From contig CAINCE010000040.1 in assembly GCA_903846945.1 (NCBI GenBank), positions 1 to 37,385 of the forward strand: 37,385 bases of DNA. Direction: 5' to 3'. Each line of letters starts with the position of its first letter. Position 1 is the stretch's first letter. A model generated the notes under the pieces. It saw only the letters and a list, made by a program, of their open reading frames with translations. It was not told where the DNA came from and made no database searches. The translations under genes were made by a program, and so were the position numbers. This DNA comes from an uncultured bacterium (GTDB lineage Bacteria > Patescibacteriota > Minisyncoccia > Phycocordibacterales > PALSA-1337). Shown one piece after another: positions 1 through 37,385 of the stretch.

Positions 1-27
1 CTCTAGCGAACCGTAGGTTCGCGTCCA

Positions 28-115
28 AGGATTCGAAAAGTCTGAGTATATTTCTAGACAACTACAGGTGGCTAGAAATACGAAGACTGTACCGTTCCCG
101 TAGGGAAAGAATCCT
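28..115. other. Nested inverted repeats that can fold into a three-way-junction-like structure (candidate structured RNA or palindromic element)
   Basis: AGGATTC (28-34)/GAATCCT (109-115); AGTCT (39-43)/AGACT (84-88); TATTTCTAG (49-57)/CTAGAAATA (72-80); internal hairpin TTCCC-GTA-GGGAA (95-107). Confidence 0.45.
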
Positions 116-203
116 GTATCGCGCACAGATGGAACGTTATTGGAACACAATATATATATCGATGTGAAGTTGCTCATTTAATTCACTATGCTAAGATGGT
201 CGC

Positions 204-497
204 ATGATTACACTTCCTACGATAAAGCTGACCGTGAATTTTATCAGGGACCAAAAACAGGTCATTGCATATTCTCCTGCACTAGATATATCCACAGTCG
301 GAAAATCAGAGCCCCACGCCAAAAAGAGGTTTCAAGAATTGGTACATATTTTTTTGAAGGATATTTCCGAGAGAAATGTTGTTGATGAAGTCCTCACTGA
401 ACTAGGTTGGAAAAAGATCTCTACTCTAAATCGCAAATCAGAATGGATACCTCCTAAAGTACATTCTGTCGATCTGCAGGTACCGATGTTTGCCTAA
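204..497 (+). CDS. hicB: HicB-like antitoxin (type II TA)
   Basis: 97-aa ORF with a HicB-like core (VNFIRDQKQVIAYSPALDISTVGKSEPHAKKRFQELVHIFLKDI), immediately followed by a HicA-like ORF. Confidence 0.7.
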   Translation: MITLPTIKLTVNFIRDQKQVIAYSPALDISTVGKSEPHAKKRFQELVHIFLKDISERNVVDEVLTELGWKKISTLNRKSEWIPPKVHSVDLQVPMFA

Positions 498-725
498 ATG
501 AAACTAGCGCGAATACATTGGAAAAAATTTGAGAAATTTCTGCTGTCAGTTGGTTGCAAATTCGTCTCCGAAGAAGGAGATCATCGGAAATATCATAAGC
601 CAGGAATCCTTCGTTCAGTCATAATCCCGCGGGAGAAAGACATTCCGCAGTTTATTATCTTGAATAACCTAAGGACATTGGGTATCTCTCGTGAAGAATA
701 TTTGAAAAAGATTTCAGAGATTTGA
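498..725 (+). CDS. hicA: HicA-like mRNA interferase toxin (YcfA family)
   Basis: 75 aa; HicA-like pattern (KKFEKFLLSVGCKFVSEEGDHRKYHKPG...VIIPREKDIPQFIILNNLRTLGISREEYL); ATG directly abuts the hicB stop. Confidence 0.75.
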   Translation: MKLARIHWKKFEKFLLSVGCKFVSEEGDHRKYHKPGILRSVIIPREKDIPQFIILNNLRTLGISREEYLKKISEI

Positions 726-730
726 TATAT

Positions 731-1372
731 ATGACCCCTAATAACGAACACAAAAAATTTCTTTACACCATCAAGATTGAGCTCGTCGGAAGTGAGCCGC
801 TTATATGGCGAAGAATCTTGATACCGTCTGATACGACTTTTTTCGCTCTGCACATTGCCATTCAAGACTCATTTGGCTGGACGGACTCTCATCTTCATCA
901 ATTCCATACCAAGACCCCATATGGTCGGGATAGAGACTACATCATTATTTCTTTCCCATACCCGGATCCAGAATTTAATGACGAGGTGAAACCGAGAGAC
1001 GAACGGTCTGAAAGGGTCTCACAATGGCTCAAAAAAGTAAAGGACGGCGTCTATTATGAGTACGATTTTGGCGACGGATGGATCCATAAGATCACTCTGG
1101 AACAAATCGAGGATTATAAGACCGGAAAATATCCGAAGCTTATCGACGGCAAGAATGCCTGTCCGCCTGAAGATTGTGGTGGACTCGGTGGTTATGGACA
1201 TCTTTTGGAAGTTCTATCAAACCCGAAACATGATGAATATGAAGATATGCTCGAGTGGCTTGATATGGAACCTGAAGAAAGGCTCGATCCGACTAAGTAT
1301 ATTCCGGTAAGGATCAGGTTCTCCGATGCAAAAAAAGAGCTGAAACGATACGAGAAAGGATTTAACTCGTGA
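731..1372 (+). CDS. Plasmid pRiA4b ORF-3-like family protein
   Basis: Characteristic IKIELVGSEPLIWRRILIPSDTTFFALHIAIQDSFGWTDSHLHQF and YEYDFGDGWIHKITLE motifs. ATG at 731 preferred over the TTG at 722 in the ORF track. Confidence 0.8.
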   Translation: MTPNNEHKKFLYTIKIELVGSEPLIWRRILIPSDTTFFALHIAIQDSFGWTDSHLHQFHTKTPYGRDRDYIIISFPYPDPEFNDEVKPRDERSERVSQWLKKVKDGVYYEYDFGDGWIHKITLEQIEDYKTGKYPKLIDGKNACPPEDCGGLGGYGHLLEVLSNPKHDEYEDMLEWLDMEPEERLDPTKYIPVRIRFSDAKKELKRYEKGFNS

Positions 1373-1478
1373 TATTTCGAATCAACTCTGTTCCAATATC
1401 GTCCCACAATGCGCACAAGTGGAGCTGTTGACATTTACAACTGATTTGCTAATCTAATATTGTTTTCCACAAAAGAGA

Positions 1479-1514
1479 CCCTTGTGAGGTTCTGTCCTCA
1501 CCGGGGGCTTTTTC
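1479..1514 (+). terminator. Rho-independent terminator after the hicBA/pRiA4b-like unit
   Basis: CCCttGTGAGG-ttctgt-CCTCACcgGGG stem followed by ctttttct. Confidence 0.7.
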
Positions 1515-2032
1515 TAATCCAATCGTACAAAGTCCCTAACATCATTTAGATATGTTATCTTCGCACCCGTATTCATGAGAAGGACAGAACATTTGCTGTT
1601 TGGTGATACTACTGATGACATTTTTCCGATTTCGGCGAAATATTTTACAAGTCCACTAAAATCACCATCACTAGATACCAGTATCGCTTTATCAAATACA
1701 CTTTCATAGACATCTCGGGACGCCCTTAGAACCAAATCTGAATCACAATTTCCCTTTATTTGTCCATTTGATCCAGCAGTAACCTCTTTATACTTTAATA
1801 GGAATCCAGCATTTCTAATCTTATCGTACAACCTATCATACTGTGGCATGTATCCCATAAATATATACGCCCTCTTGATATCAAACTTATCGTAGAGCCA
1901 AGTATAGAGCTTCCTATAATCAACACGCCAACCGAGTCTGGCAGTACCTTTGTCGAGATTGGCAGCATCAATATAGGCATGATTGCATTTCAGTTTTTTC
2001 TTATTAATTGGCATTGGTTGATATTGTATCAC
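1514..2032 (-). CDS. NYN domain (LabA/DUF88-like) protein
   Basis: AYIDAANLDKG near the N-terminus, SSDGDFSGLVKYFAEIGKMSSVVSP and ITYLNDVRDFV, typical of the PIN-like NYN fold. Confidence 0.8.
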   Translation of the reverse strand: MIQYQPMPINKKKLKCNHAYIDAANLDKGTARLGWRVDYRKLYTWLYDKFDIKRAYIFMGYMPQYDRLYDKIRNAGFLLKYKEVTAGSNGQIKGNCDSDLVLRASRDVYESVFDKAILVSSDGDFSGLVKYFAEIGKMSSVVSPNSKCSVLLMNTGAKITYLNDVRDFVRLD

Positions 2033-2073
2033 AGTAAATATTAATTATTTCAAAATATGCTAATCTATACTAT

Positions 2074-3405
2074 ATGATTACCCTCGGCATAGAAACATCG
2101 TGCGATGACACCGCTCTCGCAATCATAGAGACACGACAAATGACCGGAAAATCGGCTGATTTGAACGCGACTGGAAAATTAGAAGGTTTGAATGGCGTCC
2201 AAAACACCGAATGTCGCGTCATCAGCTCCCTAGTGCATTCGCAAGCTGAACTCCATAGTGCATATGGCGGTGTATACCCAAATCTAGCCAAGCGTGAACA
2301 TGGCAAGAACCTCGTACCACTCCTACATAAATTATTGGCAGACTATCCAAACACTTCGAAAACGCCCAATATCATAAGTCCAGAAAAGTTTGCGGAAATA
2401 CTTTCACATTTCAAATCAGATCTAGAAGCACAGAATCCAGATCTCTGGCTATCAATATCTGGTGCTGATTTCCTCCGATCGATTCCAGCGATAGATCGTA
2501 TCGCAGTGACTGAAGGACCAGGACTCGAACCTGCACTCTGGGTCGGCATCATATTTGCACGCGTTCTAGGGGCATTGTGGAATATCCCGATAGTGGCAGT
2601 AAATCATATGGAGGGTCACATCCTCGGTTCACTACTAGAGTCTGATAAGGCGACTGGGACTTGGCATAAACTAAAACCGCTTGAATTCCCTGCTCTAGCA
2701 CTGCTCATAAGTGGTGGGCATACGGAACTAGTGAGGATCGACGAGCAAATATATTATGTGCCCGCCTCCGATGGTGCGAATTTCAGACCGAATGATGTCG
2801 AAATGAATTCACTTGTATACACCATCCTTGGACAAACCCTAGATGACGCAGTCGGTGAAGCTTTCGACAAAGTTGCGCGACTCCTAGGACTGCCATATCC
2901 AGGAGGACCACACATTTCCAAGCTCTCCGAAGAAGCCAGTGAACTCATGACACCATCTCCAGTCAAACTACCTAGACCAATGATGAAAAGTGACAACCTC
3001 AACTTCTCCTTTTCAGGTTTGAAGACAGCTGTCCTCTATGCCGTTCGCGCTGCCGTACAACCGGATGGTCGATTGACAGATGAGTTTAAACGAGGTCTAG
3101 CGCACGAATTTGAGCTAGCAGTCACCGAAACCCTAGACTGGAAGCTACGACGCGCTATAGAGCAGATAGGGGCTAAAACGGTCATTGTAGGAGGCGGTGT
3201 TAGTGCCAATAGCATGCTCAGGGAGCGATTTACCAAGGTTGCGGAGAAATACGATATCCCCATCTATCTACCCTCTCGACATATCTCTGGTGACAACGCT
3301 CTCATGATTGCACTAGCTGGAGCTATGGATCCGTCAGAGCCATATTCAAATACTGATTCAAAACCTTTGAAAGCTGATGGAACGAAGAAGTTGGGTCGCA
3401 AGTGA
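2074..3405 (+). CDS. tsaD: tRNA N6-adenosine threonylcarbamoyltransferase TsaD
   Basis: ITLGIETSCDDTALAI, HMEGH metal-binding motif, LISGGHTEL, GGGVSANSMLR, DNALMIALAGA. Confidence 0.95.
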   Translation: MITLGIETSCDDTALAIIETRQMTGKSADLNATGKLEGLNGVQNTECRVISSLVHSQAELHSAYGGVYPNLAKREHGKNLVPLLHKLLADYPNTSKTPNIISPEKFAEILSHFKSDLEAQNPDLWLSISGADFLRSIPAIDRIAVTEGPGLEPALWVGIIFARVLGALWNIPIVAVNHMEGHILGSLLESDKATGTWHKLKPLEFPALALLISGGHTELVRIDEQIYYVPASDGANFRPNDVEMNSLVYTILGQTLDDAVGEAFDKVARLLGLPYPGGPHISKLSEEASELMTPSPVKLPRPMMKSDNLNFSFSGLKTAVLYAVRAAVQPDGRLTDEFKRGLAHEFELAVTETLDWKLRRAIEQIGAKTVIVGGGVSANSMLRERFTKVAEKYDIPIYLPSRHISGDNALMIALAGAMDPSEPYSNTDSKPLKADGTKKLGRK

Positions 3406-3428
3406 TTAGTGATTAGTGATCAGTGATT
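3401..3428. repeat. Heptamer tandem array (AGTGATT)x4 containing the tsaD stop codon
   Basis: agtgatt-agtgatt-agtgatc-agtgatt; the TGA at 3403-3405 is inside the first unit. Confidence 0.9.
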
Positions 3429-3435
3429 AGTAACA

Positions 3436-3476
3436 GAAAAGCGCCTGATGATTTCTCACGAGGCGCCTTCTGTTTA
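3436..3476. terminator. Bidirectional terminator-like hairpin between convergent genes
   Basis: GCGCCT (3441-3446)...AGGCGC (3461-3466) with A-rich left and T-rich right flanks. Confidence 0.55.
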
Positions 3477-3477
3477 C

Positions 3478-3493
3478 TCCGCCAGCTGGCGGA
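3478..3493. repeat. Perfect 16-bp palindrome TCCGCCAGCTGGCGGA
   Basis: Self-complementary over all 16 bases; related copies inside gyrB and pheT and upstream of gyrB. Confidence 0.9.
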
Positions 3494-3510
3494 TCTCTGA
3501 TCTCTGTAAT

Positions 3511-4671
3511 CTACCTAAACAAACTCAAGATGAAATCCCAGAATTTTCCGAGTATAGAAGTATTAGCTGCGGCTGCTGTTTGTGAGCCATCCGCACTCAA
3601 ACCAATATCCGTAGAGGTTGAATTTGTGTCAGAACCAATTTCTAGAACTGGACCGGCTTCAGGGTTTGAAATTGATGACCCTTCTTCCGCCAATCGTGCC
3701 TTGTAAGCATCGATGATAGACATCTCATCTGCACTCAATGTGAGAGGACTGTTACATGCCAATTTGTTAATCTGCTTCATGGTCGTGATGTAAACGAAAC
3801 CAGATGATTGAGTTGCACCCCACGGTCCCATGATATCACTCATGTATTTTGTCTGGAAAGCTTTGACAGCATTTTCTGTTGCCTGGTCGAACTGACCATT
3901 CACTGCGAGATTGATAGTGAGGATTTTGTTCAGAAATGCTTGGAGTTTAGATACATCCGATGCGTTGTTGTTTGATCCGAACTTCATTTGTGAACTGATC
4001 AATGGGCAAGATGATGTTCCTGTATAAGCGAGTGCAAACAACGGATTGATGGAACTTCCACCAGAAGAGTAGCTCCCACCACCACCTTGAATAGCGGTGT
4101 TAGTTGTTGAATTGTTATCAACTGGAGCAAATGCTGCCTGTATGTTGATGTTTGCAAAAACTGAAGTCATTATATTACAAACCGTCGTATTTCCCCCGCA
4201 ACCTCCGCTGACATTCGACGCGTCATTCAATACACCATCCTGCGTATAACTCACGATCTTCCATCCAGCATCTGGTGTGATACCAAAATTGATGAAACTA
4301 CCAACTGTTAGTTGTGAAGGGCACACAACCCAGTTGCATGTAACGACGATGCTTCCATTTCCTGTAACAGAAGTTGTAGCTGTGTATGTAGTAGGACTTC
4401 CCTCGTTACCATTGGAACCGCCCATTTTAGGCATAATGATACCGGCATCATTACCATTCGAACCACCAGTTACTGGTAGGGTCGTAGACCCTGCATCGTC
4501 ACTATTGGAACTGGTCGCAGCTGGTACAACTGGCTCAGGGGAATCAGAGCCGACTAGAGATGGTAGAATGACTACATCCTCGGCAAAAACCATAGTAGGA
4601 GATACTCGCATAGCTCCAAATAGGATAACGGCAGAAATAATAACAAAACTGATATAATTTACTTGTTTCAT
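3511..4671 (-). CDS. Secreted protein with a peptidoglycan-binding-like domain
   Basis: N-terminal hydrophobic signal segment; MKFGSNNNASDVSKLQAFLNKIL...VNGQFDQATENAVKAFQTKY resembles a PG-binding domain; a bacterial-repeat-like segment precedes it. Confidence 0.7.
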   Translation of the reverse strand: MKQVNYISFVIISAVILFGAMRVSPTMVFAEDVVILPSLVGSDSPEPVVPAATSSNSDDAGSTTLPVTGGSNGNDAGIIMPKMGGSNGNEGSPTTYTATTSVTGNGSIVVTCNWVVCPSQLTVGSFINFGITPDAGWKIVSYTQDGVLNDASNVSGGCGGNTTVCNIMTSVFANINIQAAFAPVDNNSTTNTAIQGGGGSYSSGGSSINPLFALAYTGTSSCPLISSQMKFGSNNNASDVSKLQAFLNKILTINLAVNGQFDQATENAVKAFQTKYMSDIMGPWGATQSSGFVYITTMKQINKLACNSPLTLSADEMSIIDAYKARLAEEGSSISNPEAGPVLEIGSDTNSTSTDIGLSADGSQTAAAANTSILGKFWDFILSLFR

Positions 4672-4800
4672 GATAAATTTGAATTAATAATATGATTCTA
4701 ACCCTTGGACTGCAGGGTTATAGGACTATAATAAACGATGACTTGCAAGTTGCGATTCAGACTCGACCCTAGCATATCATTCTATTTCTGTCAACAATAT

Positions 4801-4827
4801 AGGCCCTCTGTATTGAACAGAGGGCCT
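4801..4827. terminator. Strong hairpin downstream of the 4865-5950 gene
   Basis: AGGCCCTCTGT-attga-ACAGAGGGCCT, 11-bp perfect stem. Confidence 0.65.
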
Positions 4828-4864
4828 TCACAAAACTAACCTGAGAACTCGCTACCACTGGGCG

Positions 4865-5950
4865 TCACTCGGGACCATTGGAGACCACGAAGGTCAACTT
4901 GATAGCTTTTCCGATGACCGCGATATCCTTGGGGGATACGAGTGCCGCAGCAACAGGGTTTCGAACCTGGAATGTACGGTAGAATCCAGTGTCGAGTGAC
5001 CCAGTATTCGCGGGTGTACTAGCGAACTTATACCCGTCGGGCAATCCGCTTGCGGAGATCGTCGTCCAGACAGACCCTTCGATACTCAACTCCGGTGTCC
5101 ATTCGAGTCCGTATGTGAACGGGAGCAGCCGTTGGCCGTAGATGGTCATATTTGCATTCGTTCCGGGCGGGAGCGATGAAACATTTCCGAAAACTGGCCT
5201 GCTCGACAGCGTGTTCGTCACCCCAAAGCCAGCAGTGTAAACTGCGACCTTGAGAACGAACTCCTGCGCCATAAAGGCTCTGAAGTAATTGGCGTTGAGA
5301 TTGACCGCCCCGATGTCGGCACATTGCCAAGTGACGCGAGGCAAGGCCTCTACGCGGTTGATTGGATGACTAGCGATACTCTCGCCGTTGTGATAAGTCG
5401 CAATAATGTTGCCTGCACCGTCCCACAACTCACCTTTCAGTGTGGTTGAGAACGTAAGAGGCATGCCATCTGCTGTATTTATCGCCAGGTTTCCCGAGTA
5501 ACCAAGTGTGTTGTTGTTCGCGTCGTTAGACGAGAACTTGAACCAGATGTCGCTCATGAGGAAAGGAGTGACACTCGACCATGATATGGCCGCGCCCATC
5601 CTTTTGCCGGTCTCATTCACAAACGCTCCAGTGGGTGAATTCGTTCCGTCCCACATCTTGAATGCCGCCGAAGTAGAACTGACGATATCGACGAACCTCA
5701 AGACTGGGGGAATGTTCAATGCTCCAGGGTCGTTGCCGATGTCCGTAGAGATCGACGCCGACGAACCCAGTTCCATGAACGAAAAGACGTTCTGTTGGGC
5801 CGCGGGGTTGTTCGTGCTGTGAGAGGACGGGATAACGACGAAGTTGAGCCCGACATTCGGACTATTCACCGCCACACTCGTACCACCTGAACCGAACCAC
5901 ATGCCCGTCGCGAGGACGAACAACATTACCGACATTTTCATTTTTTTCAT
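4865..5950 (-). CDS. Secreted protein of unknown function
   Basis: Signal peptide MKKMKMSVMLFVLATGMWFGSGGTSVA; start at 5950 (MKKMKMS) is more plausible than 5998. No family recognised. Confidence 0.65.
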   Translation of the reverse strand: MKKMKMSVMLFVLATGMWFGSGGTSVAVNSPNVGLNFVVIPSSHSTNNPAAQQNVFSFMELGSSASISTDIGNDPGALNIPPVLRFVDIVSSTSAAFKMWDGTNSPTGAFVNETGKRMGAAISWSSVTPFLMSDIWFKFSSNDANNNTLGYSGNLAINTADGMPLTFSTTLKGELWDGAGNIIATYHNGESIASHPINRVEALPRVTWQCADIGAVNLNANYFRAFMAQEFVLKVAVYTAGFGVTNTLSSRPVFGNVSSLPPGTNANMTIYGQRLLPFTYGLEWTPELSIEGSVWTTISASGLPDGYKFASTPANTGSLDTGFYRTFQVRNPVAAALVSPKDIAVIGKAIKLTFVVSNGPE

Positions 5951-6085
5951 AGTTTCTCTTTCTATTTCCGCATTATTTGATTGTTTCCACCTCCCCATTC
6001 ACGAGTTTAGGCGCTGAAAAGCGACATATTTCATGAATCTTCTGGAGCTGGTTGACTGTTTGTCTACAATTCTTCTACCAAATTC

Positions 6086-6100
6086 TTGACAAAATGTCAA
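6086..6100. promoter_or_regulatory. Perfect inverted repeat TTGACA-AAA-TGTCAA overlapping a possible -35 upstream of prsW-hsp20
   Basis: 15-bp dyad; TATAAT-like sequence downstream just before the ATG at 6143. Confidence 0.4.
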
Positions 6101-6142
6101 TAGGGCTATTTATAAATGTCATTGTGCCTTATAATGTAACCT

Positions 6143-6892
6143 ATGACTCTGAGTTCATTCATTTATGCTCTCTTGGCTGGTATATTGCCATCTCTCATCT
6201 GGTTATGGTTCTGGCTCCGTGAAGATAGCGAGCGCAGTGAACCCAGATGGTTATTGACCGCATCCTTTTTCGGTGGCGTCGTCGCGGTACTGATCGCGAT
6301 ATTTGTCGAGAAATCGATCTCGGATGTAGTCTCTGACAACAATACAAAATACATCCTGTGGGCAGCAACAGAAGAAATACTCAAGTTCGTCGCCGTAACT
6401 GTGATCGTCTTGAAATCCAAATACAACGATGAGCCATTGAAGCCTATGATTTACTGCATCGTCGTGGCACTCGGATTCGCGGCACTGGAAAATGCCCTGT
6501 TCTTGCTCGAACCAGTCCGACTCGGAGCTATCGCTCAGAGCATTGTCACTGGAAATATGAGGTTTATGGGTGCAACGCTCGTCCATGTCGTCTGTTCAGC
6601 CGTTATCGGATTCTCATTGGGTGTCACATTCTACCGAGGTGTGATTTCAAAATTCTTTGCCATAGCCATATCTATTGTGGCAGCCATCACTCTACATTCG
6701 ATATTCAATATCTCCATCGTCAGAGCAGATCCAAATGACATTTTGAAGATATTTGCATGGATATGGCTCGCCGTAGTCATCTTGATCATCCTATTCGAAG
6801 AGGTCAAGGCAGTGAAACCGAGATCAGGTGACTTTTCCCCTTCCATAAAATCCAATACTCGTATAAAATATACCAGTAAGATAAATATCTAA
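6143..6892 (+). CDS. PrsW-family intramembrane metalloprotease
   Basis: Multiple TM segments, AATEEILKFVAV (EExxK-type motif), LVHVVCSAVIGFSLG; Patescibacteria PrsW style. Confidence 0.8.
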   Translation: MTLSSFIYALLAGILPSLIWLWFWLREDSERSEPRWLLTASFFGGVVAVLIAIFVEKSISDVVSDNNTKYILWAATEEILKFVAVTVIVLKSKYNDEPLKPMIYCIVVALGFAALENALFLLEPVRLGAIAQSIVTGNMRFMGATLVHVVCSAVIGFSLGVTFYRGVISKFFAIAISIVAAITLHSIFNISIVRADPNDILKIFAWIWLAVVILIILFEEVKAVKPRSGDFSPSIKSNTRIKYTSKINI

Positions 6893-6902
6893 TTAAAACA
6901 TC

Positions 6903-7376
6903 ATGTCAAAAGAAAAAAAATCATTTTTTGAGAGGTTAACTGGAACAGTACGCATGGAAGAAGAAGCGGAACCAAAGCCTACAAAGAAAGGCGGTGACAA
7001 TAACGGTACTGATGTTGCCAATTGGATGGATACCGAGACCGAGCAAGACGGCGAGTTGACCATAGATGTCTACCAGACAACGGATAGTATCGTCATAAAG
7101 TCCATGATAGCTGGTGTTCGACCCGAAGACCTCGATATCTCTATCACTCGTGATATGGTCACGATCAGAGGCAAGCGCGAGGAAGAACGCATCGCACGAG
7201 ATGATGACTATTTTGCTCGCGAACTATATTGGGGATCATTTTCTCGTTCCATCTCCCTACCAGAAGAAATCGACGTCGACGAAGCAGAAGCTATGGAAAA
7301 GCACGGTCTACTCATATTGAAATTACCCAAGTTAGACAAGAAAAGGCAGTCGAAGTTGAAGGTTAGGACGGCGTAG
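6903..7376 (+). CDS. Hsp20/alpha-crystallin family small heat shock protein
   Basis: GELTIDVYQTTDSIVIKSMIAGVRPEDLDISITRDMVTIRGKREEE...GSFSRSISLPEEIDVDEAEAMEKHGLLILKLPK. Confidence 0.92.
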   Translation: MSKEKKSFFERLTGTVRMEEEAEPKPTKKGGDNNGTDVANWMDTETEQDGELTIDVYQTTDSIVIKSMIAGVRPEDLDISITRDMVTIRGKREEERIARDDDYFARELYWGSFSRSISLPEEIDVDEAEAMEKHGLLILKLPKLDKKRQSKLKVRTA

Positions 7377-7438
7377 ACACTTTCAGCACGGAGTCAGGAA
7401 AATATCCGTGCCCCTGAATTGATTTTGCTTGCTCTGTG

Positions 7439-9634
7439 TTATATATCCAGTGTCGCCAATTTCGCATTTGACTGAATGAATGACTTTCTGGCAGGGACAT
7501 CATCTCCCATCAGCATATCAAAAACCTTATCAGCCTCTTGTGCATCTTCGATATTAACTTGTTTCAGAATCCTCTTAGCTGGGTCCATAGTTGTCTCCCA
7601 GAGTTCATCCGAGTTCATCTCTCCGAGACCTTTGTAACGCTGGATGGAGATCTTGTTAACTCGTCCTTTCGCCGATGTCACCTCTCCCTCTCCGTCAGCT
7701 GGCGAATCCTCGATAGATGACTCTCGCTGTGTGGATTCAGAAAGACTCCCTCCTTCGAAACCAGCATCAATCAATATTCGGTCCTTATCTTCCTCCAATG
7801 CTGCATCATCTGCTGCCTGACTCTCTATCTCCATGAGTTGTGACTCATGAAAATCCTTACCGAGAGCTTTATCCTTTGCTGCATCATCATAGAAATACAT
7901 GATCTCCTTGCCCCTCTTAACCTTGTAGAGTGGTGGCTGTGCGATGTAGACATGACCCGCATCGACGAGTGGTCGGAAATATCTGTAAAGCAATGTGAGT
8001 ATGAGTGTTCGGATATGTGCACCGTCGACATCAGCATCTGTTGCTAGGATGATCTTGTGATAACGGAGTCTAGAAATATCGAAAGTGTCACCTATAGCAG
8101 TACCGAAAGCTAGAACCAAGTTCTTGATCTGTTCAGAGCCCAACATACGATCGAGTCTGGCGCGCTCTATGTTCAATATCTTTCCGCGGAGTGGCAGGAT
8201 AGCTTGTATGCGACGATCACGCCCTTGTTTCGCTGTACCACCCGCAGAGTCTCCCTCTACGATGAATAGTTCCGACTCAGAAGGACTGTCAGATTGGCAA
8301 TCTGCGAGCTTTCCTGGCAGAGTCATGCCCTCGAGTGCCCCCTTACGAAGAACGCTGTCCTTGGCAGCCTTGGCAGCCTTCCTAGCCTTCATCGCCAATA
8401 TAACCTTGTTGATGATGGACCGTGCATCGTCTGGGTTTTCTTCTAGAAAGGCAGTAAATGCATCGCCGAATACTGTAGCCACAGCACCCTGAGCTTCCAT
8501 ACTGCCGAGTTTTGCTTTCGTCTGACCTTCGAACTGTATCTCACGCAACTTCACGGAGACAACCGCGGTCAATCCCTCGAGTGCATCATCGCCGGTAAAT
8601 GTATCTTCACCATTCTTGGATAGGTTGTTATTCTTCGCATAAGTATTGAGTGTACGAGTGAGAGCAGTCTTGAAACCAGTTATGTGTGTACCACCCTCAG
8701 CTGTATAGATGTTGTTCGCAAATGGCATCACTCTAGCCGATACATCGTCAGCGTACTGCAAGGCGACCTCTACCGACTCGACACCCTCAACTTTCTTTTC
8801 AACATAGAAAATGCTCTTGTGAGATGGTTTCAACATCTGGTTAGTAAACTTTATCAGTGATACCAAGCCACCCTCAAAGAAAAATGTATACGAAGGTGCC
8901 TCAACGCCCGTCTCTCGTAGATAAAATATCTCATCATCAGATCCAAATCCGGCGATCTGCTGGCTGGCATCGATGAGGCTGATACGGAGAGCTGGCACGA
9001 GATACGCCTGTTGACGCATATGAGCCACGATGCGGTTCCACTCAAACTTGATGCCTTCCTTGAAAATCTCTATGTCTGGCTCAAATGTAACTATCGTGCC
9101 GTGTTGTTTGGTTGAGCCGATCTTCTTTACTGCGGCTTTCCTCTTGCCTTGAGAATATTCCTGCATATAGACGCCACCTTCCTTGTGAACGACGACTTTC
9201 ATGTATATAGAGAGAGCATTCACGACTGATGCTCCAACTCCGTGCAAACCTCCAGAAACTTTGTAACCGGTATTTTCACCACCGAACTTTCCTCCTGCAT
9301 GGAGGACTGTCATGATAGTTTCCAATGCGGAAACTTTTGTCTGCTTGTGAACATCGACAGGGATACCACGACCATTGTCTGTGATGCGGACTCGGTTGCC
9401 AGGCAATAGGACTATCTCGATGTCATTGGCAAAGCCACCCATCGCTTCGTCGCGACAGTTGTCAAATATCTCAGTGATGAGGTGATGCAATCCGTCTGGT
9501 CCAGTCGTACCGATGTACATACCAGGACGCTTTCTAACTGGTTCTAGTCCTTCTAGGACGGTGATGGATGAGGCATCATAACTACCTTCGCCTGCGGATT
9601 TCTTACCTTTTGATTTTTTGGTTGAATCTGACAT
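7439..9634 (-). CDS. gyrB: DNA gyrase subunit B
   Basis: EPVRKRPGMYIG, GRGIPVD, GGLHGVGASVVNALS, EGDSAGGTAKQGRDRRIQAILPLRGKILN, DADVDGAHIRTLILT, IQRYKGLGEMN. Confidence 0.96.
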   Translation of the reverse strand: MSDSTKKSKGKKSAGEGSYDASSITVLEGLEPVRKRPGMYIGTTGPDGLHHLITEIFDNCRDEAMGGFANDIEIVLLPGNRVRITDNGRGIPVDVHKQTKVSALETIMTVLHAGGKFGGENTGYKVSGGLHGVGASVVNALSIYMKVVVHKEGGVYMQEYSQGKRKAAVKKIGSTKQHGTIVTFEPDIEIFKEGIKFEWNRIVAHMRQQAYLVPALRISLIDASQQIAGFGSDDEIFYLRETGVEAPSYTFFFEGGLVSLIKFTNQMLKPSHKSIFYVEKKVEGVESVEVALQYADDVSARVMPFANNIYTAEGGTHITGFKTALTRTLNTYAKNNNLSKNGEDTFTGDDALEGLTAVVSVKLREIQFEGQTKAKLGSMEAQGAVATVFGDAFTAFLEENPDDARSIINKVILAMKARKAAKAAKDSVLRKGALEGMTLPGKLADCQSDSPSESELFIVEGDSAGGTAKQGRDRRIQAILPLRGKILNIERARLDRMLGSEQIKNLVLAFGTAIGDTFDISRLRYHKIILATDADVDGAHIRTLILTLLYRYFRPLVDAGHVYIAQPPLYKVKRGKEIMYFYDDAAKDKALGKDFHESQLMEIESQAADDAALEEDKDRILIDAGFEGGSLSESTQRESSIEDSPADGEGEVTSAKGRVNKISIQRYKGLGEMNSDELWETTMDPAKRILKQVNIEDAQEADKVFDMLMGDDVPARKSFIQSNAKLATLDI
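7691..7706. repeat. Degenerate copy (14/16) of TCCGCCAGCTGGCGGA inside gyrB
   Basis: tccgtcagctggcgaa compared with tccgccagctggcgga. Confidence 0.6.
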
Positions 9635-9708
9635 TATTTTTTAAACTCTAAATATATCCTAATATCTATATTCTAAACACTATTTGAGAACTACATCCTG
9701 ATATCTAA

Positions 9709-9738
9709 TCCACCAACTGCCAACTGGTGGATGGCGGA
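9709..9738. repeat. Palindromic element TCCACCA-actgccaac-TGGTGGA + TGGCGGA upstream of gyrB
   Basis: 7-bp inverted repeat followed by the GGCGGA half-site shared with the other palindromes. Confidence 0.6.
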
Positions 9739-9998
9739 GTCGAACTAAATACTAAACAAATTCCAAGTCCTAAATCCAAAATAATAGGCTCAAATACTCA
9801 CTGATTTTGGCCTGATACTGCTTCGAACTTATGCTATGAGTATATCATATTTAGGTATGAAAAAGAAGTGGATATTTGGCGGATTTTGAGGCATGTTTTA
9901 GACCTTATTTGCCATTATAGAGTCATTGACAACTACTCATTTTCATGTAGTATAGCAGTAAACAGTTCTATAGTTCCATAAAAAATAAATCTAGAATT

Positions 9999-10487
9999 AT
10001 GAAGAAGGACAAAATAGTCTCATTTCCCTGCAAAGAGAAGGGTTGTAGAGGTATCATCGACCCTAGACGCGTGTCCAGGATACCAATCCGCACAGGGTGT
10101 CAGAGTCATTCGATCGTGCTGGTGTGCCCGACCTGCGGTCGTCTGCATTGGCCGGACAGCGGTCATGCCGTTGAAAGTCTAGGCTACGAAAAAGTATTCC
10201 TCGTACATGGAGCACTGGAAAACAGGCCTCTGAACTCTGTCGAGAAAATAGTATTGATTCGGAATATTCAACATGAATGCATTACTCTTTTGAACACTGG
10301 TGAAAAAGGCGGCATCATAATTGATTTTCTAAAGACTGAACTCGACTTCTTAGGGACACTCGGTCATGCGCCTGATTGTCCCGCGAAAAGAAATGACGGT
10401 TCATGTCTCTGTGGACATTCAGAGGTTTGTAAATGGCTTCTCGAACACGGCGACGAGGAAGAAGATGTCGTGACCGTAGTCGCCTAA
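9999..10487 (+). CDS. Cys-rich putative zinc-binding protein of unknown function
   Basis: 162 aa with CKEKGCRG, CPTCGRLHW, CPAKRNDGSCLCGHSEVC motifs; followed by an intrinsic terminator. Confidence 0.65.
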   Translation: MKKDKIVSFPCKEKGCRGIIDPRRVSRIPIRTGCQSHSIVLVCPTCGRLHWPDSGHAVESLGYEKVFLVHGALENRPLNSVEKIVLIRNIQHECITLLNTGEKGGIIIDFLKTELDFLGTLGHAPDCPAKRNDGSCLCGHSEVCKWLLEHGDEEEDVVTVVA

Positions 10488-10518
10488 CCTGATCTAGCCC
10501 GAAAGTGATACTCCTAAC

Positions 10519-10546
10519 ACACCGTCAAACTTGGCGGTGTTTTTTG
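10519..10546 (+). terminator. Rho-independent terminator
   Basis: ACACCG...CGGTGT followed by a run of T. Confidence 0.75.
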
Positions 10547-10717
10547 CATTGACCGTGAAAGGTGGATTACTTTCCAGTTTCTCACCTGGATTTGATATTG
10601 GATTGAATTGTTCAGGATTTTTCATTTGGATAATATTCGCTTAGCACGATCCAACCTTGACCAATTTTACCAGGATTATTCAGCCACCAATCTCTCAACG
10701 AAAAACAGCCATTCCCT

Positions 10718-11740
10718 TCAATAACTTCCCAATATCTTCAGTATATTTAGCGACAAACTCTCAAACTCCTCTTTGGACTTGTCGATATTTTCTTTGGTAC
10801 CAACATGATGATCCGCTATCTCTCCTGGATTTAGGTTGAATATAGCTGTACCCAATTCCTGACACTTCGCTGGAATCCTGCCATAATCTTGCACTATCTG
10901 TAATGGATTCTTCCAACTACTTTCAACTAACCCATTCCTGCAATGCTTTTCGGACAAATATTCCCTTACTTTGCTAGGGATCTTCTCCATCCAGGCTCTA
11001 TGATCAGCTATCGGTTGCTCACCGTACACATTATATGAATTTACGATATATCCGATAAACAAAGGGTCACCCTGGAGCACGAACTTGGTTTCAGTGTTTC
11101 CTGCTAATGCCTTGGCACTATTCCTCCAACCCGACTTCCATCTCTCATAGATGATGCCTAGATTTTCTATACCTTGGACACTGAATGCGTCAGGCATCAC
11201 TGGTACAACGAAGTAATCAGAACCCAACAATATCATCTGATTCAAGAGTCCCAAACTAGGTGAGGTGTCTATGACAAATATATCGATCTGCTCACTCAAT
11301 CCTTTTTCTCTCAAAAATCGATCTATTGCGCTAGTATTAAAGTAACCTATCTTCTGACCAGATGCCGCCTGACCATACGCTGTAATAAGTAAACTCTCAT
11401 ATACAGATAGATTGATGTCTCCCTTGAGTAGTGACAGATTCTCATTTCCAGAGACCGGCAAAAACTGAACACCCAGATCTATGTCCGCCCCACCCTCAAC
11501 AACGCCTTTCAGAACATTCGCTATAGTCTTCTCGCCCGCAGAAAAAAGATGCTTCAAATAATAATCCTCCCCCATCGCTAGGCGGCTCAGGTTACATTGT
11601 GGGTCGAGATCAACCAATACCGTTTTGTATCCTTTTTCTGCGAACTTCACTGCGCAATTAAAAGCAAGCGTGGTCTTACCAACACCGCCTTTATTATTCG
11701 CAAATATAATCTTCTTTGTTCTAGTGAATTTCATAACCAT
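10718..11740 (-). CDS. ParA/Soj-family ATPase (orphan, no ParB adjacent)
   Basis: IIFANNKGGVGKTTLAFNCAVKFAEKGYKTVLVDLDPQCNLS deviant Walker A; IDIFVIDTSPSLGLLNQ Walker B region. Confidence 0.88.
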   Translation of the reverse strand: MVMKFTRTKKIIFANNKGGVGKTTLAFNCAVKFAEKGYKTVLVDLDPQCNLSRLAMGEDYYLKHLFSAGEKTIANVLKGVVEGGADIDLGVQFLPVSGNENLSLLKGDINLSVYESLLITAYGQAASGQKIGYFNTSAIDRFLREKGLSEQIDIFVIDTSPSLGLLNQMILLGSDYFVVPVMPDAFSVQGIENLGIIYERWKSGWRNSAKALAGNTETKFVLQGDPLFIGYIVNSYNVYGEQPIADHRAWMEKIPSKVREYLSEKHCRNGLVESSWKNPLQIVQDYGRIPAKCQELGTAIFNLNPGEIADHHVGTKENIDKSKEEFESLSLNILKILGSY

Positions 11741-11826
11741 ATAATATCAAATAATCGAGCGAAATAATACAGACTGAATAACCACACCCAGTTTTGCACC
11801 CTGTTGGTAATTTGGTGCCACATTCT

Positions 11827-14052
11827 CTACCTCACCTCCCAACCATTCCCCTTCAATGCTTCGTAAATCGCTGTCATTATATTATTTGCTTCATCGTCGG
11901 TGAGCGTCCTCTCCATAGACTGGAATACCATGCGGTACGCGTACGAAACTCTTCCATCCTTCTTAAATGTGTCAAAGAGTGTGTGGCGTGCGAGTAATCG
12001 AATTGCACCAGCGCTCGAATCCAGATCGCTCGGAGAAACATTGCCCACCGCCAGAACTTTCACTGCGGCAATACCATCCTCAATAGTCTTCCAAACCTCC
12101 CCTGCCGTCACGGACTCCGGTACGAATACAGCGACATCACGCACGATGAATGGGTATGACGATATCTTCTGGTAAATATTCGTCGAAGCTGGTCCGAAAC
12201 CAAGGTCATCGTAAGAGGCATCCGCAGGAAGTTTGTAGGATTTCAGCAATTCATTCAGATCGATCTCGATTATTGCAATTGGTCCTTTTTCAATGATTTG
12301 ACTTTGTCCATTTAATTGTTTAATGGTCTTATTGTCTGATTGGTTAATAGTTTCTTTGTCATCCGCTCCGCCGGCCGGTGAATGGCGGATGTCAATACTC
12401 AATTGGTCAATATTCGACTGATCACTTCTCGTTCCAAGCTCTTTGCCAAGAATTTCGATCGCGCTGTCAATCAACTTCTTCCCATTTACACCCTTAACTT
12501 TCCTAACCTGTGCCGCTCCAATGGAAAGCCTGACCGACTCCCCCGCATTACTGAATACATGACCTATCTCAAATACTTTGACAGAGTCTAGTCCGAGTAG
12601 ATCTGCATTCAATATATTTTTCTCCACGCAAGTCATCATGCCGTCGACAAGGGTAGACCTTGCAAAGGCTTTGTCCCTTGCTAGCGGTTTTGCCGTCTCA
12701 ATCTCCCCCTTTGCAACGAGTGAATACAGACTAACCTCGGAATAACCCTGCCCTGTAAGGATATTTTTGATCTTTTCTGCTATATAATAGATCGACAACA
12801 CTCTGATCGTTCCTTCCGGCTTTGGTGGCAATATGCCGACGATATGTTCATAACCGTATATGCGTCCAACTTCTTCTACGATGTCGTCAGGTATTGTTAG
12901 GTCGAGACGATTGAATGGAATGGTGAGTTTCCACATTGATTTATTGTCGACTTTAAGGACTTTACTGACTTGATGGACTTGATGGACTTTACTGACTTTC
13001 GACTCGGCGCTTTCGACCACTATGCCCATACCTTCCAATATCTTCTTTGCCGTCTCAATCGGCACCTCAACTCCGAGTCTCTCATTGATATAATTCGGAT
13101 CCATCTCGATAGTTGTCCGCACAGCCTTGGTCGGATACACATCTACGATGGGACCAAACTTCGCATCAGGGATAGCTTCGAGTATGGTTTCTGACAATTC
13201 ATTCATACCTCCGAGTGCGAGCTCTGGAGTTATCTCATTTTCATATCTCTTTGAAGACTCACTACGTAAATCGTATTTCGTAGAAGTTCTGCGAACAATA
13301 GTTGGATCAAAATTGGCTGACTCAAGTATGAGTCTCTTTGTTTCGCCCGTGATCGCTGCCCTCTTACCACCCTTCACTCCCGCTATAGCGAGCGGGCCTA
13401 TGTCATCAGCGATGACATGGTCAGAATCGCTGAGTTCGATTTCCCTAGCAAGTCCTTCAGATGATTCGAGCAGGGCGATTTTCTCACCTTTCTTCGCAGC
13501 TCGAACGACGATACTACCCTGCACTTTATCTGCATCAAAAGCATGGAGAGGTTGACCGATGTCGAACATAACATAGTTTGTCGCATCGACTATTGAACTG
13601 ATCGTTCGTTGACCTATAGCGTGTAGAGCGGTGCTAACAATTATCGGAGTTTCACCTTTCGAATGTATTTCCACATATCTGCCAACATATCTCCTACAGA
13701 ATCCCTCTGCCCCAATAGTGATCGACGGCTTTTCGATCAAGTCGCCAGAAATTTCAACATTCTTCATCTCCATTCGCGGAGTTTCCGTCATCGAAAATAC
13801 TTCACCTGCAATACCTTTATGACACAATGCATAATGTGCGCGGTCAGGGAGAACTTTCAGATCATAGACGGTATCGACGACCTCGTGCGGTTTTCCATCA
13901 GCAGACTTTCCATTGATCACCGATCCGTCTATACCAATCCTTTCCATACCCTCAACTTCAAATGCATGAAAAGTGAACAACTCATCCAACTTTTCTGGAC
14001 TCGGAAGTGGCTTTGCGAAATATTGTTGTAACCAGTTATGAGATATTTTCAT
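11827..14052 (-). CDS. pheT: Phenylalanine--tRNA ligase subunit beta (without N-terminal EMAP-like tRNA-binding domain)
   Basis: MKISHNWLQQYF start, VDATNYVMFDIGQPLHAFDADKV, B5 and core regions (PDDIVEEVGRIYGYEHI), C-terminal ferredoxin-like anticodon-binding domain (YQKISSYPFIVRDVAVFVPE). Confidence 0.95.
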   Translation of the reverse strand: MKISHNWLQQYFAKPLPSPEKLDELFTFHAFEVEGMERIGIDGSVINGKSADGKPHEVVDTVYDLKVLPDRAHYALCHKGIAGEVFSMTETPRMEMKNVEISGDLIEKPSITIGAEGFCRRYVGRYVEIHSKGETPIIVSTALHAIGQRTISSIVDATNYVMFDIGQPLHAFDADKVQGSIVVRAAKKGEKIALLESSEGLAREIELSDSDHVIADDIGPLAIAGVKGGKRAAITGETKRLILESANFDPTIVRRTSTKYDLRSESSKRYENEITPELALGGMNELSETILEAIPDAKFGPIVDVYPTKAVRTTIEMDPNYINERLGVEVPIETAKKILEGMGIVVESAESKVSKVHQVHQVSKVLKVDNKSMWKLTIPFNRLDLTIPDDIVEEVGRIYGYEHIVGILPPKPEGTIRVLSIYYIAEKIKNILTGQGYSEVSLYSLVAKGEIETAKPLARDKAFARSTLVDGMMTCVEKNILNADLLGLDSVKVFEIGHVFSNAGESVRLSIGAAQVRKVKGVNGKKLIDSAIEILGKELGTRSDQSNIDQLSIDIRHSPAGGADDKETINQSDNKTIKQLNGQSQIIEKGPIAIIEIDLNELLKSYKLPADASYDDLGFGPASTNIYQKISSYPFIVRDVAVFVPESVTAGEVWKTIEDGIAAVKVLAVGNVSPSDLDSSAGAIRLLARHTLFDTFKKDGRVSYAYRMVFQSMERTLTDDEANNIMTAIYEALKGNGWEVR
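12360..12391. repeat. Palindromic element inside pheT: CATCCGC-tCCGCCGGCCGGtgaatg-GCGGATG
   Basis: 7-bp outer inverted repeat (12360-12366/12385-12391) around a CCGGCCGG core; shares TCCGCC/GGCGGA with the palindrome at 3478. Confidence 0.65.
12648..12662. repeat. Hairpin CAAGG-GTAGA-CCTTG (AGGGTAGRCCT core) in pheT
   Basis: Exact 15-mer also found at 32617-32631; related hairpin at 33665-33683. Confidence 0.6.
12949..13002. repeat. In-frame nonamer array (GACTTTANN)x6 inside pheT
   Basis: gactttaag-gactttact-gacttgatg-gacttgatg-gactttact-gactttcga; encodes KVSKVHQVHQVSKVLKV. Confidence 0.92.
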
Positions 14053-14087
14053 TTGAAATTATTTTTAGTATTCCACCTTGCTACAAG

Positions 14088-14861
14088 TTAAAACTGATTT
14101 ATCAGTCGGATATCGCCAGTATACAGATGTCTGATATCATCAATGCCAAATTTGAGCATCGCTATCCTATCTGGACTGACACCAAAAGCAAAACCTTGGT
14201 ACACCTCTGGATCGATACCGACAGCCTTGAAGACATTTGGATGTACGAGGCCAGCTCCACCCATCTCGAGCCATTTACCTTTCCATTGCATATCAACCTC
14301 CAGACTCGGTTCAGTAAATGGGAAAAAGCTCGGTCGGAAACGGATGACAACATCGTTGCCAAACACTCGCTTGAACATCGCTTCGAGAACTCCCTTCAGT
14401 TGCGCCAAGGTCACATTTTTATCGATATATAATGCTTCGAGCTGATTAAACTGCGCTTCATGTGTCGCATCAGTTGCTTCATTTCTATAGACCCTTCCTG
14501 GCACGAGTATTCTCAAAGGTGGTTTATTGTTCTCCATGTATCTGATCTGGACGGAAGATGTATGAGTGCGCAATACCATTCGCTCGCCTTTTTCTGGGTG
14601 ATTAATTGAGGCATTTGAATTTAGAATTTGTTTAGAATTTAGGATTTCGGATTTCGGATTTGAATTTGACTTTATCCAAAAAGTATCCTGCATATCTCTA
14701 GCTGGATGATCTTTCGGCACATTCAATGCATCAAAGTTGTGGAATTCATCTTCGAGCTCTGGCCCATCAGCTATCTCGAAACCAAGTTCTTGGAACACTG
14801 GGTATATAGCTCGAATGATCTGCGTTATGGGATGTAGATGGCCTTTCTGGTCCGGTTTCAT
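14088..14861 (-). CDS. pheS: Phenylalanine--tRNA ligase subunit alpha (N-terminal coiled coil absent)
   Basis: GHLHPITQIIRAIYPVFQELGFEIADGPELEDEFHNFDALNVPKDHPARDMQDTFW, LRTHTSSVQIRYM, GAGLVHPNVFKAVGIDPEVYQGFAFGVSPDRIAMLKFGIDDIRHLY. Confidence 0.96.
   Translation of the reverse strand: MKPDQKGHLHPITQIIRAIYPVFQELGFEIADGPELEDEFHNFDALNVPKDHPARDMQDTFWIKSNSNPKSEILNSKQILNSNASINHPEKGERMVLRTHTSSVQIRYMENNKPPLRILVPGRVYRNEATDATHEAQFNQLEALYIDKNVTLAQLKGVLEAMFKRVFGNDVVIRFRPSFFPFTEPSLEVDMQWKGKWLEMGGAGLVHPNVFKAVGIDPEVYQGFAFGVSPDRIAMLKFGIDDIRHLYTGDIRLINQF
14614..14670. repeat. Degenerate heptamer array (GGATTTC / GAATTTA type) inside pheS
   Basis: ttagaatttgtttagaatttaggatttcggatttcggatttgaattt; encodes the SNSNPKSEILNSKQILNSN insert. 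Confidence 0.8.
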
Positions 14862-14893
14862 ATGAGTATAACTGTAGCAGGAAAACTTTCCAT

Positions 14894-14928
14894 TATCCAG
14901 TATCTAGCCTCTAGTCTCTAGTATCTCT
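14894..14928. repeat. Heptamer array (TATCTAG type)x5 between pheS and the PBP2 gene
   Basis: TATCCAG-TATCTAG-CCTCTAG-TCTCTAG-TATCTCT. Confidence 0.85.
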
Positions 14929-14930
14929 CC

Positions 14931-16637
14931 TTACTTAAAATACTCCGGCGTATTTGCCTCCATCCAATCCAGCTGCTGACGCATAGCCGCCGCAGCACCG
15001 ATCAGGTTGTGTACTGAACCTTTCTCTAGAGTAACGACAAATGCATACTTCGGTTTATCGTACGGCCAGAAACCGGTGATCCACGAGTTGACTTTATCCT
15101 TTGAGACACCGAGCTCAGCAGTACCAGACTTACCAGCGATCTTTACATATGGAACATTTAGGGCAACACTGGTTCCTATCTGCGTACTGAGACGCATACC
15201 TTCATGAACAACATCAAAATGCTTTTTCGGTATCGGCACTATGGACTCGACATTGACAGCGTCGCCCTTGACTATAGTTGGCGTCAAAACTTTTCCATAA
15301 TTCGCAACGGCAGCAACACCTCGCACGATCTGCATGAGAGTCACCTGGAAACCGTACTGACCGATAGCAGTATGATATGTATCACCTACATACCAACTCT
15401 CGTCAAATGTCTGTTTCTTCCATTCAGGAGTCGGGATCGTTCCAGATTTGTTCATGAGCATAGAATCCGTACCATCCAGAGTCGTAGTTCCAAAACCGAA
15501 CATGCGCAGGTATTTATCTATGTTGATGATACCCATACCTTTCTGATCTTTATACCCACCTCCCACGGTATAGAAATATACATCAGAAGACATAGCTATG
15601 GCATGACGCATATCCAATGCACCTAGATTCTTCCAGTCCCTAAACAGAGTCGATTTTGTGTCGTCATAGGGGTTCGGGATAGAAATAGACCCCATTGTTA
15701 CTATAACGGTACTAGGCTCGATAATACCTTCCGAGAGCGCTCCTAGGGCCATATAAGGCTTTACGATCGACCCTGGGGTATATAGTCCATCTACTGCCCT
15801 ATTCAAAAATGGCAACCTGGAGTCATTGAGCGCCGCCTTCACCGCCCTTTGATCTGTCTTGTCAGACATCATCTGTGAACTATATTCAGGGTAACTAGTC
15901 ATCGCTAAAACCTCTCCAGAATTCACATCCATGATAACCCCTGCACCACCTTCAAATCCTACCCTCTCTGCGATGTCACGAATATTGTTATACAACGCCG
16001 ACTGTACCCTACTATCTATGGACAGATTGACCGACTGACCTTGTTCCGGCGGACGAACGACATTTTCCGAAACAGTATTACCTCTAGCATCGACTTCGAC
16101 GAGCCTCGATCCTGCAGCACCTTTTAGTTGATAATCAAAATTCTTTTCTGAGCCAGATACTCCACGAAAATCCTCCTGGTAATAGAAGCCGTTTGAATCC
16201 TTCGAAGGGTATTGGACATACCCTAGGAGATGAGATAGTCCCGTCGAGGTTGCATACTCTCTAGTTGATACCAGATTTGATGAGTCAGTAGAAGTTGGCG
16301 CGACTGAAGCCGTCGCTGGTGCATTCCAAGCGAGTTCGACTCCATTCCTATCAAATATCACACCCCTTCCTGCAAAGATCGGAACCGGTCGGAGCATATT
16401 TCTCTCACTTCGCGCCACATATTCATCTCCACGAATGATCTGCATGTCGATAGCTTTGATAAAGACGACGACAGCGATCACGGCAAAAACTCCACCCAAT
16501 AGATATAGTGACATTCTAGAGATCGGCTTTTCTATACGTCCTTCAAATTGTGAGGTATCGAAGTTAGGTATGTTACTAGAGTCCAGCATGATCTCATCTG
16601 GATCGATCTCTCTACTCTTTCGGATACGGCGGTTCAT
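14931..16637 (-). CDS. mrdA: Penicillin-binding protein 2-like transpeptidase
   Basis: Single TM N-terminus, dimerisation domain (FAGRGVIFDRNGVELAWN), PGSIVKPY (SxxK), AGKSGTAELG (KSGT). Confidence 0.88.
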   Translation of the reverse strand: MNRRIRKSREIDPDEIMLDSSNIPNFDTSQFEGRIEKPISRMSLYLLGGVFAVIAVVVFIKAIDMQIIRGDEYVARSERNMLRPVPIFAGRGVIFDRNGVELAWNAPATASVAPTSTDSSNLVSTREYATSTGLSHLLGYVQYPSKDSNGFYYQEDFRGVSGSEKNFDYQLKGAAGSRLVEVDARGNTVSENVVRPPEQGQSVNLSIDSRVQSALYNNIRDIAERVGFEGGAGVIMDVNSGEVLAMTSYPEYSSQMMSDKTDQRAVKAALNDSRLPFLNRAVDGLYTPGSIVKPYMALGALSEGIIEPSTVIVTMGSISIPNPYDDTKSTLFRDWKNLGALDMRHAIAMSSDVYFYTVGGGYKDQKGMGIINIDKYLRMFGFGTTTLDGTDSMLMNKSGTIPTPEWKKQTFDESWYVGDTYHTAIGQYGFQVTLMQIVRGVAAVANYGKVLTPTIVKGDAVNVESIVPIPKKHFDVVHEGMRLSTQIGTSVALNVPYVKIAGKSGTAELGVSKDKVNSWITGFWPYDKPKYAFVVTLEKGSVHNLIGAAAAMRQQLDWMEANTPEYFK

Positions 16638-16675
16638 GTAGGTCCAAGTATAGCGCCAAGTGAAAATTTGTAAAC

Positions 16676-16700
16676 AAAAAGAGGCATATCGCCCCTTTTT
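16676..16700 (-). terminator. Terminator-like hairpin downstream of the giant gene
   Basis: AAAAAGAGGC-atatc-GCCCCTTTTT (one mismatch). Confidence 0.65.
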
Positions 16701-16727
16701 GTATCATTGAATTGATCGAATCATAGA

Positions 16728-19700
16728 TTAATACTCGAATGCTCCCCTCGTCCATGTCGTACGAGCTCTGCCACGTGCATCATATCCATACTCTGAACCG
16801 AGAGTTGCTCCGGCAGTCGTGTTTCCGGTCAATGCATAATTCTTCGTCGTCCAATCGATAAATGGTGAAGTATTCGCTGATATCACCACGTCTCCAGTAC
16901 CAGAAGGGGTATTTGTTGTGTAGATATATTCATTATGATGTTCGCCCCCTGAGGCTACCGAACTGACAGTCGCATTTGCACTATATGCAAGATTATTTAC
17001 AAAAGTATTGCCAGACCCAGAGTCAACGCCGGCAAGTCCACCACCCGGCTGTGGTTTCCCGAGTGCCGAATTCAAGAATGTATTGTTGTAAATATATGAG
17101 TTAGATATTGCAGCAAGCCCGCTGGCGACCTGGCCATTTCCACCGATAATAGCGCGTCCTGTCCAACCTTGATCAAAGACATTTCCGTAAATCTTGGAAT
17201 TAGTTATTTGCGACCCGTTAGCTGATATCACTTCGCTCAACCCTCCATCACCATATGTTCCATAGAAGAGAGAATATCTAACAATGAGATTGGTCGCTGG
17301 CGACCAGAGAGCATTGATAGGATTTCCATGGAAGTTATACGTCTGCGACGTATACATCTGCTCATAAACATTGTATTCCCACGTCACATTACTCCAAGTA
17401 CTCCTTCCTGCCATCACCAATGCTTGGCCCCAACCATAGAAGTAACTATGTGAGATTGTTAGATTACTAACTGACTCGTTGGTGTAACCTGCACTATATT
17501 CAGCAAAGAAGTGTCCGCCACCAGCAGTATTCGGAACGGTTACGTCCGTGGCTGCATACACATGTGATATCGATATATTTGTAAGTTGCAAACCATCGCC
17601 TGTAGTGCCGACATTGAACACGGCATATCGATTAGTAAAATTGATACCATAATCTGCACCATTGTTGTCAGGTGGCAAAACACTGAAGCCCGCACCCTTC
17701 TGACCATCGATCGTCCAGTATGAGGTGTTTACATCAAATCCGTCGATATTGGCTTGTCCTGTACCCATAGTAGTTTGATTCCAACCTATATCCGTTCCGT
17801 GACCTGATTGACCTGTTGCTCCTATAGCTTTCACAATGGAAATAGTTTGTGTGCCGTTTGCTGGAGTATCCAATGTTTTTCGTCCATAGGTTCCATCAGC
17901 TAAGTAGTATGTGGTTCCAGATGTTCCACGGCTGAAGGTTGGCCACCCAGCATATGCATTGCTCCAATCAGATCCATTCTTCAATCCGGCACCTGACGGA
18001 GTGATGTAATAGCAAGTACCAGTACAACCACTAGTTCCACCTCCACTCAATGTAAATGTCGCTGAGATCGCATGATTTGTCACTACATTGGAAAACGTAT
18101 AACTAGTCACTGCTCCCACTGATACCCCATCAACTGTGACAGAGGACACTTGATAGCCTCCAGCTGGTGTGATGGTGTATGTCTGTGATTTACCAGAATT
18201 AACTGTAGTTACTCCGACTGGAGAGATGGTGCCGTTCGAGCCCGCCGTGGCTGTGATGCTGTAGGTGACTGGCGCTAGGGTGCTGCCTGTGTATTCGTAG
18301 GCGCCGATGTCCCAGGCAGAGCCTTGAGGACGAGTGGTACCAATTATATCCTTTGCGAAGAATGTGGCATCCGGCGAATAGCCAGCATCGATTGTACCAC
18401 CAGTTGAAATAGTCGGAATCCAAAGACTGGCTTGCGTGTATCCTTGTCCGCTGGCCACCGACAGCGTCTGAACTAAATTATTCTTTCTCGTATAGCCCGC
18501 CGACGGGCCGTTGTCGTCAGTATAAACACTAGTACCGATAACATGATTATTTTCAATAACTATACTTGACGGTTGTGGAGAACCTGCGCGATTAACTACA
18601 TGGACTAGAGGTGTATTCGACAAAATATACGCTGTATTATTAAATATCTTGTATACACCACTTGTTTGATTTGCACCATAGTCATACGGATCTATCTCAA
18701 TAGCACCCTGGGAACTGATTTGCCCATAAAATATGTTATTGTATGCGTATAGAGTTGCACCACGACCATTCAAGTAAGCCATGTTCGCTCCATAATTTAC
18801 GTCATGAAATATTGAGTTACGAATGTACCCAACATTTGCACCCATGGTCATCGCGTCTAAATATACTCCATTAGTATGATAGTTTGGATCAAAACCACCA
18901 TTGGGGTTACTAATGTTATACATAGTATTATGATCATAATCTAGTGTAAATAGAACCGCACTACTATTGTCATGTAGGATACTATTTTTTATAGAACCAA
19001 CCGCTCTTACCATCACTCCATTCCATCTGCTAGAGTTTTCAGCATTTGATATTTCACAATTATCTATTAAATCCGTTGACTGATTTGATGCTGTTGAAGT
19101 GAAAATGACTCCCCCATGTGCACCATCAGATGAAGCTGTTGTTTTCCATCCATGGAGATAGCAGTTGCTAATAGTGATGTACGATGGGGAACCGCCGGAT
19201 ATGAGACCCGTCCCATCAATTGAACCTGTACTTACATGACTCAACTCAAGCCCATCTATCGTTATGTATGATAAACTTCCGAGTGAAAAAATGCTACTAA
19301 CCAGATAGTTTCCATCGAACACCGGCTTTACCCAACTCGTCCCTGTGTACCATGTTTGATCAACTCCATAGTAATCTCTAACAGTATCTGAACTACCGCT
19401 ATATGCTACGGTCAATGGTAGAGCTGCAGCCGGCCACGTAACCCCTCCCTTGAAGATGAACTTGTCTCCTGCTTGGTGTGTGTATGAACCTGTAAATCCG
19501 ACCATGCCAGGAGCTAGTTTCCATGGAGTAGACTTGGATGTTCCGTTGTTAGCATTAGAGCCTGTTGCGTAGTCTATATAGAAGCAACGTCCAGTACAGG
19601 ACGAGACTGAAATAGTAACCGTCACATTAGCACTCTTTGATAGAGAGACATTCCCCGCAGCATCCTTAGCCCAAGCATAGAGAGTGTAGGTACCGTTAGC

Positions 19701-22700
19701 AGAGACTGTGTAGGAGGTGGGAGCAGTAGATGTCCAGCCAGAAGCAGATGATGTAGGGGCTGTAGCTGTGGTAGTTACCATGTAGCCTGTTACATTTATG
19801 TTGTCTGTGGCTGTGAAGGTAGTTATGGGAACAGTTAGAGAGCTAGAGGTTGAGGGAATAGTGAAAGTGGTGACTGTAGGGGCCTGAGTGTCACCTCCTT
19901 GTGTGCCGGTGTATTCGTAAGCACCGATGTCCCAGACACCACCTGTTCCACGAGTGATACCGTCCATATCAGTGCTATAGAGACTAGCAAGTGTGGTTCC
20001 TGAAGTTGTCGGAGCTGCTAGATGGAAATCCCTGCTAGCAAAGCTCTTAAAGACAGAAGTTGTCGTTGTGAGATTCGTTGCTTGTGTTATACCGCTTCCT
20101 CCATTTTCAAAATATATTCCACCAGTATTTACGGAGATATTGTTCTTGATATCTATCCCACTGGTACTCGAATTAGCCATAACCCTAACTGATGCTTGAG
20201 GTAGATCAACAAAGGTATTGTTGTAGATCTTTATGTTCGTAAATGGCGCCGCCGAGCCACTATCTGCCTCACGGAATTCTACCCCGCGGGCACTGCCGAT
20301 ACCATCATAGAATAGGTTTCCGTATATTTCGACACCAGTGTGAGACATTCCCGGTGCCCAACCCAAGAAGATACCTTCGGCTGAGAAGTTATGAGACACA
20401 TTGTAACGGAAGATTGCGTAGGAACTCCCCAACCACCATATATTGTCATGATTGCCCGCATTTGAACTACTAAGATCGGCAAATTCAGAATACTCGACAG
20501 TCATATAATCATTGCCACCAGTGTTGCTATCCTGTATAGCCGTGGCCATTCCATGAAAATAGCAGTGACTAACTAACATATGAGATGTGTTACCTGCCGC
20601 ACTGTTAGCATTGATCCACATACCCAAGGTGTCTGGTGTAGTTAAGTAAGGATATGCACTAGCTCCTGCAGGTCCTGCTATCTCCATATACTTAAAACTA
20701 TTGTATGGGTGATTGCCGCTGGCCCAATAATTAATGCCTATGGAACCATTACCAAAAACAACCTTAATGCCCGCGTTATGTGTTGCTGTTGCACTGTATC
20801 CGTTGAAGTCGTAGTAGCCACTATTGCCGCTAGATGCTGGTTGGAACGAAAGTGATGAAAAGACTGCTTGTCCAACTCCATATGATGATACCCAACCGGC
20901 ACCATTGCCATGATCAGCGTCTGTTGCCTTCTTGATATAGATGTATGTTGATCCACTGGCATTATCTGCAAAGGTATGCGCACCGTATGAACCATCGGCC
21001 AGATAGTAGGTCGTTCCGCGTGTTAATGTTCCCGGTAAGTTTCCTGCCGCATTGCTCCAACTCGAACCATTTCCTGAGGATCCCGAACGGATGTAGTAGC
21101 AAGTCGTAGTAGGACACGCGCCTCCAGCAACAACCGCACTAAACGTCGCCGTAATCGTATGATTGGCTATAACATTGGAGAAGATGTATGAGGTCACTGC
21201 TCCCACTGATACCCCATCAACTGTGACAGAGGACACTTGATAGCCTCCAGCTGGTGTGATGGTGTATGTCTGTGATTTACCAGAATTAACTGTAGTTACT
21301 CCGACTGGAGAGATGGTGCCGTTTGAACCTGCTGTGGCGGTCAAAGTGTAAGTGGTAGGAGAAACGGAGCCGGTGTATTCGTAGGCACCTCTAGTCATAG
21401 TCGTTCTAGCAGCACCCGTTGGATCCGTAGTTGGAGCGCCTGCTACGATTCCGGCAGCAGTATTAGCCACTAGAGTAAAGTCTTCGTTAGTTATGTCTTT
21501 GAATGGATTTGTTGTACCAGTTGTTGCCCCTGTTTGAGAAGGCACCGTATATGGCTTTCCAGGGTAATAACCAACGAAGTGGTTATAACCTTGAGAATCA
21601 AACATTTGAGGATTGATTCCAGAAGAGTTGTAGAATATATTGTTGTACGCCACATTTCCTGTAGACCTATCTCCAATCAAGCCAAATACGTTAAGAATGC
21701 CGATAAAACTATTGTTGTAAACCTTGAAGTTTGAATTTTGTCTATTCGTCCATCCTCCAACAGCTCCGTCAGATCCTTGCCAACCTGTATTTCCGTTAGT
21801 AAAGACGTTACCATATATTTTGAAACTATCTCCGCCTAACATTAGACCTCCTGTGCTTTCCATCCATGTGAATATGGAATTTGCGAAGGTTATATTATTT
21901 ACCGCAACTCCTCCAGCCGGTCCTCCATTAACCAACAAACCTTGCCATATTGAAGCAAGTTCAGTATGTACGCTTGAATCTATTGCACTTGCTCTCCCAA
22001 ATTTTCCTCCATATAGATACTCTACGAACAAATTACTAGAAGAAACTCTGAAAAGGCAATTACCCATGTCGTGGAAGTAAGCATACCTCACAGTGAGATC
22101 ACTGGCATTTGGCCAAGTCTCGACCGCATGATTATATACTGAAGGTAAACCCCAATATCCAGCAATCTCTATATGAGCAAAATTGAAATGATTCAATCCA
22201 TCCACTCCTAGCAAGATACCTGAGCCTGAACTTGAAGTAGTTACATTGATCTTGAATCCAAATGGAGTCGACGCTCCTTTCCAGTTTCCATGTCCTCCAC
22301 CTGTAACCCCGTCAATATTCCAATAGTTTGTGGTGAACGAGAGAGTACCACTAAACGTCGCCTGATTTCCGTATGAAGCCTGCCATCCGGAAACGCTTCC
22401 TGAATTGGCTTGAGTTGCCTTAACTATGTTTACGTATGTTGTAGCAGATGGAGCTGTATTGAATGTCTTTCCTGAATATGATCCGCCTGCAATGTAGTAT
22501 GTAGCTCCACGAGCGAAGTTCGTGTTCCAACTTGCAGCATCAGTCCATGACGTTCCCCCTCCTGTTCCGTTTGGAGTGATATATCTGCATGTTCCAGTAC
22601 AACCTGCTCCTATAATGTTAGAAGTAAAGACTGCCGTTATGGTACCAGCCGCGGAAATTACAGCAGATTTGGTACAAGTCGTTGCATTTAGGGCGCATGT

Positions 22701-24617
22701 TGCTGCAATTCCGTTAACATCGAGTCCTGTAACAGTCGAATTAGAAGCTGCTGTAGCAGTCACTGTAACATTCGTCCCAGAAGGAATCGATGAGCATGAT
22801 ATCGCTCCACACGTGACTGTTCCTGAACCTGTTCCCAAGATTGTGGTGGTTAGAGCGAAATTTGGACTTGAACCCACCGTCACCGTCGCATTCACCACCG
22901 CCGACGTCACACCTGTTGCATTTGAACACGAGATACCATACGTTGTCGTTTGAGTGAGGTTTCCTGTTGATACTGAACCTGATATGGCCTTAGCACCTGC
23001 AAACGTTCCTCCTGTAGCTGTACAAGCTGTGGCGTTGGTTGAGACCCACGTCAGTGTCGAAGGTGATCCTGATGTCACAGAGGTTGGGTTAGCAGAGAGA
23101 GTAGCGGTTGGAGGTGGGGTGACTGTAGATTGTGTCGTCGCAGAGACAGATGATGATTGTAGAGATTCATTGTTTGCTGTATCTCTAGCAGATACAGTGT
23201 AGGAGTAGGTAGTGTTAGGGGTAAGATTAGTGTTCTGGAAGGTAGTACCTGTAATGTTAGGGTCATAGGAGACACCGTTCTTGTAGAGGGTGTACTTCAC
23301 TGTTCCACCAGAATTGTCTGTAGAAGGATTCCATGAGAGGTTAATCTGTGTAGAAGAGACAGCTGTAGCAGTTAGGTTTGTTGGTCTGGTTGGAGCTTGT
23401 GTGTCTGTCGAAGCAGGAGGGATGACGATAGGGACTGTCTTGTAGACGTATGTGCCTGTGATATTAGGAAGCTGGGTAGTATAACAGCCTAGTTGGACAT
23501 ATCCTGTGGTACCCATTCTGTCACCAAGTACTCCTAGGGTAGATGGAACGGTAACAGTGATGCTGTCGTTAGCACCTTTGACTATGCCTAAGGTGGAACC
23601 AAAGATCTTCTGGAGGAAGTTGTTTCCAATAGCTTCGATATTACAGCTCACGATGCCGCCAGAGGTTGTCCAAGTTAGGACGACTGTCTGTGAGCGTTGT
23701 GATGGTGTAGGGGTGGCAGTGAAAGAGGTGATGGCGGGAGTAGCTGATTGTGAGGTGGTGAACTGTTGAGCGATGGTTCCTGTCTGGTTCGATGCGGTAG
23801 ATCTGACCTGGAAGTAGTAGTGGGTGTTAGGTATGAGACCTGTGAGGGTTACAGAGTGAGAGGTGGAGAGAGTTGGGTCTAGAGTAGTATTACTGCCGAA
23901 TGATTGTATCAGACCATAGTAGACCTGTGTGTCAGATGGGATATTGGTTGTCCAGGTGATAGTGGCACCAGTAGAGGAGACTGTGTGGACGGAGACGCCG
24001 GAGACTTGAGGTGGGTAGGTTGGAGCTGGAGGGGTGGAAGGGGTGGTGGTGACGTTGAGGGTCGCATATATAGCTGCGTGACCCGTACCTCCTGTAGATG
24101 ATGGGAAGGTGGCTGGCATGGTTCCATATGTAAATGAAGCAGATTTGTAGGAACCAGAGGTACTCCATGGGAAGTACAGGTTGTTAGAGTTGGTGAGGTA
24201 TGTAAGCCAGTAGGTACCAGCTGTGAGAGATCTGGCGGTTACAGGAGAAGTGTTCCAACCAGATACTGGTGTAATCTCGTTGGTTTCAGCTACTTTGGCA
24301 CCACTAGTATCATATATACCTAGTCGAAGCTTGCCAGAAGGAGTAGTGACGTAGAAAGAGAGGCTCTGTACGGTAGCAGTCTGCCCGAGAGTAAATTGTT
24401 GACCTATGAGGTGGTTAGCATCACCGTGGTCATCTTGCTGAGTTAAGTTAGTACTGGTCTCACCCATGGTGACTGACTGGGTTACCTGTGCCACCTGTGT
24501 TTGTGGTGGTACTGTAGCTATGTTAGTAACTGGGTTTTGAGTAATGATGACAGAGAGTAGTGCTCCTACACCTATGACCGCTGCAAAGAGTGCTAGGGCT
24601 ATTTGGTTGGGTTTCAT
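16728..24617 (-). CDS. Giant secreted modular protein (FN3-like, Big/bacterial-repeat and four right-handed beta-helix-like modules)
   Basis: 2629 aa; signal/anchor MKPNQIALALFAAVIGVGALLSVII; FN3-like segments; four modules opening with C-x(2-4)-C-x-YI and mostly closing with DIGAYEYTG; C-terminus ends GAFEY. Confidence 0.85.
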   Translation of the reverse strand: MKPNQIALALFAAVIGVGALLSVIITQNPVTNIATVPPQTQVAQVTQSVTMGETSTNLTQQDDHGDANHLIGQQFTLGQTATVQSLSFYVTTPSGKLRLGIYDTSGAKVAETNEITPVSGWNTSPVTARSLTAGTYWLTYLTNSNNLYFPWSTSGSYKSASFTYGTMPATFPSSTGGTGHAAIYATLNVTTTPSTPPAPTYPPQVSGVSVHTVSSTGATITWTTNIPSDTQVYYGLIQSFGSNTTLDPTLSTSHSVTLTGLIPNTHYYFQVRSTASNQTGTIAQQFTTSQSATPAITSFTATPTPSQRSQTVVLTWTTSGGIVSCNIEAIGNNFLQKIFGSTLGIVKGANDSITVTVPSTLGVLGDRMGTTGYVQLGCYTTQLPNITGTYVYKTVPIVIPPASTDTQAPTRPTNLTATAVSSTQINLSWNPSTDNSGGTVKYTLYKNGVSYDPNITGTTFQNTNLTPNTTYSYTVSARDTANNESLQSSSVSATTQSTVTPPPTATLSANPTSVTSGSPSTLTWVSTNATACTATGGTFAGAKAISGSVSTGNLTQTTTYGISCSNATGVTSAVVNATVTVGSSPNFALTTTILGTGSGTVTCGAISCSSIPSGTNVTVTATAASNSTVTGLDVNGIAATCALNATTCTKSAVISAAGTITAVFTSNIIGAGCTGTCRYITPNGTGGGTSWTDAASWNTNFARGATYYIAGGSYSGKTFNTAPSATTYVNIVKATQANSGSVSGWQASYGNQATFSGTLSFTTNYWNIDGVTGGGHGNWKGASTPFGFKINVTTSSSGSGILLGVDGLNHFNFAHIEIAGYWGLPSVYNHAVETWPNASDLTVRYAYFHDMGNCLFRVSSSNLFVEYLYGGKFGRASAIDSSVHTELASIWQGLLVNGGPAGGVAVNNITFANSIFTWMESTGGLMLGGDSFKIYGNVFTNGNTGWQGSDGAVGGWTNRQNSNFKVYNNSFIGILNVFGLIGDRSTGNVAYNNIFYNSSGINPQMFDSQGYNHFVGYYPGKPYTVPSQTGATTGTTNPFKDITNEDFTLVANTAAGIVAGAPTTDPTGAARTTMTRGAYEYTGSVSPTTYTLTATAGSNGTISPVGVTTVNSGKSQTYTITPAGGYQVSSVTVDGVSVGAVTSYIFSNVIANHTITATFSAVVAGGACPTTTCYYIRSGSSGNGSSWSNAAGNLPGTLTRGTTYYLADGSYGAHTFADNASGSTYIYIKKATDADHGNGAGWVSSYGVGQAVFSSLSFQPASSGNSGYYDFNGYSATATHNAGIKVVFGNGSIGINYWASGNHPYNSFKYMEIAGPAGASAYPYLTTPDTLGMWINANSAAGNTSHMLVSHCYFHGMATAIQDSNTGGNDYMTVEYSEFADLSSSNAGNHDNIWWLGSSYAIFRYNVSHNFSAEGIFLGWAPGMSHTGVEIYGNLFYDGIGSARGVEFREADSGSAAPFTNIKIYNNTFVDLPQASVRVMANSSTSGIDIKNNISVNTGGIYFENGGSGITQATNLTTTTSVFKSFASRDFHLAAPTTSGTTLASLYSTDMDGITRGTGGVWDIGAYEYTGTQGGDTQAPTVTTFTIPSTSSSLTVPITTFTATDNINVTGYMVTTTATAPTSSASGWTSTAPTSYTVSANGTYTLYAWAKDAAGNVSLSKSANVTVTISVSSCTGRCFYIDYATGSNANNGTSKSTPWKLAPGMVGFTGSYTHQAGDKFIFKGGVTWPAAALPLTVAYSGSSDTVRDYYGVDQTWYTGTSWVKPVFDGNYLVSSIFSLGSLSYITIDGLELSHVSTGSIDGTGLISGGSPSYITISNCYLHGWKTTASSDGAHGGVIFTSTASNQSTDLIDNCEISNAENSSRWNGVMVRAVGSIKNSILHDNSSAVLFTLDYDHNTMYNISNPNGGFDPNYHTNGVYLDAMTMGANVGYIRNSIFHDVNYGANMAYLNGRGATLYAYNNIFYGQISSQGAIEIDPYDYGANQTSGVYKIFNNTAYILSNTPLVHVVNRAGSPQPSSIVIENNHVIGTSVYTDDNGPSAGYTRKNNLVQTLSVASGQGYTQASLWIPTISTGGTIDAGYSPDATFFAKDIIGTTRPQGSAWDIGAYEYTGSTLAPVTYSITATAGSNGTISPVGVTTVNSGKSQTYTITPAGGYQVSSVTVDGVSVGAVTSYTFSNVVTNHAISATFTLSGGGTSGCTGTCYYITPSGAGLKNGSDWSNAYAGWPTFSRGTSGTTYYLADGTYGRKTLDTPANGTQTISIVKAIGATGQSGHGTDIGWNQTTMGTGQANIDGFDVNTSYWTIDGQKGAGFSVLPPDNNGADYGINFTNRYAVFNVGTTGDGLQLTNISISHVYAATDVTVPNTAGGGHFFAEYSAGYTNESVSNLTISHSYFYGWGQALVMAGRSTWSNVTWEYNVYEQMYTSQTYNFHGNPINALWSPATNLIVRYSLFYGTYGDGGLSEVISANGSQITNSKIYGNVFDQGWTGRAIIGGNGQVASGLAAISNSYIYNNTFLNSALGKPQPGGGLAGVDSGSGNTFVNNLAYSANATVSSVASGGEHHNEYIYTTNTPSGTGDVVISANTSPFIDWTTKNYALTGNTTAGATLGSEYGYDARGRARTTWTRGAFEY
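18106..18236. repeat. 131-bp exact direct repeat, copy 1 (within giant gene)
   Basis: gtcactgctcccactgatacc...gagagatggtgccgtt identical to 21193-21323. Confidence 0.95.
21193..21323. repeat. 131-bp exact direct repeat, copy 2 (within giant gene)
   Basis: Identical to 18106-18236. Confidence 0.95.
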
Positions 24618-24792
24618 GTGGTTAGTGTTAAATGAGAAGTCAAAAACGGAAAAACTGTCGCAAATACAACGACATTTTACATTTGTTTCTTCACATTTTG
24701 ACTTATGTTGTTAATAACGGCACCAATTTCCCCTTCCAGGGAGAGAATTGATATGGGTATTATAGCGTCAAGTGAGGATTTGTGGAAACTAG

Positions 24793-24801
24793 TTATCCAC
24801 A
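24793..24801 (+). promoter_or_regulatory. Exact DnaA-box-like 9-mer TTATCCACA with an inverted TGTGGA partner
   Basis: TGTGGA (24781-24786)...TTATCCACA in the intergenic region upstream of the giant gene. Confidence 0.4.
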
Positions 24802-24898
24802 TAATCCGAGCGCGGACGATATATGAGCGAAGCGAATATACCTTGGATGACGGGGGGGCCGCAAGGAATAATGGGATAACTAATTTTTAGGAGAGACA

Positions 24899-24921
24899 AA
24901 AGAGCCCTTTTGGGGCTCTTT
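24899..24921 (-). terminator. Rho-independent terminator after rpsI
   Basis: AAAGAGCCC-ttttg-GGGCTCTTT, 9-bp stem just downstream of the rpsI stop. Confidence 0.8.
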
Positions 24922-24943
24922 ATAAAAATCTCAAATAAAAATA

Positions 24944-25354
24944 CTAACGTTTAGACCACTGTGGAGACTTGCGCGCTTTCTTCAAGCCGAACTTCCTGCG
25001 TTCCTTGGCACGGGCATCACGTTTCAAGAACCCAATCTTCTTCAATCGCCCACGAATGGTTATATCATAGACCAGTAATGCACGAGAGATACCATGTCGC
25101 ATAGCTTCTGACTGGGCAGATATACCTCCACCAGAAACTTTGGCTGTTATATGGAACTTTTCTGCGGCCTTACCATGAGTGATGGCATCCGTAACTGTCT
25201 GTTGCATCTCTTTTGTCGCAAAATATTCTTCGAGAGATTTCTCATTTACTTCATAGCTCGACTTTGGAGCAACGAAAAGTCTGACACGAGCAACAGCGGT
25301 CTTTCTGCGTCCTACAGCTTCGAAGTATTTTGTTTTGGTGGTTGTTGGGGTCAT
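24944..25354 (-). CDS. rpsI: 30S ribosomal protein S9
   Basis: YFEAVGRRKTAVARVRL ... GGGISAQSEAMRHGISRALL ... RDARAKERRKFGLKKARKSPQWSKR. Confidence 0.97.
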   Translation of the reverse strand: MTPTTTKTKYFEAVGRRKTAVARVRLFVAPKSSYEVNEKSLEEYFATKEMQQTVTDAITHGKAAEKFHITAKVSGGGISAQSEAMRHGISRALLVYDITIRGRLKKIGFLKRDARAKERRKFGLKKARKSPQWSKR

Positions 25355-25363
25355 TGTTATGAG

Positions 25364-25469
25364 TTAAAAGTCTGTAAAGTCCTTAAAGTCTTAAAGTGGT
25401 GATTTGAGTGATAAATGACATTTGTTTGATTTATGGACTTTATAAACTTTATAGACTTTCGACTTTATG
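25364..25469. repeat. Inverted nonamer arrays in the rpsI-rplM spacer
   Basis: Left TTAAAAGTC-TGTAAAGTC-CTTAAAGTC; right GACTTTATA-AACTTTATA-GACTTTC-GACTTTATG. Confidence 0.75.
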
Positions 25470-25471
25470 GA

Positions 25472-25816
25472 CTATTCCTTGATTGATAAATTCTGCATTC
25501 TTTTGTCACGCAACCTATTGTCTGGCAACATCCTGTAGATCGCTCTGCGAAATACTTCACCAAAACCGCGTCGTGCTATGAGTGCGGCCAATGTCTCACT
25601 ATTTAATCCTCCACGGTGACCTGTATAAGTGACATAGACATCCTTGATCTTCTTCTCCGCAGAAATATCCGCCATCGCGACATTGGAAATCTCTACTTTC
25701 GTATCTGCGATTTTGTTCTTCGCAAAAGTTGGTGAATTCTTACCCATGAGAACAGAAGCTGCTTCACTAGCAACTCTTCCCAACTTTCTTCCTTGTGCAT
25801 CGATCTTGTAATTCAT
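25472..25816 (-). CDS. rplM: 50S ribosomal protein L13
   Basis: IDAQGRKLGRVASEAASVLMGK ... VYVTYTGHRGGLNSETL ... FRRAIYRMLPDNRLRDKRMQNL. Confidence 0.95.
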   Translation of the reverse strand: MNYKIDAQGRKLGRVASEAASVLMGKNSPTFAKNKIADTKVEISNVAMADISAEKKIKDVYVTYTGHRGGLNSETLAALIARRGFGEVFRRAIYRMLPDNRLRDKRMQNLSIKE

Positions 25817-25851
25817 ATTTATGCTGATTTTTATTAATGGAATTATGATAT

Positions 25852-25913
25852 ATGAGATATGAAATATGATTTTTTAATTGATCTTATATCTTATTTCATA
25901 TTTCCTATCTCAT
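25852..25913. repeat. Inverted repeat hairpin in the rplM-rplQ spacer
   Basis: ATGAGATATGAAATATGA (25852-25869) / TCATATTTCCTATCTCAT (25896-25913), one mismatch. Confidence 0.85.
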
Positions 25914-26264
25914 CTAAACAAACTCGATAATAGCCATCGCCGCACCATCTAGGACGCGATTGGGCATTTTGATAATCCTAGTGTATCCTCCTGCGCGTTT
26001 CATGTACTTGGGAGCAAGGACATCGAAAAGTTTCTTTGTCTCATCACTACCCTGTATACGAGCATTGACTATGCGTCTACCTGCTACCGTACCAGACTTT
26101 GCAGAAGTAATCAATTTCTCCACAAAAGGACGAACTTCCTTGGCCTTCGCTAGAGTCGTGCGCATCTTGTCATCACGAATGAGGTTGCGCGCCAAAGAAC
26201 GCATGAGAGCATGTCTCTGTGTCTTTTCTCTGCCGAATTTTCTTGTGTTTGAATGGTGTCTCAT
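25914..26264 (-). CDS. rplQ: 50S ribosomal protein L17
   Basis: MRHHSNTRKFGREKTQRHALMRSLARNLI ... LFDVLAPKYMKRAGGYTRIIK. Confidence 0.97.
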   Translation of the reverse strand: MRHHSNTRKFGREKTQRHALMRSLARNLIRDDKMRTTLAKAKEVRPFVEKLITSAKSGTVAGRRIVNARIQGSDETKKLFDVLAPKYMKRAGGYTRIIKMPNRVLDGAAMAIIEFV

Positions 26265-26326
26265 ATTAGTTAAGTCCTTAAAGTCTGAAAGTTTTTAAAG
26301 TCCCTACTTTATGGACTTTCGACTTT

Positions 26327-27319
26327 CTACTGTTTTAGTGTAATCCCATGTTGTGCCAATAATTTCTTTATCTCTTGCATTCCCTTTGCTCCCAATCCAT
26401 CAACATCCATGATGTCTGACTCTTTCTTTCGAGCTAGACCTCCTAGAGTGCGGATATTTGCAGCGGTCAAGGCTTTGGCTGTTCGAGCAGAGAATCCGAG
26501 TGAATCGATGCGAGTCTTTAGGAGTTCTGTATCAACTCCCTTTAACATATCAACCGCGACACCCTCTTTCTCAGTCGCGTCCTCTTTCTTGCCCTTGGTT
26601 ACGGCGACTTCTTCTTCAGTAACTTCCTCTTCCTTGAATCCGATGATGGCCTTTAGCTGTGTGATCATGAGAGCGATAGACTTCTCGAGTGCTTCATGAG
26701 GGGTGATAGTACCATCTGTCTCGATAGAGAGACGAAGTCTATTGAAATCTGTTCTGTCACCGACGCGCATATTTTCAACCTCATAGTTAGCTTTCCTTAT
26801 AGGTGTGAAAGCAGCGTCCAATGTGATGGCTCCGATCTCTACACGATCTTTCTGGATGACTTGTTTAGAAACATATCCTAGACCTCTCTCTGCAACCATC
26901 TCTATAGAGATCTCAGCATTCTTGTCGGTGAGTGATGCGATATGTAGATCTGGATTCAATACTTCTGCCTGTCCAGGTACCTCGATATCCTTGGCTGTAA
27001 CATCCTTTATGCCCTTCACCTTCAATGTGAGAGTTTGTGGCTCATCTGTATCTATGCGAATGCGAATCTTCTTTAGGGCTAGCAATATAGCGACAACATC
27101 CTCTTTTACTCCATCGATAGTGGAAAATTCATGTTCCACTCCAGTGATCTTAACTTTGGTGATAGCAGCACCTGGCAATGAAGAGAGGATGATGCGACGC
27201 AATGAATTACCTAAAGTATGCCCATAACCTGGATACAAACCGTCTATCTCATAGACACCACTAGTAGCGTCTTCGCGGATGACTTTTGGTTTTGAAGGTA
27301 AAACAACGTCGTATGTCAT
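26327..27319 (-). CDS. rpoA: DNA-directed RNA polymerase subunit alpha
   Basis: YPGYGHTLGNSLRRIILSSLPGAAIT; C-terminal domain IDSLGFSARTAKALTAANIRTLGGLA. Confidence 0.97.
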   Translation of the reverse strand: MTYDVVLPSKPKVIREDATSGVYEIDGLYPGYGHTLGNSLRRIILSSLPGAAITKVKITGVEHEFSTIDGVKEDVVAILLALKKIRIRIDTDEPQTLTLKVKGIKDVTAKDIEVPGQAEVLNPDLHIASLTDKNAEISIEMVAERGLGYVSKQVIQKDRVEIGAITLDAAFTPIRKANYEVENMRVGDRTDFNRLRLSIETDGTITPHEALEKSIALMITQLKAIIGFKEEEVTEEEVAVTKGKKEDATEKEGVAVDMLKGVDTELLKTRIDSLGFSARTAKALTAANIRTLGGLARKKESDIMDVDGLGAKGMQEIKKLLAQHGITLKQ

Positions 27320-27376
27320 AGTTTTTATATTATTATTAAATAAGAGGATTAATTATACATTAAAATCACCAAATGT

Positions 27377-27982
27377 CTAGCGTGTGTAGAACTCTAGAAC
27401 TTGGCGAACATCGAAGAGTAGTTCCGTCATATCTGTGACCGGAATACCATCTACTGTGATCTCACGCTTTTCTGCGTCTACTTTGACCCAAGCTGGGACC
27501 TTCGTTGTCTTTATTTCCTCGTCGAGCTTGGCAAAAATAACCTTGTTCTTGCTACCTTCGCGGATAGCGATCTTGTCCCCTATCTTTACTTGGAGTGAGG
27601 GGATCGTGATCTTCTTTCCATTCACAGTGATATGACCATGTGACACCATCTGCCTGGCTGCCGATCGGGTTGGTGCAAATCCTGCACGAACCATGACGTT
27701 ATCGATGCGTCCTTCTAGGAGCTGCATGAGGTTCTTCGCATTGTCTCCCGTAGACTTCAGTGCTTGCTTCACATAATTTGTGAACTGCTTGCCTCCGACA
27801 CCGTAGCTAAAGCGTGCTTTCTGCTTTTCCATCATCTGACGACCATATTCACTCTTTACACCACGACGACGCACGGTCTTTACCTTGCGTTGTGCGCGCA
27901 TAGCATACTTCTGAGTCTGCGTCTTTCGGAAGATTGGCGCTCCTAGGTATCTTGCTTTTTTGTATCGTGGTCCTATTTTCAT
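27377..27982 (-). CDS. rpsD: 30S ribosomal protein S4
   Basis: ARYLGAPIFRKT; S4 domain GFAPTRSAARQMVSHGHITVNGKKITIPS. Confidence 0.95.
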   Translation of the reverse strand: MKIGPRYKKARYLGAPIFRKTQTQKYAMRAQRKVKTVRRRGVKSEYGRQMMEKQKARFSYGVGGKQFTNYVKQALKSTGDNAKNLMQLLEGRIDNVMVRAGFAPTRSAARQMVSHGHITVNGKKITIPSLQVKIGDKIAIREGSKNKVIFAKLDEEIKTTKVPAWVKVDAEKREITVDGIPVTDMTELLFDVRQVLEFYTR

Positions 27983-27994
27983 GTTATTTGAATA

Positions 27995-28073
27995 GATTTA
28001 TGATTTAAGATTTATGATTTAAGATTCATCGCATTTTTTTCTTCGTAAATCCTAAATCGTAAATCTTAAATCT
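27995..28073. repeat. Inverted heptamer arrays (GATTTAN)n forming a 25-bp hairpin in the rpsD-rpsK spacer
   Basis: GATTTAAGATTTATGATTTAAGATT (28002-28026) pairs with AATCCTAAATCGTAAATCTTAAATC (28048-28072): two non-Watson-Crick positions, one of them a G-U wobble. Confidence 0.9.
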
Positions 28074-28078
28074 TGTGA

Positions 28079-28510
28079 TTAGACGCGGCGTGGTTTCTTT
28101 GGTTGTGGGCCGTTAAATGGAATAGGGGTTTCATCCTTGATGGATGTAATCATGATACCCTTCGAGACGAATCCTCGAATAGCTGACTCGCGACCTGAGC
28201 CAACACCTTTCACAACTACATCAACTTCCTTAAGGCCGATATTTGCTGCCTTTAGAGCGAGTGTCTCACCAACCTTGGCTGCTGCAAATGGAGTACCTTT
28301 CTTTGCACCACGGAATCCTGCCGCACCTGATGACCCCCACATGAGTGCATTGCCTGACTTGTCTGTTAGCATCACCTTTGTATTGTTATAGGTAGATTGA
28401 ACATGCAAAATACCAGCGTCAACGCGCTTTTTTGAGGACACCATCTGCGACTTCGACTTATCATCGGTTGATTTCGCTCCTTCAGTTGTTGTAATTCGTT
28501 TTTTTCCCAT
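28079..28510 (-). CDS. rpsK: 30S ribosomal protein S11
   Basis: GILHVQSTYNNTKVMLTDKSGNALMWGSSGAAGFRGAKKGTPFAA ... NGPQPKKPRRV; start MGKKRITT at 28510 preferred over 28537. Confidence 0.95.
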   Translation of the reverse strand: MGKKRITTTEGAKSTDDKSKSQMVSSKKRVDAGILHVQSTYNNTKVMLTDKSGNALMWGSSGAAGFRGAKKGTPFAAAKVGETLALKAANIGLKEVDVVVKGVGSGRESAIRGFVSKGIMITSIKDETPIPFNGPQPKKPRRV

Positions 28511-28542
28511 TGTTTTAATCTTATTTTTGCGTTTCACTTTTT

Positions 28543-28596
28543 GACTTTATGGACTTTCCGGACTTTATAGACTTTATGGACTTTATGGACTTTCCG
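28543..28596. repeat. Nonamer array (GACTTTATG)x6 in the rpsK-rpsM spacer
   Basis: gactttatg-gactttccg-gactttata-gactttatg-gactttatg-gactttccg. Confidence 0.95.
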
Positions 28597-28600
28597 ACTT

Positions 28601-28981
28601 CTATGTCTTCTCCTCCTTTCGTCTTCCAGATCCCATAGTCTTTCTGACATTACCCCTAACTGTACGGGAATTGGTTTTTGTTCTCTGACCTCGAGCTGGG
28701 AGGTGTCTAGCATGTCTGCTACCCCTGTACGCCTTGATATCTTTCAATCTCTTGATATTTCCAGCAACTTCACGGCGGAGATCTCCTTCTATCTTGTGAC
28801 CCTCCACGAGCTTTCGAACAGCATTCTCCTGCTCTACTGTGAGATCTTTTGGCTTCATACTAACAGCTACATTGGCCTGCTTCAAAACTTTGAGTGCTCG
28901 TGAACGACCAACACCATATATCGCCGTTAGGGCGATCTCCATTCTTTTGTTATCGGGTAGTGTTATTCCTAGGATTCTCAT
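28601..28981 (-). CDS. rpsM: 30S ribosomal protein S13
   Basis: MRILGITLPDNKRMEIALTAIYGVGRSRALKVL ... GSRHARHLPARGQRTKTNSRTVRG. Confidence 0.96.
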   Translation of the reverse strand: MRILGITLPDNKRMEIALTAIYGVGRSRALKVLKQANVAVSMKPKDLTVEQENAVRKLVEGHKIEGDLRREVAGNIKRLKDIKAYRGSRHARHLPARGQRTKTNSRTVRGNVRKTMGSGRRKEEKT

Positions 28982-28996
28982 TGATATAATTGATTT

Positions 28997-29113
28997 CTAA
29001 CCTTGCCTCTGTTTATGCCTTGGGTTCGACTTGCAAACTACATAAACATATGACCCTCGACGAACGACGGTGCATTTCGGACATATTTTTCTGACGGCTG
29101 CTTTGACTCTCAT
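28997..29113 (-). CDS. rpmJ: 50S ribosomal protein L36 (not in the ORF track; found by manual translation)
   Basis: [38 protein letters not shown], 38 aa, with a CxxC zinc-binding pair. Confidence 0.95.
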
Positions 29114-29119
29114 TGTAAT

Positions 29120-29192
29120 TTAGTGATTAGTTGCTAGTGACTAGTGATTAGTTATGCGTTTACTGGTCACTAATCACTAACCCCTAACCACT
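29120..29192. repeat. Inverted heptamer arrays (CTAGTGA / TCACTAA) in the rpmJ-infA spacer
   Basis: TTAGTGA-TTAGTTG-CTAGTGA-CTAGTGA-TTAGTTA then TCACTAA-TCACTAA-CCCCTAA-CCACT. Confidence 0.85.
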
Positions 29193-29210
29193 TTATCAAT
29201 ACTCTAAATA

Positions 29211-29432
29211 TTAAAATCTCCTGGTAATCCTTGCCCTTCCTCCATACGGATCCAACTCGAGTTCGACACGGTCGCCAATGAGAACACGGATGCGATTCAT
29301 CCGCATTTTACCAGCTAGGTAGGCAAGGATGACTTCCTTCGTGCCTTCGAGCTCAACCTTAAACAGCGTGTTCGGCATAGCCTCTATGACTCTGCCAAGT
29401 GCTGGATGTTTAGGTTTAGATGATATATCCAT
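29211..29432 (-). CDS. infA: Translation initiation factor IF-1
   Basis: [61 protein letters not shown]. Confidence 0.96.
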
Positions 29433-29551
29433 TACGTAAAAGGACGCCTGAAGATATTAGCAGAAAAGGGGTATAAAAGTCAATAGTTCAGATTAGATCT
29501 ACCCATTTAAGTGTAAAATTTCATTTCTATGAATATTACTTTATAACAGAA

Positions 29552-29600
29552 ATCGCAACACAGGGTTGCGATCTCGCGTTCTGCCACCGAAGCAACAGAA
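29552..29600 (-). ncRNA. Putative two-hairpin 5' leader of the infA ribosomal operon
   Basis: Minus-strand TTCTGTTGC-TTC-GGTGGCAGAA (cUUCGg-type loop, 29579-29600) then ATCGCAAC-CCTGT-GTTGCGAT (29552-29572) followed by TTTCTGTTAT. Confidence 0.45.
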
Positions 29601-29611
29601 GGTATGAGGTA

Positions 29612-29639
29612 ATAATACTCCTTCAAAATCATTTGTCAA
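29612..29639 (-). promoter_or_regulatory. Sigma70-like promoter for the infA operon
   Basis: Minus strand TTGACA (29634-29639) - 16 bp - TATTAT (29612-29617). Confidence 0.55.
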
Positions 29640-29646
29640 ACTAAAG

Positions 29647-29669
29647 TGTGGATAATGTCGTGTGGATAA
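29647..29669 (-). promoter_or_regulatory. Two exact DnaA boxes in tandem, TTATCCACA-N5-TTATCCACA on the minus strand
   Basis: tgtggataa at 29647-29655 and 29661-29669, immediately upstream of the putative -35. Confidence 0.6.
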
Positions 29670-29716
29670 CACATATATTGCACCAAATAGGCCAGCGCCC
29701 AAAGAAAACTCTATGA

Positions 29717-31192
29717 TCACTCCCCCTTCACATTGATCATGATCCTCGAGGTATCTGAAGGTATCTTTGACCAAGGTGGCACGAGCTCGCCATCGGCATT
29801 TTCTATGACTGGGGCAAAGGATTTTAGGACGGTTTGCGACTCGGATAGCGACTTGCCAGCTAGACCTTTCTTTAGAGCATCGACTGGTATAGTGCCGATG
29901 AGCTTCATATCGCCCTTTATATTCAGGATGAGTGTACCTTTCTTTTCCGGAGCAAAGTCCTTCAAGTTGGTTATGTTGAATGATAGACCTTCCAAACCTG
30001 ACGCAGTAAATCCTAGATTGCCAAATGTTGCCACGGCCTGTGAGCCAGACAATTTTGACACCAACTTTGTTCTATCAAAGATGATCCCGTATACAGTACC
30101 TGAAAGTGTGACAGTCGCAGACGAAGGATCGGTACCACCTATAACTGGTGCAGAGTAAGTAACGGTATAAGCATTATCATACATGATATACCCTTCTGGC
30201 ACGGCTGCTCGCGCCTGTGCCAATAGCGAAGCGAGTAATTTTGATTTTAGAGAAGTTACACTGGTAGACAATACGGTGGCATCGACAATCTTTTTTACTC
30301 CGGCCGCACCGCCAGTCAAGTCAGATTTCAGCCGAGCATAGACACCGTCATATTTCGCAGTACCTTTGTAAGCGACCACCTTAAAATCAGAAATGGAGTC
30401 CGATCGAGAAATATTGTATTCAGATCCAACCTGGTCAGCTATAACAGCTGTTGAAACTGTTCCTGGAATGATCGAGCCCGATGGTTTCGTATACCCCGGT
30501 ATAACGATGGAACTCTTTAGTCTATATACCTTACCACTGTCATTGGCTATTCTCGTTCCGGCTATGAGTCGGACGGAGTTAACACTAAATGAATTATACA
30601 TACTAACAGAACCCTCAGCTTTGACAGAAACTGCGGCACCACTCTTTGCTACGACAGACTCGCTGTCTTTTGATTTCATCGTTATTACTTGGTATGAGAT
30701 ATCAGTAGTAACATCAGGCTTTATCACCAAAGGATTATTTACAGTAACGGGGATAACTTTGGGCGTAATAACAAAAACTGCTCTGGAAAAATACGTCGAT
30801 GCAACAAAAGCGGCAACTACCACGAGTACAACTACTCCGAGGGTACCTATTAGCCATATACCTTTCCTCCTAGCTGATCTCTTTTTAGGGCTCGGCGGCG
30901 TCATAGTCATACGACGCAATCCGTTCTTTCCTATCTTTTCAGATTCGACAACATCCTCGACTTCATCTACTTCTATTTTCTCCTCAACTTTATGTATCTT
31001 TACCGTCACCTCATCTCTGCGCCTAGTGACCTTCCTATCACCGACCGATCGAAGTGATGTGGGGGATAACTTTTCCTTGGATACAGGAACATCTCGTATG
31101 GAACGGCGGTCATTTGGAACTATATCTTGAACTCGTCTGGGCATGATAGTTAATGTAAAATGTAAATGTTTTTCCTCACGAAGGCGATTCAA
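29717..31192 (-). CDS. Single-pass membrane protein with baseplate-J-like extracellular repeats (Patescibacteria type)
   Basis: TM segment GIWLIGTLGVVVLVVVAAFVAS after a charged N-terminus; SMYNSFSVNSVRLIAGTRIANDSGKVYRLKSSIVIPG...SEYNISRSDSISDFKVVAYKGTAKYDGVYARLKSDLTGGAAG. Confidence 0.6.
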   Translation of the reverse strand: MNRLREEKHLHFTLTIMPRRVQDIVPNDRRSIRDVPVSKEKLSPTSLRSVGDRKVTRRRDEVTVKIHKVEEKIEVDEVEDVVESEKIGKNGLRRMTMTPPSPKKRSARRKGIWLIGTLGVVVLVVVAAFVASTYFSRAVFVITPKVIPVTVNNPLVIKPDVTTDISYQVITMKSKDSESVVAKSGAAVSVKAEGSVSMYNSFSVNSVRLIAGTRIANDSGKVYRLKSSIVIPGYTKPSGSIIPGTVSTAVIADQVGSEYNISRSDSISDFKVVAYKGTAKYDGVYARLKSDLTGGAAGVKKIVDATVLSTSVTSLKSKLLASLLAQARAAVPEGYIMYDNAYTVTYSAPVIGGTDPSSATVTLSGTVYGIIFDRTKLVSKLSGSQAVATFGNLGFTASGLEGLSFNITNLKDFAPEKKGTLILNIKGDMKLIGTIPVDALKKGLAGKSLSESQTVLKSFAPVIENADGELVPPWSKIPSDTSRIMINVKGE

Positions 31193-31297
31193 TAGAATCG
31201 TGTCGTTGGACTAGGGATCAAAATGTAAAAATGTGTGGCAAATCTCATTAATCATACGCGTCTCAAAACTATTTCCTTCATATCATAGCACAAAAAA

Positions 31298-32488
31298 CTA
31301 TTTTCTTCGAAGCTTGCCTAGTGATTCTGCATACAGACTGATCATCACATGTCTTTCTGCTGCGATATCATAAGAGACAAATGTAGACAGGTCATCACCA
31401 TCTAGCATCTCGACACTAACTTTTGGATATTTTTCTCTGAGCAAGCCGACTATACTGTTTAAACGTTCCTTCGATGATACAACGAGGGACATCCCGCCTT
31501 CCATAGACAGAGGCCCAGCCTTCATGGAATTTTCGAACTTTTTGAACCAGTATTCATTTATCTTATTCATTGATTCTGTATTCTTTTCTGATGTCTGAAG
31601 ACTGAGGTGACTGTTGCGGATATTCAACATCGATGCAGCGACCTGCAAATCGGTCTTTGTCTCTTTGGCGAACATACGAAGCATAGTCTCAGTACCTATC
31701 GGAAAGGTAGCAAAATATATGCAAGCATGCTTATCGACTTCGACTATATCTGTCACCTCTCCATGAATATGGATGATCACATAGGTTTCCCTCCTAGGAT
31801 TTACTTCATTTAATGCAATATGTTGCAAGAGCAATGAGGAATGGAAGAATACCTTGTGCCCAAATACAACATGTGAACAAAGGTCTTTGAATCTTCCGAC
31901 CATCTTTGTACCTGAGATACTAGTAACAAAAGATACTGACAATGATCTGGCTTCTCTATTTTGCCAATTGGTCACTGAATAGCCATTTAATTTGACATCA
32001 AATATCTTTTCCTCGACGGGTATGATCTTCCCTTTTGCTCGTGCTTCTTCTGCTAATTTTTCTCTATCCTCACTAACCATCTTCCTGATCATATCTTCCT
32101 TGACCATCTTGTTCGTGTCGAATGATATCTCTATGCGTTTCGCTTCCGACATTATCCATGGTGATGACAGGACATAGTGTACTTCGGATACCCTGTAAGG
32201 GATGATGTCTGAAGCATCTTTCTTTGTATCACTTTTCGCTGCTCTGTTGTGTTTCTGTCGAGACAAGTATTTCAGAGCTTCGCCGATAGAATTCGCAGTA
32301 GCCTTTACCGTGGAGTTGATGACATGTCGACTATCAGTCGAGGATTTATGAGGTATGAGTGTACTATGGACAAATAGTATTTTAGGAATCTGTCCTTCTC
32401 GATACAGAACTAGAGCACTACGCGCTAATCCGCTCTGTACATCGAGTATTAAAACGAGGTCATCATTTTTTCTCTTTGAAAAAAGCAT
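31298..32488 (-). CDS. PilM/FtsA-like (actin-fold/SHS2-like) protein of Patescibacteria type
   Basis: LVLILDVQSGLARSALVLY; VIIHIHGEVTDIVEVDKHACIYFATFPIGTETMLRMFAKE resembles the ATPase-fold pattern of PilM-like proteins. Confidence 0.5.
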   Translation of the reverse strand: MLFSKRKNDDLVLILDVQSGLARSALVLYREGQIPKILFVHSTLIPHKSSTDSRHVINSTVKATANSIGEALKYLSRQKHNRAAKSDTKKDASDIIPYRVSEVHYVLSSPWIMSEAKRIEISFDTNKMVKEDMIRKMVSEDREKLAEEARAKGKIIPVEEKIFDVKLNGYSVTNWQNREARSLSVSFVTSISGTKMVGRFKDLCSHVVFGHKVFFHSSLLLQHIALNEVNPRRETYVIIHIHGEVTDIVEVDKHACIYFATFPIGTETMLRMFAKETKTDLQVAASMLNIRNSHLSLQTSEKNTESMNKINEYWFKKFENSMKAGPLSMEGGMSLVVSSKERLNSIVGLLREKYPKVSVEMLDGDDLSTFVSYDIAAERHVMISLYAESLGKLRRK

Positions 32489-32616
32489 TGTGTATATTAT
32501 AGCGACAAACGAGGAATAATGAAAGTTTGACTTTCATATATTCCGAGTGCAGTCGATATGTGTGCGAAGCAATGTAACATACTCAGATGTAGAAAATTGT
32601 GCCTGCGCATGTACGG

Positions 32617-32631
32617 CAAGGGTAGACCTTG
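32617..32631. repeat. Hairpin CAAGG-GTAGA-CCTTG (AGGGTAGRCCT core) downstream of alaS
   Basis: Exact 15-mer match to pheT 12648-12662. Confidence 0.6.
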
Positions 32632-32643
32632 TCGATTGTCGAC

Positions 32644-34653
32644 TTACTGCAATACCGCCTTTATCCTGCGTACCCCTTGAGCTACAGCTTCTTCCTTTTG
32701 TATTATAAATCGCCACTTACCTTCTGGGCCAGCGAGCTCAGCGGTATTCATTACATGGGGACCTCCACAGAATTCCTTTGAATATGCGCTAGCCAAGTCC
32801 CCTACTGCCGGCGGATTGGAGACTGGGCCGACGAAGTAGATCGATATCCGATCGCCATATTTCTCGCCAAAGAAGTGCCTGGCGCCAGTCTTCTCTGCCT
32901 CCTCGCGGGTCATCATTATCTGACTCATTGGTAATTTATCCGCAATCTTTAGATTTACTATCTCTTCCACCTTCTTCTTCTCATCATCAGTCATCTTGGC
33001 ACCATGCGCAAAATCGAAGCGAAGTCGTTCCGTTGTAATATTTGAACCCTTCTGCATCACACCATCTCCCAGGACATCATGGAGCGCTTGATGGAGTAAG
33101 TGTGTAGCTGTGTGATATCGAACCACCATCGGATCCGACGCATCAGCGAGACCGCCTTTGAACTTCTTTTCTGCGCCAGTACGAGAAAGCTGTTGATGAG
33201 CGATAAATTTCGTGTCAAAATCTTTCGTGTCTATAGTTATGCCTTTTTCTTTAGCTAATTCCAATGAGAGTTCGAGTGGAAAACCGTAGCTCGAAAACAG
33301 TGTGAACGCATCGACACCTTTTTCAAATTCTCTTAGACCCTGTTTTAGAGTTGCGCGAAATTTTACCTCTTCTTCCTGAATGATATTGCGAATCGATTCG
33401 CCATCAATACCAGTCATGACATTCGGGTAGATTGTTGAATAATGTGTCTGTACGATGCGTGCTATATCTCGCAAACTGGTCACTGTCTCCTCCTCGTCAC
33501 CATTTAGATGCAACTTATCAGAATGTCTAACTGCTCTCCTTATGAGTTTCCTCAAAACATAACCCCTGTCTGTATTACTAGGAATAACGCCGTCTGCAAT
33601 AAGGAATACCGCTGAACGAATATGATCAGCGACTATTCTAGCGGATTTCAATTGTTCGCCTGATGCGCAGGGTAGGCCTGCGCCAGAGCAAATCTTCTCC
33701 ATCACAGGTTTCAATAGATCCGTATCAAAGATGTTATCCACACCCTGCATAGTCATAGCGAGTCTCTCTAGTCCTGCGCCTGTATCTACGGATGGTTTCG
33801 TAAGCTTTCCGACTATTTTGCCATCTTTCTTTTCATATTGCATGAAGACATCATTCCAAACTTCGACAACCTCGCGTTTACTATCAGCCGCAATGAACTG
33901 TTCTTTGGTCAGACCCTTCCCATCAAAATTAGACCGACCAGTAACTGGATCTCCAACATCATAATACATCTCTGTATCTGGACCACATGGACCATTTTCC
34001 CCTGCTTGCCACCAGTTCATCTCTGCCGGCATGTAAAATATCCTACCAGAGTCACCTTTCTGTGTGTCGCCAGAAAAATCAGCAACTTTGTTGCGAGCAT
34101 CCGCAGCGAACACTTCTTTCCAGATATTGACTGCCTCATCATCGCGCGGGACTGGTTCTGAAACAGATTTTTCCGATGGCGGATTAGCCGGACCTATCGG
34201 ATCACCTTCAAAAACAGTGACATATAGTCTGTTTGGATCCAATCCCAAACCTTCCTCTTTCGAAGTCAGGAATTCATAACTCCAGCGAATAGCATCTTCC
34301 TTGAAGTAATCTCCGAGGGACCAGTTGCCTAGCATCTCGAAAAATGTTGCATGGGTCTTGTCGCCAATGTCATCGATATCTACTGTACGCAGACATTTCT
34401 GTGCGTCAGCGAGTCGAGTGACTACTCTACCTGTCGCCGGATCGATGTATGGTTTTCCGAGCAGATATGGGATGAGTGGCTGCATTCCTGCAGTATTGAA
34501 AAGTGTTGGATTGGTTATACCCTTGTCATCTGTTGTAACGAGAGATGCTGACGGTATGACCGTGTGCTGCCGTTTCTCAAAGAATGCCAGAAATCTACTT
34601 CTGATCTCTGCAGCAGACATAAAGTTTCCTTCTGTAGTTACGGGTGAATTCAT
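32644..34653 (-). CDS. alaS: Alanine--tRNA ligase (without C-Ala domain)
   Basis: IRSRFLAFFEKRQHTVIPSASLV, FEMLGNWSLGDYFK, editing-domain motifs HTATH and FCGGPHV; ends IIQKEEAVAQGVRRIKAVLQ. Confidence 0.96.
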   Translation of the reverse strand: MNSPVTTEGNFMSAAEIRSRFLAFFEKRQHTVIPSASLVTTDDKGITNPTLFNTAGMQPLIPYLLGKPYIDPATGRVVTRLADAQKCLRTVDIDDIGDKTHATFFEMLGNWSLGDYFKEDAIRWSYEFLTSKEEGLGLDPNRLYVTVFEGDPIGPANPPSEKSVSEPVPRDDEAVNIWKEVFAADARNKVADFSGDTQKGDSGRIFYMPAEMNWWQAGENGPCGPDTEMYYDVGDPVTGRSNFDGKGLTKEQFIAADSKREVVEVWNDVFMQYEKKDGKIVGKLTKPSVDTGAGLERLAMTMQGVDNIFDTDLLKPVMEKICSGAGLPCASGEQLKSARIVADHIRSAVFLIADGVIPSNTDRGYVLRKLIRRAVRHSDKLHLNGDEEETVTSLRDIARIVQTHYSTIYPNVMTGIDGESIRNIIQEEEVKFRATLKQGLREFEKGVDAFTLFSSYGFPLELSLELAKEKGITIDTKDFDTKFIAHQQLSRTGAEKKFKGGLADASDPMVVRYHTATHLLHQALHDVLGDGVMQKGSNITTERLRFDFAHGAKMTDDEKKKVEEIVNLKIADKLPMSQIMMTREEAEKTGARHFFGEKYGDRISIYFVGPVSNPPAVGDLASAYSKEFCGGPHVMNTAELAGPEGKWRFIIQKEEAVAQGVRRIKAVLQ
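33665..33683. repeat. Hairpin GCGCAGG-GTAGG-CCTGCGC inside alaS (same AGGGTAGRCCT core)
   Basis: 7-bp perfect stem; encodes SGAGLPCASG in a variable region. Confidence 0.6.
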
Positions 34654-34715
34654 AGGTAAAATGTAACATAAAAAGCGGCAAATCTCAAAAATTGACGGAT
34701 TTAGCCCGACCTAGT

Positions 34716-36593
34716 TTATCGTTTTACCTGCCCCTTCAACCACTTCCTATATTTCTTATCCATATCCTCAAAACTCTTGGAATTGTCAGCAATCTTTTTC
34801 TTTCCATGAACCATGAAGATCTTTGCCCCGAGGTCGATCGGACCAGTATGCATGGGGACTTTTTTTAGCCTCTCTATCTTCTTTTTTGCATTTTCCAAGA
34901 TCTTTTCCAATGGTGCAGTAACCGAACGGATGAATGCGTCGGCACTGAGCGGTTTTCCTGTTGCCATCTTTATGAGTTTCTTTGCCGGATATAGAGATGC
35001 GTATGACCAAATTTTGGTCATCTCTTTGCCAACTTTCGGATTGTCGACGATGTAACCATATTTCTTGAAGAAATATTCGCGCCACTGCGATACGGTGAGA
35101 TCTGCCATACCATAACCATGATAGTACGCCGAACTTTCCCAAGAATATATATGTGGCGTATTCAGGATCGATATAGAATCGTCGGATTTATCAGAATATT
35201 TCTTGAACATTTTCCTAGCTATACCCAAGACGACTTCTCTCGACAGGTTCTTGTGCTCATAAATCTCCTTTTCAAATTGGACAACAAAGCTGACATGCAT
35301 CATGCCCAAAGGTCGTAGAGGAAATACTTTTTTCATTTTTCGCTCAAATATATCAAATGGATATCTATTCCCTTTATCATCATGAGCGTATCTAGTTCGC
35401 CATTCTATACTACTCGAAATAGTGTCCATGAACATGCTATGTGTCTCTGCCCAAGAAACCGTATCAGGTGGATACTCATGATTGATACAGACATCTTCTT
35501 GCGTAGAATTCAACCTATCAGCCGCGTGTCCAGCCTCATGAAATACAGTACGGATCCCATTCACTCCTGCACCTACCTGACCAGGAATTGCATTCGAAGA
35601 AAATCCGCTAGATCCAGGAATCTTCTTGCCATTTATATAACTGACCAATATCGGATAATGACAAAATCCATTGTTATATTTTCCTTTACGATCCAATAAG
35701 TCCACCTTCAATGTTCCTTTTTGATAATCGATCCCGAGAGCGGCAAAAGACCTGCCCCAATATGACAACACTTCCTCAAATTGAAAATACGGATCTTCTT
35801 CTTTGGTAAAGTTACCTGTCAGCATATAGGAAAAGTTCCAAGGTTTCCTCAAACCCACCTTACCCTCCTTAGCAAATCTCTTCTCGAGGTCTCGAACATT
35901 CAAAAATACATATTTGGTCTTCTCATATATACGATCAAAGATATCAAATATCTCTGATTTTTCCATATCTTCGTCAATCCGAGCTTTGTACGCATAGAAG
36001 TCAGAAAAACCTAGTATTCGTGAGAACTCATTTCGTAATTTTACAATTTCTATATAGTCATCCAATGTATCTAGAGGCAATTTCTCCAGGGCATCAAAAC
36101 ACGCCTTTCTCACTGCTTCGTCAGGATTCGTTCTCATCATCACATGCATCTTATTCTCCGACGCCTCGATGAACTTGCCAGTTTTCGGGTCGAGATAACC
36201 TTCCTTGCGAGTAGTTCTAACCTTCATCACTCTTGCTTCCAGAGCATTCACATCATCCTTTATTTTGAAAGCCTCCGGCGGTGTCTGATACAAGCTGAAA
36301 AAATGATCCCAAGTCTTTAATCGACTCTTCAATTTACCTTTTGACTGTTTCAAACACGACTGAACTTCCTTCCGCAGTTCCACATTTGCACGAAAAGCAT
36401 CTCTCTTCTTTTGTGCTTCATTCATTTTATTATCAACACTATGATCTCCCATGTAAGACAACCAGAAAGCATCCTCAAATGCCGTATGAAGTTTGGGGTA
36501 TGCAGTGTTTAGATAGTCCAATAATTGAATAGCTGTGCGAGTTTTCGCCGTCGGATTCTTCAATTTACTAATTGATTTATTTGAATTCTTCAT
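34716..36593 (-). CDS. M3-family metallopeptidase (oligoendopeptidase F-like)
   Basis: TVFHEAGHAADRL (HExxH), YIVDNPKVGKEMTKIWSYASLYPAKKLIKMATGKPLSADAFI. Confidence 0.85.
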   Translation of the reverse strand: MKNSNKSISKLKNPTAKTRTAIQLLDYLNTAYPKLHTAFEDAFWLSYMGDHSVDNKMNEAQKKRDAFRANVELRKEVQSCLKQSKGKLKSRLKTWDHFFSLYQTPPEAFKIKDDVNALEARVMKVRTTRKEGYLDPKTGKFIEASENKMHVMMRTNPDEAVRKACFDALEKLPLDTLDDYIEIVKLRNEFSRILGFSDFYAYKARIDEDMEKSEIFDIFDRIYEKTKYVFLNVRDLEKRFAKEGKVGLRKPWNFSYMLTGNFTKEEDPYFQFEEVLSYWGRSFAALGIDYQKGTLKVDLLDRKGKYNNGFCHYPILVSYINGKKIPGSSGFSSNAIPGQVGAGVNGIRTVFHEAGHAADRLNSTQEDVCINHEYPPDTVSWAETHSMFMDTISSSIEWRTRYAHDDKGNRYPFDIFERKMKKVFPLRPLGMMHVSFVVQFEKEIYEHKNLSREVVLGIARKMFKKYSDKSDDSISILNTPHIYSWESSAYYHGYGMADLTVSQWREYFFKKYGYIVDNPKVGKEMTKIWSYASLYPAKKLIKMATGKPLSADAFIRSVTAPLEKILENAKKKIERLKKVPMHTGPIDLGAKIFMVHGKKKIADNSKSFEDMDKKYRKWLKGQVKR

Positions 36594-36624
36594 AGACCAA
36601 TTCTACACAAATAGCAGATAAAGG

Positions 36625-37272
36625 CTAGTAAGGTTCCACCTCGCTAACCAACCACTTCTTCAACACCTCAAAGTCTTTCTTTAATGTGTCTCGCATACCA
36701 CCGTTATAGAGTGCCGCTGCAGGATGATACAGAGTCACTACAGTCACTGGTTGTGGTGTGTTAGTTTCATCAAAATAGACTGTCTCGAAAGTCTTGCCGT
36801 GTATCTTGCTGATTGCATCCAATTCCGAGTCGAGGTCATACCTGGGCAAAACGTACCCCATGCTATGTCGACCCAGAGTTACGATGACTTTCGGCCGGAT
36901 AATTTGTACCTGCATATCTAGAAATGGTGAGTAGAGCGCGATTTCCTCCGGCGTCGGGTCCCGATTCTCTGGTGGTCGGTCTTTCACAATGTTTGTGATG
37001 TAAACCTGCTCGCGCGTGAGACCGATGGACTCGAGTAATACCGACAAAAACTTCCCCGCCGCTCCACAAAATGGCTTACCGGTCATCGCCTCTGTTTTTC
37101 CAGGTGCCTCACCGACGAATAATATTTTAGCATCGATGCTTCCCTCACCTATAACTGGAAAGTATTTGTTATCTGTGCGGTATTCGAAAAGTGGAGACGC
37201 GCGGAAATCCAACAACTCATCGCTAACTTTCTGCATTTTGTCGTGTTTTCCTAGATTTTCTTGACTTTTCAT
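36625..37272 (-). CDS. Uracil-DNA glycosylase, family 4-like (Fe-S cysteines absent)
   Basis: ILFVGEAPGKTEAMTGKPFCGAAGKFLSVLLESIGL, VYITNIVKDRPPENRDPTPEEI, HPAAALYNGG. Confidence 0.88.
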   Translation of the reverse strand: MKSQENLGKHDKMQKVSDELLDFRASPLFEYRTDNKYFPVIGEGSIDAKILFVGEAPGKTEAMTGKPFCGAAGKFLSVLLESIGLTREQVYITNIVKDRPPENRDPTPEEIALYSPFLDMQVQIIRPKVIVTLGRHSMGYVLPRYDLDSELDAISKIHGKTFETVYFDETNTPQPVTVVTLYHPAAALYNGGMRDTLKKDFEVLKKWLVSEVEPY

Positions 37273-37296
37273 AAAATTGTTGATGTTCCAAAATTT

Positions 37297-37385
<89 letters not shown>

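Follow-up and report, generated by a model that had tools for sequence, protein, structure and literature searches.

An in-frame nonamer array in pheT of a patescibacterial genome, probably a tolerated copy of an interspersed spacer repeat

Rickettsia palindromic elements, the closest case described, are units of about 150 bp that encode a conserved peptide (Ogata 2000, 2002; reviewed in PMC10969869). Borg tandem repeats (aaTRs) consist of mostly perfect units that are virtually unique to each locus, and they are found mainly in surface proteins (PMC9879509). The 23S rRNA of CPR bacteria often carries short insertions that are not introns, also at known IVS sites (PMC11270868), and in the Beggiatoaceae the 7-bp word TAACTGA forms intergenic direct repeats, with a few sets inside ORFs (PMC4679880). 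Here we describe a 9-bp repeat that lies between genes, in frame within protein genes and in the 23S rRNA gene.

The window analysed, 37,385 nucleotides long, is one of the 77 contigs (number 40) in a draft genome of 0.98 Mb, whose named relatives are the Patescibacteria lineages Taylor-, Vogel-, Nomura-, Campbell- and Kaiserbacteria. It includes pheT (11827..14052, minus strand), the sole copy found in the genome, which encodes the 741-aa beta subunit of phenylalanine-tRNA ligase; Pfam recognises the B3/4, B5 and FDX-ACB domains as well as the synthetase core. As the first-pass annotation had proposed, the gene contains six in-frame 9-bp units (12949..13002, 54 bp, with the array word on the plus strand), which TRF reports at period 9 with a score of 53. 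The units are, in order, GACTTTAAG, GACTTTACT, GACTTGATG, GACTTGATG, GACTTTACT and GACTTTCGA; three contain GACTTTA (GACTTTANN) exactly and three with one mismatch, so that "six GACTTTANN" was right in number and slightly generous as to the word. The coding (minus) strand reads TCG(AAAGTCNNT)n, and the array encodes the 18-residue peptide SKVSKVHQVHQVSKVLKV, residues 351-368 of PheT, which corrects an earlier range of 348-366 by 2-3 positions. A chance origin is disfavoured: 3000 codon-shuffled versions of pheT contained no run of more than three units, against six in the real gene.

An array of the same word, also of six units and with the same period and orientation, lies on the plus strand between the ribosomal-protein genes rpsK and rpsM (28543..28596). 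It is real; four of its units have GACTTTA and two have GACTTTC. This array is a single arm without a hairpin, and the pheT array is likewise a single arm that does not fold (z -0.5). Two other spacers (features without assigned strand) contain nonamer hairpins, one with a TAAAGTC arm, a loop and a GACTTTA arm (25366..25476, z -5.2) and a second, shorter one (26264..26326, z -2.9); a third unstranded spacer hairpin has the same architecture and a different 7-bp word, GATTTAT/TAAATCT (27994..28074, z -7.7). Other short repeats in the window are AGTGATT heptamers at 3401-3431 and 12.7 perfect copies of TAGCCAC at 37297-37385, where the contig ends, which suggests that short tandem repeats interrupt the assembly.

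The word belongs to a family interspersed throughout the genome. The exact pair GACTTTANNGACTTTA occurs 123 times, against 0 for the reversed control pattern, and the window alone has 25 two-unit matches (at most three mismatches), where 4.1 are expected and the maximum in 100 shuffles is 10. Anchoring on one unit and reading the following unit, we measured strong constraint on GACTTT, less on the A and little on the last two positions (Y, R); this held in all six genomes tested, which have the same consensus, GACTTTAYR. The repeat was found in 18 of 147 relatives, with a patchy distribution in the order. A phylum-wide sample of 287 genomes gave 10 with the repeat, including G305, a member of a different class, with 27 copies.

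We took a census of arrays of at least three units in 303 kb of the 980 kb, chosen to cover nearly all exact sites, using gene calls from a home-made caller. The coding fraction of this sequence is 0.76, yet 39 of the 45 arrays are intergenic; of the other six, five belong to the 23S region, and pheT has the only one inside a gene. Sorting the arrays genome-wide into coding and intergenic, as had been suggested, thus gives an overwhelmingly intergenic family, with further coding cases here and in relatives (see below). For 10 of the 39 intergenic arrays there is a partner no more than 200 bp away that gives the order TAAAGTC...GACTTTA; none has a partner in the opposite order. We judge it unlikely that these hairpins serve generally as terminators, because hairpins also lie within the transcribed 23S gene. 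All 45 arrays leave three of the six reading frames open: AAA-GTC-NNT and NTA-AAG-TCN, which give Lys-rich hydrophilic peptides, and GAC-TTT-ANN, which gives Asp-Phe.

In PheT, the loop excerpt running from EGMGIVV to WK has 36 residues, or 18 without the array. In the nearest relatives, G006 and G028, with identities of 72% and 71%, the same loop has 26 and 28 residues of unrelated sequence, 8-10 fewer than here; the loop measures 12-21 residues in most of the genus and 12-28 in nearly all congeners. The array peptide is absent from PheT of the PDB species and of about 40 relatives, and a PDB PheRS alignment has a gap opposite the segment. The proposal that the repeat entered in frame in this lineage as an extra linker is supported by these comparisons, and the suggested alignment of orthologs yielded relatives without the array and a peptide that is not conserved. 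In an AlphaFold2 model of PheT (20-sequence alignment; mean pLDDT 81, pTM 0.57), pLDDT is below 50 at residues 351-370, which are flanked by strands at 345-349 and 373-377. This places the array at the predicted tip of a beta-hairpin of the B5 domain. A Foldseek search with the model confirmed the PheT fold and gave nothing further. A second variable linker of PheT, at about residues 543-582 (12307..12426, minus strand), is also predicted to be disordered.

The same PheT loop is filled by other sequence elsewhere. In the sister species G016 it holds a palindrome, GTCATTCCCACGAAGGCGGGAATCCAG...CTGGATTCCCGCCTTCGCGGGAATGAC, whose half-site has 83 copies in that genome, two of them within the pheT copy. 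In five genomes from five other families of the order (G047, G049, G050, G052 and G059; loci L116-L120) the B5 loop is longer by about 145 residues, and NLPC_P60 scored above its cut-off in all three long-loop proteins scanned (62.8-67.7 bits). FDCSS and HxGIYxG-like motifs are visible in the alignment, and the inserts of the three that were scanned have apparent Cys and His motifs. The long-loop PheT carries a cell-wall-hydrolase fold within a tRNA synthetase subunit; a literature search found no paper on an NlpC/P60 domain inside PheT. It is therefore partly true that distant orthologs carry an equivalent linker of unrelated DNA sequence, an outcome that had been named as evidence against a lineage-specific entry: in other lineages the loop holds another repeat or an NlpC/P60 domain. 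Such varied filling shows that the site is permissive and that no linker is conserved there; the B5 loop is a hotspot that tolerates anything from a few residues up to a whole domain.

Our first census had pheT as the sole coding array of this genome, a result overturned by a k-mer scan, which added gyrA, rpoC and the tails of rplV and dedA (host genes here and below named from NCBIfam and Pfam). Among relatives, G011 has nonamer arrays in ArgS (SIKSIKSGKSIKSIKSGKS), TrmD (KSIKSIKSVKS) and the tail of a MurC-type ligase; G084 in RsmA (FTDFMDF) and the RplV tail; G039 in LeuRS and a GT4 glycosyltransferase; G052 in a DusB-type tail; and G305 in MnmA and Elp3. In the MnmA of G305 (L319 807-1922), the nonamer array adjoins a translated GGCGGGAATCCAG-type palindrome (SFPRRRESS) in one loop. 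PDB homologs have a gap opposite the insert in PheT, MnmA, Elp3, GyrA and RpoC, and the arrays of LeuRS and RsmA lie in variable loops with no clear net lengthening relative to PDB homologs. The TAAAGTC strand is read in 13 of 15 coding cases, giving Lys-rich peptides (two-sided p ~0.007); as an absolute rule this sense fails, since RsmA and RpoC read GACTTTA. Two-unit matches in FtsE of G024 and in the FDX-ACB domain of G052 PheT were set aside as probable coincidences with conserved protein sequence. The first-pass annotation had argued that a 9-bp period lets the repeat enter genes without a frameshift. This period, found in the pheT, argS and trmD arrays, does help, but it is not strictly required: the gyrA copy is irregular, with units 7-9 bp apart, yet in frame.

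Other congeners have different repeat-like sequence in the loops of TrmD and ArgS, and ArgS of the genome studied here (L303) has a 9-bp repeat of another word (GCAACTTCC-like, KTSKFSATSATSAKS) at the place of the nonamer in G011. The C-terminal tail of RplV ends in nonamer-coded KSIKSVKS/KSVKSVKS in members of two families within the order (L135 2300-2656, L218 2440-2865), which suggests that this tail may be a recurrent target. Around residues 70-87 of SecA (L148 2050-4818) there is a CCCTAAAC-like repeat (KPYPLNSKPYTLNPIPSN) in frame. The C-terminal region of DnaK (L127 5005-6993) contains SSYAKASEDKQG, which resembles SSYAKVSKDKQ in the ArgS loop of G003 (L246) and is probably another repeat family.

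The 23S rRNA gene, on contig 63, was aligned to E. coli rrlH. Three nonamer hairpins are inserted after E. coli nucleotides ~177, 274-291 and 540-558 (H25). A 681-nt insert at position 2593, by its site and sequence a probable group I intron, contains another four. All seven hairpins of the 23S region (L141 2765-3525 and 6230-6875) fold with z between -3.0 and -10.0. Further 23S inserts are found at 1163, 1865 and 1931. No two-unit matches were present at the 23S loci of three congeners, G020, G018 and G011.

The explanation we favour, at roughly three chances in four, is that the pheT array is a copy of the interspersed GACTTTAYR family, whose copies are tolerated as a Lys-rich disordered loop or as an RNA hairpin. 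The family resides mostly in spacers, often as paired inverted arms that form ladder-like hairpins, and copies entering transcribed genes would persist only where they are harmless. In rRNA, the harmless sites would be the 23S expansion helices and one intron, where paired arms lengthen a helix; in proteins, they would be surface loops and tails of housekeeping proteins, occupied mostly by single-arm in-frame arrays. Arrays landing in a tolerated sense in a loop or tail would be kept and others purged, with purifying selection acting as the filter. The PheT copy adds to the B5 hairpin loop 18 Lys/Val-rich, probably disordered residues, which would be a neutral peptide with no function of its own.

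Alternatively, the array could have arisen by local tandem expansion, in which replication slippage amplified an AAAGTC-like stretch that happened to be present in the loop, with no contribution from the spacers, in parallel with the Borg repeats, which are inferred to be locally derived (PMC9879509). Homogeneous arrays clearly do grow in place: nearly all of the ~15 units at C28 have a CA linker, and the 24-unit array at C32 includes a 90-bp higher-order duplication. However, one word with the same variable positions is found at dozens of unrelated loci and in six surveyed genomes, and the arrays have a common end junction, GACTTTCGACT, with 27 occurrences in 303 kb of the genome; independent seeds would yield locus-specific words, as in Borgs. 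We therefore regard expansion independent of the spacers as unlikely. The shared word and junction favour copying from the existing family over slippage alone, and the homogeneous long arrays point to later slippage, so that both processes probably act.

A further possibility, doubtful though worth entertaining, is that GACTTTAYR is a conserved, phylum-wide signal for RNA processing or mobility. A dedicated factor would cut or bind its ladder hairpins (7-bp stems, 2x2 loops), both between the genes of operons and within 23S rRNA; copying machinery would spread the signal and also seed new in-frame loops in essential proteins.

It is very improbable that selection maintains the KVx peptide as a functional addition to PheT, such as a basic arm contacting tRNA or binding a protein. 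The basic character of the peptide and the lengthening of the loop in several lineages, up to the NlpC/P60 domain, would fit such a role, but the loops of the nearest relatives are unrelated in sequence, most loops are short, the segment is predicted to be disordered, and the same repeat occurs in unrelated proteins and rRNA. We give next to no weight to a coincidental resemblance between low-complexity Lys/Val-rich coding sequence and the spacer word, which is conceivable for two units, as in the FtsE and FDX-ACB matches, but not for six, which 0 of 3000 codon shuffles reach, in a segment that orthologs lack and that has its junction in common with spacer arrays. Equally negligible is a repeat-induced misjoin in assembly or binning that put spacer sequence into pheT: the draft is fragmented, repeats break assemblies and the window ends in a heptamer array, but the frame is kept, both flanks are homologous to PheT, and in-frame arrays occur independently in several other assemblies.

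In-frame repeats in genes, from Rickettsia (PMC10969869) and Borgs (PMC9879509), and insertions in CPR rRNA (PMC11270868) are already known. In the open-licence literature searched, we found neither a description of these repeats in Patescibacteria nor a link between a spacer word, protein loops and 23S hairpins; in the main text of PMC11270868 the words "repeat" and "hairpin" occur nowhere, and no link to a spacer word is made there. On the favoured reading, non-coding repeats become protein sequence and rRNA extensions in very reduced genomes, in genes that cannot be lost, and the recognisable word makes the origin of new protein loops, and the sites that tolerate them, traceable. The word also makes it possible to ask whether the rRNA insertions known to be abundant in these bacteria have the same source. 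Caution is warranted before the variable loops of Patescibacteria proteins are read as adaptive, as they may be debris left recently by repeats.

Cyanobacterial STRRs are intergenic arrays of a short, 7-bp word, mostly in direct repeats. They and TAACTGA resemble the nonamer in forming short-word arrays between genes with a patchy distribution over distant lineages, whereas the nonamer is 9 bp long, often forms inverted pairs, and keeps frame in its coding copies. REP-type elements are intergenic palindromic repeats (cf. PMC3733652). A palindrome of G016, GTCATTCCC...GGGAATGAC, occupies the same pheT loop; the nonamer element differs from REP-type repeats in consisting of AT-rich tandem words and in having no fixed length. 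Transposon-derived MITEs are marked by terminal inverted repeats, a target-site duplication and a cognate transposase. As to the inverted repeats, an inverted partner within 200 bp is confined to the 10 of 39 intergenic arrays noted above, and the pheT copy has one arm. Intervening sequences of 23S rRNA are excised by RNase III, which leaves the 23S rRNA in fragments. Like them, the nonamer forms hairpin inserts in 23S rRNA, including a stem-loop at an expansion helix, H25 (E. coli ~540-558), but these are built from the genome's own spacer repeat word. With Borg repeats it has in common tandem repeats both between genes and in ORFs, disordered regions, and ORF units divisible by three (9 bp in pheT, argS and trmD). 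It differs in that its unit is not unique to a locus: a single imperfect word, with one consensus at all loci in six genomes, recurs genome-wide and across families, in core information-processing genes. Rickettsia palindromic elements, finally, are likewise interspersed in a reduced genome and lie both in spacers and in frame in unrelated housekeeping genes, to which they add a peptide, as the nonamer does here. In place of a palindrome of ~150 bp with a conserved peptide, however, the repeat described here consists of a 9-bp word in tandem, in varying copy number (54 bp in pheT), which is read in several frames and both senses to give different peptides (KVx, xKS, DFx). Within genes it usually has a single arm, and the 23S rRNA bears it as well.
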